This document shows, piece after piece, positions 1 through 64,000 of a stretch of 64,000 nucleotides of DNA (position 1 is its first letter; every line of letters starts with the position of its first letter). The stretch is taken from positions 682,001 through 746,000 of the forward strand of contig NZ_JADPQF010000002.1 of the NCBI RefSeq assembly GCF_015687155.1. The letters are read 5' to 3'. The stretch comes from Aliikangiella sp. G2MR2-5 (GTDB lineage Bacteria; Pseudomonadota; Gammaproteobacteria; Enterobacterales; Kangiellaceae). Under the pieces are notes generated by a model. The model saw only the letters and a list, made by a program, of their open reading frames with translations. It searched no databases and was not told the origin of the DNA. Made by a program: the position numbers and the translations under genes.

Positions 1-1139
1 ATATCGAGCTCTAACAACTGTGTCAACTGATGAGGTGCTTTCTTATAGTCAACAGGTTCACGCGAAACTAATAATTTGCCCTTCTCCTGCTCATGATCAA
101 GTAAAGCGGTAGACAAACGATTATTAGTCACTTGCTTGACATATCCTGATTCGACGTCCATCAAGTAGATCTGGCTGTTGCCGCGCCAGTAACTCCAACG
201 ATCCTCAAGCGCTCGATAGCGCTTGGTAAATTCATGTGGTTTCTTTTCTGGTTTTTGCCAGGAAAGAAGCAACGACTTGTTATCATTCCACTCCACAGCC
301 CGAATATCTTTTAGTCCGGTCGCAATTTCTTTCAGTAACAATGTTTCAACTGAAAGGCTATAAATAGCATCCTTATCCACAAATGCCAAAAATTGACCAT
401 CGGGAGACCACCTGGCAGAACTGGGAACGCTACCTTGCCAGCGATAGACTAATTGCCGCTTATCCAGATCATATATTTCAGAAACAACCTCTCGCTTATC
501 TTTTGTTTCTTCCGAGTATTTTGCCTTGCTCCATAAAACTCTTTTGCCATCAGGAGAAAGATTTAACGCCATAACCGATTCTGCATCAAAAAACTGTTGC
601 ATTGATACTCGAGTTTTCTCACTATCTCGATTAAAAATCAGTTTTGAATCTTTATTATCAGGATTCCAGTCGACTTTAAATTGCTTCCAGTCCTTAACAC
701 CTTCGACTAAAAGTAATACTCGGTAATCGCCATTAACTAATTCCAGCTTGAACTTATTATTGCCCTTGATTTGAGTACCATTTAAGTAAAGAGAAGAGTT
801 GTTAGCGCCTTCAATTATTAACGTTCCTTTAGCAAATTTTGAGGTTGACATACCAAAGCGGACCAGTCGAGATTGTGATGAAGATTCGACTTCATCAAGA
901 TCAATCCATTCTTTTTTCTGATTAAATATTTCAACATCAGATCGCTGTTCAAGCGCCAGATTAACTTGGCGAACAAGGTTATCAGTGATTAAATCTTTAA
1001 AGTTGTTATCTGAAAGTTGAATCGAAGTTCCCGAATCAAATGCGTCCAGAATTCGAATATAACGACCATCCACGGGTTCGGCACTAACCAGAGAAGTTGC
1101 TAGCAATAGAGAAGCAATACAGGTAAAACGTTTTTTCAT
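1..1139 (-). CDS. S9-family (prolyl oligopeptidase-like) peptidase, N-terminal part
   Basis: Partial gene: the frame is open from an ATG at 1139 to the window edge, giving about 379 residues. It begins with a signal peptide (MKKRFTCIASLLLATSLVSA). The visible part reads like the beta-propeller half of secreted S9 peptidases, with PD40/WD40-like blades such as LSPDGKRVLW and WSPDGQFLAFVD at roughly residues 195-260. The catalytic hydrolase domain would lie beyond the edge, so activity cannot be judged. It starts 50 bases after the RND pump stop on the same strand and may be transcribed with it. A TolB-like propeller is the main alternative, but the length and the conserved blade motifs favour a dipeptidyl-peptidase-type S9 enzyme. 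Confidence 0.8.
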   Translation of the reverse strand, partial: MKKRFTCIASLLLATSLVSAEPVDGRYIRILDAFDSGTSIQLSDNNFKDLITDNLVRQVNLALEQRSDVEIFNQKKEWIDLDEVESSSQSRLVRFGMSTSKFAKGTLIIEGANNSSLYLNGTQIKGNNKFKLELVNGDYRVLLLVEGVKDWKQFKVDWNPDNKDSKLIFNRDSEKTRVSMQQFFDAESVMALNLSPDGKRVLWSKAKYSEETKDKREVVSEIYDLDKRQLVYRWQGSVPSSARWSPDGQFLAFVDKDAIYSLSVETLLLKEIATGLKDIRAVEWNDNKSLLLSWQKPEKKPHEFTKRYRALEDRWSYWRGNSQIYLMDVESGYVKQVTNNRLSTALLDHEQEKGKLLVSREPVDYKKAPHQLTQLLELD

Positions 1140-1189
1140 TTCTATTCCCAAATATTTTTGTCTTGTTATCTTTTGTTTGTTTTCAACTT

Positions 1190-4100
1190 TTATCTGTTTT
1201 TCGTCAACAAGGTTTTATCTGACATAATCTGATTTTCATTGGTCTTGCCAAACTGAAGAAGGCTCGGTAAAAAGATTAATGTAAAAATAGTACTAACACT
1301 CATACCGCCAACAATGACCGCCGCGATACCTCGATAAAGCTCTGCTCCCGCTCCAGGAACTAATAACAAAGGCAACATGCCACAGATACTTGTCAGTGTA
1401 CTCATTAAAATAGGCCGCAGCCTCAAACGTACGGCCTGTCGAACGGCTTCACGACGGGATAAGCCTTCACTTTCACCAATACGTGTTTGGTAAACCAGCA
1501 GGATGGCATTATTAACGACCAATCCCAACAAAATAATAAAACCGATCATCGTCAGAAGATCGAGTGGTTGAAAAATAATTTCATTGGTAATTCCCAGCAT
1601 ACCAAATCCGCCGATGGTCGCCAGAGGGATAGTTAAAACCACAAGCAAGCTATCTTTGAAAGATCGAAATAGCGCGGACATCAACAAGTAAAGAATAGCC
1701 AACGCAAGAATAAAACTCTGGCTCATATTAGCCAACGCTTGAGTTAATGCTTCAGCACTGCCGCGATAGGCAATGCTTCCATTGTCAGTCAGACTCGATA
1801 GAATGGCCGGCTCAGCTTTTTCCTGAATCAACTCAATGGCTTCTTCAAGACTAAGATTATCAGGAGGTGTCACCTGCAAAGTTATGGTTCGTTTGCGATC
1901 CACCCGGCGAATTGAACTTGGACCGGCCGTGCGCACTATGTCTACCAGCTCTCCTACCGGTTGCACGCCAGCTTGCGGAGTAAAAAGAGGAATAGCAGCC
2001 AATTCCTCTGGCGATTCCCAGTCTGTAGAACGAAGAAAAACATTCAATCGCTTTTGACCATTAAAGAATTCACCAACATACAGACCGGTACCCAATGCTC
2101 TTGATAAAGCTGCGACCTGTTGTCGTGTCCAGCCAGCCTCAGCGACTCGTCTTTCGTTGGGAACCATTCTTAGCTCAGGCTCAGCTAGCGTTAATCCAGG
2201 GGTCGGTTGAATACTGGCTCCAGGTAAAGCCTGACTGATCAACCCGTAACCAACACGTGCGGCCTGTAGAATTTCCTCAACCTGATTGCCCTGAATATCT
2301 ACATCTATTCGTCGTCCTCCTCCGAGGTTTTCAAATAGTTGAGCTTGCGATGCAAAAGCCATGGTATCAGGAAATCCGCGCAGTAAATCACTATTAACTA
2401 TGCCAACCACCTTTTGAATATCATTCGGATCCTCTGCTCTGCCCCCCATAAAACCAAAGTTACCAAAAAAGCCCATCCAGGTATGACGAATTTTAGGTTC
2501 TTTTTCGCCTTGTAAATAAGGCATAAGACGCCGATTGATTTCATCACTCATTTCAAAACGTGCTGCGAGATAGCTTTGTCCCGGCGGAGGCATTATAAAA
2601 GCTCGAAATTGATTTTGATTACCTTTGGGCAGGTAATCTACTTTGGGAAATAGTAACCAACTCCCAATAAATGATGCCGCCATTAGCCCGAGAACCCAGC
2701 TATAACGCTTGGCGGGCGTCGAAGTAATTTTCATTATGCCGTCAGTGATCCCTTGCCACCAATGTTCATGTGGATCTTCTTCGTTTACTTTCGTCAGTAA
2801 TTTTCGTGCTGCCGTCGGTAAAACAGTTACCGCGATCAAAAGAGAGGCAATAATGGCGACGGCAATGGTGATTGCCAAATCTGCAAAAAGCTGACCTGAA
2901 ACTTCTTCCAGAAAGGCGATGGGCAAAAAAATCGCCACGGTAGTAGCCGTTGAGGCAAGCAATGCCCCCCAAACCTGTGCTGCACCTTTAAAGGATGCAT
3001 CGTGTGGTGTTTCACCGTTTTCTCGTAATCGAACGATATTTTCCAGCACGACGATAGCAGCATCGAGAACCATTCCCACCGCAAACGCTAGTCCCGCCAT
3101 GGAAATAATATTGAGCGTACGACCGCTGGCATACATCACGATTAGAGTGACAATTATTGAAATAGGAATGGCTACTGCGACAATTAAAGTTGCACGGAAC
3201 TTTCTCAAGAACCACCAAAGAACAGCAATCGCCAAAAATATCCCGAGCATCAAATTATTTTTTACCAAGCTCATGGAACGATCAATATAAATCGATTGAT
3301 CATACATCTGAAATAAACGCAATTTCTCTCGTTTGAGTACGCCAGCATTTAATTCTTCAACCGCCGCTTTAAGGTTTTGCATAACCTCTACCACATTAAC
3401 ACCCTGTTCAGCCTGGGCATTCATTGCGATGGCAGGCTCGCCATCCAGCGTTAAAATCCCGGTTCTATCCTGGTGACGTAGCTCCACTATCGCTACATCT
3501 CGCAACAACACTGGCTGGCCATCTCTCCAATCGAGCACCATTTGCTGTAACTCTTCAACGCCGTACTTTCCGGAAAAACGCAAGGTATATTTGCGTCGTC
3601 CAACTTCATTAAAACCACCGGAAGAGTCTGTGTTATTGCTCAATGTTGCAGCAAGTGCAGGAATATTTAAGCCCAGCGCAGCGGCTTTATATGGATTGAA
3701 AGTAATCCGCAATTCAGATTGCAAACCACCAAAGGCATTGGTTTGAGAAATACCTTCTACCCGTTCAAGCCTAGTTTGCACTGCTTCTTCTACAAAATCC
3801 TGATAACTGGCAATATCTCTTTCATTCCCTTCCGCGGGCTTTAATGCAAACCACGCGATTGCGTTAAAAACACTGGCACCACCAACCGCAATTACCGGCT
3901 CACTCGCATCAGCAGGGTAGCTGGGAACCTGATTAAGTGCATTCATTACATCGATTAATGCGCGTTCCAGATTAACTCCTGTTTTATAGCGCAAGGTAAT
4001 TTGCCCGTTCGCCTGACTCGAAGTTGATTCTAACGAAACTAGTCCTTGAAGCCCTTTGAGAACATCTTCCTGACGCTCGATAATTTCTGACTCCATTTCT

Positions 4101-4270
4101 TCAGGAGCAGCGCCGCGCCAGCTGGTCGCAATCTGGATCATCGGTTGGCTAACATCTGGAGTTAGTTGAACAGGGAGTTTAAATAAACTGATAACGCCGA
4201 ACAAACCTGCCAGTAAAATCGCTACGATAACTGCAGTGGGGTTTTTGAGTGAAGCCGAAGTGAGCGTCAT
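1190..4270 (-). CDS. RND efflux pump, inner-membrane permease (HAE1/AcrB-like)
   Basis: 1026 residues, normal for AcrB-type proton-driven exporters that work as trimers with a periplasmic adaptor and an outer-membrane channel. The first transmembrane helix is at about 13-30, followed by a porter domain and the TM2-TM6 block at about 335-480 containing GMVLDAAIVVLENIVR. The second half repeats this layout, with TM10 reading GLVVNNAILLV and the RLRPILMSTLTS loop after it. Aligned by eye to AcrB, Asp407 is kept, Asp408 is Ala and Lys940 is Asn, a pattern found in some non-AcrB HAE1 branches. The adaptor gene lies 191 bases upstream on the same strand. No TolC-like gene is in the window. The substrate is unknown. 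Confidence 0.93.
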   Translation of the reverse strand: MTLTSASLKNPTAVIVAILLAGLFGVISLFKLPVQLTPDVSQPMIQIATSWRGAAPEEMESEIIERQEDVLKGLQGLVSLESTSSQANGQITLRYKTGVNLERALIDVMNALNQVPSYPADASEPVIAVGGASVFNAIAWFALKPAEGNERDIASYQDFVEEAVQTRLERVEGISQTNAFGGLQSELRITFNPYKAAALGLNIPALAATLSNNTDSSGGFNEVGRRKYTLRFSGKYGVEELQQMVLDWRDGQPVLLRDVAIVELRHQDRTGILTLDGEPAIAMNAQAEQGVNVVEVMQNLKAAVEELNAGVLKREKLRLFQMYDQSIYIDRSMSLVKNNLMLGIFLAIAVLWWFLRKFRATLIVAVAIPISIIVTLIVMYASGRTLNIISMAGLAFAVGMVLDAAIVVLENIVRLRENGETPHDASFKGAAQVWGALLASTATTVAIFLPIAFLEEVSGQLFADLAITIAVAIIASLLIAVTVLPTAARKLLTKVNEEDPHEHWWQGITDGIMKITSTPAKRYSWVLGLMAASFIGSWLLFPKVDYLPKGNQNQFRAFIMPPPGQSYLAARFEMSDEINRRLMPYLQGEKEPKIRHTWMGFFGNFGFMGGRAEDPNDIQKVVGIVNSDLLRGFPDTMAFASQAQLFENLGGGRRIDVDIQGNQVEEILQAARVGYGLISQALPGASIQPTPGLTLAEPELRMVPNERRVAEAGWTRQQVAALSRALGTGLYVGEFFNGQKRLNVFLRSTDWESPEELAAIPLFTPQAGVQPVGELVDIVRTAGPSSIRRVDRKRTITLQVTPPDNLSLEEAIELIQEKAEPAILSSLTDNGSIAYRGSAEALTQALANMSQSFILALAILYLLMSALFRSFKDSLLVVLTIPLATIGGFGMLGITNEIIFQPLDLLTMIGFIILLGLVVNNAILLVYQTRIGESEGLSRREAVRQAVRLRLRPILMSTLTSICGMLPLLLVPGAGAELYRGIAAVIVGGMSVSTIFTLIFLPSLLQFGKTNENQIMSDKTLLTKNR

Positions 4271-4461
4271 ATAAAGTTCCGAATAATTTTTTAGTATCTA
4301 TTTCTTGCGGTGTATCGACTTACGGCAGTCTATCGATTTGTAGCAATCAATTTATTCAAGACAGGCACACTACTTGAACTATACCTTGCGAAAAATACTT
4401 CAATATCGTTAATTGTTTAAAGCTTAAAAGTGACAAATTTTCTTTTGAGTAGCTGTCTATA

Positions 4462-5544
4462 CTAGTCTGTCGCCGCACCTGAGATCAGGTTCCTGTTATC
4501 CGGCTTTATTAACACAGGCTGGCCACTACGCAATCTTTCGGCGCCTCGTATAATTATTTTGTCGCCAGCCTCAACCTTACCAATTACCTGAATCCATGCA
4601 CCGGCTCCGATTCCAAGTTCAACCTGAATTTGTTCCGCCAGACTTTGCTCGTTAACTTTAAAAATACTGGTGCCTTCTCTGCGTAATACAAGAGCATCTC
4701 TTGGTACCGCCAGCACTTCCCGCTGCTCGCCACTGGCAACTCCCGCTTTTATACTCAAACCGACAGGCCAGTTAATCGAGGACATATCCAGTCTAACTTC
4801 CATCAGATGAGAACGACTATCCGCAATTGGAACCAGTGTTTTGATTGGAACCGTTGCCTTACCCAGCGCAGATTCAACATTAAGTGTTTGACTACGGGTC
4901 AAAAATTGGTAGGCGGTTAGCGGTGCATAAACAGAAGCCTCCAGGTTAGCAGTTTCTACAAGACGAATTATTGGTGTTCCTGAATTTACCATTTCCCCCT
5001 GACTACTCAGGCGCTGTGCTACGATGCCCGAAAAAGGCGCTTTAACTTGAGAATCAGCCAACTGCTGCTCTACCTGTGCGAGCCTTGCTCTTGCAGCAGC
5101 CAGATCTCCTTTCGCAACATCTCGATCAGAAACTGTTTCATCCAGATCTGTTTTGGCAGATAGGTTTCTCTTTGCAAGCGCAGATTTTCTGTTAACCTCC
5201 GACTCTAGATAACTTAGTCGTGAAATTGCATTCTCAACATTGGCGCTGGCTTCGCGTCGCTGAATTTTTAGTCGCGTGTCATCAATTTTTGCGATCACCT
5301 GTCCCTGCTCGACCAATTCACCTAACTCAGCCAGATCAACCAGACGACCATTAACCTCTGCAGCAATTTGTGAGTTATTTCGGCTAACTACACTACCCGA
5401 GACCCAGGCAACGGGGGCGAGTAATTTCATTTGCGCCTTCTCAACATTAACACTCGCAGGCGGCATTTGTTGTGCTTTAACTTGTTGAGATAACAAGAGG
5501 AACACAACAAAAAAACTTGAAAGACTGTGAAAGTTAATTTTCAT
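4462..5544 (-). CDS. RND efflux periplasmic adaptor (membrane fusion protein)
   Basis: 360 residues from the ATG at 5544, which begins a clean signal peptide (MKINFHSLSSFFVVFLLLSQ). An ATG six codons earlier (5562) is possible but has no better ribosome site. Domains in order: a lipoyl/barrel-sandwich half at about 55-95 (LVEQGQVIAKIDDTRLKIQ), a long helical hairpin at about 90-160, the second lipoyl half (VKAPFSGIVAQRLSSQGEMV), a beta-barrel, and a membrane-proximal domain ending in GDKIIIRGAERLRSGQPV. It would dock the pump encoded just downstream to an outer-membrane channel. No lipobox was seen, so it is probably a soluble periplasmic protein. Confidence 0.9.
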   Translation of the reverse strand: MKINFHSLSSFFVVFLLLSQQVKAQQMPPASVNVEKAQMKLLAPVAWVSGSVVSRNNSQIAAEVNGRLVDLAELGELVEQGQVIAKIDDTRLKIQRREASANVENAISRLSYLESEVNRKSALAKRNLSAKTDLDETVSDRDVAKGDLAAARARLAQVEQQLADSQVKAPFSGIVAQRLSSQGEMVNSGTPIIRLVETANLEASVYAPLTAYQFLTRSQTLNVESALGKATVPIKTLVPIADSRSHLMEVRLDMSSINWPVGLSIKAGVASGEQREVLAVPRDALVLRREGTSIFKVNEQSLAEQIQVELGIGAGAWIQVIGKVEAGDKIIIRGAERLRSGQPVLIKPDNRNLISGAATD

Positions 5545-5717
5545 GATTGCTGAACTCTGCATTATTAGTGTGTGATATCACCCCTCTCATCGAAATAATG
5601 ATAAAACACAGACTACTAGTTTTTACGAGATTTTGTGCGGCCGAAAAGTATTTTAAACAGTGTACAAGATTGTTACAAATGCCAATCTGTTACCATTGAT
5701 TAATAATATACAAGGTC

Positions 5718-5741
5718 AATCAAGAAACAGCCTTCTTGATT
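5718..5741. repeat. 9-bp perfect inverted repeat between adaptor gene and nrdA promoter
   Basis: AATCAAGAA and TTCTTGATT face each other across a six-base loop. It lies in a gene-free stretch (5563-5858) that separates the divergent efflux and nrd units. The stem is AT-rich with no T-run, so it suits an operator better than a terminator. Nothing else was recognised in that stretch. Confidence 0.4.
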
Positions 5742-5858
5742 CTTATCGATTAGCATGACTGATAGTTTAGCTTCTCAACAAGAAATAGTTCTATCAGTAT
5801 TCTATACCATTTAGCGCGGCTTAATGTCTTAACCTCCTGCTCATAAAGCAAATACTGA

Positions 5859-5887
5859 TTGCCTGGAAGTATTTTACTATATATAGT
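5859..5887 (+). promoter_or_regulatory. Probable sigma-70 promoter of nrdAB
   Basis: A -35-like TTGCCT (5859-5864) and a -10-like TATAGT (5882-5887) are separated by 17 bases. They lie just upstream of the cobalamin riboswitch, where a nrdAB promoter is expected. The -10 overlaps the NrdR-box-like palindrome. Assigned from sequence only. Confidence 0.5.
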
Positions 5888-5889
5888 AG
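5874..5889. promoter_or_regulatory. NrdR-box-like palindrome over the nrdAB -10
   Basis: The 14-base palindrome TACTATATATAGTA (5875-5888) contains CTATATATAG, which fits the core CWATATATWG of the known NrdR consensus; the outer bases fit less well. NrdR represses ribonucleotide reductase operons when dATP is high, and here it would cover the -10. NrdR boxes usually come in pairs about 31 bases apart, and no convincing partner was found. Confidence 0.5.
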
Positions 5890-5924
5890 TCAAACTTTGG
5901 TTCAGCTACCATAGATTGATTTAC

Positions 5925-6145
5925 TTCAGTCTGAGAAATGTTGCTAAGAGGGAATCTGGTGAGAATCCAGAACTGACGCGCAGCGGTAAGAGAGAACGAA
6001 AGCGATACCAACTTCGAGAAAATCTGAATTTGTCGAACAACCAATGCACTGCCCTGACAGGGGTGGGAAGCAATCGCTCTAGGCGTTAATCCTCTATGGA
6101 TTAACCTGCTCTTAAGTCCGAAGACCTGCCAGAGAAATTTCATAA
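5925..6145 (+). promoter_or_regulatory. Cobalamin (adenosylcobalamin-type) riboswitch controlling nrdAB
   Basis: Two conserved blocks identify it. GGGAATCTGGTGAGAATCC (5950-5968) is the 5' core with the GGTG..AATCC element. AGTCCGAAGACCTGCC (6115-6130) is the B12 box. GAAAT (5935-5939) and ATTTC (6137-6141) can close the aptamer; the exact ends are approximate. Cobalamin riboswitches ahead of B12-independent class I nrd genes are known in bacteria that also own a B12-dependent class II reductase, so that B12 shuts off the class I enzyme. No terminator follows, so control of translation is likely in this Gram-negative setting. Confidence 0.9.
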
Positions 6146-6209
6146 TAGCCAACGGCGATTATGGATCGGCACCTTCGCGATTTAAGGTTATGTTCGAGTC
6201 ACAATACCA

Positions 6210-6297
6210 TCAAAATTCCGCTTCATTGGAAGTTAGGAGTTTGTTGATGGTGTTACCTCCTTCTCCTTGATCTGCGAAGTGGAAACTTTCATTTTGA
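6210..6297 (+). promoter_or_regulatory. Long hairpin beside the nrdA start: candidate expression platform
   Basis: TCAAAA (6210-6215) pairs with TTTTGA (6292-6297). TTCCGCTTC (6216-6224) pairs with GAAGTGGAA (6276-6284), including one G-U pair, with a right-side bulge at 6285-6291. The stem ends about ten bases before the nrdA ATG (6308). A smaller AGGAG/CTCCT helix (6235-6239 with 6257-6261) sits in its loop. Its position suggests it links the riboswitch to ribosome access. Drawn by eye; no folding was calculated. Confidence 0.45.
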
Positions 6298-6307
6298 GAT
6301 AGAGAAA

Positions 6308-9085
6308 ATGGTAACCACTTCATATTCAGTACCCGATATTTTTACCGCATCCTTGCATGTCATTAAACGCAACGGTCAAGCGGTAAGCTTTGAAGCAAAC
6401 AAAATATTCGATGCCATTAGCAAGGCCATACTTGCTGTCGAAGGAGACGCTGCTAGTGGCTCGTTGCGAATTCAGCAAATAGCCCACACCATTACCGATG
6501 ATTTACTGCAACGTTTTCACCGTCAGTTTCCCCAGGGAGGAAAAATATTTATCGAGGATATTCAAGATCAAGTAGAACTGGGATTAATGCGACTAGGTCA
6601 CCAAAAAGTTGCCCACGCATATGTTTTGTACCGCGAAGAACACGCCAAACAACGTCGTCAGGAAAAGCTTGTTGCTGATGATGCCAGCGGAATCATAACT
6701 TTGGATCCTCACGGAAAGGATACTTTCTTTAGCTACGCAGAGCTAAGCAGGCGCATTCATTCTGCATGTACCGGTTTTGATTCGGTTGTCCCCGAGTCGA
6801 TTATTGAACAATGTAAACACAGTTTATATCAGGGAATGCAGCTGGAAGATATTGATACCGCATTGTTAATGACAGTTCGTCCTATGGTTGAACAAGAACC
6901 CAACTATGCTTTCGTCTGTGCCCAACTCTTGTTGAAAAAACTGCAACGCCAAGTCTCCCATTTTCTGGAACTGTCCGTTGAAGATAAAAACTTCTATATT
7001 AATGCTTTTGAAAAAACTATAGCGCAGGGAATTCGCCTTAAATTACTCGATGAACGTCTGGCCAGGTTCGACTTGCCCGTGCTAGCGAAAACAATCAAAC
7101 CTGAACGTGACCGCCAGTTTAACTATCTGGGGTTGCAAACGCTTTTTGATCGTTACTTCCTGCAGCATAAGGAAAAACGCATCGAAATGCCGCAGATCTT
7201 TTTTATGCGGGTCGCCATGGGCTTGTCTTTACTAGAGGATAATCCGACCGAGCGAGCAATCGAGTTCTACCATCTGATCTCCAGTTTTGATTACATGTGT
7301 TCAACTCCGACTCTGTTTAATTCAGGAACCTTGCGTCCACAATTGTCCAGTTGTTATTTAACCACGGTTGATGATGATCTGGCTGCCATTTATCAATCCA
7401 TTGCTGACAATGCACAACTTTCAAAATGGGCCGGAGGCCTTGGTAACGACTGGACCAGAGTGAGGGGGCTGGGGGCTCGAATAGAGGGCACCAAAGGAAA
7501 ATCACAAGGTGTCATTCCATTTTTAAAGGTTGTTAATGATACTGCTGTTGCCGTTAACCAGGGCGGCAAGCGAAAAGGCGCAGTGTGTGCTTATCTTGAG
7601 TCCTGGCATATCGACATTGAAGATTTTCTGGAGCTGAGAAAAAATACCGGCGATGAAAGACGTCGTACCCATGATATGAACTCGGCCAGCTGGATACCGG
7701 ATCTTTTTATGAAACGCGTCATCACTGATCAGGAATGGACTCTTTTTTCTCCACATGATGTTTCCGACCTTCATGATATCTACGGTAAAGCTTTTGAGGA
7801 ACGTTATCTGGCATACGAAGAAAAAATTCAAACTGGAGAAATCAAACTCTTTAAAAAAATACCAGCTAAGCAACTATGGCAAAAAATGCTTTCCATGCTG
7901 TACGAAACGGGTCATCCCTGGATTACTTTTAAAGACCCGTGCAATATTCGCTCTCCGCAACAACACTGTGGTGTGGTTCATTCCTCGAATCTGTGTACGG
8001 AAATTACTTTAAATACAAATGAAAATGAGATCGCCGTTTGTAACCTTGGTTCGGTAAACCTGGCACGACATATAAAGAATGGACAAATCGATCAGGAACA
8101 TTTGCAGAAAACAATATCGACTGCAATCAGATTGCTTGACAATGTGATCGATTTGAATTTTTACCCTGTAGAAAAAGCAAAAACATCTAATTTAAAACAC
8201 CGCCCTATTGGTTTGGGCCTAATGGGATTCCAGGATGTTTTATATCAACTACGAATGCCCTATGCCAGTGTCGATGCAGTTCAATTTGCCGATCATTCGA
8301 TGGAGCTTATTTCTTTCTATGCGATTGAAGCCTCTATCAACCTGGCCAAAGAACGCGGCCACTATCCCAGCTTTAAGAACTCTCTGTGGGACAAGGGACA
8401 ATTACCGATTGACTCATTAAAAACATTACAAAAAGAACGTGGTGAAGATTTTTGTAGCTTTGATTTCATCTCCCAACTCAACTGGGAGTCGATCCGGCAA
8501 CAGCTCAAACAATTCGGAATTCGCAATTCCAATATCATGGCGATAGCACCCACCGCAACAATCTCCAACATAGTAGGAGTTTCCCAATCAATCGAGCCCA
8601 CCTACCAGAACCTCTACGTCAAATCTAATCTCTCCGGCGAGTTTATGGTGATCAACCAGGCTTTGGTCAATGAGCTAAAAGCATTAGGGCTTTGGGATCA
8701 GGTGATGATCAATGACCTAAAATATTTTGATGGTTCAGTTCAACCGATCGAGCGCATCCCCGAGTATATTAAAGCGGTCTACGCCACTGCTTTTGAAATG
8801 GATTCGCGCTGGTTGGTGGAGGCCGCCAGTCGTCGACAAAAATGGCTGGATCAGGCGCAAAGTCTTAACCTTTATCTGGCGGAACCTTCCGGCAAGACAC
8901 TCGACAACCTATACAAAATGGCCTGGTCGCGCGGATTGAAAACGACCTATTACTTGCGTTCTCTGGGCGCAACCAAAGTCGAAAAAGTCACTGTCGCTGA
9001 AAAAGATAAAACTAAAACCCAGATTTCCGACGAAGCACCTAAAGTCTGCTCAATTCTGGAACCTGAATGTGAAGCCTGTCAGTAG
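6308..9085 (+). CDS. nrdA: Class I ribonucleoside-diphosphate reductase, large (alpha) subunit
   Basis: 925 residues; reduces ribonucleoside diphosphates to deoxynucleotides together with NrdB. An N-terminal ATP-cone (about 16-105, starting HVIKRNGQAVSFEANKIFDA) should sense dATP. A second, degenerate cone-like region follows at about 125-220. Active-site residues are visible: C349 (QLSSCYL) and C578 (AVCNLG) as the redox pair, N561/C563/E565 (SNLCTEI) as the thiyl site, the radical-transfer tyrosines Y881-Y882, and the C-terminal C921xxC924 for re-reduction. It is longer than E. coli NrdA (761) and closer to the Pseudomonas-type enzyme. nrdB follows after 11 bases. Expression should be lowered by cobalamin through the upstream riboswitch. 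Confidence 0.97.
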   Translation: MVTTSYSVPDIFTASLHVIKRNGQAVSFEANKIFDAISKAILAVEGDAASGSLRIQQIAHTITDDLLQRFHRQFPQGGKIFIEDIQDQVELGLMRLGHQKVAHAYVLYREEHAKQRRQEKLVADDASGIITLDPHGKDTFFSYAELSRRIHSACTGFDSVVPESIIEQCKHSLYQGMQLEDIDTALLMTVRPMVEQEPNYAFVCAQLLLKKLQRQVSHFLELSVEDKNFYINAFEKTIAQGIRLKLLDERLARFDLPVLAKTIKPERDRQFNYLGLQTLFDRYFLQHKEKRIEMPQIFFMRVAMGLSLLEDNPTERAIEFYHLISSFDYMCSTPTLFNSGTLRPQLSSCYLTTVDDDLAAIYQSIADNAQLSKWAGGLGNDWTRVRGLGARIEGTKGKSQGVIPFLKVVNDTAVAVNQGGKRKGAVCAYLESWHIDIEDFLELRKNTGDERRRTHDMNSASWIPDLFMKRVITDQEWTLFSPHDVSDLHDIYGKAFEERYLAYEEKIQTGEIKLFKKIPAKQLWQKMLSMLYETGHPWITFKDPCNIRSPQQHCGVVHSSNLCTEITLNTNENEIAVCNLGSVNLARHIKNGQIDQEHLQKTISTAIRLLDNVIDLNFYPVEKAKTSNLKHRPIGLGLMGFQDVLYQLRMPYASVDAVQFADHSMELISFYAIEASINLAKERGHYPSFKNSLWDKGQLPIDSLKTLQKERGEDFCSFDFISQLNWESIRQQLKQFGIRNSNIMAIAPTATISNIVGVSQSIEPTYQNLYVKSNLSGEFMVINQALVNELKALGLWDQVMINDLKYFDGSVQPIERIPEYIKAVYATAFEMDSRWLVEAASRRQKWLDQAQSLNLYLAEPSGKTLDNLYKMAWSRGLKTTYYLRSLGATKVEKVTVAEKDKTKTQISDEAPKVCSILEPECEACQ

Positions 9086-9096
9086 GAGAAAAATAA

Positions 9097-10233
9097 ATGA
9101 ATCAACTGAACTGGGATAATCCCCTGAAAGTAGCGATCGAACCATTAAAAATGGAAAAAGCTGAAGCTAAAATTAAAAAAAATAAAAGCGCTTCACAAAT
9201 TCAAATTAAAGCAGAGGTGCTATCAGCCTTAAAACCGGTTAATGCTGATGACAAACGGATAGTCAATGGCTCAGCCGATATCAATCAGCTCGCACCTTTC
9301 AAATATCCCTGGGCCTGGAATTACTTCCTCAATGCGAACAAAAACCACTGGACGCCATTAGATGTAAACATGACTCAGGATGTACAGGATTATCATCACA
9401 AATTATCCAGGGCGGAAAAACACCTTTACGATAATGTGCTCTCCTATCTGACCACCTCGGATATTCTTGCCATGCGCAATATTGGACTGGCAGTGATGGA
9501 GAAAATGAGCGCGCCTGAATTGCAAATATATCAAGCTCGTCAAGTTTACGAAGAGTCACTACATACATGGACTTATCAGCATTGTATCGAGACTATTGGA
9601 CTCACGCAGTCTGAAATCTATAACCGCTATCGGGTGGTTCCGCAAATCCATGCAAAAATAAAAATGGCAAATCGTCGTCTCGACGCCATCATGCGTAGTG
9701 ATCTGGATCTTAATAAACGAGATAATCTGGAACAATTTATCGAGTCCTACCTGTTTTTTGCCGCTGTATTTGAAGGCTGCTGGTTCTATAACGGATTTAG
9801 CCCGATTTTTTCGTTACAACGACGAGGCTTAATGAAAGGAACTGGTGAACAACTTCAATATATTATGCGTGACGAAGTGATGCATATATCCTTCGGAATC
9901 AAAGTAGTTAAAAATATTCTGCAAGAAGAAAATATCCGACTCGATGAAAACAGGGTGCAACTTATGTGGCAGGAAGCAGAAGCAGTTGAATCGGCCTATG
10001 CCGAATATTTATTACCCGAGCCGGTTCTCGGCTATTCAGCAAAAAATCATAACGAGCAGTTTCGTTTTCTGGCGAACCGTCGTGCTAAATCCGTGGGATT
10101 GAGCGAACCATTTCCCGGTGCACAGTGTTCACTCAGCTGGTTGGATGAACAATCAAACTTGCGCAAGGAAAAGAATTTTTTTGAAACCCGTGTAACTGAA
10201 TATCAAACAGGAAGCGCACTCAACTGGGATTAA
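9097..10233 (+). CDS. nrdB: Class I ribonucleoside-diphosphate reductase, small (beta) subunit
   Basis: 378 residues; houses the metal-radical cofactor that starts catalysis in NrdA. Aligned by eye to E. coli NrdB, metal ligands include D122, E153 and H156 (YEESLHTWTY), then the second-half helices with E and ExxH (MRDEVMHISFG). The radical tyrosine is present as Y160, so this is a tyrosyl-radical subunit and not a Phe-type class Ic one. The N-terminal 60 residues are a Lys/Ala-rich extension. The tail TEYQTGSALNWD matches the C-terminal peptide that docks into NrdA. A good ribosome site (AGGAG) precedes the ATG, 11 bases after nrdA. A strong terminator follows. Confidence 0.97.
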   Translation: MNQLNWDNPLKVAIEPLKMEKAEAKIKKNKSASQIQIKAEVLSALKPVNADDKRIVNGSADINQLAPFKYPWAWNYFLNANKNHWTPLDVNMTQDVQDYHHKLSRAEKHLYDNVLSYLTTSDILAMRNIGLAVMEKMSAPELQIYQARQVYEESLHTWTYQHCIETIGLTQSEIYNRYRVVPQIHAKIKMANRRLDAIMRSDLDLNKRDNLEQFIESYLFFAAVFEGCWFYNGFSPIFSLQRRGLMKGTGEQLQYIMRDEVMHISFGIKVVKNILQEENIRLDENRVQLMWQEAEAVESAYAEYLLPEPVLGYSAKNHNEQFRFLANRRAKSVGLSEPFPGAQCSLSWLDEQSNLRKEKNFFETRVTEYQTGSALNWD

Positions 10234-10260
10234 CCACACTTAAAGTCAATTAGTCCAAAT

Positions 10261-10286
10261 AAAAGCCCGCGTGAAAGCGGGCTTTT
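10261..10286. terminator. Bidirectional intrinsic terminator after nrdB
   Basis: AAAAGCCCGC (10261-10270) and GCGGGCTTTT (10277-10286) form a perfect GC-rich stem with a GTGAAA loop, with A and T runs on the two arms. It sits between convergent genes, nrdB and the DUF4382 lipoprotein, and can serve both. Confidence 0.9.
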
Positions 10287-10312
10287 GACTAACACTTTAA
10301 ACAACTTTTTAA

Positions 10313-11200
10313 CTATTCAAAATTTAACTCAGTCGTTTGATCCACGGTAACTGTTACGTTGCTTGCTGCAATCGAAGTCCAGTCATCATCGCTTTGAGGA
10401 TCGTCCAGATCAGCATCACAAGTCACTGCAACTGTGTAATCACCTGCCAGCAGGAAACTTAATGTATAATTGTAGCGGTCATTATTTGCGTCATATTCGG
10501 GCATGGCAGAAGTAATTGGTGGAGTCGCACTACCTTCATCATCAGCAGTTACATCAGCGCCACTGTATGCATAAACGGCAAGCCCATCTTCACAGGAAGC
10601 ATCCTCAACTACTGATGGCGCTATAAAGCCACTTATCTCACCTACTTCGGTATTATCAAGAATACGAAGACTTGGTCTAAGCATATAATCCTGGCCTTCC
10701 GCCGCAGGCTTATGAACAGATTTGCGTAAGTCAAAATCTATGGTGAAATTAGCCGTTGCTCCAGCAGCAATAGTAAAGCCACTATTTAACTTCAAGCCGG
10801 TATTCGAACCGCTTGGTATATAAAGAGAGTGAGTGCTACCGTCTTCAAAACTGATATAAGAATCAATTTCTCCCTGATCAGCATCGACAACCAGACGAAT
10901 CCAGTTATATTCACCGGCATCCAATGTCGTATTTTGCAACAGAGGCGCCGTTTCACCATTTTGTAAAGCAAACAAATCAATGGTTTTCGGCTCATCAAAA
11001 TTAATGATGGTACTACCACCATTCTGTGGTTTGATCTCTACTCCATTAAAAGTGACCACAACTTCAGTAGCACCATCAATCGGTGCATCGGTAACGGATA
11101 AGGCTAAAGTACCTGTCTGGTCTGAATCGCTTCCACCACAAGCAACCAGAGAAACTCCGAGCGCCAGTGCGATTGCTGCAGATGTTATTTTTAATTTCAT
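10313..11200 (-). CDS. DUF4382 domain lipoprotein
   Basis: 295 residues from the ATG at 11200, chosen because GGAGAGG lies eight bases upstream and it opens directly with a lipoprotein signal (MKLKITSAAIALALGVSLVAC, Cys at residue 21). An in-frame ATG ten codons earlier is less likely. Residues about 30-185 match the pattern of DUF4382 (GTLALSVTDAPIDGATEVVV, then INFDEPKTIDLFALQNG and LDAGEYNWIRL). A second beta-rich region resembling a carboxypeptidase-like fold follows (SGFIAPSVVEDASC... YTVAVTCDADLDD). The function of this family is unknown; it is expected to be anchored in the membrane facing the periplasm or outside. Confidence 0.85.
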   Translation of the reverse strand: MKLKITSAAIALALGVSLVACGGSDSDQTGTLALSVTDAPIDGATEVVVTFNGVEIKPQNGGSTIINFDEPKTIDLFALQNGETAPLLQNTTLDAGEYNWIRLVVDADQGEIDSYISFEDGSTHSLYIPSGSNTGLKLNSGFTIAAGATANFTIDFDLRKSVHKPAAEGQDYMLRPSLRILDNTEVGEISGFIAPSVVEDASCEDGLAVYAYSGADVTADDEGSATPPITSAMPEYDANNDRYNYTLSFLLAGDYTVAVTCDADLDDPQSDDDWTSIAASNVTVTVDQTTELNFE

Positions 11201-11389
11201 GGATACACCTCTCCTACTACTTTTTTTCATTTATTGAAATTACTCTACTTTCCAATAGTAATAATCTGCGGCCCCAGGCGGCCGAGTTGCATTTATTATA
11301 ACGCTGCCTTGAAAAGAAAAAATAGAACGGTATCTCATTAAGTTGGTATTTTTTATCACCATCAGTCTCTGGTCCCTTTTTAAGGTTTG

Positions 11390-14182
11390 TCAGTGAGCCT
11401 GCTCCCAGTTATCACCAACGCCTACATCCACTATCAGCGGTACACTCAGTTCAACCGCACTTGACATTAACTCTCTGATTTTATTGGAGTATTCAACTAC
11501 ATTACTTTCTGCAACTTCAAACACCAGTTCATCGTGTACTTGCATAGTCATATAACAGTCCGGCTTTTCCTTCTCTAACCAGTCCTGTACCTGAAGCATC
11601 GCCAGCTTAATAATATCAGCTGCACTTCCCTGCATTGGTGCATTAATTGCTGTCCTTTCAGCAGCCTGGCGAAGCATGCCGTTAGAAGCATTAATCTGCG
11701 GTAAGTACAGGCGCCGACCAAATAAGGTTTCAACAAAACCCAGCTCTTTCGCTTTCGCTTTAGTGGAGTCCATATACTCACTCACCCCCGGATAACGGGA
11801 AAAATAAGTATCGATATAATGTGCTGCTTCTTCGTTAGGGATACCCAGCTGTTTAGCCAGGCCAAAACGCGACATTCCATATATCAATCCAAAATTAACA
11901 GCTTTAGCGTGTCGCCTTTGTTCGTCACTAACAGCATCAGTAGTAACACCGAATACCTCTGCCGCAGTCGCTCGATGGATATCCAGATTCTCTGAAAAAG
12001 CTTGCAGCAAGTTAGGATCTTGTGACAAATGCGCCATGATTCGAAGCTCTATTTGCGAATAGTCCGCCGCTAACACTTTATAGCCCTGTGGCGCGATAAA
12101 TGCCTCGCGAATCCTTCTCCCTTCCTCTGTTTTTACTGGAATATTTTGCAAGTTTGGCTCATTGGAGGAAAGTCTTCCTGTCGCTGCCACAGCCTGGTTA
12201 TAAGATGTGTGTAAGCGACCGCTCCGCGGTTGAACCATCAGGGGCAACTTGTCGGTATAAGTTGATTTGAGTTTGGTCAACCCACGATATTCCATGATGA
12301 CTTTGGGTAATGGATAGTCCAGCGCCAGTTGAACTAAGACTTCTTCTGCGGTAGACGGTTGTTTTTTAGGGGTCTTTTTCAGTACAGGCAAACCTTGCTT
12401 TTCAAATAGAATTTCCTGAAGCTGTTTAGGTGAGCCTAGATTAAATGGCTGACCGGCAAGTTCGTAGGCTTTTTGTTCAAGCTCAAGTATTCGCTTGCCA
12501 AAATCGTTACTTTTCTGACGTAAAAAATCACTATCAATCAGAACGCCGCGCTGTTCCATAGCCGATAGCACTTTGACCAATGGCATTTCGACTTCGGTAA
12601 ATATGTTTTTCGGTCCCTCATCTTTTTCAAGCTCTGGCCAGATAGCAGAGTGAAGCTGGAGAGTCACATCGGCATCTTCGGCGGCATATTTGGCGGCGAC
12701 TTCAATTTCGATCTGATCAAACGTCACCTGCTTTTTCCCTTTGCCGGCGATGTCTTCATAGTGAACACATTCATGATTCAGGTATTTCTTGGCCAGGGTA
12801 TCCATATCGTGGCGATTAGCAACGCTGTTCAGGCAGTAGGATTCGAGCATAGTATCGAAGGCGACACCTTTTAGCTCAATCCCGGCAGCAGCCAGAATGC
12901 TCTGATCATATTTGATATTCTGTCCTATCTTCTTTATCTCAGAGTTTTCAAGCACCGGCTTGAGTCGCTCGATAGCCTGTTCAAAATTAATCTGCTCCGG
13001 AGCACCGGGATAATTATGCCGCAGAGGCAAATACGCAGCGACACCTGGCTCGGTCGCAAAGGAAATACCGACCAGATCGGCTGCAATAATATTGAGACTG
13101 GTGGTTTCAGTATCCAGAGCAAATAACTCGGCTTGATTGAGCTTTTCTATCCAGCCTTCAAGCTGTGCCAGGGTTAGTATCGTTTCGTAATTGGAAGTAT
13201 CCACCTGACTCTCGACTGACTCATCTTCAGCGGATTCACCACTTGGAACCAGGCCACCTTCCGCCTGACTTGCCAGTACAGGTTTACCAGCCTGAGCCTC
13301 TTTTAGCCAGGTTCTAAATTGATACTCGGAAAAAAGCGATTCAAGCTGTGCTCGATCTGGTTCACCGACTTTTAGGTCGGATAGGTCAAAGTCGAGTGAC
13401 ACATCCAGTTTGATTGTCGCTAGTTCGTAAGAAAGATCGGCTTCAGCCTGATGCGGTAAAAGCTTCTTTTGAGCTAAAGTTTTAGCGCCTCTGAAATCAA
13501 GAGTTGCAACCTTGTCCAGGTTCGCATAGATATCTTTGATACTACCTAGACCGTTAAGCAAAGCCAGCGCTGTTTTCTTGCCTACACCCGCAACACCAGG
13601 AATGTTATCCACGCTATCTCCCATCAATGCCAAGAAGTCGATGATTAAATCAGGCGGAATTCCAAACTTTTCTTTAACCCCTTCGACATCCAGATATTCA
13701 TTCTTCATGGTATTAATCAGGCTCACGTGCTCATTAACTAGCTGAGCCATATCCTTGTCTCCGGTAGAAATGATGGTTTCTCGACCGGCTTCAGTAGCAA
13801 TTCTCGCCAAAGTTCCAATAACATCATCAGCCTCAACTCCTTCGATAGATATCAACGGGAGTCCCATGGCTTTAATAATCTGGTGGAGCGGTTCAATTTG
13901 ACAACGCAGGTCATCTGGCATCGGCGGCCGATGAGCTTTATATTCGGGATACATATCATTCCGAAAAGTCTTACCTTTGGCGTCGAAAACTACTGCGATT
14001 TGCTCTGGCGCGTATTGTTTAAACAAGCTCTTCAGCATGTTAACTACGCCATAGATTGCGCCACTTGGTTTTCCTTCAGAGGTTGCCATGTAACGTCCAA
14101 GTTTCTCATTGTTGAGAGTGTGATAGGCGCGAAAAAGATAGGAGGATCCGTCAACCAGGATCAAGGGCGTCGTATGCTGCAT
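11390..14182 (-). CDS. polA: DNA polymerase I
   Basis: 930 residues against 928 for E. coli PolA. Order: 5'-3' exonuclease (about 1-290, with EGVEADDVIGTLA, STGDKDMAQLV and GDSVDNIPGVAGVGKKTA), 3'-5' exonuclease (about 330-515, with FALDTETTSLN and the YAAEDADVTLQL motif), then the polymerase. The polymerase shows motif A (DYSQIELRIMAHLS), motif B (RRHAKAVNFGLIYGMS) and motif C (QVHDELVFE). Proofreading residues appear intact. It fills gaps after Okazaki primer removal and in excision repair. The upstream region carries DnaA-box matches (14493-14670). Confidence 0.98.
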   Translation of the reverse strand: MQHTTPLILVDGSSYLFRAYHTLNNEKLGRYMATSEGKPSGAIYGVVNMLKSLFKQYAPEQIAVVFDAKGKTFRNDMYPEYKAHRPPMPDDLRCQIEPLHQIIKAMGLPLISIEGVEADDVIGTLARIATEAGRETIISTGDKDMAQLVNEHVSLINTMKNEYLDVEGVKEKFGIPPDLIIDFLALMGDSVDNIPGVAGVGKKTALALLNGLGSIKDIYANLDKVATLDFRGAKTLAQKKLLPHQAEADLSYELATIKLDVSLDFDLSDLKVGEPDRAQLESLFSEYQFRTWLKEAQAGKPVLASQAEGGLVPSGESAEDESVESQVDTSNYETILTLAQLEGWIEKLNQAELFALDTETTSLNIIAADLVGISFATEPGVAAYLPLRHNYPGAPEQINFEQAIERLKPVLENSEIKKIGQNIKYDQSILAAAGIELKGVAFDTMLESYCLNSVANRHDMDTLAKKYLNHECVHYEDIAGKGKKQVTFDQIEIEVAAKYAAEDADVTLQLHSAIWPELEKDEGPKNIFTEVEMPLVKVLSAMEQRGVLIDSDFLRQKSNDFGKRILELEQKAYELAGQPFNLGSPKQLQEILFEKQGLPVLKKTPKKQPSTAEEVLVQLALDYPLPKVIMEYRGLTKLKSTYTDKLPLMVQPRSGRLHTSYNQAVAATGRLSSNEPNLQNIPVKTEEGRRIREAFIAPQGYKVLAADYSQIELRIMAHLSQDPNLLQAFSENLDIHRATAAEVFGVTTDAVSDEQRRHAKAVNFGLIYGMSRFGLAKQLGIPNEEAAHYIDTYFSRYPGVSEYMDSTKAKAKELGFVETLFGRRLYLPQINASNGMLRQAAERTAINAPMQGSAADIIKLAMLQVQDWLEKEKPDCYMTMQVHDELVFEVAESNVVEYSNKIRELMSSAVELSVPLIVDVGVGDNWEQAH

Positions 14183-14695
14183 AGAAATATTTCGTTTTTG
14201 TGTTTGGGCGGTTAATTTCGAGGTTGCAATTTTATTAAACTGGTCTGCGTTTTGAATATCATTTGACCGTCACCGACCAACTGGTTATGGTATTCGCCGC
14301 CTCGATGATAGCGGCCTATTCTATCCTAGATTCAGATAGCTGCCGAGTCGAATAAGCATTTTGCCAACAAATATTTTGCAGAAAATTAGAACTGTCAAAA
14401 TGGTTTCACTGGATGTTCCAAGTTAATCCAGTTTTATAAGAAAAAACGCTAACTAGTTAATAAATAAGAACAAATTCTCACCAAACAATAACTGTGGATA
14501 ACTTGGTGAATAAAGTTGGAGTAATCGGCAAGCACGACCACTCGAAATATCATAAAGAGATTAACTAAAAATCACTCTTTATCTATTAAAAACAATACGA
14601 TAGGAGGATTTTTTTTTATAATCCCATGGAATAAAGAGGCTGTGGAAAAGTTGTACAACCATGTGAATAACCCCTGCGATAAGGGATAGGAAGAA
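14183..14695. promoter_or_regulatory. Gene-free stretch with three DnaA-box matches between polA and dctQ
   Basis: No gene is seen in these 513 bases between divergent units. Three nonamers fit the DnaA consensus TTWTNCACA on the minus strand: TTATCCACA (14493-14501, perfect), TTTTCCACA (14641-14649) and TTATTCACA (14662-14670). A near match (TTATTCACC) lies at about 14505-14513. An AT-rich tract sits between them (about 14560-14635). There is no GATC site and no dnaA, so an E. coli-type oriC is not supported; a DnaA-controlled promoter, a titration site or another type of origin are possible. Confidence 0.5.
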
Positions 14696-15259
14696 ATGGA
14701 TAAACAGGAAAACAACAATCTAAACATATTTGAGAAAACCAGTGTGCTATCTGGACGCTTAATCAGCTGGCTAACGATTGGAATGGTAGTATTACTATCA
14801 ATAAACGTTCTATCCAGCTGGCTGTTTCAATCGAGCTCGATACTGGCCAGCGAAGCTGTTACCTGGATGCATAGCGCTAATTTTTTGTTAGCTGCCGCTT
14901 ATACCCTGAACAAAGATGAACACGTGCGGGTAGATATTTTCTACGCAAAGATGTCTGAGCGTGGCCAAGCCCTGATCAATTTACTCGGTACACTTCTTTT
15001 ACTTTTACCGGTGACAACTTTTATTATTTGGGCCAGCTGGTCTTATGTCGCAATGAGCTGGAAAATTGGTGAGGTATCAGCTGAAGCAGGCGGAATGCCG
15101 GCTCTTTACCTTCTAAAAAGCCTGTTAATAGTGATGCCTGTTTTGTTAATTATCGAAGCTGTAAATCAGCTGATTAAAAATTTTGCAAGACTTACCAATG
15201 GAGCGACAACTTCTCCAAATAACTCACAACAGAATAGCTGTGACAAGGAGGGGAACTAG
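14696..15259 (+). CDS. dctQ: TRAP transporter small permease (DctQ family)
   Basis: 187 residues, about four transmembrane helices (near 25-48, 58-75, 92-115, 140-165), as expected for the small membrane subunit of tripartite ATP-independent periplasmic transporters. WMHSANFLLAAAYTLNKDEHVRVDIFYAKM follows the family pattern. It works with the DctM-like large permease, whose ATG directly follows this stop codon, and a periplasmic binding protein. The binding protein is not adjacent here: the only candidate is about 7 kb away on the other strand (22588-23667). The TakP-like type of that protein suggests a 2-oxo acid or other small carboxylate as substrate. Confidence 0.92.
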   Translation: MDKQENNNLNIFEKTSVLSGRLISWLTIGMVVLLSINVLSSWLFQSSSILASEAVTWMHSANFLLAAAYTLNKDEHVRVDIFYAKMSERGQALINLLGTLLLLLPVTTFIIWASWSYVAMSWKIGEVSAEAGGMPALYLLKSLLIVMPVLLIIEAVNQLIKNFARLTNGATTSPNNSQQNSCDKEGN

Positions 15260-16618
15260 ATGGAAATTTTAGCGCTGTTAATGTTTATCTGCGTCTGTGT
15301 GGTGTTGCTGGCGGGTTATCCGGTTGCGTTTTCTCTTGCAGGAACTGCACTGGTGTTTGCATTTGCAGGGGTTGCCCTGGGCGAAATACACCCGGCAATA
15401 CTCAAGTCCGCATTTAGTCGTCTATATGGAATTATGCAAAACCCGACTCTAATTGCCGTTCCTCTATTCGTCTTTATGGGAGTCATGCTTGAAAAAGCCA
15501 AAATTGCGGAAAAGCTATTGACCGGAATGACTGGACTATTTGCGTCTGCTCCCGGAGGTCTGGCAATATCAGTGGTTATTGTTGGCGCGCTCCTGGCAGC
15601 AAGTACCGGTATTGTTGGCGCCACTGTAGTAACAATGGGGCTGCTTTCACTACCGGTCATGTTAAAAAACGGCTACGCGACTCCACTATCCACCGGCGTT
15701 ATTTGCGCATCGGGAACCCTTGGACAGATTATTCCACCATCGATTGTTCTGGTTTTACTCGGTGATGTAATTGCCAGTGCAAATCGAGATGCAGGAATTG
15801 GCGCAGAACCAGTTTCGGTTGGGGATTTATTTGCCGGAGCCATGCTTCCAGGCGTCGTACTGGTTTTACTTTATGTTATCTATATTCTTGTATACGCGAA
15901 GGTAAAACCTGAACAGGCACCATCTCTTGAAATATCCAGCGAGGTTGAGAGTAAAAATGCGCCCTTCCAATGGAGTTCTCTATTACCGCCTTTAATTCTG
16001 ATTTTACTCGTATTGGGTTCCATTCTTGGCGGCGTCGCCACCCCCAGTGAAGCAGCAGCGCTCGGCGCAATTGGAGCTACCTTGTTGGCGATATTTTACC
16101 GCGAATTCTCATTTAACCGTCTCAGGGAAGTCGCCCGCTCAACCACAAAAACTTCCAGTATGGTTTTTATGATTCTGATAGGCGCATCGATCTTTTCATT
16201 AGTATTTCGTGCTTTCGGTGGGGATGACGCTATTCGTGACCTTTTGAACAACCTTCCTGGAGGATTAGCAGGAGCTATGATACTAGTCATGTTGGCGATG
16301 TTCTTACTTGGCTTCATACTGGACTTTATAGAAATAGTTTTTGTAGTTGTTCCTTTAACTGCACCAGCATTGCTCGCCATGGGGGCAGACCCTGTATGGC
16401 TGGGAATTATGATTGCAATTAATTTGCAAACCTCATTCTTAACCCCGCCGTTTGGTTTTGCACTTTTTTATCTACGTGGCGTAACACCTGAGTCAGTCGC
16501 AACCAGCCAGATATACCGAGGTGTGCTTCCTTTTATTCTAATACAAGTTTTCATGCTAATTATTCTGGCCATCTGGCCTTCACTGATCACCTGGCTACCA
16601 TCTCAAATATACGGATAA
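15260..16618 (+). CDS. dctM: TRAP transporter large permease (DctM family)
   Basis: 452 residues, mostly hydrophobic with about twelve predicted helices; it forms the sodium-coupled channel of the TRAP transporter. Family features include AGYPVAFSLAGTALVFA at the start, TGIVGATVVTMGLLSLPVML, GTLGQIIPPSIVLVLLGD and LQTSFLTPPFGFALFYLRGV. Its ATG is flush with the dctQ stop and has a strong AAGGAGGGG site, so the two are translated together. The cytoplasmic loop at about 215-235 is longer and charged. A strong terminator ends the unit before the chemotaxis gene. Confidence 0.94.
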   Translation: MEILALLMFICVCVVLLAGYPVAFSLAGTALVFAFAGVALGEIHPAILKSAFSRLYGIMQNPTLIAVPLFVFMGVMLEKAKIAEKLLTGMTGLFASAPGGLAISVVIVGALLAASTGIVGATVVTMGLLSLPVMLKNGYATPLSTGVICASGTLGQIIPPSIVLVLLGDVIASANRDAGIGAEPVSVGDLFAGAMLPGVVLVLLYVIYILVYAKVKPEQAPSLEISSEVESKNAPFQWSSLLPPLILILLVLGSILGGVATPSEAAALGAIGATLLAIFYREFSFNRLREVARSTTKTSSMVFMILIGASIFSLVFRAFGGDDAIRDLLNNLPGGLAGAMILVMLAMFLLGFILDFIEIVFVVVPLTAPALLAMGADPVWLGIMIAINLQTSFLTPPFGFALFYLRGVTPESVATSQIYRGVLPFILIQVFMLIILAIWPSLITWLPSQIYG

Positions 16619-16640
16619 TAGATAAAAATTAAAGTTTACA

Positions 16641-16676
16641 GCGAGAAAGTAGACTCTTTCTCGCATTTTTTTCTTT
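16641..16676 (+). terminator. Intrinsic terminator after dctQM
   Basis: GCGAGAAAG (16641-16649) pairs with CTTTCTCGC (16656-16664) around a six-base loop, followed by ATTTTTTTC. It separates the permease unit from the methyl-accepting protein gene. Confidence 0.9.
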
Positions 16677-16711
16677 TTACTACTATTAGTTAAGCTGTAA
16701 GAGTCCCTCTA

Positions 16712-17896
16712 ATGGTGAATCGTGTCATGGATGATCAGAAAAGCAACGAATACTTTTATTACTACGCCAGTATGGTGCTTTTGATTGTCGCCACACTTTT
16801 AGTCATTGTTGAAAAAAACTGGCTAGCAATTGCCACCATTACGATTTCGGTAATACTTCTAATATTGATGCGTCCGTTTAGAGCGCCATTACAATCAACT
16901 ACACTTGAGAAAAATGAAGAAGTTCCGCCACCTAGTGGCGACAGCCAGCTCAGTCAGGCTATGTGTGAACTATTGCCCATCTGGGAGTCACACATAGATG
17001 CTGCAATAAAACAATCTACCGATGCGATTAACAATCTTGCCAGTCAATTTTCCGGTATTACAAAAGATATTGCTCTGGCCGTTGATATCACTAGTTCAAG
17101 TTCAGATAAAAATAAGCGATTTTCATCAATATCCTCGGTAAGAGAATCTTCAGAACTGATTCGAAACGAACTCGAAAGCTTAAAAGATACTCTGCTGGAA
17201 ATATCCAAAGTAGAAAAAACTGCGTTAGATGAAATTAACAAACTGTCCTCTTTTATGGCCGAACTAACCAAAATGGCAGGGGAAGTTGAGGCACTGGCAG
17301 AACAAACCAACCTGTTAGCTTTAAATGCAGCAATAGAGGCTGCACGCGCCGGCGATCAAGGACGAGGCTTTGCAGTTGTCGCAGATGAAGTCAGAAACCT
17401 GGCCAACCAGTCAAAAAATACGGGCGAAAATATTCGTAAGAAAATTGATATTATCGGAGGCTCTGTCGATTCAATACTAGAGGCAGCTAGTGCCTCCGCC
17501 AGCGTTGAAACAGAGATGGCAGAAAAGGCTGGAGAAGTAATTCATGAGGTTATTTCACAACATAAGTTCACTGCTTATACACTCGCAGAATCAGATAAAC
17601 TCCTGGTCAACATGGGCCTACAGGTGCAAAATGAAATATCTAAAGTTATCGTCGAGCTTCAATTCCAGGATCAGATTTCTCAACAATTAAGAAGTGTAGA
17701 ATCAAGCATTGTAGAAGCTAAAAACATTTTACTAAAAGCAGCTAAACTAGAAGAAAGCGAGCGTCAAAAAGAATTTGAAAATTTTAAGATTAATATTAAA
17801 GAACATAGTTTCGAAGTTGGCTCTAAAAAATTAGAAACAACTCAGTTCAACAACCAAAAGTCAAACAAAATCTCTCATAAAATTGAACTTTTCTAG
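16712..17896 (+). CDS. Methyl-accepting chemotaxis-type signalling protein without sensor domain
   Basis: 394 residues. Two transmembrane helices lie back to back (about 17-55) with only a few residues outside the membrane, so there is no periplasmic ligand-binding domain. The rest is a long coiled coil with the highly conserved signalling tip ([20 protein letters not shown], then [17 protein letters not shown]) at about 190-240. It should control a CheA kinase, although no che gene is in the window. There is no CheR-binding tail. ATG 16712 has AAGAG eight bases upstream; an ATG at 16727 is possible. It lies right after the TRAP permeases, so it may report on uptake, but that is inference. 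Confidence 0.88.
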
Positions 17897-17938
17897 TTAC
17901 AATTTCAATACAAACCAGCCTGGTTTACTTATATTATT

Positions 17939-20900
17939 CTATCCCATTGTTTGTCGAATGACTTCATAAAAATGCTCGATTTCTATAGGCTTAGAAAGAT
18001 AATCCTTAAAACCTAAATCTTTTGCTTTTTCAATATCATGTTTCATCGCGTTAGCGCTAATAGCTATTATTGGAATATCTCGAGTACCTGGCTCAGCACT
18101 TAACCGTGAAAATACTTCATACCCGTCTATATCAGGCAGACAAATATCTAACAAAATTAGCGACGGCTTAAGTGATTTTGCAATCTTAATCCCTTCTATA
18201 CCACTCGGGCTGTTAATTAGAGTCACATTTTGCAACCGGTCAATTAATCTGGTAACCAGCTTAGCATTAGCTCTGTTGTCTTCGATATAAAGAATCAGAT
18301 TTACGTCATTTCGAGCTTTTCGTTCAGAAACAACTGCCTCTTCTTCATCGATTGTTTCCTGTTTAGTATTCTCATTATTTTTCAACTCAGCTGGTTTCAA
18401 AAGTAATGTAAAGCAACTACCTTTCCCTAACTCACTATCCACCAGAATTTTTCCAGCCATTGAATCAACAATTCTTTTACATATTGTCAATCCAATACCA
18501 GCACCTTCTATTTCGCTATTCTTTGCTCCTAGCCGCTCAAACGGATTAAAGATATGCTGAAAATCTTCTGATGCAATTCCACGTCCCGAATCTTTTACAG
18601 AAATCATTCGCCAGCCTTCGCTATAGTCTCCACAATTTATTGTAACCTTGCCGCCATGATGATTATATTTAATCGCATTGCTAAGCAGGTTAAGTATCAC
18701 TTGTTTTAGGCGAAGTCTATCCGCAATTACCCAATTATCCTCTTGTTTGACGAACTCAATTTCGATATTTTTTTTCTTTGCTTCACTAGCAGCTATCCTC
18801 ATGCAGTCTTGAATAAGAACTGTTGTTTCAATATTTTCTAGTCCTACATCTAACTTGCCCGATTCAATTTTGGAGAGATCCAGGACTTCATTAATTAGAT
18901 CTAATAAATGCCTTGATGCTTTGCTAATTTCCAACACCGATTCCATTTGATCTTCCGATAGCGTCGAATCATATTCAAGCAGTTGTGAAAATCCCAGTAT
19001 CGCATTCATCGGAGTTCTCAATTCATGCGACATACGAGACAGAAATTCTGACTTGGCACTATTGGCCTGCTCAGCATCATCCTTGGCCTTTAAGACTTCG
19101 AACTCAGCGAGTTTATATAACGTAATATCCTGTATAGTTCCTACCGCGCTAATTAATTCACCTTTCTGGTTACAATTATATTCTACAACTTCTCTGATAT
19201 GTCTAAGTTTACCTACGGCATTAATAATTCGATACTCGCTTAACACACCCCCACTACGAATCGCATCTTTTTGCTGTTTAACAACATCATCCTTATCACT
19301 TGTATGAATAAAAGAGAGTAGAGAGTCTGGCCGAGGAATAAATCTGTCTTTATCCAACGCCAATATGCGGAAAAGTTCTTCGGACCAGTAAACACTCTGC
19401 TCTCCATAATTAACCGACCAGCTTCCTATATGAGCTAGTCTCTGCGCTTTTTCCAACTCTCTCTTATTTTTTTTCAGTCGAATTTCAAATATCTTTTTAT
19501 CGTTAATATCCTGAACTACGCCAAGCATTTGAAGAGGCTTTCCATTGTGATCTCTAGTTATCGCGCCCTTTTCGGAAAGCCAATACACCTTTCCGTCAGG
19601 CCAGACAACTCGATGTTCAATATTGTAAGGTTTATTTTCATTGATACATTCTTCAACTGAATTAATTACAAACTGACGATCATCTGGATGAACGGCTTCC
19701 AGAAAATTTTCATACGTTGTCTCAAGTTCACCTTTTTTATACCCAAAGAGAGCCGGTACCTGTTCAGTCCAATATAATTCGTTAGTCTGCAGGTTAAGAT
19801 CCCATGTACCGAAATTTGCGTAATTTTGGCTACGCCTGAAACGCTCATTTTGCGACTCTATTAAAGCTCTTGCCTGTTTGTTTTCAGTAATATCCAATAT
19901 AATTCCATCGATACCAATCAACGTTCCTGAACTATCAAACAGAGAGCGTTTTTGATCTCTTATCCAACGCCACTCGCCGTTTTTATGTAAGATCCTGTAA
20001 TCCTGTGCGACATGTTCTTCCTGCTGGGAAAGTTTGTGATTGACTTGCTCTACACTCAGACGATCATCAGGATGTATTAATGCATGCCAGTTTTTTAACT
20101 CGTTACATATTTCATGCTCATTATGACCACAAATAAGTTCAATATTAACAAAGTAGTCAAAACCTCCGTGCATACCAATGCGATAGATCATTCCAGGCAG
20201 ATTTGAAATTATCGAACCCAGTTTTTCATTGCTTTTATCAAGCGCATTTTCGGCATTCCATCTCTCCACTTCTGATGCAATGACTTCACTTCGCACTTTA
20301 AGAATATCGGAAATGTATTCTCTTCTGGTAAAAGTTTGTTCATCTAGTACACCAATAAAACCGAGTACTTCACCATTTTGTCCAATAAGAGTTTCAGTAG
20401 CCAAAGCCTTGAAACCATTTTTAATTTCCAAGATAGAATCCGGAAGTTCTTTCGCTAAATCATTTCCGATAAATATTGATTTATTTTGTGAGATCCAGTG
20501 ACAACCGGCATCTGTAAATAAGTCGGTCGCATTAACTACTATATTGTCAGAATAGAAAAATGAGTGATAACTGGTTTTGCTTTCCTTCTTTTTAAAAACC
20601 ACAATAAAGCCAACCGAAACATTAAACGCCTCCTGCAGAGCTCTAGCAAGTTTTTCATAATATTTTTCAAATCCTCTAAAAATATGGCTACTGACTTCTG
20701 CAAAGATTTCATTGATACGCTTCCGCTGAACCAGCTGTGTTACATCAGTTCGGATGGATAGATAAAATTGTTTCTTTTGATTTTCATCGAAAACTCGACA
20801 AATAGTCGACTCGACCCAGTAGAGATTACTATCTTTTGCACGATTACAAATAACACCTTGCCAGACATTTCCCTTCGATATTGTTAGCCACATATCACGA

Positions 20901-21121
20901 TAAAAATCATTGGAGTGCCAACCAGATTTCAAAATACGATGATTTTGACCGATTAGTTCATTTTCTTTATATCCACTTATTTCGCAAAATTTTTTATTGA
21001 CATAAATGATTGTCCCTCGAATATCGGTTAAAGTAATAATCGCGTGGCGATTCATCCCTTTGAAAAATTCATCGAAATTGACAGGAATAGAATACAGTTT
21101 TTCTTGATCGGGTGTATGCAT
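17939..21121 (-). CDS. Hybrid sensor histidine kinase (PAS-GAF-PAS-PAS-PAS-HisKA-HATPase-REC)
   Basis: 1060 residues, soluble, no transmembrane helix. Order: PAS1 (about 20-135, IIYVNKKFCEISGYKENELI), GAF (about 140-290), PAS2 (about 300-415), PAS3 (about 420-545), PAS4 (about 550-670), HisKA with phosphoacceptor H699 (RMSHELRTPMNA), ATPase with NLLSNAIKYN and GAGIGLTICKRI, and a receiver with D992 (LILLDICLPDIDGYE). Repeated PAS domains suggest cytoplasmic redox, gas or small-molecule sensing; no cofactor-binding residue could be assigned. It lies 80 bases after a response-regulator gene on the same strand, and both sit between the two halves of the TRAP transporter. Confidence 0.93.
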   Translation of the reverse strand: MHTPDQEKLYSIPVNFDEFFKGMNRHAIITLTDIRGTIIYVNKKFCEISGYKENELIGQNHRILKSGWHSNDFYRDMWLTISKGNVWQGVICNRAKDSNLYWVESTICRVFDENQKKQFYLSIRTDVTQLVQRKRINEIFAEVSSHIFRGFEKYYEKLARALQEAFNVSVGFIVVFKKKESKTSYHSFFYSDNIVVNATDLFTDAGCHWISQNKSIFIGNDLAKELPDSILEIKNGFKALATETLIGQNGEVLGFIGVLDEQTFTRREYISDILKVRSEVIASEVERWNAENALDKSNEKLGSIISNLPGMIYRIGMHGGFDYFVNIELICGHNEHEICNELKNWHALIHPDDRLSVEQVNHKLSQQEEHVAQDYRILHKNGEWRWIRDQKRSLFDSSGTLIGIDGIILDITENKQARALIESQNERFRRSQNYANFGTWDLNLQTNELYWTEQVPALFGYKKGELETTYENFLEAVHPDDRQFVINSVEECINENKPYNIEHRVVWPDGKVYWLSEKGAITRDHNGKPLQMLGVVQDINDKKIFEIRLKKNKRELEKAQRLAHIGSWSVNYGEQSVYWSEELFRILALDKDRFIPRPDSLLSFIHTSDKDDVVKQQKDAIRSGGVLSEYRIINAVGKLRHIREVVEYNCNQKGELISAVGTIQDITLYKLAEFEVLKAKDDAEQANSAKSEFLSRMSHELRTPMNAILGFSQLLEYDSTLSEDQMESVLEISKASRHLLDLINEVLDLSKIESGKLDVGLENIETTVLIQDCMRIAASEAKKKNIEIEFVKQEDNWVIADRLRLKQVILNLLSNAIKYNHHGGKVTINCGDYSEGWRMISVKDSGRGIASEDFQHIFNPFERLGAKNSEIEGAGIGLTICKRIVDSMAGKILVDSELGKGSCFTLLLKPAELKNNENTKQETIDEEEAVVSERKARNDVNLILYIEDNRANAKLVTRLIDRLQNVTLINSPSGIEGIKIAKSLKPSLILLDICLPDIDGYEVFSRLSAEPGTRDIPIIAISANAMKHDIEKAKDLGFKDYLSKPIEIEHFYEVIRQTMG

Positions 21122-21201
21122 GCGTACTTAAAAGATATTTAATTTTCACCTGAAAGAACGGCGGATAACGTCACTACTCTATTTGACGTACTGTTTATAT
21201 A

Positions 21202-22329
21202 TTAAAGAGTCAGCTCATGAACAGAATCGGCAACCCGACACAAAGCTTCTTGCAGAGAATAGCCTGCGTCCATATATTGGTTGATTTCTTTTCGAGCACT
21301 TTCAATATATTCTGTAAGTTGTAGTTCCTGCTCTTCGGTCAACCCTAAAAACATAAAAGACTCTTCAATATTGGTTGCCAGTTGATCAAAGACCAACTGA
21401 GCCTTTTGATTTAGCGATTCATTGATAGAGATGATTTTGTTAAACTCCTGCATGACTGTGGATTCAGCTTTATTCGCAATTTTTTCTCTATCAATTTTTT
21501 CTTTATGCCTGTAGTTAATCAATTCAATACACGCATCACAAGATTCAAGCATAATGGCTAAATGATCTCTTAATCTACCAGTCAGGTCTGCATCGTCTGT
21601 CGGCATATTTTTAATTAGAAAGACGCTATGATTTCCGGTAAAAACATATTTACACCCTACACATACAATGCGCTGGCCATCTCTGGCTAACTGTAAAAGT
21701 TGTTCCTCTATCGGAGTAAATGGCTTTTTATCAGACCGGGCAACAATCTCCCCTGCGGTTAGCCTGAGAAGTATTGTGCTATTTAGCCCAAAATCATTAA
21801 GAACTGAAAAGGTGTTGTCGAGTAATTCAACTTCTTCTTTTGTCTGTGAAAGTGCCCTGGCGTACTGAATAACTTGCCCGATTTCGCTATTGTTTTTCAT
21901 CATAACGAAAACCATTTCGTTGGCTAAATCAGCCTTATTTTCAGCTGCTATCAAATTTTGATGTCGAAGGAGTTGTGATTGAACAATATATTTTAACTCT
22001 GCTAGTTCGTAAGGTTTGGTTATATATGCATCTCCCCCAGCTTCAAATCCGGTCAGTCGATCTTCAAGACTGCTCCTGCAGGTCAGAAAAATAACCGGCG
22101 TATTACTAAGCTCCTGCTGCTTACGTAGTTCTCGACAGATCTGGTAACCGTCGGTGTCAGGCATATTGACATCGAGTAATATGAGCCTTGGTTTGATCGA
22201 TAACAGCTCTTCCACCGCATTTTCCGGCGAATCGAGTGTTACCACATCATAATCTTCTGAAAGGGATTTTTTTATTAGTAGCAGGTTTGACTCACAGTCA
22301 TCCAGATAACAGATTGTGGGCAGACTCAT
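21202..22329 (-). CDS. Response regulator with non-DNA-binding C-terminal region
   Basis: 375 residues. The receiver (about 5-122) has phosphoacceptor D53 (LILLDVNMPDTDGYQ), the acidic pair (YLDDCE), T/S (VIFLTCRSS) and Lys (YITKPYELAE). Residues about 150-275 look like a degenerate GAF-type domain with three Cys nearby (VCVGC, SCDAC), and about 275-375 are helical. No helix-turn-helix, GGDEF, EAL or HD-GYP motif is visible, so output is probably through protein contact. It precedes the hybrid kinase on the same strand, 80 bases apart, so the two are a likely pair. The dctP gene is 258 bases upstream in the same direction. Confidence 0.88.
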   Translation of the reverse strand: MSLPTICYLDDCESNLLLIKKSLSEDYDVVTLDSPENAVEELLSIKPRLILLDVNMPDTDGYQICRELRKQQELSNTPVIFLTCRSSLEDRLTGFEAGGDAYITKPYELAELKYIVQSQLLRHQNLIAAENKADLANEMVFVMMKNNSEIGQVIQYARALSQTKEEVELLDNTFSVLNDFGLNSTILLRLTAGEIVARSDKKPFTPIEEQLLQLARDGQRIVCVGCKYVFTGNHSVFLIKNMPTDDADLTGRLRDHLAIMLESCDACIELINYRHKEKIDREKIANKAESTVMQEFNKIISINESLNQKAQLVFDQLATNIEESFMFLGLTEEQELQLTEYIESARKEINQYMDAGYSLQEALCRVADSVHELTL

Positions 22330-22587
22330 AATGTTTTGTTTTATTAAGAAAAAATTGATAACCTTTAGTATAGGAAAGATTCGGTGGATTTCTAATTTTT
22401 AGTGCGTCCCCAGCAATCTCAATAAGAGATTGACCTTGTTGTCTTTTCTCGCCTGACAAACATAGTGCCTGCTTGGTAACTCCTTAAATTTAATAATTTT
22501 TATAGATTTAGGCCACCCCAGAGTAACGATCTGACTAATTGACTTCTGTTACTCCAGGTAGGCTGGATGAGCTAGAGATAAAAACTA

Positions 22588-23667
22588 TCAGAGACTTTGT
22601 GCTATTTTGCGCCACTCGGCTGACTTAGCTTTGAAGGCCTGATAAGAGTTGAATATCTTTTTCGCCAGTGGATTAACTGCGCCCTGTTCAGCGACCACTT
22701 CTTCTGCAATTTTAGAAAGGTGCGTCAATACCGCCTCAGGCAAAGGTTTCACCTGTACTCCATGTTCTTCAACAAGGATTTTGAGTGCCTGCGAGTTTTT
22801 TTCTGTAAATTCAGCCAGCATGTCTGCGTTGGCGGTCAGACAGGCAGCCTTAACAATTTCCTGAAGGTCTGCTGGGAGCCCAGCCAGAGCTTCTTTATTA
22901 ATAATCGCTTCAAGCGTTGTACCCGGCTCATGCCATCCAGGGTAGTAATAGTACTTGGCTGCTTTGTAGAATCCAAACGCCAGGTCATTGTATGGGCCAA
23001 CAAACTCTGCGGCATCAATTCTTCCCATTTCGAGTGCTGAAAAGATCTCTCCACCGGCAATCAGTTCAGGCGTACCACCGGCACGTTTAAGCACTTCTCC
23101 TCCCAAACCCGGAATTCGCATTTTCAAACCTTTCAGGTCTTCAATAGTGATGATTTCTTTATTAAACCAACCAGCCATCTGGGTATCAGTATTACCAGCA
23201 GGTAGCGGCAAAATATTAAATGGAGAGTAAAGTTCTTCCCAAAGCTCCAAACCTCCCCCTTTAAGCAACCACCCGTTCATTTCCTGAGCATTCAAACCGA
23301 AAGGAACTGATGAAAAGAATGAGGCCGCAGGCAACTTGCCTTTCCAGTAATAGGCTGCGCCATGCCCCATCTGCACGCTCCCGGAAGAAACCTCATCGAA
23401 AACTTGTAGTGGTGGTACTAACTCTCCGGCACCATAGACTTTAACCTGTAAACGGCCACCGCTCATTTTTCCGATCAACTCTGCCAGATACTCGGCACCA
23501 GTCCCCAACCCCTGAAAGCCCGGCGGCCAGGTAGTGACCATATTCCACTTAATCACTTCTTGCGGCTTTGCTTCCTCAGGCGTGCCTTTAGTACAATCCT
23601 GTTTTTGTCCACAGGCGCCGAGCAGTGTCGCCGCGCCAGCTGCAGCAATAAAATTTCTTCTTTTCAT
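22588..23667 (-). CDS. dctP: TRAP transporter substrate-binding lipoprotein (TakP-like DctP)
   Basis: 359 residues. The start has a twin-arginine pattern (KRRNF) and a lipobox (LLGAC, Cys 19), suggesting a membrane-anchored binding protein. The mature part follows the TakP-like branch of DctP: WNMVTTWPPGFQGLGTGAEY, KVYGAGELVPPLQVFDEVSSG, the helix-forming LKGLKMRIPGLGGEVLKRAGG with the conserved Arg that binds carboxylates, and GRIDAAEFVGPYNDLAFG. TakP proteins bind 2-oxo acids with sodium, so a 2-oxo or hydroxy acid is likely but unproven. It is the only binding protein near dctQM (14696-16618) and lies on the other strand. Confidence 0.92.
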   Translation of the reverse strand: MKRRNFIAAAGAATLLGACGQKQDCTKGTPEEAKPQEVIKWNMVTTWPPGFQGLGTGAEYLAELIGKMSGGRLQVKVYGAGELVPPLQVFDEVSSGSVQMGHGAAYYWKGKLPAASFFSSVPFGLNAQEMNGWLLKGGGLELWEELYSPFNILPLPAGNTDTQMAGWFNKEIITIEDLKGLKMRIPGLGGEVLKRAGGTPELIAGGEIFSALEMGRIDAAEFVGPYNDLAFGFYKAAKYYYYPGWHEPGTTLEAIINKEALAGLPADLQEIVKAACLTANADMLAEFTEKNSQALKILVEEHGVQVKPLPEAVLTHLSKIAEEVVAEQGAVNPLAKKIFNSYQAFKAKSAEWRKIAQSL

Positions 23668-23789
23668 TGTTTATCCCTTAAAATTTTGGCTGCGCATATA
23701 TTACGCGATCTCCTGTGATAACCCCACCCTATACTCTGTTTCTAACTAAAAAGTTGTATCCCGTGGTGCAAACTGTTTTTAAAAAAAAA

Positions 23790-23820
23790 TGGAAATAAAA
23801 AAGCCCTCAAGAAGAGGGCT
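23790..23820 (-). terminator. Intrinsic terminator of the AhpD-like gene
   Basis: On the minus strand AGCCCTC (23814-23820) pairs with GAGGGCT (23802-23808) around five bases, followed by a T-rich run (TTTTTTATTTCC, read downward from 23801). It lies 25 bases beyond the stop of the gene at 23845-24435 and insulates dctP. Confidence 0.88.
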
Positions 23821-23844
23821 CCTTATTTGATACAGTTTCAGGTA

Positions 23845-24435
23845 TCAGACGTGCTTTCCACCGTCCCAGCCCCCTTGCTTGAGCACCCGATCACCCATCG
23901 CTTTTGGAGAGTCTTCCAGATCGGTTGCCATAGAGTCATTCCAGCGGTTCAGGAAGCCATATAAGCAAACAGCTCCCAAAATTTCAACTATCTGGTTCTC
24001 ACTCCAATATTCACGCATATCAGCAAATAGCTCTGGTGTTACTCCGTTTGGTACCGAGCCAGCTGCAAGTGCAAAATCCAGCGCCACTCTCTCAGCTTCA
24101 GAATAATATTCGCTCGTTTTATATTCCCAGATTGCATCGATTTTTTTCTGCGATATACCGTGAATGTTAGCCGCAATTAAGGAATGAGCTTCACAATATT
24201 GGCAACCTGCAGCACGACTACAAAAATGCGCTATCAAGCGCATAAAACCGAGATCAACCTCTCCTTCTGGCGACATTACTGCTTTTGTTAGCACTCCAAA
24301 AGCTCTTACCATTTCAGGTTTGCGCTGCATGGTAAGCAGGCTATTTGGGACAAAGCCCAAAATTCTTTCAAAGATAGCAAAATCATCCGCCAGCTCGGGC
24401 GTTGTTGATTTATCCAGTGGTTGCATATGGGCCAT
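23845..24435 (-). CDS. Carboxymuconolactone decarboxylase / AhpD-family peroxidase-related protein
   Basis: 196 residues, all-alpha. The hallmark is CQYCEAH at about residues 78-84 (within AHFCSRAAGCQYCEAHS), the CxxCxxH redox centre of AhpD-like alkylhydroperoxidases. The C-terminal half (YYSEAERVALDFALAAGS, WSENQIVEILGAVCLYGFLNRWND) follows the usual uncharacterised-peroxidase pattern. It probably reduces peroxides or carries out a related thiol reaction in the cytoplasm. The gene stands alone, ended by its own terminator. A repeated palindrome 48-88 bases upstream of its start could be its operator. Confidence 0.88.
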   Translation of the reverse strand: MAHMQPLDKSTTPELADDFAIFERILGFVPNSLLTMQRKPEMVRAFGVLTKAVMSPEGEVDLGFMRLIAHFCSRAAGCQYCEAHSLIAANIHGISQKKIDAIWEYKTSEYYSEAERVALDFALAAGSVPNGVTPELFADMREYWSENQIVEILGAVCLYGFLNRWNDSMATDLEDSPKAMGDRVLKQGGWDGGKHV

Positions 24436-24483
24436 TTAGATTACCTTTCATTAGTTATGATTCAATTCACAAATCCGTATTTA

Positions 24484-24523
24484 TTGCGTATGCAACATTA
24501 CATCATTTATAATGCATATGCAA
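24484..24523. promoter_or_regulatory. Two direct copies of a TTGCRTATGCAA-like palindrome
   Basis: TTGCGTATGCAA (24484-24495) and ATGCATATGCAA (24512-24523) lie 28 bases apart, both followed by CAT. The second contains the perfect palindrome TGCATATGCA. They sit between divergent genes, an AhpD-like protein and an unknown periplasmic protein, as expected for a dimeric repressor. A MerR gene lies 1.4 kb away, but its binding to this site is only a possibility. Confidence 0.45.
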
Positions 24524-24731
24524 CATGTGATTTGGATGACAGCTACTATATAACTTAGATAGACTTAGCTGGAAACGCCAACCAATGATTGATAATCTTT
24601 CCGTGTTAATTAGGGCTAGTTTCGCATGGCAGACTTTGATCAACAGCTTTCAGTTTTTGCGAATTATCTGAGTTGTTGTCAGTCCTGTACACAGAGCCAG
24701 AGAAAATCGAATTAAAAATCAGGATCACTGA

Positions 24732-25943
24732 ATGAATAGAAACCAACTGCTTGCCATAAGCCTGCTTGTTGTTACTGGTGGATATTTTTATTTTAACCAG
24801 GTACCAGATGTCGTATCTTACGCTGATGAAACTGCCGCAGATACCCCCACTCAGGAAAAGCCTGATAGCGATACTGAACCATATGCCTCAGTCAAACTGG
24901 AACAAGGCATAGAAGCCGCAGATCAATCGATTGAAAACAGCAAAGAAGATTTTTTTGCCAGCGGCTACCGTGCCTTCATAAACGCAAAAGAAAACTTCTT
25001 TTCAGATTTTGCTAGTCAAATTGAAAGTGATTCAGTTTTAAATGAGTACCTGAAAGATGGAAAGTTTAACGATCTCTATATTGAAGCGCTTGCCCATCTG
25101 GAGTCCCCGGAATCTCATTTCTATTTAAACATCACTAAGAGCCGCTGCGATATTCTGGGGATGTTTGGTCAAAACTCACATGGCGAAGATATTGAGCAAG
25201 TGATTTCATCAGCCGGAGTTGCAGTGACAGAGGGAGACAGGCAATTTTATCGAGGAGCTGCACAGGCACAACAAGAATTTGCCGAAAACATTACTCGCGA
25301 ATGCGATCAGATTACCGATCTACATCAAAATAATCAGCAAATCATCCAAAGCAGTTTCCAATCATTATTTCAGCAAGATTCATTTCAAAGCTTGATGGAC
25401 AATCTCGATGAAGCTGATTCGCCGGTTGAAGAAGTATCACAAGCTTTCAATCTGGATTTCACTCCAACGATGCAACAACAGATAGCAGCCGAGATGAAGA
25501 TCATTAAAAAAGGTGATAATGAGAAAAAGGAAGGGTTTTCAACCTTGTTGCAGTTGGCAAAAGAAGACCACACAAACTATTTACGAAATAAGCAATGTAA
25601 TTTTGACTCTAGCTGTAAAGATTTGATTGGAGAGAAAGAGTATCGTCATTATATAAACGAAGGGGCTTATCTTGGTGACCATGGAACTCTCAGTACCTAT
25701 ATCAATGATTTGGAAAAAAGTGGACATGCCCAGGACGCTATCGCCTGGTCACTCTACAATCAACAATTAATCCGTTCTGGTTGTACCAATCAAGATATTG
25801 TGACCAAGGATATCATGTTGAAAAAATCTATTAAAAGACGGCTTGAGTTACTCAACGACGACGAGAAAAAATCAGTGAATGCGAAGTTTGAAGATTTAAT
25901 GGAGAAACACTTTGACAACGCAAAAGCTGTAATCGGTTGTTAG
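24732..25943 (+). CDS. Hypothetical membrane-anchored or secreted protein
   Basis: 403 residues, family not recognised. It starts with an N-terminal hydrophobic segment (about 5-22, LLAISLLVVTGGYFYFN) without an obvious cleavage site, followed by an acidic Thr/Glu/Asp linker (30-60). The remainder is helical, rich in Gln, Glu and Asp, with six scattered Cys (for example SRCD, TRECD, KQCNFDSSCKD, GCTN and the terminal GC) that could form disulfides in the periplasm. A good AGGA site precedes the ATG. The MerR gene starts three bases after its stop, so the pair is likely one transcript. No function can be assigned. Confidence 0.7.
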   Translation: MNRNQLLAISLLVVTGGYFYFNQVPDVVSYADETAADTPTQEKPDSDTEPYASVKLEQGIEAADQSIENSKEDFFASGYRAFINAKENFFSDFASQIESDSVLNEYLKDGKFNDLYIEALAHLESPESHFYLNITKSRCDILGMFGQNSHGEDIEQVISSAGVAVTEGDRQFYRGAAQAQQEFAENITRECDQITDLHQNNQQIIQSSFQSLFQQDSFQSLMDNLDEADSPVEEVSQAFNLDFTPTMQQQIAAEMKIIKKGDNEKKEGFSTLLQLAKEDHTNYLRNKQCNFDSSCKDLIGEKEYRHYINEGAYLGDHGTLSTYINDLEKSGHAQDAIAWSLYNQQLIRSGCTNQDIVTKDIMLKKSIKRRLELLNDDEKKSVNAKFEDLMEKHFDNAKAVIGC

Positions 25944-25945
25944 CT

Positions 25946-26479
25946 ATGCCGGAGAAACTGCTAACCATTTCCAAAGTAGCCCGGAAATTTAGCGTTTCCC
26001 GGACGACTCTGCTTTACTACGAAAAAGAAGGAGTATTGCTGCCAGCTTCACGATCAGATAATGGTTATCGATGGTATGGAAAAAAAGAAGTTGAGCAGCT
26101 GGCGCTTGTTATTAACTACCGTAATTTTGGACTGCCCATTTCGCAGATCAAAAATATGTTGAACTCTACCAGGGAAACTAATATCCAAAAACTATTGAAG
26201 GAACAATTTGCCTCTCTCGAGTCGCAAATACAATCGCTCCGTCAACAACAGGAAGCCATTATCCATTATCTTGGGGAATCCAGCGATAAGGAAGAAATGA
26301 CCAAGGAGAAATGGACCGCAATCATGCGTGCTTCGGGAATGGATGATGATGATATGGTCAACTGGCATATTCAGTTTGAGAAGAATGCGCCACAGGCGCA
26401 TCAGGAATTTCTGGAATCGTTAATGATTGAACACGATGAAATTAAAAAAATAAGAGGATGGTATCAAATAAATAAGTAA
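25946..26479 (+). CDS. MerR-family transcriptional regulator
   Basis: 177 residues from the ATG at 25946; a TTG three codons earlier overlaps the previous gene and is less likely. The winged helix-turn-helix is at about 4-72 (LTISKVARKFSVSRTTLLYYEKEG, then NGYRWYGKKEVEQLALV), with a dimerising coiled coil at about 80-115 and a short C-terminal effector region (WTAIMRASGMDDDDMVNWH). There is no cysteine at all, so it is not a thiol-metal or SoxR-type sensor. It is probably translationally coupled to the unknown gene before it (stop TAG three bases upstream, no clear ribosome site of its own). The target is unknown. Confidence 0.88.
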   Translation: MPEKLLTISKVARKFSVSRTTLLYYEKEGVLLPASRSDNGYRWYGKKEVEQLALVINYRNFGLPISQIKNMLNSTRETNIQKLLKEQFASLESQIQSLRQQQEAIIHYLGESSDKEEMTKEKWTAIMRASGMDDDDMVNWHIQFEKNAPQAHQEFLESLMIEHDEIKKIRGWYQINK

Positions 26480-26721
26480 AATTATTCTTGTATTCTCACG
26501 AAGGTTCATTTTGACTCACATGAAGAGCAGGATAAAAGAATAGCTCATAATACTTTTTGAATATTTAGATATGGCAGGTATAACGTTTATGGGTTTAGAT
26601 TATCCGTAAAAAGCTATTAACCTTCTTAGCACTATTGCTCGAACAAAAAGTAATGTAATTTTAAGAGCAAACAAAGACTTTAGATTACCGATTTATGCGA
26701 CAAAATCACAAGGAAATGATT

Positions 26722-27870
26722 GTGAAAAAACTTAGTACCTTTTTTGCTGGAATTATGCTTACTTCTTTATTAGGCTGCGGCACATCAGCATATCGAGTTC
26801 CGTACAATACCAATCTGGCTAATAGTAACGAGCCAATATACTTTAATTCTCAACTAACGACACCTGATTTCCAAGTCCGTCTTATTAACCAAATAACTGC
26901 GCGTAAGGAGCCCTTTGAAGCTTTGCCACAAACAACAAAAGAAAAGTCGAACGGGGAATCGATTTATCTGCCTTTTGAGAAAAAAAATTCAGGACAAGTC
27001 ATGGCAAACTTTGGACTAGTTGTTGGCTTAATCGATATTGCAATCGAAGCCAGTGAAACGAAACAGCTTGAACAGAAAGGGAATATGCTTTTAGAACCCG
27101 TTAGGAATGTCGCTTCCAACATTGATCTCAACGAAATTTTTCTAAAAAAACTAAATCAGAATGTGCTCTCTTCTCAACAACTCAATAACCATTTTATATT
27201 GACCAATGAAGAATATAAATCAGTTTCAAATTCGCCTGAAAAACGTTTATTTAGTATCAGTACACAGGCTATATTTACCAGCGATTTTTCAGCCTTACAG
27301 GTATACTCTTTTGTCGTATTAAGTAAGGTTAAGAATAATAAGCAAATAAATAAAAGAGCCCGCGGCGGAGCTCTAGATTTCAGAAATAGCTACCAATACA
27401 TTTCACCTAAACTCAACAAGGCTCCTGAAATAAAATCCAGAATTAAACAGGCAATTCAAGAAACCCGCGAAGCCTATCAGTTAAAAATTGAGAATACGAT
27501 TAATATTCCTGAAAAACGCTATCTAAAGCGAGAATTGATTAAAGACCTACGTAATCTTGAAAACAACTATCTGCTGGATGAATCTAATGAGGAACTATCG
27601 AAACGCTGGTCTTCAAATAACGGCTACCTGATTAAGCTATATTTGGAAGAAGCGGCCACCGAAATTTCCAGAATGATATTGCTTGACCTGGAAGATCAGC
27701 AACAGAACAACACTCAGAATAATTTAAACAGGAAGTATGAATCAGGTTTACAGATTATTACTGAAAATAAGGAACGTGTAATCGTCAGAGATATTCAAAC
27801 TGCCAGAAAAGGGCAGCTTTGTTCACTAAAAAAAGGAACTCCAGGCGCCTATTGTAAATATTTACTTTAA
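26722..27870 (+). CDS. Hypothetical lipoprotein
   Basis: 382 residues starting at GTG 26722, chosen because AAGGA lies seven bases upstream and the product opens with a classic lipoprotein signal (VKKLSTFFAGIMLTSLLGCG, lipidated Cys at residue 19). In-frame ATGs at 26695 and 26716 are worse placed. After a Thr/Ser-rich start there is a small Gly-rich hydrophobic patch (ANFGLVVGLIDIAIEAS, near 100-117), then a charged helical C-terminal half. No domain was recognised. Neighbours are a MerR gene upstream and convergent sseA downstream. Confidence 0.65.
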   Translation: MKKLSTFFAGIMLTSLLGCGTSAYRVPYNTNLANSNEPIYFNSQLTTPDFQVRLINQITARKEPFEALPQTTKEKSNGESIYLPFEKKNSGQVMANFGLVVGLIDIAIEASETKQLEQKGNMLLEPVRNVASNIDLNEIFLKKLNQNVLSSQQLNNHFILTNEEYKSVSNSPEKRLFSISTQAIFTSDFSALQVYSFVVLSKVKNNKQINKRARGGALDFRNSYQYISPKLNKAPEIKSRIKQAIQETREAYQLKIENTINIPEKRYLKRELIKDLRNLENNYLLDESNEELSKRWSSNNGYLIKLYLEEAATEISRMILLDLEDQQQNNTQNNLNRKYESGLQIITENKERVIVRDIQTARKGQLCSLKKGTPGAYCKYLL

Positions 27871-27936
27871 AAGTGTTATTGAAGCTTACATTTTAATAGG
27901 GGGAGTGAGTAGCTCCACCCAGCGAACCAAAAGAAA

Positions 27937-28779
27937 CTAACGCTCAATCGGCAAATCATCTCTTGCGCCCCATTCACTCCAGGAACCATCATAAACACTT
28001 AAATTTTTATAGCCAACTTCTTCAGCAGCGATAGCCAAAACACTGGCGGTCACACCAGAGCCACAACTAAAAATGATCTCACCATGTTCTTTTGAAATCA
28101 CCTGTTGAAATGCTTCACCCATTTCTTTTTTAGATTTAAAGAGTCCATGTTCGAGTAAGTTGGTAAAAGGTAAACATTTGGAGCCAGGAATGTGACCGCC
28201 ACGTAATCCCTTTCTCGGTTCTGTTTCGGTCCCATTAAAACGACCGACTGAACGAGCATCAACAATTTGTATTTGTAGGTCTTTGCTCGCTTCCAGTACC
28301 TGCTCGGCAGATTTTACTCTTTCCGGCTGGAAAGTTGCTTTGAAATCTCCGTTGGTTTTCGTGGTCGAAAACTCTTCATCAACCGGTAGTCCGGCGGCAG
28401 CCCATTTGGGCAATCCGCCATCGAGGATCGCAACATTATCATGTCCAAAAACTTTGAACATCCACCAACCCCGGGGAGAGGAAAAAACTCCCATGGCATC
28501 ATAGATAATCACTGTTGAATCCTGATTAATGCCTAACTTTTTTACTGACTCTTCAAATTCCTTTTCACTGGGTAACATGTGGGGAAGATCAGTAGTTTGA
28601 TCACAGATTTCTGTATCAAAGTTGAACTCCTTTGCTCCCTGAATCACAATGGGAGATGCTTCTATCGCCTGACCATTTGGCATTTTTTTCATGGTGGCAT
28701 CGAGTACCACAATATCAGGATCGGATAAGTGTTCCGATAACCACTTAACCGAAACAAAATTGGATTCTAGGGTAGGCAT
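27937..28779 (-). CDS. sseA: 3-mercaptopyruvate sulfurtransferase (two rhodanese domains)
   Basis: 280 residues from the ATG at 28779, which has AAAGGA five bases upstream; a longer open frame into hemB is not needed. E. coli SseA has 281. The N-terminal rhodanese domain (about 5-145) is non-catalytic and the C-terminal one (about 160-280) carries C239 in CGSGVTA, the loop that marks mercaptopyruvate rather than thiosulfate enzymes. It transfers sulfur from 3-mercaptopyruvate to thiols or cyanide in the cytoplasm. It is last in a five-gene minus-strand run after purE, tsaC, hemF and hemB. Confidence 0.93.
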   Translation of the reverse strand: MPTLESNFVSVKWLSEHLSDPDIVVLDATMKKMPNGQAIEASPIVIQGAKEFNFDTEICDQTTDLPHMLPSEKEFEESVKKLGINQDSTVIIYDAMGVFSSPRGWWMFKVFGHDNVAILDGGLPKWAAAGLPVDEEFSTTKTNGDFKATFQPERVKSAEQVLEASKDLQIQIVDARSVGRFNGTETEPRKGLRGGHIPGSKCLPFTNLLEHGLFKSKKEMGEAFQQVISKEHGEIIFSCGSGVTASVLAIAAEEVGYKNLSVYDGSWSEWGARDDLPIER

Positions 28780-28835
28780 TGAAGTCCTTTTATCTGCAAC
28801 TGGTTTGGTTAAAAAATAACAATATTTGCTTTTTA

Positions 28836-29855
<1,020 letters not shown>

Positions 29856-29930
29856 TTAGTCAATTTAAACTGGCAATATTATTCAATAAGTTAACGCTTT
29901 TAATGTTGATTATGGTCAGTTTAACAAGCT

Positions 29931-30872
<942 letters not shown>

Positions 30873-30929
30873 CTATTCTACATGATTTACAGTGAGATAG
30901 GGGGGCTGTATTAGCATGTGATACAGTGA

Positions 30930-31484
30930 TTAGCTACGTAAAACCTGACCACTTTCAAGATCAATAATTTGCGAGGCAGACTGCCCGCCGACATTACCCG
31001 CAACGATTAAGTCAAGTTCATCGCCCATCTTTGCCTTTATCGCGCAGGCATCAAGCATGGCCTCCTCTCCAGCACGATTACAGCTGGTTGAAACCAGTGG
31101 AGCATTAATTGCATCGCACAACGCCCTGGCGACTGGGTGCTGAGTCACACGTACTGCAAGCTTGGGATGCTCTCCTCCCAGTTCAAAAAGAACCTTATCG
31201 GTTTTTGGAATTAACCAGGTTGTTGCCCGCTCTCGTGGTAGAGTGATCTGCTTGAGCTCGGTTGAAGTTAGCGGTTGAATGTAGCGTTTAGCCTGTTCAA
31301 TATCGCTCACCAAAATGATTAACCCTTTTTCAGGCGGACGCTTTTTAATTTGCAGGATACGATTGAGCGCGTCGAGGTTGTCTGCAACACAACCCAGACC
31401 GAAGCTCGACTCGGTAGGATAGGCAATCACGCCGCCACCAGATAAAATGTCAGCGGCGTGATTTATCTGTGTTTGGCTAATCAA
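30930..31484 (-). CDS. tsaC: Threonylcarbamoyl-AMP synthase (TsaC/YrdC)
   Basis: 184 residues against about 190 for E. coli TsaC. It makes threonylcarbamoyl-adenylate from threonine, bicarbonate and ATP for the t6A37 modification of ANN-decoding tRNAs. Family motifs are GGVIAYPTESSFGLGC near the start, KKRPPEKGLIILV, RERATTWLIPKT, AVRVTQHPVARALC and APLVSTSCNRAGEEAM. The start is a TTG at 31484 with a poor ribosome site, 20 bases after the purE stop, so coupling to purE is likely. There is no C-terminal Sua5 domain, consistent with the TsaC form. Confidence 0.95.
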   Translation of the reverse strand: MISQTQINHAADILSGGGVIAYPTESSFGLGCVADNLDALNRILQIKKRPPEKGLIILVSDIEQAKRYIQPLTSTELKQITLPRERATTWLIPKTDKVLFELGGEHPKLAVRVTQHPVARALCDAINAPLVSTSCNRAGEEAMLDACAIKAKMGDELDLIVAGNVGGQSASQIIDLESGQVLRS

Positions 31485-31504
31485 GGGAAAAGCCAGACAA
31501 AAAC

Positions 31505-32008
31505 TTAGCGCAAGCTCTCTTGAAGCTTGGCGTCTTTAGCGATAACCGCTTCAGCATTTGCTTTACGATCGTTCGCTACAGTTTCAGCGATTTTAGGATC
31601 CGCGATCCCCAGCATTTGAGCAGCCAGATAAGCCGCGTTTTTGGCGCCAGCTTTACCGATTGCAACAGTTGCAACAGGAACGCCTGCAGGCATCATAACT
31701 GTAGAAAGCAGTGCATCCTGACCTTTCAATGGACCACCGTCCATTGGTACACCGATAACCGGCTTAGTCGTCAAACCAGCAACTGCACCAGCCAGATGAG
31801 CAGCAAGACCAGCTGCACAAATGAAAACCTGACAACCACGAGATTCGGCGTCTTTCACAAATTCGTGAGTCGCGGCTGGAGTACGGTGAGCAGAAGTTAC
31901 TTTCACTTCGCAAGTAACACCCAGCTCTTTCAGGACATTGTAAGTATTTTCCATCACCGGCCAATCAGAGTCCGATCCCATCAAAATTGCAACAAATGCA
32001 TTGCTCAT
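31505..32008 (-). CDS. purE: N5-carboxyaminoimidazole ribonucleotide mutase
   Basis: 167 residues; moves the carboxyl group from N5-CAIR to CAIR in purine synthesis. The signature is complete: MGSDSDWPVM at 10-19, SAHRTPAATHEF with the catalytic His, ICAAGLAAHLAGAVAGLTTKPVIGVP, GGPLKGQDALLSTVMMPAGVPVATVAIG and NAAYLAAQML. In many gammaproteobacteria purK follows directly; here tsaC follows instead, so purK must be elsewhere. No PurR-box-like palindrome was seen upstream. It diverges from bluB. Confidence 0.97.
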   Translation of the reverse strand: MSNAFVAILMGSDSDWPVMENTYNVLKELGVTCEVKVTSAHRTPAATHEFVKDAESRGCQVFICAAGLAAHLAGAVAGLTTKPVIGVPMDGGPLKGQDALLSTVMMPAGVPVATVAIGKAGAKNAAYLAAQMLGIADPKIAETVANDRKANAEAVIAKDAKLQESLR

Positions 32009-32195
32009 TTCGCTACCTTTTAAGATTAATCAAATGAATGTTGAAAACTAAGTAAAGTTTAATCTGGCTAATTTTCAACCAAAATTTTAGGAGGCGTATT
32101 CTAGCAAAAGGAATATCGAGAAGGGAACAAAAATAGAGAAAATCTATAAGATCGATTAGACTCGCTGTTTTTTCGCTCTGTCAGCAGAAGTATTC

Positions 32196-32840
32196 ATGAA
32201 ACCAAACCATTTCGAGCAAGAATCAGCAGATATGCTAGCGGCAATTATGGGCGCACGGCGAGATGTCCGCGGCAACCGTTTTATTGACAAGCCTGTCGCT
32301 GCCGACATCCTTTCACAAATATTTGCAGCGGCAGAAATGGCTCCGTCAGTCGGCTTTTCACAACCCTGGGAATTCGTTGTGGTCAATAATATGAAGACTC
32401 GGCGCGCCCTGGTAGATAATTTTAATCAGGTTTCCACTCAGGCTCAAAAAGCTTTTAGCCAAGATAAGCAGGAACAATATGCCGCTCTCAAGCTGGAAGG
32501 GATTATGGAAGCGCCTGTTAATATTGCTGTTTTTTATCGTCCTTCCAGACTACCGGTACTAGGCCAGTCATCGATGGAAGAAACTGGTCGATATAGTGTA
32601 GTCTGCGCCATTCAGAACATGTGGCTCATGGCTCGAGCACTTAATGTTGGTATGGGATGGGTTAGCATACTGGAAGCTGCTTTCGTTAAAGAACAACTTA
32701 ATGCCCCAAAAGATGCGGAGCTGGTTGCCTATCTATGTCTGGGTTATGTTAACGAGTTTTTGGAGCAACCTGAATTGGAAAAACTAAACTGGGAAAGGCG
32801 TAAATCCATCAGAAGTTGTATCCTCGAAGAATCCTACTAA
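32196..32840 (+). CDS. bluB: 5,6-dimethylbenzimidazole synthase (BluB)
   Basis: 214 residues, nitroreductase fold. BluB breaks down reduced FMN with O2 to make 5,6-dimethylbenzimidazole, the lower ligand of vitamin B12. The family pattern is clear: RRDVRGNRF with the conserved Asp, AAEMAPSVGFSQPWEFVVV, KLEGIMEAPVNIAVFY, ETGRYSVVCAIQNMWLMARA, GMGWVSI and PELEKLNWERRKS at the end. This separates it from ordinary nitroreductases. No other cobalamin gene is next to it, but a cobalamin riboswitch lies 26 kb away on nrdAB, so the cell evidently handles B12. Confidence 0.92.
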   Translation: MKPNHFEQESADMLAAIMGARRDVRGNRFIDKPVAADILSQIFAAAEMAPSVGFSQPWEFVVVNNMKTRRALVDNFNQVSTQAQKAFSQDKQEQYAALKLEGIMEAPVNIAVFYRPSRLPVLGQSSMEETGRYSVVCAIQNMWLMARALNVGMGWVSILEAAFVKEQLNAPKDAELVAYLCLGYVNEFLEQPELEKLNWERRKSIRSCILEESY

Positions 32841-32979
32841 ACGGTAGCAGTCAATTTTCCTTCGATTAAAGCTGACCAGTCAAACAACTCAATACACTCG
32901 CCGTCTGTAACCAGATAGCGAGAAGCGCTTGTCTGCTATCGCGTCAACTAAGCAGACACAGGGATTTTATTTATACTAT

Positions 32980-33117
32980 TTACTTATACTCATTAGCATC
33001 CGAAGACTTGTGATCATCCATCCATTGGCTGATTTTACGACGAACGACGCGATAAAAGTGACGCCAAAACTCGGCAAAAGTAGCACCGATAATAATGCCA
33101 ACTATCAATTCGAACAT
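32980..33117 (-). CDS. Small membrane protein, 45 residues
   Basis: An ATG at 33117 preceded by AGGAGA about seven bases upstream opens a 46-codon frame ending at 32980. The product has one hydrophobic helix (MFELIVGIIIGATFAEFW) followed by a basic stretch (RHFYRVVRRK) and an acidic tail (DDHKSSDANEYK), the layout of an inner-membrane small protein with positive residues inside. No family was recognised. It lies alone in the 479-base gap between bluB and the NhaC gene, in the opposite direction to both. The good ribosome site and charge pattern are the support; there is no homology evidence. Confidence 0.6.
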   Translation of the reverse strand: MFELIVGIIIGATFAEFWRHFYRVVRRKISQWMDDHKSSDANEYK

Positions 33118-33319
33118 ATTGTTTCTCCTGTTAGGTTAAAGCCACCTGACACACACTTAACGACCTACCGCAAATATGCAATCCATAGGCCAACTCATAA
33201 CTACTTGAATTACATTAATTTAATTGGATCTTGATAGTGCTCTAGTGGTTTAATGAGCAATTAAATGGTCAAATTGTTCAGCCATTATTGAAAATAACTA
33301 ATAATTTAGGGGCCTACTC

Positions 33320-34681
33320 TTGGAATGGTTAACATTACTGCCGCCAACAATCGCTATTATTGTGGCTGTTTGGAAGAAAGATGTCATTATTGCTTTATTG
33401 TCAGCATTATTTACCGCAGAGTTTTTACATAGCCAGTTCAATATTGGCCTCGGCTTTTTAAGCCTGCTGGATAGAATTATCAAAGTTTTTTCGGACGCGG
33501 GTAACACGCGTGTTCTGGTTTTTAGCTTAATGATAGGTGCGCTACTTGCACTCATGAGAAAATCCGGAGGAGTCAGCGCTTTCGTTCAATGGGTCTCTTC
33601 CAAAGGTCTGGCTAAAAGTCAGCGTCGGGTTTCGGCAATACCAACCTTACTCGGAATTCTGATCTTTATTGAGACTAACCTTAGCATACTGACCGCCGGT
33701 TTCATTTCAAGACAGCTATTCGACAAAGTTAAAATGAGTCGAGCGCGCCTTGCCTATATCATTGACTCTACCTGTGCCCCAATTTGTGTCATTATTTTAT
33801 TTAATGCTTGGGGAGCGACTATTCTTGGCTTAATCAGTGGGTTTGACCTCCCCTCTCCCGCACAGACTCTGGCGTATTCTGTTCCATACAATCTCTACTC
33901 CTGGTTCACCTTGATTCTTGTCTTTTTTACAGTATGGACGGGCAAAGTTTTTGGTCCAATGAAAGAGTCAGAAAAGCAGCTGGAAACACTTTCAACCCAT
34001 ATTGAAGAAAATGACAAAGCATCAAGCGCACACCTGATGGTTTTACCCTTATTAACCTTAATTGTCGGCATAATTTTCTTTATGTGGTACACCGGAGATG
34101 GACAAATTTTGCAGGGTAGCGGCTCAACTTCTGTTTTGTGGGCTGTAGGACTGGCCTGTCTAATGGCGGTTCTATTGATAAAGACTTCAAAAGCAGAACA
34201 ACCTGTTAAAACTCTGATCAATTGGAGCTTTGAAGGTATGAGCGATCTCTTGCCATTGGTTACAACTGTTTTGCTTGCTTTAGCGCTCGGCGATAGTATG
34301 AAAGCTCTGGGGACCGGAGATTTTGTTTCTCAAATGGTTACCCAGAATATTCCATTATGGACAGTCCCGGCACTAATATTCATTGCTGGCGCACTGATTT
34401 CTTTTACTACAGGGACTTCCTGGGGTACTTTCAGTATCTTGATTCCTATTGGCGTACCAATAGCATTGGCTGGAGGTCTTCCAGTAGAATTGGTACTAGC
34501 AGCTATTCTAGGGGGAAGCGTCTTTGGTGATCATTGCTCTCCCATATCAGATACAACAATAGTTTCCTCGTTGGCGGCAGGTTGTGATCATTTAGAGCAT
34601 GTTAAGACACAACTACCTTATGCTTTGGCTGCTGGAGTGCTGAGTATTTCAGGATTTCTACTGTTCGGGCTGTTAAACTAG
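33320..34681 (+). CDS. Na+/H+ antiporter, NhaC family
   Basis: 453 residues with about eleven transmembrane helices. Family features include SLMIGALLALMRKSGGVSAF, IFIETNLSILTAGFI, YIIDSTCAPICVIILFNAWGA, FTTGTSWGTFSILIPIGVPIA and GGSVFGDHCSPISDTTIVSS in the second half, which carries the conserved polar residues of the transport path. It exchanges sodium for protons across the inner membrane, as suits a saline habitat. The start is TTG at 33320 with AGGGG seven bases before; an ATG at 33324 is out of frame. The distinction between sodium-proton and amino-acid-coupled NhaC relatives cannot be made by eye. Confidence 0.88.
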   Translation: MEWLTLLPPTIAIIVAVWKKDVIIALLSALFTAEFLHSQFNIGLGFLSLLDRIIKVFSDAGNTRVLVFSLMIGALLALMRKSGGVSAFVQWVSSKGLAKSQRRVSAIPTLLGILIFIETNLSILTAGFISRQLFDKVKMSRARLAYIIDSTCAPICVIILFNAWGATILGLISGFDLPSPAQTLAYSVPYNLYSWFTLILVFFTVWTGKVFGPMKESEKQLETLSTHIEENDKASSAHLMVLPLLTLIVGIIFFMWYTGDGQILQGSGSTSVLWAVGLACLMAVLLIKTSKAEQPVKTLINWSFEGMSDLLPLVTTVLLALALGDSMKALGTGDFVSQMVTQNIPLWTVPALIFIAGALISFTTGTSWGTFSILIPIGVPIALAGGLPVELVLAAILGGSVFGDHCSPISDTTIVSSLAAGCDHLEHVKTQLPYALAAGVLSISGFLLFGLLN

Positions 34682-34754
34682 ATTATTAAGGTAAAACTCA
34701 GCTTTTAATACCCACGCAAATATAGAAAAAATTGATAAACAATGGAGCAAATCA

Positions 34755-35276
34755 ATGAAAATCTTTCTTAAGATTCTTCTCGGCTTAATCATTATCTTTA
34801 TTGTAACTGGGCTTTTTCTCGACAATAAAATTGATGTTAGAAGAGAAGTTACTATCAAGGCCTTACCACAGCAAATTCACCCTTTCATCAATGATCTTAA
34901 GAATTGGTCCCAATGGAGTCCTTGGGAAGTACTCGACCCGTCGATAAAAACAACTTTTGGAGATATTACGAGTGGCACCGGCGCTTCACAAAACTGGACT
35001 GGCGAAAGTGGTTCAGGCGCGCTCAAGTTTACACAATCTTCACTAGAAAAAGGCATTGTCTATGATTTAACTTTTGAAGGCGATCCTACAGTTTATGTTT
35101 CTGGAATGAGCTATCGCATAGAAGGTGACACAACCATTGTGACTTGGTATATGCAGGGCGAAATGGGTCCAATCGTTATTGGTAACTATTTCGCTCAACT
35201 CATGGATGCCTTAATTGGTGATAGTTTTCAACTGGGGCTCGACCGTTTGAAAGAAGCGGTGGAAAGGCAGACCTAA
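34755..35276 (+). CDS. SRPBCC-fold (polyketide cyclase-like) membrane-anchored protein
   Basis: 173 residues. One N-terminal membrane helix (about 4-22) is followed by a START/Bet v1-like domain starting DVRREVTIKALPQQIHPFINDLKNWSQWSPWE, the typical opening of polyketide cyclase-like SRPBCC proteins. The conserved pattern continues with GDITSGTGASQNWTGES and IEGDTTIVTWYMQGEM. Such proteins bind hydrophobic ligands; no ligand can be named. GGAG lies eight bases before the ATG. It stands in line with the acetyltransferase gene 33 bases downstream. Confidence 0.85.
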   Translation: MKIFLKILLGLIIIFIVTGLFLDNKIDVRREVTIKALPQQIHPFINDLKNWSQWSPWEVLDPSIKTTFGDITSGTGASQNWTGESGSGALKFTQSSLEKGIVYDLTFEGDPTVYVSGMSYRIEGDTTIVTWYMQGEMGPIVIGNYFAQLMDALIGDSFQLGLDRLKEAVERQT

Positions 35277-35309
35277 CATCAGGAAAAATAGAAGTATTTT
35301 AAGGCAACT

Positions 35310-35780
35310 ATGAAACCGGTTTCTATCTATCCAGCTCATGAGTCAGATGCTCTAGATATATCAAATTTAATCATCGAAAGTGTGTCCAAATTCATCACCA
35401 ATGAATTTACTGCACAGGGACGCAAACTAATGCTGTCGTCCATGACAGAAGACAGCATTAGAAAAAATCTTCAGCAAGGCTTTACTTATTTTCTTGCAAA
35501 GGATTCACGAGATAGAAAACTTATCGGAGTGGTTGGTATGAAGTCTCCTGATTATCTGTTTCATCTTTTTATCGAGGAATCATCACACAATAAAGGGATC
35601 GCAACCCAGCTTTGGCAAGAAGCACTAGTGTGGTCAGATGCGACAGAAATTTCTGTTAACGCTTCTCGCTATGCGCTCAAATTTTACCAAAAACTTGGCT
35701 TTATCAAGGTCGACGAAATGAAAGATGTTAACGGTGTTATTTATTTTCCAATGAAATATTTTAGAAGTCAGGTTGTTTAA
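35310..35780 (+). CDS. GNAT-family N-acetyltransferase
   Basis: 156 residues. The acetyl-CoA fold is seen in LIGVVGMKSPDYLFHLFIEESSHNKGIATQLWQEAL (about 70-105), with the Q/RxxGxG/A-like turn HNKGIA, and the final strand YQKLGFIKV. The substrate is unknown. It sits 33 bases after the SRPBCC gene on the same strand, so the two may be co-transcribed. It converges on the ASCH gene with only nine bases between the two stops. Confidence 0.88.
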   Translation: MKPVSIYPAHESDALDISNLIIESVSKFITNEFTAQGRKLMLSSMTEDSIRKNLQQGFTYFLAKDSRDRKLIGVVGMKSPDYLFHLFIEESSHNKGIATQLWQEALVWSDATEISVNASRYALKFYQKLGFIKVDEMKDVNGVIYFPMKYFRSQVV

Positions 35781-35789
35781 AGATATCCG

Positions 35790-36257
35790 CTAATTTGCAA
35801 CAAAAACCACCTCAAACTCTTCAAATACAATCTTCATATTATCATCCGGTTTGAAGTGTGTATTTTCAAATTGTCGTGCGTAATAGGCTCTATGTACTTT
35901 TTGCCAATATTGCAAACTTTTGTCGCCCTCGCCTTCGAGCATGGCATGCTCGTCACTTATTTCATTAAAAGCAAGCGTTGTTACTTTAGTTGTTTGTATT
36001 ACACAATGGCCAACTTTATCCCAGTCGGTAACGATATAAAGATCTCCGATTTGCGGCAAAGGTTCATCAAGCATTTCAAATTCCCATACGGCAGTTGCGG
36101 TCGCTCGCTTTACTCCGTCCAGAACCAGATCCAAACATTCATTTGCATCTTTCTCATTGTCACAAAAATGAATTGCTTGAATTTCTCTAAAAGGCTTATT
36201 TTGTACTGAGAAATAGGCTCTTGAAATTTCTCTAATTGAATTATGCTGAGACTCCAT
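35790..36257 (-). CDS. ASCH domain protein
   Basis: 155 residues. The ASCH (PUA-like RNA-binding) domain covers about 25-150: ECLDLVLDGVKRATATAVWEF with the conserved GxKxAT element, GDLYIVTDWDKVGHCVIQTTKV, then EGEGDKSLQYWQKVHRAYY. It belongs to the longer, DUF437-like branch rather than the YqfB-type amidohydrolase. Such proteins are thought to bind RNA or modified nucleosides; the function is not known. It lies 90 bases downstream of another acetyltransferase gene in the same direction. Confidence 0.9.
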   Translation of the reverse strand: MESQHNSIREISRAYFSVQNKPFREIQAIHFCDNEKDANECLDLVLDGVKRATATAVWEFEMLDEPLPQIGDLYIVTDWDKVGHCVIQTTKVTTLAFNEISDEHAMLEGEGDKSLQYWQKVHRAYYARQFENTHFKPDDNMKIVFEEFEVVFVAN

Positions 36258-36347
36258 GTTTCCAGATTACTCCTTTATTTTTTTAAAACCAAGGTTCTTA
36301 CACTTACCCTAAATAGCACATTATAAATTGGAACTCACTTCACCTGC

Positions 36348-36791
36348 TTACTGCGCTGTTCGATAGAACATTTCAATTTCCTCTCCCACATCGGCAACAG
36401 GCTCAAATCCCAGTCTCAAATATAATGTTCTGGCAGGGTTACTTTTTAATACACTTAGCCCTACATCGACCTTGTCTCTTGTCGCTCGCTCAATTAGCTT
36501 TTCAATTAGCCGAGAACCGATTTTCAATCCTTGATAATCAGGATGAACCTGAATTTGAAAAATGTACCATTGTTTTTTTTCTTCAAGAAAACAGGCTTTG
36601 AACAAACCTGCCGGTCGACCATTTATCTCGACTATTTGCGCTGCCTCAAAACAATAGTGAATGCGGCTTAAAAACGATTCTCTGTCAGTTGGCCAGCCTA
36701 CAGCCTGAAGATACTGACTCATGGTCAGCTCACGCAGCCGAACCAGAAAATCTATATCAGTGTCTAACGCCTTCCTCGTTTCAAAATCCAT
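36348..36791 (-). CDS. GNAT-family N-acetyltransferase
   Basis: 147 residues. The core is WYIFQIQVHPDYQGLKIGSRLIEKLIERA (about 70-100), with the acetyl-CoA loop QGLKIG, then LSVLKSNPARTLYLRLGFEPV, the usual last beta-alpha element. The N-terminal part (TDIDFLVRLRELTMSQYLQ) also follows the GNAT layout. The substrate is not predictable. It shares its direction with the PilZ and ASCH genes but each gap is 70-90 bases. Confidence 0.9.
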   Translation of the reverse strand: MDFETRKALDTDIDFLVRLRELTMSQYLQAVGWPTDRESFLSRIHYCFEAAQIVEINGRPAGLFKACFLEEKKQWYIFQIQVHPDYQGLKIGSRLIEKLIERATRDKVDVGLSVLKSNPARTLYLRLGFEPVADVGEEIEMFYRTAQ

Positions 36792-36863
36792 TTAAGTTAA
36801 TTCTTCTAATTGATAATAGTGGGAAAGTTTTATAACAGGTCAGCTGAAAAAGGGAAAGGTAAT

Positions 36864-37151
36864 CTAGGAGAAATTTTCTTCATCTAGTAAATACTGGATT
36901 CCAGCGCCATAGCGATTGGTCCAGGCAACTCTCGCATTTAATACCGGCGGATTTTCAAATCCTTCTGCAGATTGAACCTGTATTATGGTATCAATTTTGA
37001 GCTTGGCCAGCTGTGGGCCTTCAATGAACAGGCCACCATCAGAAAAATCCATAGTCTGAGTCTTGATTCGACTCAATCCCCCACCTTCAACAAATACATG
37101 AGTCCTCAGGGGAAGACGTTTATGAACTCGTTGTTCTTTATACTCGCTCAT
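36864..37151 (-). CDS. PilZ-domain protein (c-di-GMP binding)
   Basis: 95 residues from the ATG at 37151. A longer frame to 37238 adds 29 hydrophobic residues without a clear ribosome site, so a membrane-anchored form cannot be fully excluded. The PilZ motif is split as usual: the Arg cluster RVHKRLPLR near residue 8, then DFSDGGLFIEG near 38, followed by the beta-barrel (NARVAWTNRYGAGIQYL). It is predicted to bind cyclic di-GMP. No GGDEF or EAL protein is in the window. Confidence 0.85.
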   Translation of the reverse strand: MSEYKEQRVHKRLPLRTHVFVEGGGLSRIKTQTMDFSDGGLFIEGPQLAKLKIDTIIQVQSAEGFENPPVLNARVAWTNRYGAGIQYLLDEENFS

Positions 37152-37316
37152 AACTAATTCTCGACCTAAATACCAGCAAAACCAACCGAATAACACAAGT
37201 TGAGTTTCTACATGCCACCGGAAAATTATCTCAAACAAGATAAGCTAAGTGTAGTTTAATCCGGTAGAAATACCCAAATCCAGACCAGATTTAGGCATTT
37301 CTTATATTGATATCAG

Positions 37317-38000
37317 CTAGTTGAGGTGATTTTCGCCAATAGAACAGGAAATAATGCGGCTGATTTCGCTCAAATGCCTTCCTGATTCCTGCTGTAGTCC
37401 GTTAAAGGCATGTTGAACGGCTTTCAGGTCGCGCTGAGATGTTGGGTTCTTGGTAACAACTCCCTGGCCAATCAGATAAGCACATACATCACGAGTCAAC
37501 AAAAAAGTATCCTTGCCAACGGTACGTAAAAAATAAGGGCCAGTATTCCCGCCGAGACGAGCTCCCTGCTTCTTGAGCTCAAGCCATAAGCCGACAATAT
37601 TATCTACCGGCCAGTCAGCAATATAATTACCAAAAGAACCATATTTTTTAGCGACCGTTTTTATCAAGTAGGCATTTTCTCTAACCGCTTTTACTTTAGT
37701 CAGATTACGAATAATTCGCTTGTCTTGCGCCATCTTTTCAATTTGTTCATCACTGGCAAGGGCCAGCTTCTGTGGCTCCAGATTCCACATTACTTCTTCA
37801 AAGCCTGGCCACTTGTTTTCTACTACCTTCCAAACAAAACCTGATTGAAAGATTTTCATAGCCATGGCTGACAAATAGTCCCGATCAGAAGTTGACTTTA
37901 GTTGTTTTACCGAGCGGATAGAAGGCATCAACTTTTCAAGGGCTTTAGCACCTCCTTTCCTCTCCGCAGCTCGATTATAGATAACTTCAAACTTTTCCAT
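37317..38000 (-). CDS. DNA-3-methyladenine glycosylase I-like protein
   Basis: 227 residues from the ATG at 38000; a TTG two codons earlier is possible. It opens like the TAG-related branch (MEKFEVIYNRAAERKGG) and has an HhH-GPD-type helical body with DRDYLSAMAMKIFQSGFVWKVVENKWPGF, RNLTKVKAVRENAYLI and NTGPYFLRTVGKDTFLLTRDV. It would excise alkylated adenine from DNA. Compared with E. coli Tag it lacks the N-terminal Cys4 and the C-terminal HxxxC, so the structural zinc site is missing. It starts 36 bases after the DsbA-like gene. Confidence 0.85.
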   Translation of the reverse strand: MEKFEVIYNRAAERKGGAKALEKLMPSIRSVKQLKSTSDRDYLSAMAMKIFQSGFVWKVVENKWPGFEEVMWNLEPQKLALASDEQIEKMAQDKRIIRNLTKVKAVRENAYLIKTVAKKYGSFGNYIADWPVDNIVGLWLELKKQGARLGGNTGPYFLRTVGKDTFLLTRDVCAYLIGQGVVTKNPTSQRDLKAVQHAFNGLQQESGRHLSEISRIISCSIGENHLN

Positions 38001-38035
38001 GCTCAATGATTACTCTTGAGATAAGCCAGATACGC

Positions 38036-38842
38036 CTACTTGGTACCACAGTTGTTTGCTAACTGCAGCGTTTCATCAACAACCTCAAAAACCTCATCAT
38101 GACCACCGGCCGCAGTGATATTGGTCATATACTGATGGTTAATCAACACTTGAGGCACACTTGAAATGCGATATTGCTTCAGCAACTCAAAATCTTCATT
38201 AATAGATTTCATCATCTCATCCTGATTCTTTAACATTGCCAGCGCTTCCGCTTTGTCTGCTCCCTGAGCAGCAAGAAATTCAGCTGCTTCATCTTCGGAT
38301 GCAAATAGCTTCTTTTCTTTGTGAAAGCGCTCGAACAACGCATGTTGAGTTTTCTCTAGAACACCCAACAATTTGGCTGCATGATGGACTAAGAGTAATG
38401 ATCCCAGCTGGTCATGCCCTAAAGTTGTCGGAACCGACAGGAACTTAACCTTTCCGCCATTTTTCGCGCGCCACTTTTCGGCCGATGGCTCTAGTGCATA
38501 ACAATGTGGACAATGGTAAGCAAAAAACTCTATAACAACCGGCTCTTCGCAGGCTGCGTCCGACTCCAGCTTTTGATATCGTTCACCACTGGGCGCAGCT
38601 GCGTGCTCATGTCCCTGATGATTTTCTGCTTGCGACTCCTCCGCAGCGGTATCTGGTGCAGAATCATTCGCAGCTTTTTTATCCTCTGGCTGAGACGGCT
38701 CTTCGGATATCGTTTCTTTTTCTGCTTTAGTTTCCTCTACCTTTGCTTGCGTATTTTCCGCCTTCTTTTCTGTGGGCTTTTCTTCTGCCTGACAACCTGC
38801 AAGTATGACTGTCATCACTAGTAGTGCAATTAGTTTTTTCAC
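38036..38842 (-). CDS. DsbA-like thiol:disulfide lipoprotein
   Basis: 268 residues, GTG start with GGGGAG six bases upstream. The lipobox is LAGC (Cys 17). Residues about 18-75 are a Glu/Lys/Ala low-complexity linker, then a His cluster (HQGHEH), then a thioredoxin fold with the DsbA dipeptide C111-PH-C114 and a cis-Pro loop (SSVPQVLINHQY). Insertion of the helical domain follows (about 140-215), as in DsbA. It should oxidise thiols in the periplasm while tethered to a membrane. Free Cys 98 and Cys 264 near the ends may form a further disulfide. Confidence 0.9.
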   Translation of the reverse strand: MKKLIALLVMTVILAGCQAEEKPTEKKAENTQAKVEETKAEKETISEEPSQPEDKKAANDSAPDTAAEESQAENHQGHEHAAAPSGERYQKLESDAACEEPVVIEFFAYHCPHCYALEPSAEKWRAKNGGKVKFLSVPTTLGHDQLGSLLLVHHAAKLLGVLEKTQHALFERFHKEKKLFASEDEAAEFLAAQGADKAEALAMLKNQDEMMKSINEDFELLKQYRISSVPQVLINHQYMTNITAAGGHDEVFEVVDETLQLANNCGTK

Positions 38843-39017
38843 GGATACTCCCCAAATTTTCGCCGCTCAGGCGTCGGATTGGTGTTAACTCTAATTATTG
38901 GCCCCAAATCATATCAACAATAGACATACAGTAATAGGGCAAGGAACTAAACGGTTACATTTTTACGACTCGACAGATGTATCACAAAAGAGCCTTACTG
39001 CATAATATTAAAAACCG

Positions 39018-39485
39018 TCAACCGATGAACGACTGTTCTTTAAGATAGTGATTTAGCGCGTCAGTTGTGCTTTTGCAGTGATAGAACCTGCGAGATAGTT
39101 CAATTCCAGCGCAGTCTATTTCAACCAGCATATCTGTAAATACTGTCAGATAATAATCATCCTGTGTGCCAATTACTCGATAAATCCCTGGCTGGGATAA
39201 ACTAATTGAAGCCTCCGCATTCTGGTACTCTTCAGCAGCAACCTGACATACACCAAGTCTTCCATCTTTGAATGGCAAGAGCCTGAGTACTACAAAACAG
39301 AGTGGTGTCGAAAGAAAATCTCTCGACTCAGGGTAAATAAGCAGATGATGAGACTCTCCCGAAATAGACTGGCCAACATATAACCACTCTGAATAATCTG
39401 AAGCAATCAGCGGTAGTTCTTCCATTAGTTCAAAATTCATAAATAACTCGCTGTTCATAAAAAATTGAATTCGACCGTTTGTCAT
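39018..39485 (-). CDS. Hypothetical protein
   Basis: 155 residues, no family recognised. No signal peptide or membrane helix; the product is probably cytoplasmic, with an alternating strand-like central part (SGESHHLLIYPESRDF, LCFVVLRLLPFKDGRLGVCQVA). The start is uncertain: ATG 39485 has its AAGG directly against it, while in-frame ATGs at 39458 and 39440 are alternatives with weak sites. It runs in the same direction as the DsbA-like gene but 175 bases away. Confidence 0.6.
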   Translation of the reverse strand: MTNGRIQFFMNSELFMNFELMEELPLIASDYSEWLYVGQSISGESHHLLIYPESRDFLSTPLCFVVLRLLPFKDGRLGVCQVAAEEYQNAEASISLSQPGIYRVIGTQDDYYLTVFTDMLVEIDCAGIELSRRFYHCKSTTDALNHYLKEQSFIG

Positions 39486-39708
39486 CCTTTGTAACGATTA
39501 AAAACCGACATACGCTAGAACAAATACCCATAAAGCTATTAGCATATTATCGACTTTTCTGAAAACAAGGTAATATTAATCGGATTAGCAGGAATTTACT
39601 TGAGTAGGCCTCAATAAGCTGAACCTATGAAAGAAAGGCTTGTCCTAGCAGTATCTCTAGTTTTAGCAAGCCCTAGTCGAATCAAACCTTACTGAAGGAT
39701 GTTTACAG

Positions 39709-41217
39709 ATGAACAGATGGTCAACACTGACTCCTTTTCTAGCCTCTCTTGTCTTACTTGCCGTTTCGCTAATCTCGGACAATGCTAGTGCTGCGGTCAA
39801 TTTTAAACAAATAAAAGTTGAAACAGATTTTAAAATTACCCATCCTGCAGAAATTGCTCACTTTGTTGGCAGCGAGAAAAATCAGGTCGCGCTAATTGGA
39901 GAATACGAAACAGGAGAAAGAGTACTCACTATTTATGAAATTACCGACAATGGAATATTCAAACAGATTAATCATGCAATTATTCCTGATAGCTTTCTTG
40001 CATATGACATATTGCAAAATGGTGTTAAACAAAAACTCATTTTCAAAACCAAAGACTCACTCCTTCAATTTGATTTGGAAGATAACCTGTTCAAACCATT
40101 TTTAAAGATTGACTCGATTTATTTAAGACACAAGGCTCAGTTTCTAGTGCGTAAGGATTTCATTCGAGATTTAAATAACGACGATCTGGAAGATATTGTT
40201 ATTCCCGACTTTAGGGGAGTCCATATTTATCTGCAATCAAAAACTGGCGATTTTGTTCATCAGCAATTACCGATAGAGCCAAAAGTTCAAGTCAATGCTG
40301 AGTCAGTTACCTACAACGAAAGACCCTTATTTTTTGCAGACTTCAACCTGGATAAAAGAACTGACATTATCATTGTTAAAGAAAAAGGTCTTCTGGTATT
40401 TCCTCAACTAGAAAGTGGTGAATTCAAGATTGATTCATTAGCAATCGAATTACCAATAAATGTTAGCGACCTTAACTGGTGGGAAATAAGAGAATCAGAT
40501 GGCCAGCAAATCGACCAAAATAAACTTGCTCATAAAAAAGTCGACAAAATAGAAGATATTAATAATGATGGTGTTGCCGATTTATTTGTCCGATTTAGCA
40601 AAAGTGATGGGGTATTTGATCGGCAAAATGATTACGAGATTTATCTGGGTAAAAAAATTAGCAATAAAACACAATACTCTAGTACTCCTGATAGTATCAT
40701 TCGTGCAGACGGAACTATAGGTGAACTAAAAACAATTGATATTGATAACGATAAGATACAAGAGCTTTTGGTTTCCAGTTTTGATATCGGAGTTACACAA
40801 ATCATTGGGGCTTTACTTTCTGGAGCAATCGATCAGGATATTTTTATCTTTAAAATGAAAGAAGACGGAGCCTATCCGGAGTCTCCTAACGTAGATAAAG
40901 AAGTTGAGATGCGCTTTAGCCTATCCTCAGGCAAAAGTGGTAATCCTGTGGTTCGACTAGCTGACTTCGATGGTGACGGTAGAAAAGACCTATTGTTTTC
41001 ATCAGGTGAAAAGCGCCTGAAAATCTATCAGGGAACCGATAAATCAAGAATATTTGAACGTCGCTCTAAAAGATTTAACGTTACCATTCCTAAAGATGGA
41101 ACATTCGTTGATATTCACGACTTTAACAAAGATGGTAAAGAGGATGTTTTCATTCGCTATGGCCGCCAAGATGATCAATCACTGGTGAACCAGCTCATTC
41201 TTTTTATGGCAATATAA
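39709..41217 (+). CDS. Secreted FG-GAP/VCBS-repeat protein
   Basis: 502 residues. A signal peptide (about 1-28, ending DNASAA) is followed by a beta-propeller-like array of calcium-type loops: DLNNDDLEDIVI, DFNLDKRTDIII, DINNDGVADLFV, DIDNDKIQELLV, DFDGDGRKDLLF and DFNKDGKEDVFI, spaced about 40-80 residues apart. These match FG-GAP/VCBS repeats, which bind calcium and often mediate surface contacts. No catalytic domain is seen. AAGGA precedes the ATG by nine bases. A perfect 15-bp inverted repeat follows the gene. Confidence 0.88.
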   Translation: MNRWSTLTPFLASLVLLAVSLISDNASAAVNFKQIKVETDFKITHPAEIAHFVGSEKNQVALIGEYETGERVLTIYEITDNGIFKQINHAIIPDSFLAYDILQNGVKQKLIFKTKDSLLQFDLEDNLFKPFLKIDSIYLRHKAQFLVRKDFIRDLNNDDLEDIVIPDFRGVHIYLQSKTGDFVHQQLPIEPKVQVNAESVTYNERPLFFADFNLDKRTDIIIVKEKGLLVFPQLESGEFKIDSLAIELPINVSDLNWWEIRESDGQQIDQNKLAHKKVDKIEDINNDGVADLFVRFSKSDGVFDRQNDYEIYLGKKISNKTQYSSTPDSIIRADGTIGELKTIDIDNDKIQELLVSSFDIGVTQIIGALLSGAIDQDIFIFKMKEDGAYPESPNVDKEVEMRFSLSSGKSGNPVVRLADFDGDGRKDLLFSSGEKRLKIYQGTDKSRIFERRSKRFNVTIPKDGTFVDIHDFNKDGKEDVFIRYGRQDDQSLVNQLILFMAI

Positions 41218-41253
41218 CTTATTTACTGTCAAATCTGACACTTAGATCGCGAC

Positions 41254-41297
41254 CTGTATACCCAAAAGAAAGCTTGTTCGAGCTTTTGGGTATACAG
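41254..41297. repeat. Perfect 15-bp inverted repeat downstream of the FG-GAP gene
   Basis: CTGTATACCCAAAAG (41254-41268) and CTTTTGGGTATACAG (41283-41297) are exact reverse complements around a 14-base loop. No T-run follows on either strand, so it is not a textbook intrinsic terminator. It could still end transcription, stabilise an mRNA end, or be an operator for alaA 108 bases further on. Confidence 0.6.
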
Positions 41298-41404
41298 ACT
41301 CAAAACTTTAAACAACTCAAAGCTATTTGAACTTGGCTCGCCGCACCACTAAGATTAAACTACTCAATAATAATCACTAAGAACACTTTTAGTTCGAGTC
41401 AGCA

Positions 41405-42619
41405 ATGAAACCGATTACTCGTTCCCACAAACTTAACGGTGTCTGTTATGACATCCGTGGACCAGTATTAGAAGAAGCCAGGCGTTTAGAGGAAGAAGGA
41501 CACAAAATCCTTAAACTTAACATTGGTAATCCCGCCCCATTTGGTTTTGAAGCTCCTGAAGATATTTTAAAGGATGTCATCCATCACCTTCCAAAAGCAC
41601 AGGGCTATGGTTCCTCCAACGGAATCTATTCAGCTAAAGTCGCGGTTCATCAATACTACCAGACCTATGGCTTACTCGATATTTCGGTTGACGATATTTA
41701 CATTGGAAATGGTGTCAGTGAGCTAATCGTGATGGCAATGCAAGCTTTAATTAATAATGGCGATGAAGTACTGGTGCCCTCGCCTGACTACCCCTTATGG
41801 ACTGCTGCGGTTAAGCTCGCTGGAGGAAAGCCGGTGCACTACATTTGTGATGAAGCTTCTGATTGGCTACCTGATATTAAAGATATTAGTTCTAAAATAA
41901 CGAGTAAAACGCGGGCACTGGTGCTTATCAACCCCAATAATCCTACGGGCGCGGTTTACCCTGAAGAATGTTTACAAGCACTGACCAGGTTAGCAAAGGA
42001 AAACGGGCTCATTCTCTATAGTGATGAAATATACGATAAGGTTTTATTCGATGGTGCGCGTCATATTCCGACGGCAACATTAAGTGATGATGTTTTTTGC
42101 GTTACCTTTGGTGGTCTTTCAAAGAACTACCGGGTAGCAGGCTTTCGCGTAGGGTGGATGCTCTTGAGTGGCCCGAAACGAATAGCACAAGATTATATTG
42201 CCGGGCTCGATATGCTCTCATCAATGCGTCTCTGCGCCAATGTACCGATGCAGTATGCTATCCAGACTGCACTGGGTGGCTACCAGAGCATTAACGATCT
42301 GACTAAACCCGGTGGAAGACTGTATCAGCAAATGGATTGTGCTCACAAGATGATCAATAACATTCCAGGACTGAGTTGTACTCGCCCAAAGGGGGCAATG
42401 TATCTTTTTCCTAAAATAGATATAGAACGATTTGGCATCACCAATGATGAGCAGTTTGTATTAGATTTCTTGAGAGAGAAACAGGTGCTGCTGGTACATG
42501 GAAGTGCTTTTAATTGGCATTCTCCAGATCATTTTAGAATAGTGTTTTTACCTCATGAAGAAGATCTGATTGATGCGATTAACGCACTCGGCCAATTTTT
42601 GCAAAACTATAGCCAATAA
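41405..42619 (+). CDS. alaA: Glutamate-pyruvate aminotransferase AlaA
   Basis: 404 residues (E. coli AlaA 405) and very close to it along its length: VCYDIRGPVLEEARRLEEEGHKILKLNIGNPAPFGF at the start, VDDIYIGNGVSELIVMAMQALI, PDYPLWTAAVKLAGGKPVHY, NPNNPTGAVYPEE, YSDEIYDKVLFDGARH and the PLP lysine in FGGLSKNYRVAGFRVGWM. It makes alanine from pyruvate and glutamate with pyridoxal phosphate in the cytoplasm. It stands alone with its own upstream region. The next gene converges on it. Confidence 0.96.
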   Translation: MKPITRSHKLNGVCYDIRGPVLEEARRLEEEGHKILKLNIGNPAPFGFEAPEDILKDVIHHLPKAQGYGSSNGIYSAKVAVHQYYQTYGLLDISVDDIYIGNGVSELIVMAMQALINNGDEVLVPSPDYPLWTAAVKLAGGKPVHYICDEASDWLPDIKDISSKITSKTRALVLINPNNPTGAVYPEECLQALTRLAKENGLILYSDEIYDKVLFDGARHIPTATLSDDVFCVTFGGLSKNYRVAGFRVGWMLLSGPKRIAQDYIAGLDMLSSMRLCANVPMQYAIQTALGGYQSINDLTKPGGRLYQQMDCAHKMINNIPGLSCTRPKGAMYLFPKIDIERFGITNDEQFVLDFLREKQVLLVHGSAFNWHSPDHFRIVFLPHEEDLIDAINALGQFLQNYSQ

Positions 42620-42696
42620 TCTACTTCGTTAGCCAACATTAGATACACTGAGAGATATTTCGGAGTTTAGTTAAGCATGAAGAAATCGCGCCATCT

Positions 42697-45075
42697 CTAG
42701 GACAGCAGTTGACTAATTCGTTGCCCCAGCTCATCGCCGTCAATTGGTTTGGAGAGGTAATCATTCATTCCTGCCGATAAACACTTTTCCTTATCCCCTG
42801 ACATGGCATTAGCTGTCAGGGCGATAATAGGAATATCGCTATTATTATTTCCAGCAAGACCTTCACGAATGTGTTTGGTCGCTTCATAGCCATCCATTTC
42901 AGGCATCTGACAATCCATTAATATCAAATCATAATTTTTATGTTGGAGAGTCTCGAGTGCCTTAACACCATTCTCCGCCACGTCTGCCTTAATTCCAAGT
43001 TCATCCAGCATCAAAAGTGCAACCTCACGATTGAACGGATTATCCTCGACTAGCAAAATTTCACATTGCTTCAACTTTATTTCATTACTGTTATTTGCAG
43101 TTTTGCTAACTTCCTGAGCTTCACTTTCGGGAGATTCAAGTAGTACTTCGAACCTGAAACAGCTACCTTCATTTTCCTTGGACTCCGCATATATATCACC
43201 ACTCATCAGCTGACAAAGACGCTTGGAAATAGCCAGCCCCAAACCTGAGCCACCATACTTTCGAGTGGTACTGGCGTCCACCTGAGTAAATGGCGTAAAC
43301 AGCTGCTCAAGCTTTTCCTGAGGGATACCAATGCCTGTGTCACTCACGCTCACACTTAGTCGCCATCGTCCAAGATCGCCCTGAACCTTGTACTTAATGT
43401 CAATTCCACCTCGTTTGGTGAATTTAAGCGCGTTGCCTATCAAGTTGGTCATGATTTGGCGAATGCGAAAAGCATCACCTCTCAATCGGGTTTGTTCAAT
43501 CTGTAAAGGTGATAAGGTCAAAGTCAGGTTTCGTTCCTCTGACTGTATCCGGAAAGATTCGGTCAAGTTTTCAAGGAGAGTGCAAACATCAAAATCTTTA
43601 TGGTCTAGCGCCAGCTTTCCGGCATCAATGCGAGAAAAATCCAATATATCATTAATGATCCCGAGCAAGAATTCAGCGCTACAACGCGCAATCCCAACTT
43701 TGTGTAACTGCTCATCATTTAGTTCGCTTTTGGCCAATAAATTAATCATACCCAAAATGCCGTTCATGGGAGTACGAATCTCATGACTCATAGTAGCGAG
43801 AAATTCCGACTTGGCTTTTACCGCCTGGTTTGCCGCCTCAGCACTTTCAATTAGGCGCTGTTCATTCTTTTTACGTTCGCTGATATCTTCTACCAATGAC
43901 CAGATATATTGCTTACCATCGGTACCTTTTACTAGCACGCCGTTAAGTAATACAGGGTAGCGAGTCCCGTCTTTTTTGATATATTCTTTTTCATAAGGTC
44001 CATATCTGCCTTGTGTTTTAAGTAGATTAAGTTGCTCTGTTTCCTGTTCCTGATACTCAATTGGCGTAATATCCCAGTAAGAAAGGCTGGCAAACTCTTC
44101 TTTGGAATAGCCTGCAGGTTCATAAAGAGCTGCATTAAGCTCAATAAAGTCGCCGCTTTCAAAATCATTCAGAGCAATACCGATAGGAGAAAGATCGAAT
44201 AGAGCCTTTAGTCTCTGCCGCTCCAGATTAAGGCTAGTGTTCTTTTGGCTAATCATAATCATTTGCCAGATAAGCAATGTGAGTATAGATATGAAAAATG
44301 CTCTTATAACCCACGAGATGGCTGAGTTTTTTGACCAACCATTTTTAGGGACGGCAGCTATTTTCCAGCGCCCATTCGGGAAGATAACTTCCGAAAAAAC
44401 CGGTTTTTGCATAAGAATCGAATCATCACCGAAAAATACATTATCAGCTTGATCCAGTTCACTTTTGGCGAGCACAAGAGTTATCGGTGATGTCTCATCT
44501 TTTAAACCACTGGCACGGTAAAATTCCTGCAGGTCAATCACTGTAGAGATTAATCCCCAGAATCGTCCCTCTTCTCCAGACTCATTGTAGAGATAGACCG
44601 GGATACGACCGATTAATGCTTCCCCTCCCTGAACAAGGTTTACTGGCCCATCCAGAATAATATCCCTGGTATCTCTGGCCCGATAAGCTGCCGCTCGTTG
44701 TGCTTCGTTTTTATTAAAGTCCAGCCCAATGGCTTTCTCATTCCCTTCTAATGGATACATCAGACTAATAATCAGATCAGGCGCTGCACCAACATTTCTT
44801 ATTTGGTCATGACCTGCTAATAATGGCCGCGTGTAGTTGGCAAACCTTTCCTGATTGAGCTCAGGTTCATTGGCGATAAGCCCCACCAGTCCGCGAACGG
44901 TCTGCAAATTACTCTGGATATTGCCCTCCAGCTTTGCGCGGATAATATTGAGCTCATTGACCACGACCTGCCGTTGATTTTGATAATGATTTTCTCGACT
45001 AATATAATCGGCATAGACGCCTACCCCCGCCAGAGCGATTAGAATAAATACAAATATGAGGCGATTGTTGAGCAT
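42697..45075 (-). CDS. CHASE-domain hybrid sensor histidine kinase
   Basis: 792 residues from the ATG at 45075; a TTG 15 codons earlier is possible, and neither has a strong ribosome site. Order: transmembrane helix (about 8-25), periplasmic CHASE domain (about 60-225, NVGAAPDLIISLMYPLEGNEKAIGLD), second helix (about 255-275), PAS/PAC (about 285-410), HisKA with H431 (TMSHEIRTPMNG), ATPase (NLIGNALKFTKRGG, GSGLGLAISKRL), and receiver with D721 (LILMDCQMPEMDGYE). CHASE domains sense small extracellular molecules. No partner Hpt or regulator lies adjacent, so phosphotransfer is through genes elsewhere. Confidence 0.93.
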   Translation of the reverse strand: MLNNRLIFVFILIALAGVGVYADYISRENHYQNQRQVVVNELNIIRAKLEGNIQSNLQTVRGLVGLIANEPELNQERFANYTRPLLAGHDQIRNVGAAPDLIISLMYPLEGNEKAIGLDFNKNEAQRAAAYRARDTRDIILDGPVNLVQGGEALIGRIPVYLYNESGEEGRFWGLISTVIDLQEFYRASGLKDETSPITLVLAKSELDQADNVFFGDDSILMQKPVFSEVIFPNGRWKIAAVPKNGWSKNSAISWVIRAFFISILTLLIWQMIMISQKNTSLNLERQRLKALFDLSPIGIALNDFESGDFIELNAALYEPAGYSKEEFASLSYWDITPIEYQEQETEQLNLLKTQGRYGPYEKEYIKKDGTRYPVLLNGVLVKGTDGKQYIWSLVEDISERKKNEQRLIESAEAANQAVKAKSEFLATMSHEIRTPMNGILGMINLLAKSELNDEQLHKVGIARCSAEFLLGIINDILDFSRIDAGKLALDHKDFDVCTLLENLTESFRIQSEERNLTLTLSPLQIEQTRLRGDAFRIRQIMTNLIGNALKFTKRGGIDIKYKVQGDLGRWRLSVSVSDTGIGIPQEKLEQLFTPFTQVDASTTRKYGGSGLGLAISKRLCQLMSGDIYAESKENEGSCFRFEVLLESPESEAQEVSKTANNSNEIKLKQCEILLVEDNPFNREVALLMLDELGIKADVAENGVKALETLQHKNYDLILMDCQMPEMDGYEATKHIREGLAGNNNSDIPIIALTANAMSGDKEKCLSAGMNDYLSKPIDGDELGQRISQLLS

Positions 45076-45284
45076 ATAGGCTATCAGCCATCCACTAGTT
45101 TCAGGGCGAGGACTGTTCAAAGTATAGTTAGCATTCTGTTATTTTTCGAAGATAGCATGACTTCTTGGCGCAATAGTTATCGAAAAATCTCCCGCCTATA
45201 GTACGGAATCTATTAAATTCGGAATCAACCACTGTGGAGAAACAAGAAATATGTTATTTTCGAGAATCTTTAAAGAGCTCAGGT

Positions 45285-45356
45285 ATGATTAATACCAATA
45301 TTATTAATACCGACGCCATTGATACTGACTTTATTAGTAACGACTTCGACCTATGA
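45285..45356 (+). CDS. 23-residue leader ORF overlapping the M20 peptidase start
   Basis: ATG 45285 with AAAGAG seven bases upstream opens 23 codons that end in a TGA sharing bases with the next ATG (ATGA at 45353-45356). The peptide is made of four five-residue units (INTNI, INTDA, IDTDF, ISNDF) and is acidic and not membrane-like. The M20 gene lacks its own ribosome site, so this ORF probably delivers ribosomes to it. Function otherwise unknown. Confidence 0.5.
   Translation: MINTNIINTDAIDTDFISNDFDL
45288..45347 (+). repeat. Four tandem imperfect 15-base repeats inside the leader ORF
   Basis: Units are ATTAATACCAATATT, ATTAATACCGACGCC, ATTGATACTGACTTT and ATTAGTAACGACTTC. All start with ATT and keep the reading frame, so each encodes five residues of the pattern I-x-T/N-D/N-x. 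Copy number could change in steps of 15 bases without a frameshift. Confidence 0.7.
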
Positions 45357-46822
45357 AAAAACTGATATTTTTATTGCTAGTTGTAATCCTGCTTGGCTAC
45401 GTTACTCTCTATAAATTATCGACTGAATTTCCTGATCGTCAATATCATCCCAAGGCTCAGCCCAAATTGCTGAGTGTAGATAACGCCAAAGTCGCTGAGC
45501 GGCTTAGCTCGGCGATTCAAATCCAAACGATTTCTCGGGATGAGTCTGAGCCGACAAGCGACGCATTTATTCAATTCCATCAACTACTGATGGAAAAATT
45601 CCCTTTAGTTCACCAACATGCCCAAAAGGAAGTTATTAATCAGTACAGCCTGATATACCACTTTCCCGGTAGCGACACTCTACTAGCACCCGTATTATTC
45701 ATGGGCCACATGGATGTTGTACCTGTTGATGAAGCAACTCTGGACCAATGGTCCCACCCTCCCTTTTCTGGAAAAATCTCAAATGGCAAAATTTGGGGGC
45801 GCGGTGCGTTAGATGATAAATCGACTGTAATGGCAATAATGGAAGCCATGGAAGCTCAACTGGCAGAAGGTAAGAAACCAGTAAGAAGCGTTTATTTTGC
45901 TTTTGGTCACGATGAAGAAACTGGCGGTGAAAACGGAGCTAAAGTCAGTGCAGAATATTTTCGAAAAAAAGGTATTCGATTTGAGTTTGTACTCGATGAA
46001 GGTGGCGCTGTTGTCCAGGACGTCGTAAAAGGTTTTAAACAACCCGTTGCATTGATTGGAATCGGCGAAAAGGGATTTGTTAATGTTCGCATGACTGTCA
46101 ATGCTGCTGGCGGTCACTCCTCAATGCCTCCGGATCATACCGCAGCGGGAATATTAGCCCAGGCGATTGTCAAACTTGAAACCAGTCCTTTTCCGGCGGA
46201 TCTTCAATTTACTCGTTTAACCTTTAAACAGATTGGACACTATGCCGATTTAACAACACGTCTCATTATGTCTAATCTTTGGCTAACTGAGCCGCTGGTT
46301 AAAGCAACACTTGCACAATCACCAAGCAGTGCTGCAGCCATTCGTACCAGCACCGCAGTCACTATGCTAAAGGGAAGTAGTAAGTCCAACATTCTTCCCA
46401 CACAAGCACAAGCTGTAGCAAACTTTAGAATCTTTCCCGGTGAAACGACTCAAAGTGTATTAGCTCATGTTACCAAAGCAATTGATGACTCTAGAGTAAA
46501 GCTCGAAATGTTTATGCAGAAAAATCCTTCGCCGGTCTCGCCAATTGATGTAAAGCCCTACCACTTGATAGAAGAGTCTATACGTGAAATTTCACCAGAG
46601 ATATTAGTCGCCCCCTATCTTGTTTTAGGAGGAACTGACGCCAAACATTTCTATGATCTTTCAAATAATGTCTACCGTTTTCTAATGGTCAGGTTAACAC
46701 CAGATACACTCGATTCAGTCCACGGCATCAACGAGAGTATCGCAGTTGAAGACTATGTGAAGGCTATCCAGTACTTCCACCGACTGCTAGATAAGTCTGT
46801 CTTTCTCGATGCGGGTTTCTAA
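45353..46822 (+). CDS. M20-family metallopeptidase (carboxypeptidase S/PM20D1-like)
   Basis: 489 residues with an N-terminal membrane helix (about 4-20). The two-zinc site is complete: GHMDVVP, then GRGALDDKS with the bridging Asp, DEETGG with the catalytic and ligand Glu, LDEGG and the final GGTDAKHF His. The lid domain at about 240-360 contains GHSSMPP. The length of 489 fits the carboxypeptidase S/PM20D1 group that cleaves small peptides or N-acyl amino acids. The ATG at 45353 has no Shine-Dalgarno sequence and overlaps the stop of a short upstream ORF. Its stop overlaps the convergent LytTR gene by four bases. Confidence 0.92.
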   Translation: MKKLIFLLLVVILLGYVTLYKLSTEFPDRQYHPKAQPKLLSVDNAKVAERLSSAIQIQTISRDESEPTSDAFIQFHQLLMEKFPLVHQHAQKEVINQYSLIYHFPGSDTLLAPVLFMGHMDVVPVDEATLDQWSHPPFSGKISNGKIWGRGALDDKSTVMAIMEAMEAQLAEGKKPVRSVYFAFGHDEETGGENGAKVSAEYFRKKGIRFEFVLDEGGAVVQDVVKGFKQPVALIGIGEKGFVNVRMTVNAAGGHSSMPPDHTAAGILAQAIVKLETSPFPADLQFTRLTFKQIGHYADLTTRLIMSNLWLTEPLVKATLAQSPSSAAAIRTSTAVTMLKGSSKSNILPTQAQAVANFRIFPGETTQSVLAHVTKAIDDSRVKLEMFMQKNPSPVSPIDVKPYHLIEESIREISPEILVAPYLVLGGTDAKHFYDLSNNVYRFLMVRLTPDTLDSVHGINESIAVEDYVKAIQYFHRLLDKSVFLDAGF

Positions 46823-47667
46823 TGAAGAAGTTCCTTTAAACCATCCTTATAGCGCCGGGAAAGGTTAAGTACTTTGCCATTATTGAGCTTTACTTCGCTA
46901 TCACCACTCCCCAGCGGTGTGATCGAATCAATTTGATCAAGATTAACTGCGTAGGAGCGATGGATGCGATAAAAACCCTTTTCAGCGATTTGCTCAACCA
47001 GCCGATTCAGAGTAGAGCGCATGGGGTAAATACGGCCTGCTACATGTAAATTGACATAATTTCCGGATGACTCTAACCATTCAATCTCGGACACCTTGAT
47101 AATAAATTCTTTGCCTAACTTCTTAACCAGCAACCTTTCACAATCAGGTGTCGCTTTTTGCTCTTCGCCATCTTGCACCAGGTTAGCCTCTCCAAGCAAT
47201 TGGGAAGAAATATAGGCGTAGCCGTGATAAATAAATATGAGGAAAACGAATGACCATAGATCTTTGCGATATTCATAAACCAGCTCATAACCAAGATCGC
47301 CAAAATCATAATTGCCACCGGTCCACCAATAAACCAGTTTTCGGATCAACACCATCAAGGCAATATGCGACAAAGAAAAAATCACCGAAGCAATAAAGTA
47401 AAGTAACAACGAATATCCAACTGATGTCCAATTAAATGGACACTTTCGCAAAAATCGAACAAGCGGCCAAATTAATAACATGGTACTGATAGCGCTCGAG
47501 TATTCCCAGACAAAGGGCTCCCACAAAGCGAGGTCACTCGAACCATCTCTATGCTCTTCCATAATGACTGATGTCGCCAGAATGGTATTGTTGATCGCAA
47601 AAAAAATGACTATCGCCAGGATTTCGTACCAGACGTGATATTGTTGATAATGCTTCAATCGACTCAT
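46819..47667 (-). CDS. Membrane-bound LytTR-family transcriptional regulator
   Basis: 282 residues. Four predicted membrane helices fill about 12-155. The LytTR DNA-binding domain is at about 180-282 (RLLVKKLGKEFIIKVSEIEWLESSGNYVNLHV, FYRIHRSYAVNLDQI, GKVLNLSRRYKDGLKELL). It is a one-component design with no receiver domain, so the membrane part is presumably the sensor. It diverges from an acyltransferase gene with 168 bases between, an arrangement that suggests it controls that gene and itself. No clear LytTR direct repeat was identified in the gap. Confidence 0.9.
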   Translation of the reverse strand: MSRLKHYQQYHVWYEILAIVIFFAINNTILATSVIMEEHRDGSSDLALWEPFVWEYSSAISTMLLIWPLVRFLRKCPFNWTSVGYSLLLYFIASVIFSLSHIALMVLIRKLVYWWTGGNYDFGDLGYELVYEYRKDLWSFVFLIFIYHGYAYISSQLLGEANLVQDGEEQKATPDCERLLVKKLGKEFIIKVSEIEWLESSGNYVNLHVAGRIYPMRSTLNRLVEQIAEKGFYRIHRSYAVNLDQIDSITPLGSGDSEVKLNNGKVLNLSRRYKDGLKELLH

Positions 47668-47835
47668 ACAGGCTATTCTAATCAGACGGCTGATTTTTCG
47701 TGTTCATTTCATCACATTATACCACCGCTTATCCCTATCCATTGTTTTTTAACCACTTTTCAGTATTTTCACAGTACCCACTGCGGCGAATATGTTAAGA
47801 CTTTAACCATCTCTTCGAAAAAAGTGGAACATTCA

Positions 47836-49089
47836 ATGACGCATAATCAAAGCATTACAACAGCAGCCAATTTAAGAAGGTATGATATCGACTGGCTTCG
47901 CGTGCTGGCCTTTTTGCTGCTTATCTTTTATCACATAGGAATGTTTTATGTGTATGACTGGGGTTGGCACATAAAAAGTGCTTACCAGAGCGAATTTCTG
48001 CAAAACTTGATGCTCCTGCTCAATCGCTGGCGTATGCCCCTTATATTTTTGATTTCCGGAATGGCCCTTTCACTGGTAGAAGCAAAAGTAGGACCCGGTA
48101 AATTACTGAAATTGAGATTTGTTCGAGTATTCGTCCCTCTGGTACTCGGTATGTACATTATTGTGCCGCCTCAGACCTACCTGGAAATTGTCGCAAACAA
48201 CGACTTCAGCGGTGGTTACTGGAGCTTTTATCAACTTTATATCGATCCTGACACTTCGGCACTGCGTAAATACAACCACGGACCTCTTGGGTTATTGACC
48301 TGGAATCATCTCTGGTATCTGGCCTACCTATGGCATTACACACTAATTTATCTGCTAGTGCGGCCTCTCCTGACTCGAGTAAATTGGGTGGCATTCAATC
48401 AACGAGTTGGAGCGGGCGTATTATTTGTGCTGTTTTCGGTCTGGATTACTTTAACTATTTTCTGGCTCAAGCCAGATCACCCAATCACCCATAACCTGAC
48501 GAGCGACTGGTATAATCATGCCGTATCTTTTTCCATATTTGCGCTTGGTTATCTGTTACCAAAATGCCGAATAGGCTGGCAACAGATTATTCTCCATCGG
48601 CGAAAGTTTTTACTCGGTGCGCTGTTTGGCTACGCCACCACGCTAATTTTTCACAATGGAAGACTGGACGTTTTATTGACCGAAGCAGGCTTTGATGTCA
48701 ATGAGCTGGCAAGTCACTTTGAAACGTTTCTACTGATTAATAGTGTCAAAGCTATGAATATTATCTGTTGGCTGTTTATGCTACTCGGTTATGCCGGCCG
48801 CTATTTAACCCGGTCAAACCGTTTTCTCAGTTACATGAATGAAGCTGTTCTTCCCTGGTATATTTTGCATCAAACGGTCACGGTTGTTGTCGCTGCATGG
48901 CTGGCAAAATTTGCTTTGGGCCCAATACTTGAACCAGTTTCACTTATCTTTCTGACCTTTTTTTTCTGCGCTTTGGGCTATGAGTTACTCAAGCGAAATA
49001 ATATCACTCGGTTTATTTTCGGCATGAAGCTTATAAATAGATCAAGTCAACGAGAAGCATTCAGCAAAAGCGCGACCAGTGAAGTTTAA
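47836..49089 (+). CDS. Acyltransferase family 3 membrane protein
   Basis: 417 residues from the ATG at 47836; a longer frame back to 47635 crosses the promoter and the start of the divergent gene and is not credible. It opens with RRYDIDWLRVLAFLLLIFYHIGMFY, the characteristic start of acyltransferase 3 proteins, with the key His (YHIGM). LLNRWRMPLIFLISGMALSL follows, then about ten membrane helices in all. The OpgC-like layout suggests O-acylation of a periplasmic glucan or another envelope carbohydrate; the acceptor is unknown. It is divergent from the LytTR regulator. Confidence 0.9.
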   Translation: MTHNQSITTAANLRRYDIDWLRVLAFLLLIFYHIGMFYVYDWGWHIKSAYQSEFLQNLMLLLNRWRMPLIFLISGMALSLVEAKVGPGKLLKLRFVRVFVPLVLGMYIIVPPQTYLEIVANNDFSGGYWSFYQLYIDPDTSALRKYNHGPLGLLTWNHLWYLAYLWHYTLIYLLVRPLLTRVNWVAFNQRVGAGVLFVLFSVWITLTIFWLKPDHPITHNLTSDWYNHAVSFSIFALGYLLPKCRIGWQQIILHRRKFLLGALFGYATTLIFHNGRLDVLLTEAGFDVNELASHFETFLLINSVKAMNIICWLFMLLGYAGRYLTRSNRFLSYMNEAVLPWYILHQTVTVVVAAWLAKFALGPILEPVSLIFLTFFFCALGYELLKRNNITRFIFGMKLINRSSQREAFSKSATSEV

Positions 49090-49176
49090 ATATTAGATAG
49101 TTGCACTCTTGGTTGATTTTCGGCATCTTAGGGCTAATGCTCACTAGTACTTTCTGAACAGAGACACGAATAAACT

Positions 49177-49887
49177 ATGACTATTGCCCTGTTTCAACAA
49201 GATGCCTATCAGAATACCTGTGATGCCGAAGTTAGAGCGATCAATGATCGTGGCGGTATCATATTGAACCAAACGATTTTCTATCCAACTGGTGGAGGAC
49301 AACCTGGCGATAGCGGTACTTTAACTTTTGGCAATAGCCAAATTAAAATCGCGACCACGGTTAAAGATCGAGAATCAGGTGAAATAGTTCATGTGCCGGA
49401 AGCCGGTCAAAGCCTGCCTGAAGTAGGACAGATGGTAAAAGCCGAAATAGACTGGGACACCCGCTACCTGCACATGCGAATGCACACGGCACTGCATCTT
49501 CTTTGCTCGGTTGTTCCTTGTGGAGTTACCGGCGGGCAAATCGGAAAGGAAAAAAGTCGTCTCGACTTTGACGTTGGCGAAAAACCGCTGGATAAAGATC
49601 AAATTACAGAAGACCTGAATCGGATCATTGCTGAAAAACAGAAAGTTGAATTCCGTTGGATAACCGATGAAGAACTGGAAAATCAGCCAGAACTGGTTCG
49701 CACCATGTCAGTTCAACCACCTAAAGGCGCAGGGAAGGTTCGACTTGTAAAAATTGGAGAGAATATTGATCTGCAGCCCTGTGGTGGAACCCATGTGAAT
49801 AACATTGAGGAAATTGGTGTGATAAAAGTCAGCAAAATTGAAAATAAGGGAAAAAGAAATAGGCGGGTCAATATAGTATTTGGGTAG
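49177..49887 (+). CDS. alaX: Free-standing alanyl-tRNA editing protein (AlaX)
   Basis: 236 residues, the AlaX-M size. The N-terminal part is a beta-barrel segment (TIFYPTGGGQPGDSGTL) like that of alanyl-tRNA synthetase. The zinc and active site are intact: H103-xxx-H107 (MHTALHLL) and C202-GGT-H206. It hydrolyses Ser-tRNA(Ala), or Gly-tRNA(Ala), that AlaRS released by mistake, working in the cytoplasm in trans. Single gene, no partner nearby. Confidence 0.95.
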   Translation: MTIALFQQDAYQNTCDAEVRAINDRGGIILNQTIFYPTGGGQPGDSGTLTFGNSQIKIATTVKDRESGEIVHVPEAGQSLPEVGQMVKAEIDWDTRYLHMRMHTALHLLCSVVPCGVTGGQIGKEKSRLDFDVGEKPLDKDQITEDLNRIIAEKQKVEFRWITDEELENQPELVRTMSVQPPKGAGKVRLVKIGENIDLQPCGGTHVNNIEEIGVIKVSKIENKGKRNRRVNIVFG

Positions 49888-50021
49888 TAGTTTAAGGCGT
49901 TTCTCTGCGCTTGCTTGCAAATTTTTTTCAACTTGTGCTTTTACATTAACTTTATGGAAATTATAAATTTTTATTGTGACTAGTGCTGCAGCCAAGCCTA
50001 TCGTTATTGAGTTTTTGTAAA

Positions 50022-50546
50022 CTATTTTTCAGCTAATTTGCATTGATGTTTTTTGTTTTTAGAAGCAATGACTTCAATTCGCAAAAGAATTTCTTCTACC
50101 ACCTCACTGTCCCCCTCCTGTAAAAAAGAGAGTCGAGCATCAGTAAGTAAGTTGGATGCGTACTCGATCCAACGCGCTATTTCGTCTTCACTCACTGCCA
50201 GAGCTTCATCACAGAGAATCTCTGCAACGCTTAATGCACCTGAAAAGCCAGCATACCCGAACTTTAACTCTGTGGCAGCTGCAACTTTTAACCAATAAAC
50301 TGCAGCGTCAACATCAGTTTTCAAATATTCTCCGTCATAATATTCCCAACCTAATATCTCAGCACATCCACCATGACCTTTCTCTGCACAATAGTGAAGG
50401 TTTTTAATGCCCGATTTTTTATTATTTCCATTAATTTGCTTATGCGCTAAGAGATACGTGTCATCGAGTGTTAACTTTGGGGATGATACACATCCAGCTA
50501 AGACATTTATGAATAGGCCACTCAACACTATATATAACAACTTCAT
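50022..50546 (-). CDS. Sel1-like repeat lipoprotein
   Basis: 174 residues from the ATG at 50546, chosen because GGAAG lies just upstream and it begins a lipoprotein signal (MKLLYIVLSGLFINVLAGC, Cys 19). The open frame extends further up but overlaps the GrpB gene. One Sel1-like repeat is clear (GHGGCAEILGWEYYDGEYLKTDVDAAVYWLKVAA) and a second, degenerate helical pair follows. Sel1 repeats are protein-interaction modules. Its role and partner are unknown. It may share a transcript with the GrpB gene 123 bases upstream. Confidence 0.75.
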   Translation of the reverse strand: MKLLYIVLSGLFINVLAGCVSSPKLTLDDTYLLAHKQINGNNKKSGIKNLHYCAEKGHGGCAEILGWEYYDGEYLKTDVDAAVYWLKVAAATELKFGYAGFSGALSVAEILCDEALAVSEDEIARWIEYASNLLTDARLSFLQEGDSEVVEEILLRIEVIASKNKKHQCKLAEK

Positions 50547-50668
50547 TTTTTCTTCCCTGATAACCGGACAAACAAAAACATTTTCTTTAAGTAATATTTC
50601 CAGATACTCAAAATCAAATAAAAAACCGCAACGAAATACTTGGTATAAAGCTACTTCTTCATTAAATC

Positions 50669-51205
50669 TTATTTCATTTTGTACCAAGCCAAAGCGATCC
50701 GCTCGTGCTTCTGAATATAATCGCTTTTCAGCTCCATATAGTGATAAATATCATTATTACATTTTTCTGCTGCCCGCTTTTTCAAATCACCATATTCTTC
50801 TGCCACTTTGGGGTGCTCAATCAGATAATCCCTGAATGCTCGATGACGGACCAGATGTTCATCTCCTTGCTTAAAAGCGTGTACGTGATGACTTCGCTGA
50901 TTTCCGCCTTTTTGAAAATAGCGTCGACCTTCAATTCCATTCTCACCTTTTATTTTGTAACCATGTGACTCCAGCATGGCATGGCAGTTTTCGAGCTTTT
51001 CAAGGGACTCTACTTCAACCAAAATATCAATTACTGGTTTTGCCGCTAATCCACTTACCGCAGTACTTCCAATATGTTCAATATTGAGTGCATTTTGTCC
51101 AAAAACATTCTTCAATAGTTCGCACTCGTCTTTAAATCTGATTCGCCAAGAGTCATCATAATCAACAACCTCTAACACTCTTTCTTTCAACTCACTTATC
51201 AACAC
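50669..51205 (-). CDS. GrpB/UPF0157-family protein (nucleotidyltransferase-like)
   Basis: 178 residues starting at GTG 51205, supported by AGGA six bases upstream. The family core is NIEHIGSTAVSGLAAKPVIDILVEV (about 43-67), a nucleotidyltransferase-like GS..D.D motif, followed by GRRYFQKGG, HHVHAFKQGDEH and HRAFRDYLIEHPKVAEEYGDLKK. The biochemical activity of the family is not established; in some proteins it is fused to dephospho-CoA kinase. Stand-alone here. Confidence 0.92.
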   Translation of the reverse strand: MLISELKERVLEVVDYDDSWRIRFKDECELLKNVFGQNALNIEHIGSTAVSGLAAKPVIDILVEVESLEKLENCHAMLESHGYKIKGENGIEGRRYFQKGGNQRSHHVHAFKQGDEHLVRHRAFRDYLIEHPKVAEEYGDLKKRAAEKCNNDIYHYMELKSDYIQKHERIALAWYKMK

Positions 51206-51418
51206 TTGAATTCCTACAATGTGAACAACAATATACCTGACGATTAGCCGGATTTTATCACTTAACCAACCCTGCTCTCTAGCGCAAATTATATATTACG
51301 CACGGTCGACTTAACGCGCAGTACATTCAACTTAACTCAAATTTTATTCAGTTAGCCTTTTCGTTATTGTTTTCAGCATAGAGTTCTCGTATAAAATCCC
51401 CAGTTAGGAGGAACAGAC

Positions 51419-52045
51419 ATGAAGAAAATCCTGGCAGGTATAATCTGCGGCCTTACAATATCTTTAGCAGCCCATTCATATCCGATAAATCAAGCTATCA
51501 AAGTACCATCAACAACTACCAAACCCTTGCTTGATGGACAATGTGACGATCGAGAGTGGCAACCAGCACACAAGCTTCAGTTACCCGCCAAAGTTTCGAT
51601 ACTCCTGATGAACGACTCAGAGTCATTCTATATTTGCATGAAAGGCAAAAAAAATGACTATACTACGGCTGATATCTATATCGAACACCCGGAGTCAAAG
51701 TCGCTGTGGAACCTTCACGCCTCAGCGCAAATTGGAGAGCGCGAATTTGACGGAAAACAATGGCCCGATTTTGACTGGTGGAACCATCAGCAATGGTCAG
51801 CATTCTGGGTTCCTTTTTCAGGCTCAAAAGAAACCGATAAGGGCACACAGATTGAGTTCTTAAAGGGTACACATCGAGAATTTCAAATTTTGCGCAGCAA
51901 ATTTTCCGGAAATACCTGGAGAGTGATGCTAAGAGTGGGCGGTATCAACCATCAGAACTCTGGTCGCGCAAACCTTTTCTATCCTCAGGAAGCCAAAGAT
52001 ACCTCCAGCGAAAACTGGATGACAATTCAGCTAACTAGCAGATAG
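51419..52045 (+). CDS. Secreted protein with CBM9-like domain
   Basis: 208 residues. Signal peptide at 1-20 (MKKILAGIICGLTISLAAHS). The mature protein starts LLDGQCDDREWQPAHKLQLP, and ILLMNDSESFYICMKG follows, the usual opening of carbohydrate-binding module family 9-like beta-sandwiches found in bacterial secreted proteins. Many Trp residues (SLWNLH, WPDFDWWNHQQWSAFW) could line a ligand groove. No enzyme domain. AGGAGGAA is a strong ribosome site. The domain call is by pattern only and the ligand is not known. Confidence 0.65.
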   Translation: MKKILAGIICGLTISLAAHSYPINQAIKVPSTTTKPLLDGQCDDREWQPAHKLQLPAKVSILLMNDSESFYICMKGKKNDYTTADIYIEHPESKSLWNLHASAQIGEREFDGKQWPDFDWWNHQQWSAFWVPFSGSKETDKGTQIEFLKGTHREFQILRSKFSGNTWRVMLRVGGINHQNSGRANLFYPQEAKDTSSENWMTIQLTSR

Positions 52046-52214
52046 TTCAACAACTCACCACCGAATGTCTGTTCTTCATTCACCGGTATTCATTCACCTG
52101 TTTTTTGTATTTCAGAATTTCTGAGTCTAGTGATAACTAAAGGTTTGTTGATCATTCCGTAGAATCTTATCTATGCTAACATCTTTAGTATTAGTAAAAA
52201 CACTACTTACTTTT

Positions 52215-53138
52215 ATGTATTCAGATCTCAAGCTCAACAAAATTCTCGAAACGATTGCGGAGAAGGCACAATCTTTATCAGGCAAAGGTAAGATAGCCGA
52301 CTATATTCCCGCATTAGCCAGGGTAAAACCCAATCAGTTTGGTATTGCGATCTGTAATATCAATGGCGAGACTTATACCGCCGGGGATGCAGAGAAACCC
52401 TTTTCAATCCAGAGCATCAGTAAACTATTTACCTTGATTCAAGCGATTAAGACTTATGGCGACCAACTATGGCAATGGGTTGGACGTGAACCATCCGGAT
52501 TACGATTCAACTCACTGGTACAGCTAGAAAGTGAAAACGGAATTCCCAGAAATCCTTTTATCAATGCAGGAGCATTGCTGGTTTGCGATCGTCTGGAGTC
52601 TCGTTTATCTGCACCCAATTACCAGTTACTTGAAATGTTAAAGTCTCTTTCCCAAAATAATATGATTAAAGTTAATCAGCAGGTGGCACGTTCCGAATTA
52701 AATCATGGCTCTCGCAATGCGGCCATGGCTTACTTGATGAAAGCATTTCATAATTTTGAAAATCCGGTGGAAAAAGTTCTTGAGAGTTATAGTCATCACT
52801 GCGCGATTGAAATGAGTTGTGTTGATCTGGCGCGAGCGGCGGTCCTCCTGGCCAATAAGGGTGTGCCACTTTCACAGGAAAGGCTATTAACAGCCAAACA
52901 GACTAAGCGAGTCAACGCATTGCTGGCAACCTGCGGGTTATATGATGAGGCTGGAGACTTTGCCTTTAAAGTTGGCTTACCGGGCAAGAGCGGTGTTGGC
53001 GGAGGTATTCTGGCAGTTTACCCCAACAACTACACAATCTGTGTCTGGTCTCCAGCACTCAATGAAGCAGGTAACTCTCTGGCAGGCTTGTACGCCCTGG
53101 AACAGCTTAGTGATATGCTGGAAATTTCAGTTTACTAA
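52215..53138 (+). CDS. glsA: Glutaminase
   Basis: 307 residues from the ATG at 52215, matching the 308 of E. coli GlsB; an ATG 14 codons earlier adds an unlikely hydrophobic leader. It hydrolyses glutamine to glutamate and ammonia. The serine-lysine pair is S67-xx-K70 (FSIQSISK), and the family blocks GKIADYIPALARV, GREPSGLRFNSLVQLESENGIPRNPFINAGAL, CSHHCAIEMSCVDLARAAVLLANKG and VGLPGKSGVGGGILAVYP are all present. Neither start has a clear ribosome site. It converges with an aldo/keto reductase gene, 22 bases between the stops. Confidence 0.95.
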   Translation: MYSDLKLNKILETIAEKAQSLSGKGKIADYIPALARVKPNQFGIAICNINGETYTAGDAEKPFSIQSISKLFTLIQAIKTYGDQLWQWVGREPSGLRFNSLVQLESENGIPRNPFINAGALLVCDRLESRLSAPNYQLLEMLKSLSQNNMIKVNQQVARSELNHGSRNAAMAYLMKAFHNFENPVEKVLESYSHHCAIEMSCVDLARAAVLLANKGVPLSQERLLTAKQTKRVNALLATCGLYDEAGDFAFKVGLPGKSGVGGGILAVYPNNYTICVWSPALNEAGNSLAGLYALEQLSDMLEISVY

Positions 53139-53160
53139 AAGCCGATTATTTAAAATTCCA

Positions 53161-54108
53161 CTACTTCAGTTTTTGCTTTAAACCTGAAAGCCAATAACGA
53201 AAATTCTCTTTTAGCGAATAATCCAGAACGCCCATAGATTTCTGAATCTGATGAATCTTAGCCAGCTGTTCATCGGTCAATGCGTGATCTTGAGAAGCTA
53301 AAAAGTTTTCGCTGGCCTGAGTGTCATTTTTAGTACTTAAGATAACGCTGGAAACCTGCGCAATGGCTAGTGTGTAGTTAATGGCCGTCTGAGTCAGGCT
53401 CAGGTTTTCACTAGTGAGGCAATCAAAATTTCTGGCATTACTAACTAAAGAAGCGATCTTTTCTGTGGAGTAGTGACTACGTTGATCATTGGGATCGTTA
53501 AACTGGCTCTGCTCACTGTATTTACCTGTAAGAAAACCATTTGCCAAACAGGAACGGACGATAACACCGAGTCCTTTTGCTTCAATTTGCTTAACTTTAT
53601 TCATTAACGGATTGGGCTGGACTAAGCTCATAGGAACTTGAAATCCATCGATCTCGGTTTTGTTAATAACATAGTCAATATCATTGCGGCTGGATAAAGA
53701 AACACCAACGTAGCGAACCAGACCTGACTCTTTTAATCGATAGAGCTTTTCATACAGTTCATGGTCCGACGGTGCCCAGTGAATTTGATAAAAGTCTATG
53801 TAGTCAGTTTTAAGACGCTCAAGCTGTTGTTTGATAGTCGTTTCCATATCCAGCTTCTGACTGGAATACTTAGTTGCCACCACCCATTTTTGGCGTCTTC
53901 CTTGCAGAAACTCTCCCAATATCGATTCTGCATTACCGTATACCGCAGCCGTATCAACAAAATTGCAACCCAGCTCTTCAGCTCTAGCCAAAGCGGCTAA
54001 CGCATCTGATTTTTCAACGTTACCAAAACTGTTCCCGCCAATTGCCCAGGAGCCAAAGCCAATTTCAGATATTTGAAGGTCAGTTTTCCCAAATCGACGA
54101 TATTGCAT
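53161..54108 (-). CDS. Aldo/keto reductase
   Basis: 315 residues from the ATG at 54108 (AGAGGAA five bases upstream; a TTG six codons earlier is unlikely). TIM-barrel NADPH oxidoreductase with the catalytic set Asp-Tyr-Lys-His in NFVDTAAVYGNAESILGEFL, VVATKYSS and IDFYQIHWAP. It reduces aldehydes or ketones; the natural substrate is not predictable. The tail (LTDEQLAKIHQIQKSM) is normal. The gene is separate, divergent from yheS. Confidence 0.93.
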   Translation of the reverse strand: MQYRRFGKTDLQISEIGFGSWAIGGNSFGNVEKSDALAALARAEELGCNFVDTAAVYGNAESILGEFLQGRRQKWVVATKYSSQKLDMETTIKQQLERLKTDYIDFYQIHWAPSDHELYEKLYRLKESGLVRYVGVSLSSRNDIDYVINKTEIDGFQVPMSLVQPNPLMNKVKQIEAKGLGVIVRSCLANGFLTGKYSEQSQFNDPNDQRSHYSTEKIASLVSNARNFDCLTSENLSLTQTAINYTLAIAQVSSVILSTKNDTQASENFLASQDHALTDEQLAKIHQIQKSMGVLDYSLKENFRYWLSGLKQKLK

Positions 54109-54242
54109 CCGAGTTCCTCTTATCAATTTAGACCGATCAGTCTAATGGCAGTGGATCATAGCCAACAGCCGCTGGCAGTGCAATTAAACCTCGCCCTTGA
54201 TACAATGCTGCCTTTATTTTTATCCCACTTTCAAATTCAACG

Positions 54243-56147
54243 ATGATTCGCTTAAAACAGCTTACCCTTTTTCAAGGCAATAAACAGCTTCTGGATAAAG
54301 TCGACTTAACGCTCTATCCCGATCAAAAGATCGGCATTGTCGGCAAGAATGGCTGTGGTAAATCAAGCCTGTTTCAACTGATCAAGAATGAGTTATCCCC
54401 CGAGCAGGGTGAGCTGGAGTTTCCCCCAAAGTGGCGAATCAGTTCGGCAAAACAGGAAACACCAGCAAGTGACCTGACTGCAGTAGATTATGTGTTATCC
54501 GGACACACAGAATATCATCAACTCACAAACCAACTAAAACAGGCAGAAGAAAAAGAAGATGGCCATCAAATAGCCGATATTCATAGTAAACTGGAAGCTA
54601 TTAATGGTTGGTCTTTACCTTCTCAGGCAGCAAAGCTATTAACCGGTTTAAGTTTTAGTGAAGATCAAATGGCTGCACCGGTTAAAGCGCTTTCTGGTGG
54701 CTGGCGAATGCGCTTAAATCTTGCACAGGCGCTTATTCAGCCCGCAGAAATCATGTTGCTTGATGAACCCACGAATCACCTGGATCTCGAAGCGGTACTC
54801 TGGCTGCAAAGCTTTCTAAAAAACTACGAGGGAATGTTGATGACTATTTCCCATGACAGGGATTTTCTGGATAGTTTCTCAACTCACATTCTGCACTTTG
54901 ATAATCAGAAAATTAATCAATACGTTGGCAATTACTCCAGTTTCGAGAAACAGAAACACGAACGAGAAGTTTTGCAACAAGCTCAATTTGAAAAGCAGCA
55001 AAAAGAAATCGAGCATCTGGAAAAATTTATTACCCGATTTAAAGCCAAAGCGAGTAAGGCGACCCAGGCACAAAGCCGAGTCAAGGCTCTGGAAAAAATG
55101 GACAAAGTCAGCGCAGTTCAAATCAGAACCAAGTTTGGCTTTGAGTTTGCGCCGATTAATAAAAACCTGACTGAATTAATTAACATCGAAGATACTTCAG
55201 TCGGCTATGGCGATGTCACTATTCTGTCCGATATAAAAATGCGCATTCTCGCCGGTCAACGGATAGGTTTACTCGGTAGAAACGGCGAAGGTAAATCGAC
55301 ACTGATTAAGCTGATCTGCTCAGAATTAAATCCACAAGCTGGCGAGGTCAATCGCAATAAACATTTTAACGCGGGTTATTTTGCTCAACACCAGGTGGAA
55401 CAGTTAAATCTTGATCAATCTCCAATCTGGCATATTCAATCTCTGGGCGAAAACATTAGTGAACAGGAAGCGAGAAATTTTCTTGGTGGTTTTGCTTTTC
55501 ATGGTGATAAAACACTGGATAAAGTTAAGGGATTTTCCGGAGGAGAAAAAGCAAGATTAGTATTAGCCATGATTACCTGGCAAAAACCCAACTTGCTTCT
55601 GCTTGATGAACCAACCAACCATTTTGATATTGAAATGCGCGAAGCGCTATCTTTGGCGCTACAGGACTTTGAAGGTGCGGTATTACTCGTTGCCCATGAC
55701 AAAAATCTAATGGAAAGTGTTGTTGATGAATTCTGGCTGGTTAATTCTGGCAAGGTAGAGCCCTTCACTGGTGACTTGACAGATTACCAAAAATGGTTGA
55801 ATGAAAATCGATGGTCAAGTGCGGCTAGAGAAGTCGCTGTCAACGATGAGAGGAAAGAAAACTCTGCGGTTTCTCGTAAAGAGCAAAAACGACTGGAAGC
55901 AGAGCTTCGCCAAAAGAAAGCGCCGCTCACCAAGAAGCTTAAAAGTATTGAAGAAAAAATGGCAAAATTGCAGCAAGAAAATGAAACGCTTGAGGCAGAA
56001 CTTGCTGATGCGACTATTTATCAGGAAGAAAATAAAACGAAACTAACTAACACCATGAATCGTTCGTCAGAAATAAAAGCAGAACTGGAAGTGTTGGAAG
56101 AAGAATGGATGGAAGTTACCGAGCAATTGGAAGAATTTGAAAGTTAA
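54243..56147 (+). CDS. yheS: ABC-F family ribosome-associated ATPase (YheS)
   Basis: 634 residues (E. coli YheS 637), two ABC ATPase domains and no membrane part. Walker A motifs are GKNGCGKSS (about 34) and GRNGEGKST (about 345), signatures LSGGWRM and FSGGEKAR, and Walker B MLLDEPTNH and LLLDEPTNH. The interdomain linker (about 230-300) is charged and helical (HLEKFITRFKAKASKATQAQSRV), and the C-terminal coiled coil is at about 545-634. ABC-F proteins act on the ribosomal E-site region to rescue stalled translation. yheV is 2.4 kb downstream, echoing the E. coli neighbourhood. Confidence 0.95.
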   Translation: MIRLKQLTLFQGNKQLLDKVDLTLYPDQKIGIVGKNGCGKSSLFQLIKNELSPEQGELEFPPKWRISSAKQETPASDLTAVDYVLSGHTEYHQLTNQLKQAEEKEDGHQIADIHSKLEAINGWSLPSQAAKLLTGLSFSEDQMAAPVKALSGGWRMRLNLAQALIQPAEIMLLDEPTNHLDLEAVLWLQSFLKNYEGMLMTISHDRDFLDSFSTHILHFDNQKINQYVGNYSSFEKQKHEREVLQQAQFEKQQKEIEHLEKFITRFKAKASKATQAQSRVKALEKMDKVSAVQIRTKFGFEFAPINKNLTELINIEDTSVGYGDVTILSDIKMRILAGQRIGLLGRNGEGKSTLIKLICSELNPQAGEVNRNKHFNAGYFAQHQVEQLNLDQSPIWHIQSLGENISEQEARNFLGGFAFHGDKTLDKVKGFSGGEKARLVLAMITWQKPNLLLLDEPTNHFDIEMREALSLALQDFEGAVLLVAHDKNLMESVVDEFWLVNSGKVEPFTGDLTDYQKWLNENRWSSAAREVAVNDERKENSAVSRKEQKRLEAELRQKKAPLTKKLKSIEEKMAKLQQENETLEAELADATIYQEENKTKLTNTMNRSSEIKAELEVLEEEWMEVTEQLEEFES

Positions 56148-56174
56148 TAATTTGCCTGAATAAACTTATGACAC

Positions 56175-56203
56175 AGCCCACTATTACCAAAAAATAATGG
56201 GCT
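56175..56203. terminator. Possible weak terminator between yheS and a metallopeptidase gene
   Basis: AGCCCA (56175-56180) pairs with TGGGCT (56198-56203), extended by four more pairs after one mismatch. It lies between the stops of two convergent genes. There is no T-run on the plus side, so the call is tentative. Confidence 0.4.
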
Positions 56204-56220
56204 AAGGCTCATCCTAACAA

Positions 56221-57213
56221 CTATCTTGTTGAATCAATCCATTTTTGGGGCTGAGGCACCCAGTCTCCCTCCCCAAAAACATTTTCTATAACATCCGCCA
56301 GACTTAAACCATAGTGTTTGTTCAACGCAGCCTCTCCAGCGTCATCATAATGAGCATCCGCAACAAATGCGTGAAAAGAATGCTGATTTCCTGCCAATGT
56401 CCGAGTGATTAACTGTGCAAGTTGATAACTTAGCAAGTTGGCTTCATCCACTCTGAAAAATGATTCTCCAGACCAAAATTCCTGGATTTCATCTTCCCCC
56501 CAGAAAGAAAGGTGCTTGTTATGCTTTTCTCTTGAAAGATGAAAAGGATTAATCCCCGTAATTGTAGACTCTATATTTACAGCAAGCCCTTCATTTAACC
56601 ATGTTGGTATCGGCAAATGAGAAACCAGAGCGTGCGTCAACTCATGAGCAGCAACAGCGGTTGCAGCGCTTTGTTCTATCAACGGAAATGCAAAATGTGG
56701 AATTAGATCATTAACAAATATTCCACCACTTTCCGCAAACTCACCTTCTTCTGGATAATAATATGCGATATATTCATAATAGCATTCAACGTCCGGAAAA
56801 ATAATTATTGGTATTCTACGATTATCCTCCAAATGCAAGTCGCCGAGTACCTTAGCTACTCTGAAATATATATTTTCCAAAGAGCGTAGAAAGTTAGAGA
56901 CATATCTTTCATCTTGTTGACTAATCAGATAAAAATGTTTCGAACGATAAGCAAAAAAATTATCGCCAAGCGACGATGTCATTTTACTAATCCAGCATGG
57001 TAAAAGCCTGTCAATAGTTGTTGAGTGTTCATTTTGGCTAGAAAATTTGGTCAGAGTCTCTAAATAGTAATCTCTATTTATACGTACAAAATTTTCTATA
57101 TCTAAAAACAATTTTGATAATTCGAAACCTTCACTTGAGACTCCACTATGGCCATCTAACTCCAGTCGTTGAAAGTGAGGTTTCTTTGCGCTTTTTTTGA
57201 AAAAACCAAACAT
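56221..57213 (-). CDS. Uncharacterised HExxH metallopeptidase-like protein
   Basis: 330 residues, no signal peptide, so probably cytoplasmic. The centre has the zinc motif H190-E-L-T-H194 (AAHELTHALVSHLPIPTWLNEGLA) with a likely third ligand, E208 in NEGL, 14 residues on, the gluzincin or peptidase MA layout. Upstream is a helical region with many aromatic residues. Nothing beyond the motif was recognised and no substrate can be proposed. It is the last of four closely spaced minus-strand genes (yheV, phosphoribosyltransferase, nucleosidase-like, this), 29 bases after the nucleosidase-like gene. Confidence 0.7.
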   Translation of the reverse strand: MFGFFKKSAKKPHFQRLELDGHSGVSSEGFELSKLFLDIENFVRINRDYYLETLTKFSSQNEHSTTIDRLLPCWISKMTSSLGDNFFAYRSKHFYLISQQDERYVSNFLRSLENIYFRVAKVLGDLHLEDNRRIPIIIFPDVECYYEYIAYYYPEEGEFAESGGIFVNDLIPHFAFPLIEQSAATAVAAHELTHALVSHLPIPTWLNEGLAVNIESTITGINPFHLSREKHNKHLSFWGEDEIQEFWSGESFFRVDEANLLSYQLAQLITRTLAGNQHSFHAFVADAHYDDAGEAALNKHYGLSLADVIENVFGEGDWVPQPQKWIDSTR

Positions 57214-57242
57214 AAAACTTCTAGTGCATTCCTTTTTATTGG

Positions 57243-57977
57243 CTAGGCAATATCCGCAACCGACTTATTCTGCAAATAATCAATCATTTCCAAAACCTTA
57301 TCGTGTAAAGACCTGGAAGCAATATTTAAATTATTTACAAACTCTTCTTCCGATTTATTATCTTCATCGAGTAAATTGGTGATCGACTTTAACGCCATCA
57401 TCGGAATATTGAAAAGCATCGCAACCCAGGCTATTCCGGCCGCTTCCATTTCTTTAGCTACCGCATCATGACTATCGATAATCAGCACATCTTTGTCGCT
57501 TTTCTCCAATGATGACCCTGTCGAAATAACACCACTTTTGATGTGCAGATTTTTAGCTAGTCGGCTGGCTTTTACCGCAGGATATTTACCTATCGCTGAT
57601 TGATCGAATCCAGGCAGAGGCACATGCCTGTCATGATAGATAAAGTGTTCTTCACTGACATAAATTGTCCCAATTTGTGCGCCACGCTTGGCGAAACCTC
57701 CAGCGGTTCCTGCGGAAATCAGCAGGTCAGGCTTTAACTGAGTAATGGCTTCATACGCCATTAAAGTGGCTGCTTCACTTCCAATATTATCTACCTGATG
57801 ACGTGAATCAATTCCACTAACCAAAAGTGAAACCAGTATCTCACCCACCTGCTTTTGAAAACAGCGCATCGGTAGTTGCTGGTGAATGGCATCTTGCTTT
57901 TCAACCATTTCCAGCGAATCGATAATGGGCTGTGCTTCCTGCTGCATTGCCATCAGTATGGATATTTTTTTAATCAT
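57243..57977 (-). CDS. MTA/SAH nucleosidase-like protein with Asp-to-Asn change at the active site
   Basis: 244 residues of the purine nucleoside phosphorylase-like fold. The family reaction cleaves 5'-methylthioadenosine and S-adenosylhomocysteine. Seen: E14 (AMQQEAQ), the GxxGG-type loop (ISAGTAGGF) and E178 (KEMEAAGIAW), equivalent to E. coli MtnN Glu12 and Glu174. The catalytic Asp (Asp197, motif ISD in E. coli; VTDLVDGD in the plant type) is Asn here: KSITNLLDED, N201, codon AAT at 57375-57377. The surrounding sequence is plant MTN-like. The change predicts loss or shift of activity unless another residue substitutes. It lies 27 bases after the phosphoribosyltransferase gene. Confidence 0.8.
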   Translation of the reverse strand: MIKKISILMAMQQEAQPIIDSLEMVEKQDAIHQQLPMRCFQKQVGEILVSLLVSGIDSRHQVDNIGSEAATLMAYEAITQLKPDLLISAGTAGGFAKRGAQIGTIYVSEEHFIYHDRHVPLPGFDQSAIGKYPAVKASRLAKNLHIKSGVISTGSSLEKSDKDVLIIDSHDAVAKEMEAAGIAWVAMLFNIPMMALKSITNLLDEDNKSEEEFVNNLNIASRSLHDKVLEMIDYLQNKSVADIA

Positions 57978-58004
57978 TCTAGGTTACTCGATTACTTTCT
58001 CGAA

Positions 58005-58571
58005 TTATTTCTCGATATCTTTCTCTGGATTGTAGATATAGATAGCATCAGTATTGCGCCAGTAATGATCGATATCCATACCACAGCCAAAAATATAATG
58101 ATCTGGCGTTGTCAGTTCACAATAGTCGGCACACATCCCTTCAACTGCTTTACGGTCATGCTCTTTCTCAATCAACACCGCTGTTTTAACGGATGCAGCC
58201 CCCATCTTTTCACAGGTTTCAACAATCGATTTTAAGGTATAGCCTTCATCCAGAATGTCATCCAGCAATACCACATGACGATCCTCGATGCTCGTTTGCG
58301 GCGTTGCTTTCCAGATCAGTTCACCGCCGCTGGTTTCGCCGCGATAACGAGTTGCATGGCAATAGTCAATTTCCGCCGGAATATCCAGAAGCGGTAATAG
58401 TTTTCCTGCAAAAATTAACCCGCCGTTCATTATCACCAAAAAGATCGGATTTTTGTCTTTATAGTCTTTGCTAATTGTTACAGCCATACTTTTTATGGCT
58501 TGCTCTACCGTATTTTTATCATGCAACAAAGTCGCATTTTTCTTAACCAGGTTAATTCGATCAATTTCCAT
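58005..58571 (-). CDS. hpt: Hypoxanthine-guanine phosphoribosyltransferase
   Basis: 188 residues from the ATG at 58571; a longer frame overlaps yheV. It converts hypoxanthine or guanine with PRPP to IMP or GMP. The PRPP loop is VVLLDDILDEGYTL (about 105-118), the N-terminal region has the flexible-loop segment (YCHATRYRGETSGGEL), and MNGGLIFAGKLL precedes it. It follows yheV after four bases, so the two are coupled. The neighbours, a nucleoside hydrolase-like gene and a phosphoribosyltransferase, suggest a purine salvage theme. Confidence 0.92.
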   Translation of the reverse strand: MEIDRINLVKKNATLLHDKNTVEQAIKSMAVTISKDYKDKNPIFLVIMNGGLIFAGKLLPLLDIPAEIDYCHATRYRGETSGGELIWKATPQTSIEDRHVVLLDDILDEGYTLKSIVETCEKMGAASVKTAVLIEKEHDRKAVEGMCADYCELTTPDHYIFGCGMDIDHYWRNTDAIYIYNPEKDIEK

Positions 58572-58575
58572 GATG

Positions 58576-58806
58576 CTATTCTTCAATTTGTTTAATGTTG
58601 ATAAGATTTTCCGGCTTGTGCTTTTGAGCTCCGGAAACTTTGCTTTGCTTAGATTCGTCTTTTTTCGTATCCCTTTGCTCAGCAGACTGGGTATAGCCAC
58701 AATCAACGCATTCGATGCTCTGATCTTTACTATCGATCAGCAGAGCGTCCTGCTCGTTACATTGCGGACATACTGCACCTGCGACAAAACGTTGGGTTGG
58801 CTTCAT
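58576..58806 (-). CDS. yheV: YheV-family zinc-ribbon protein
   Basis: 76 residues. Two CxxC pairs (AVCPQCNEQDA, ECVDCGYTQ) at about 13-16 and 33-36 form a treble zinc ribbon. The opening KPTQRFVAGAVCPQC is typical of YheV (DUF2387). A charged tail of Lys/Glu/Asp follows. In E. coli yheV lies by kefB and slyX near yheS; here it is near yheS but with other genes between. It starts a tight minus-strand group with a phosphoribosyltransferase. The function of YheV is not established. Confidence 0.93.
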   Translation of the reverse strand: MKPTQRFVAGAVCPQCNEQDALLIDSKDQSIECVDCGYTQSAEQRDTKKDESKQSKVSGAQKHKPENLINIKQIEE

Positions 58807-59011
58807 ATCAGTTATTCTCGAATTGCTAATCAGTTCATTTGAGAGTTGGTCTTTAAGAACAGGCTTATTCTACACCGCTATCGCGAGCTTCGCTAAATCT
58901 GTTTTCCGTCTCCGACCATTAATGGAGTCACCTCCCGTCCTCTCATCTACCCATAAGAAAGAGAAATTGTGTTAGATTAACGCTCAAATTTATCTAATCG
59001 GAATAAAAACA

Positions 59012-60328
59012 ATGATTAAATCTACTGCCGATTTTTTTAGCCGAGTTATGCAACGCTGGCTACCCGATGCATTTCTATTCGCAGTTATTCTTTCAATGGT
59101 GGTTTTTGTATGCGGTCTTCTTTTCCAGGAGCAGTCGCCAGTACAAATGGCCGAACATTGGGGCAATGGCTTCTGGAAGCTCCTAAGCTTTTCGATGCAA
59201 ATGGTTTTGATCCTGGTTTTCGGTCATGTACTTGCTATGAGCACGCCGGTACAGAAACTACTCGCCCAAGTCGCAAGCCTGGCAAAAACTCCTCCGGCAG
59301 CGGTTATTCTTGTGACTCTGGTATCTATCCTCGCAGCCTGGATCAATTGGGGCTTCGGCCTCGTGGTCGGTGCGCTGGTAGCGCGCGAAGTGGCTAACCG
59401 GGTTAATGGCATTCATTTTCCGCTACTTATAGCAGCTGCCTACAGTGGGTTTCTGGTCTGGCATGGAGGTTTATCCGGCTCGATCCCCTTAAAAATTGCT
59501 TCGGAAAATCAGGATTCTCTCAATGCATTACTTAACGGACAGGTTATATCGGTTTCAGAGACCATTTTTTCCGTTGAAAACTTGCTCATCGTTTTTGCAC
59601 TCGCCGCTTCCCTGCCCGTACTCAACCTGATGATGTTACCGAAAGATCGCATTCTGGAAGTGCAATACCGGGAAGAGTCACTGGAAGTGGTGAATCGCGA
59701 TGAGCTGACTCCGGCAGAAAAGCTGGAACATAGCCCAATAGTCACTCTGGCTCTGGCATCACTCGGTCTTATTTTTCTGATCAACTACTTTGTCGCCGGC
59801 AAAGGATTGAACCTCAATGTCATCAACCTTTGTCTGCTCACACTCGGTCTTATTCTTCACTGGACGCCTTTTAACTATCTAAGGGCCCTGAAAAATGCCA
59901 TTTCTGGAGCCAGCGGTATTATTCTTCAGTTCCCGATCTATGCGGGGCTTATGGGTATGATGGTTCAGTCGGGACTTGCAGATTCAATCAGCCAGTGGTT
60001 TGTACAGATTTCGACCAGAGAAACTTTTCCGCTGCTGACCTTTATCAGCGCCGGAATTGTTAACTTTTTTGTTCCTTCCGGCGGCGGCCAGTGGGCAGTA
60101 CAGGCGCCCATAGTCATTCCAGCAGCCAACGAACTGTCGGTTCCTCTAAAACATGCAGCAATGTCTGTTGCCTGGGGTGACGCCTGGACAAATATGATCC
60201 AACCTTTCTGGGCATTGCCACTACTCGGGATCGCGGGACTCAATATTCGCCAAATTATGGGCTTTTGCACCGTGATCTTTATCTGGAGCGGAATTTTAAT
60301 TGGTGGGCTAATTTTTATTCTTTTCTAA
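59012..60328 (+). CDS. atoE: Short-chain fatty acid transporter, AtoE family
   Basis: 438 residues, about eleven transmembrane helices. AtoE-type features include FSRVMQRWLPDAFLFAVILS at the start, the ILAAWINWGFGLVVGALVARE block, YSGFLVWHGGLSGSIPLKIA and the substrate-binding helix INFFVPSGGGQWAVQAP. It moves short-chain fatty acids such as acetoacetate or butyrate across the inner membrane in E. coli; the substrate here is inferred. Single gene, with its own upstream region. Confidence 0.93.
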   Translation: MIKSTADFFSRVMQRWLPDAFLFAVILSMVVFVCGLLFQEQSPVQMAEHWGNGFWKLLSFSMQMVLILVFGHVLAMSTPVQKLLAQVASLAKTPPAAVILVTLVSILAAWINWGFGLVVGALVAREVANRVNGIHFPLLIAAAYSGFLVWHGGLSGSIPLKIASENQDSLNALLNGQVISVSETIFSVENLLIVFALAASLPVLNLMMLPKDRILEVQYREESLEVVNRDELTPAEKLEHSPIVTLALASLGLIFLINYFVAGKGLNLNVINLCLLTLGLILHWTPFNYLRALKNAISGASGIILQFPIYAGLMGMMVQSGLADSISQWFVQISTRETFPLLTFISAGIVNFFVPSGGGQWAVQAPIVIPAANELSVPLKHAAMSVAWGDAWTNMIQPFWALPLLGIAGLNIRQIMGFCTVIFIWSGILIGGLIFILF

Positions 60329-60719
60329 TAAAAGTAACCAGTTGAGAGCTCCTGAAAACCTCAGGAGCCTGGGTGTTGGCTGCTTTTTATTGGCTTATTG
60401 TCTATTTAGCAATATTTTTCCTACTTTTCGGGATAAGAACTCAGATTTTCACATGTTTCTTAGATTATTTAGCCCCCAAATCATATAGAAGTTATCACTT
60501 TTTCCTATTAATATTTTTTCCACTCCCAACTAAAAGCAATATAAATAGTATTAAAAAACAAAAACATAATATGCCCCAGCAATTCTACCTGCCTACATAT
60601 TCCTTATACTTATAAGGCTTAATCCTGAATTTCTTAAAAAATTGGTACTTTTTCAATTTTTGACGTAAATCGACTTTGATATCATGGACTATGTAATTAG
60701 TTGATATTGAGGAATTGTT
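60329..60719. other. Gene-free AT-rich stretch between atoE and DUF3135
   Basis: About 391 bases, with no gene I can support. An 80-codon frame starting at GTG 60373 has no ribosome site and reads as low-complexity hydrophobic noise. An 8-bp hairpin (60348-60368) lies near its left end, and a -10-like region may precede the DUF3135 start. Nothing else was seen. Confidence 0.5.
60348..60368 (+). terminator. Possible terminator hairpin after atoE
   Basis: GCTCCTGA (60348-60355) pairs with TCAGGAGC (60361-60368) around AAACC, 20 bases past the atoE stop. The T-run (CTTTTTA) is about 15 bases beyond the stem, so termination is plausible but not classical. Confidence 0.5.
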
Positions 60720-61103
60720 GTGAGCAGTAAGCACGACAAAGCAAAAAATCTGGAGAGCTTTCATTGGCCGGAGTTTAATTTCACAGAGTGGATGACACTC
60801 AATGAAGAAGATCCGGAAGCTTTTGAGCAACGACGCCTCAAATGGATCAACCAAACTATCGAGGCAGCGCCAGAAGACTACCAGCAACGCTTAAGAGGGC
60901 TTATGTTTCAAGTTGACATGAAGCGAAAACAAGCGAAAAATCCATTGCAAGCCTGCATTTTGATTTCACAGATGATGTGGCAGAGCACTGCCGATCTTAA
61001 GGTTTTTTTAGAAGATCTTGGGTGCCTTATGCATAACCCGGAACTTCTGGAAAATCGCCGGAAAATTCAATCGGCTGAAATACTGGCCTTTCCGCAAAAT
61101 TAG
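60720..61103 (+). CDS. DUF3135 protein
   Basis: 127 residues starting at GTG 60720, supported by GAGGA six bases upstream. The family pattern is clear: FNFTEWMTLNEEDPEAFEQRRLKWINQTIEAAPEDYQQRLRGL, then QVDMKRKQAKNPLQACILISQMMW. These small soluble proteins are restricted to gammaproteobacteria and of unknown function. The gene lies between atoE and hemC, same strand, 142 bases before hemC. Confidence 0.88.
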   Translation: MSSKHDKAKNLESFHWPEFNFTEWMTLNEEDPEAFEQRRLKWINQTIEAAPEDYQQRLRGLMFQVDMKRKQAKNPLQACILISQMMWQSTADLKVFLEDLGCLMHNPELLENRRKIQSAEILAFPQN

Positions 61104-61245
61104 TTTTACCCACAAATAGCCTTGCACTACCCCCCCGATTCTTTTCGGAGCAAGTGCTATTTGATCCCAATCATTTCTTCCTTGCAATACCAGTGATACA
61201 CTTTGCAACCAACTGGATACCATTGATAAACAGGCCAACTAGAAT

Positions 61246-62172
61246 ATGTCCCGTACGCTACGCATTGCTACTCGAAAAAGCCCACTAGCTTTATGGCAGG
61301 CAGAATTTGTTAAAGCCGAGCTGGAAAAATTTCACCCTGATTTAACCGTCGAACTTGTTCCCATGTCCACTAAGGGCGACAAAATTCTTGATACTCCACT
61401 AGCAAAAATCGGGGGCAAAGGCCTTTTTGTCAAAGAGCTTGAAGTCGCCATGTTGGAAAACCGAGCCGATATTGCCGTTCACTCCATGAAAGATGTACCC
61501 ATGGAGTTTCCCGAAGGCTTGGGGCTGGAAGTAATTTGCGAGCGAGAAGATCCCAGAGATGCATTTGTATCTAATCAGTACCAGTCAATTGATGCGTTAC
61601 CGCAAGGTGCCGTGGTGGGGACTTCCAGCCTGCGTCGCCAGTGTCAATTAAAAGCCAGAAGGCCGGACCTGGTAATTAAAGATTTACGCGGCAATCTGGG
61701 CACAAGGCTTGGAAAGCTAGACGAAGGACAATTTGACGCTATCATTCTTGCTTCCGCAGGCTTAATTCGACTGGAAATGCCAGAAAGGATAGCTCAAAAA
61801 CTACCTGAAGACTTTTTACTGCCCGCCGGAGGCCAGGGAGCCGTGGGTATTGAATGTCGAACGGATGACGAGGAAACTAAGAAACTGCTTGCGCCACTGA
61901 ATCACGCAGAAACAGCTATTCGCGTGAAAGCAGAACGAGCGGTGAATAATCATTTGCAAGGTGGTTGTCAGGTACCAATTGGCGCTTTCGCAACTGTTTC
62001 AGATGGCCAGATCACTATTGATGCATTAGTCGGTGCACTCGATGGCGGAGAAATTATCCAGCGCCAAATCAAGGGCAATCTGGATGAGGCTGAATCTTTG
62101 GGCGTGAAGATTGCTAAACAGCTTCTTGATGCCGGAGCTGATAAGATCCTGGCAAAAATCGGTGCCCATTAG
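61246..62172 (+). CDS. hemC: Hydroxymethylbilane synthase (porphobilinogen deaminase)
   Basis: 308 residues (E. coli 313). It joins four porphobilinogens into hydroxymethylbilane. Start motif [19 protein letters not shown] residues in [27 protein letters not shown] and [36 protein letters not shown]; cofactor-binding C241 in [11 protein letters not shown] carrying the dipyrromethane. Cytoplasmic. hemD lies 221 bases downstream on the same strand, an unusually long gap for this pair, with an inverted repeat in it. Confidence 0.97.
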
Positions 62173-62190
62173 CAAATGCAAAAATCTTCA

Positions 62191-62222
62191 ATTGGCAGCC
62201 TGGGCAAGGAAGCGCTGCCAAT
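62191..62222. repeat. 9-bp perfect inverted repeat between hemC and hemD
   Basis: ATTGGCAGC (62191-62199) and GCTGCCAAT (62214-62222) are exact reverse complements around a 14-base loop, 18 bases after the hemC stop. No T-run directly follows. It may end most hemC transcription or stabilise its 3' end. Confidence 0.55.
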
Positions 62223-62393
62223 AGCACTGCTAACTTCTGGTACCTGTTTTTTGGTGTTTAAGCTTTTGATGTTTAAAGGTAGTCCAATCACTAGCGACTT
62301 AGTGGGTTAGTCTCCTGTTTTGGTCGATCTAAGCGCTTTGTAATTTTTAAAATTTTGCTAAACTGTTGAACAAACACTTTATAGTCAGTTTGA

Positions 62394-63143
62394 ATGAACT
62401 CATTTTCTCTTGCGATAACACGTCCGGCAAACCAGGCTGACTCGCTCATAGCCGAGTTGAAAAAATTAAATGAAGACTTAAATATTCTGCATTTGCCCCT
62501 CATTGATATCTCTCCTGAAGCATTTGAGCTTCCACCGGAGAAGCCTGACAAGTTAATTTTTATCAGTGGCAATGCAGTTCACCATTTTGTGAAGTCTGAA
62601 AACGACTTTCTCCGACGAAACAGCAATCAGCTTCAACTTTTCGCCGTGGGAGAACATACGGCGGACAAGCTAAAACCCTACTTCAATGGCGTGGTTTCTT
62701 TCCCGCAACAGATGAATGCCGAAGGACTTCTTGCACTTCCCCAGCTAGAGTCAGTTTGCGGACAAAGCATCTGGCTTATTAAGGGAGTCGAGGGCCGCCC
62801 TATAATCGCCGAGTCACTACAACAAAAAGGCGCAGTTGTTCATTCAATCTCTGTTTATCGGCGCAGACTCCCGGACTTTGCCACTCAGAAGCAAATAAGA
62901 GAAGCAAACTACAATAACCAGTTAGTCTGGATGATAACCAGCGAGCAGGCGCTGAACCATCTGTTCCGCATTCTAGCCCTTTCAGACAACCCCAGCCACG
63001 CAACACCAGCAATTGTCAGTAGTGACCGATTAAAGCAGGCAGCACGCAATAAAGGCTTCACAATTATCGCGCAATCTGCGGGCGCTTCGGAATCACAACT
63101 GGTACAATGTGTAAAAAAGCTCCTCTCAAATCAGGAAAAGTAA
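62394..63143 (+). CDS. hemD: Uroporphyrinogen-III synthase
   Basis: 249 residues. It cyclises hydroxymethylbilane with inversion of ring D. The family diverges strongly, but the layout is recognisable: ITRPANQADSLIAELKKL near the start, FISGNAVHHFV, VGEHTADKL, IWLIKGVEGRPIIAESLQQKGAVVHSISVYRR, and WMITSEQALNHLF in the second lobe. The position after hemC and before hemX supports it. The start at ATG 62394 has no clear ribosome site; translation may be inefficient or use another signal. Confidence 0.93.
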   Translation: MNSFSLAITRPANQADSLIAELKKLNEDLNILHLPLIDISPEAFELPPEKPDKLIFISGNAVHHFVKSENDFLRRNSNQLQLFAVGEHTADKLKPYFNGVVSFPQQMNAEGLLALPQLESVCGQSIWLIKGVEGRPIIAESLQQKGAVVHSISVYRRRLPDFATQKQIREANYNNQLVWMITSEQALNHLFRILALSDNPSHATPAIVSSDRLKQAARNKGFTIIAQSAGASESQLVQCVKKLLSNQEK

Positions 63144-63146
63144 AAA

Positions 63147-64000
63147 ATGAGTGACGAGAAGAAAGACAAGGATAAACTCTCCACAGACCAAAACTCGAAT
63201 AAAAAAGGCGCTAACGGTCAGAAAAAAGCGTCTGACTCTACAATGCCAGATAGCAAATCCAGTAAGAATTCTAAACTCAAGAAAACAGAAGCCCTTTCCC
63301 AACTCTCCTCTACTTCTACAAAAATTGAAGAGGAAGCCGTCACTGCTGACAAAAACGCAGCCAATATCGCCCCTGAAGATAGCAAAGCTGAAAGCAGAGC
63401 CCCGACATTTAACAAGATGGCAGCTCCCAAATTGGATAAGCCGAAAAAAGCCAGAAATCAAAGAGGCCCGCTTGCGCCTGTCGCTATTATCCTTTCGATA
63501 ATCGCATTAATTGCCATCGGCTGGGCTAGCTATAACCAATACTTAATCAACAAACAGTGGAAAGACTTTCAGGAAGAATCGAGTCGACAAAGTATCGCTA
63601 ATGGCGAAATGTCGCAAGACGCCAGAAGGTTAGCAGAGCTAAGTCGCGAGCAAGTGACTACGAATCAACAAGTTATCAATCAACAAACACAATTGATTAC
63701 TCAGTTAAAACAGGCATTGACGGCAACCCAACAGAGAGTACGAGAGCTTTCTGGTCGTCAGCAGCAAGACTGGTTACTTGCTGAGGCAGAGTATCTGATT
63801 AAATTAGCTGAATATAAAATCTCACTGGAAAAGGATAAAGATACCGCGATCGGCTTGTTAAAAACTGCTGACGAAAGGCTCATTAAAATAGCCGATACCA
63901 GCTTAATTGAACTTCGTCAGGTTATTGCTCAGGATATCGCTAATCTTCAGTTGGTTGTTTCACCAGATATTGAAGGAATAGCTGTTCGCTTGCAGGCGAT
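63147..64000 (+). CDS. hemX: HemX-like membrane protein, N-terminal part
   Basis: Partial: 284 codons open to the window edge. ATG 63147 is four bases after the hemD stop, with AGGAAAAG upstream. The first 110 residues are a charged Lys/Ser/Thr/Glu/Ala low-complexity segment, then one membrane helix (LAPVAIILSIIALIAIGWAS), then a long coiled coil and the start of the folded part (DWLLAEAEYLIKLAEYKISLEKD), typical of HemX. HemX was once annotated as a uroporphyrin methyltransferase, but its true role is unclear; it always travels with hemCD. Confidence 0.9.
   Translation, partial: MSDEKKDKDKLSTDQNSNKKGANGQKKASDSTMPDSKSSKNSKLKKTEALSQLSSTSTKIEEEAVTADKNAANIAPEDSKAESRAPTFNKMAAPKLDKPKKARNQRGPLAPVAIILSIIALIAIGWASYNQYLINKQWKDFQEESSRQSIANGEMSQDARRLAELSREQVTTNQQVINQQTQLITQLKQALTATQQRVRELSGRQQQDWLLAEAEYLIKLAEYKISLEKDKDTAIGLLKTADERLIKIADTSLIELRQVIAQDIANLQLVVSPDIEGIAVRLQA

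Follow-up and report, generated by a model that had tools for sequence, protein, structure and literature searches.

Organisation of the locus

The window, which is the whole stretch of DNA that was analysed (64,000 nucleotides), belongs to a genome of 5.0 Mb. The locus consists of an M20 family peptidase gene, a histidine kinase gene that is divergent from it, and an intergenic region with a short open frame, the putative leader, directly before the peptidase. The features are shown in Table 1. The putative leader runs from the ATG at 45285 to the TGA at 45354-45356 and encodes the peptide MINTNIINTDAIDTDFISNDFDL. The TGA of this frame and the ATG of the peptidase (45353) overlap in the bases ATGA (45353-45356), which is the stop/start overlap looked for in coupled genes. 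The frame of the leader also extends upstream to a GTG at 45234, giving 40 codons. The first-pass annotation of this DNA had described a 23-codon frame that overlaps an M20 peptidase by ATGA, and this arrangement is present in the sequence, with the peptidase family identified by its Pfam match.

Table 1. Features of the peptidase locus, with coordinates given in the window.
Feature	Coordinates	Strand	Basis and remarks
CHASE-PAS hybrid histidine kinase, divergent	42697..45120	-	Bounds the intergenic region 45121-45352
Sigma-70-like site TCGAGA-18-TATGAT	45260..45289	+	9 of 12, consensus match only
Weak stretch AAAGAG resembling a ribosome site, 7 bases 5' of the leader ATG	45272..45277	+	One mismatch to AAGGAG
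Inverted repeat GGTAT-N5-ATACC around the leader ATG	45282..45296	+	RNA hairpin, -5.2 kcal/mol
Putative leader, 23-codon open frame ending in the ATGA overlap	45285..45356	+	Sequence and ORF reading; codon score gene-like; not conserved
Four 15-base repeat units, imperfect (pairwise 9-11 of 15 alike)	45288..45347	+	Lag-15 matching; below the Tandem Repeats Finder threshold
M20 family peptidase, 489 aa, N-terminal hydrophobic segment	45353..46822	+	PF01546, E 1.1e-34

The top NCBIfam match of the peptidase is PRK08262.1-4, which lies under the cut-off of that model. The ATGAAAAAA start of the peptidase is shared with its closest homologue (60% identical) and is thereby supported. A relative from the same genus (G001) has a homologue of the peptidase on a contig of 8010 bases. 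The peptidase and a convergent LytTR-domain gene overlap tail-to-tail by 4 bases (window 46819-46822). No close orthologue of the divergent kinase was found in the 6 other genomes of the genus, which gave one partial match (46%).

A second tiny frame, MLFSRIFKELRYD, was identified on the plus strand at 45251-45292 of the window. It begins with the ATG at 45251, has GGAG 11 bases 5' of that ATG, and overlaps the start of the leader. This frame, the leader, and the peptidase may be linked in a series of three frames, each overlapping the next, or the arrangement could be due to chance.

The 15-base repeat

The repeat units, counted from 45288, are ATTAATACCAATATT, ATTAATACCGACGCC, ATTGATACTGACTTT, and ATTAGTAACGACTTC. 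Matches at lag 15 across the four units amount to 30/45. When the codons of the leader were permuted, the observed matches were reached in 13/20000 permutations at lag 15 and in 58/20000 at any lag of 6-27. Within the window, no further block equals the leader at lag 15, and a single one does when all lags of 6-30 are admitted. Windows simulated with an order-2 Markov model (30 windows) contain 0.03 such blocks per 64 kb. The peptide encoded by the leader also shows an amino-acid period of 5 that was equalled in 3/100000 permutations. The target is second in periodicity out of 173 sampled 90-base upstream regions in this genome, which is a little unusual.

Tandem Repeats Finder, run with a minimum score of 30, did not report the array. 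At the same threshold, 404 kb of this genome gave 18 rows, which were merged by hand to 12 distinct arrays, or about one per 34 kb; the real genome sequence is richer in arrays at this threshold than the simulated sequence. The 15-base period is beyond chance, but it is weak. The claim that the leader is made almost wholly of tandem 15-base repeats is therefore right as to the period and overstated in its wording, because the units are just 9-11 of 15 alike. Near-identical units that are prone to slippage, as in contingency loci, were likewise not found here, and units as diverged as these would slip less readily than perfect repeats. The comparison of the repeat within the species covers the one available genome, in which the leader has no second copy.

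Other arrays were observed in this genome. At locus L097 (14234-14300), a minus-strand gene start is immediately preceded by an imperfect 13-base array (TATCCAGAAATTT-like when read on the minus strand), and the region of this array is the sole one of the 173 upstream regions that is more periodic than the target. In L100 (15428-15500), a 17-base array of roughly three GAGCATACTTCTGGATT copies separates two plus-strand frames and closely precedes the second. The L097 and L100 arrays may be regarded as further tandem-repeat relics: they resemble the target in being imperfect, in unit length, and in lying close before gene starts, whereas they differ from it in sequence. L109 has a 15-base repeat at 3494-3550, where a minus-strand frame has its 5' end; each copy, as judged by eye, includes an ATG together with GAGAGG, which resembles a ribosome site, and the pattern looks like an in-frame duplication of the start region. 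An imperfect 18-base repeat is located in the window at 4294-4356, just upstream of a minus-strand frame of 1026 codons (1190-4270). Repeats of 15 bases also occur inside long minus-strand open frames in L098 (11717-11830; 871 codons) and L104 (5489-5550; 583 codons). The L098 repeat has several near-perfect copies, and both repeats encode, as judged by eye, acidic repeats of five residues.

Coding character of the frame

The codon score of the leader is 1.97, which is gene-like when set against gene segments (mean 1.87, sd 2.19). Open intergenic stretches that score as high as the leader amount to 6.8%, so the leader exceeds 93% of them. The same frame upstream of the leader ATG scores -1.2. 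The differences between the repeat units number 11, 9, and 10 at codon positions 1, 2, and 3. They are not biased over codon positions and give no sign of selection on the peptide. Two of the three frames are free of stops through the repeats. Since a second frame is also open across the whole array, the openness follows from the repeat itself. The evidence on a selected peptide is thus split.

For the 23- and 40-residue versions of the leader, Pfam gave nothing at E up to 10. On this result the leader was rejected as a fragment of a pentapeptide-repeat protein and as any other known small protein. Searches for leader-like peptides in 196 other genomes of the order gave nothing better than E 0.26, and the matches in 6/196 at E 0.26-0.93 were taken as chance.

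Ribosome sites and the frequency of the ATGA arrangement

The longest exact match of the leader ribosome site to the anti-Shine-Dalgarno complement is 3 bases (TAA by script, GAG by eye). The peptidase's own site has a match of the same length (TAA). It had been stated that the peptidase has no ribosome site of its own while the upstream frame has one. The second half of this statement is weak, as the exact match before the leader is no longer than the 3 bases of the peptidase.

The frequency of this anatomy in the genome was counted on crude gene calls that consist of long open frames. Two start rules were used, and their biases on the number of ribosome sites are opposed. Under the first-ATG rule, which gave 163 isolated genes with the target included, 77/163 genes start with ATGA. 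Fifteen of these 77 have a frame of 15-60 codons that ends in the overlap. In 13/77 such a frame is accompanied by a ribosome-site match that equals or exceeds that of the leader in length, with five of the 13 frames started by ATG, and in seven of the ATGA genes with such a frame the gene's own site is also below 4 bases. Under the rule that favours ribosome sites, ATGA starts number 100/213, and 18 of these have such a frame, 16 a frame with such a site, and three a frame together with an own site below 4 bases. The target's own start is not picked by the latter rule, so the target is counted under the first-ATG rule only. Genes whose own ribosome site is below 4 bases number 102/163 under the first-ATG rule and 60/213 under the rule that favours ribosome sites. 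Among the homologues described below, 16/36 have no clear ribosome site.

The ATGA overlap is automatic, because a gene that starts with ATGA offers a TGA to any frame that precedes it. The anatomy of coupling is hardly special in this genome. The earlier proposal that the leader is coupled to the peptidase therefore keeps its anatomy, but every argument for coupling can be accounted for here by something commonplace, given the 13/77 ATGA genes with a comparable frame and site and the 102/163 genes with a similarly poor site.

Homologues of the peptidase

The homologue set consists of 36 upstream regions, namely that of L003 and those of 35 of 55 loci. Twenty loci were dropped: L038 duplicates L003, and the other 19 are distant, with identities of no more than 44%. 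The minus-strand matches L005-L008 and L010 are outside all counts, as is everything else from the search that gave L003, apart from L003 itself. The starts of the homologues were set by hand at an ATGAAR/ATGAGA start.

An array at the score of the window was found in 0/36 homologue upstream regions, and the closest homologue has no leader-like frame. Conservation of the leader among relatives, which would support coupling and is not required for it, was thus observed in 0/36. Some frame of 8-60 codons that ends in ATGA is present in 10/36 homologues, which we take as the chance yield of ATGA starts. The DNA of the leader and of the intergenic region gave chance-level matches only (best E 0.004) in 39 other genomes of the family, members of the genus included.

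The hexamer TATACT was found within bases -71 to -16 in 21/36 homologues, compared with a mean of 1.0 and a maximum of 4 in 200 rounds of shuffling, although many of the 36 come from one genus, Paraglaciecola, and the 21 cases are not independent. The distance from the end of TATACT to the ATG is 24-43 bases, and the 5' regions of the homologues hence leave little room for a leader. The homologues seem to have short 5' regions with no coupled leader. The homologues that carry TATACT have a ATGAAAAAA-type start, often with TAAG as the sole ribosome site.

Promoter-like site and RNA structure

Before the peptidase, in 45050-45352, the plus strand has a single sigma-70-like site, TCGAGA-18-TATGAT. 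Its -10 hexamer, TATGAT at 45284-45289, contains the ATG of the leader. On both strands, 4 sigma-70-like sites were found, compared with 1.5 (sd 1.3) in shuffles. An alignment places this -10 box in the TATACT columns of the homologues, and its distance to the peptidase ATG is 63 bases, which is longer than the distance in the homologues. If this site is a promoter, the start of the leader is off the message. The start of the leader may thus lie outside the transcript, which is a lead from sequence matching and not proof.

The hairpin of the inverted repeat has a z of -1.37, and 24/200 shuffles are as good. Shuffled sequences fold as well as the 5' region does (z -0.54), and a stable RNA structure at the leader was rejected on that ground. 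No Rfam element was found above its gathering score; the best match (E 0.51) is far below it. No terminator-like site was found on the plus strand in 45050-45450.

Discussion

The array is probably the diverged relic of a short tandem repeat in the 5' region of the peptidase, in which the open frame is incidental. The frame of 23 codons would be a by-product of the repeat, whose 15-base unit holds one frame open throughout its length, and a gene that starts with ATGA would always supply a TGA to whatever frame precedes it. Translation of the peptidase would most likely begin at its own ATGAAAAAA start, behind a leader rich in A and U, and a Shine-Dalgarno (SD) interaction would contribute little or nothing; such an SD-poor start would match those of many homologues. 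Transcription may begin at or downstream of the leader ATG, in which case the leader would presumably go untranslated. The gene-like codon score of the leader and its amino-acid period count against the relic, as do a promoter-like site that matches only 9 of 12 positions and the longer distance from the -10 box to the ATG.

A coupled leader is the first alternative to be weighed. Ribosomes would load at 45285, translate the leader, stop at ATGA, and re-initiate on the peptidase, and the translation of the leader would set the output. The frame, its overlap, the weak AAAGAG stretch, and the codon score are all consistent with this mechanism, and AUGA coupling of an SD-less gene is already known elsewhere. 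In uPPE2-PPE2 of Mycobacterium tuberculosis, expression of an SD-less gene depends strictly on an upstream frame that overlaps it by AUGA (PMC11260477). That upstream frame was shown to be translated, has an SD whose importance was established by mutation, and is preceded by a B12 riboswitch (PMC11260477). The target resembles that pair in having a short upstream frame that overlaps an SD-less gene by AUGA, but it differs in its weak site, in the lack of an Rfam element, and in a leader that is putative and known from sequence alone. Termination-reinitiation coupling, strict in its dependence, was likewise found in 13/14 overlapping gene pairs tested (PMC6728339). The ATGA pairs among them have the four-base stop/start overlap of the target; those pairs are annotated genes, whereas the upstream frame of the target has 23 codons and is not conserved. 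We regard the coupled leader as doubtful, because its ribosome site is no longer than that of the peptidase, its start is partly enclosed by a hairpin and falls within the -10 box of a promoter-like site, none of the 36 homologues has the array, and the anatomy is common in the genome. The fuller version, in which a translated, frame-preserving array once varied in unit number and re-initiation at ATGA sets the amount of the SD-less peptidase, is very unlikely. A leader that is translated, coupled, and tuned by copy number is not needed to explain the locus and is poorly supported.

The repeats might instead act as nucleic acid, either as mRNA sites for a regulator or for ribosomal protein S1 before an SD-less start, or as a DNA operator over the promoter at GGTAT-N5-ATACC. 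A real period with no bias over codon positions would suit such a role, as would an inverted repeat that covers the -10-like box. A precedent comes from marine Beggiatoaceae, in which TAACTGA direct repeats lie immediately upstream of starts and are proposed to have a role in translation (PMC4679880). Both cases have short direct repeats just before a start that lacks a clear ribosome site; in the Beggiatoaceae a single heptamer makes up 169 sets of repeats within one genome, whereas the target is a single array of diverged 15-mers. The lack of conservation in the homologues, the Rfam and folding results, and the lack of a second leader copy in the genome speak against this role, which we judge to be rather improbable. 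An attenuation leader that responds to amino acids and governs the peptidase is suggested by a peptide rich in Ile, Asn, Asp, and Thr, and it is scarcely credible in view of the missing terminator-like site, the overlap of stop and start that leaves no space for a terminator between leader and gene, and the lack of conservation.

With the relic of a tandem repeat as the preferred reading, chance is expected to give ATGA overlaps with short open frames wherever a gene starts with ATGA, and conservation or ribosome data are needed before such overlaps are read as coupling. If the leader were translated and coupled after all, it would be another natural example of a tiny frame that feeds ribosomes to an SD-less gene, and its modular repeat could vary in length while keeping the frame.
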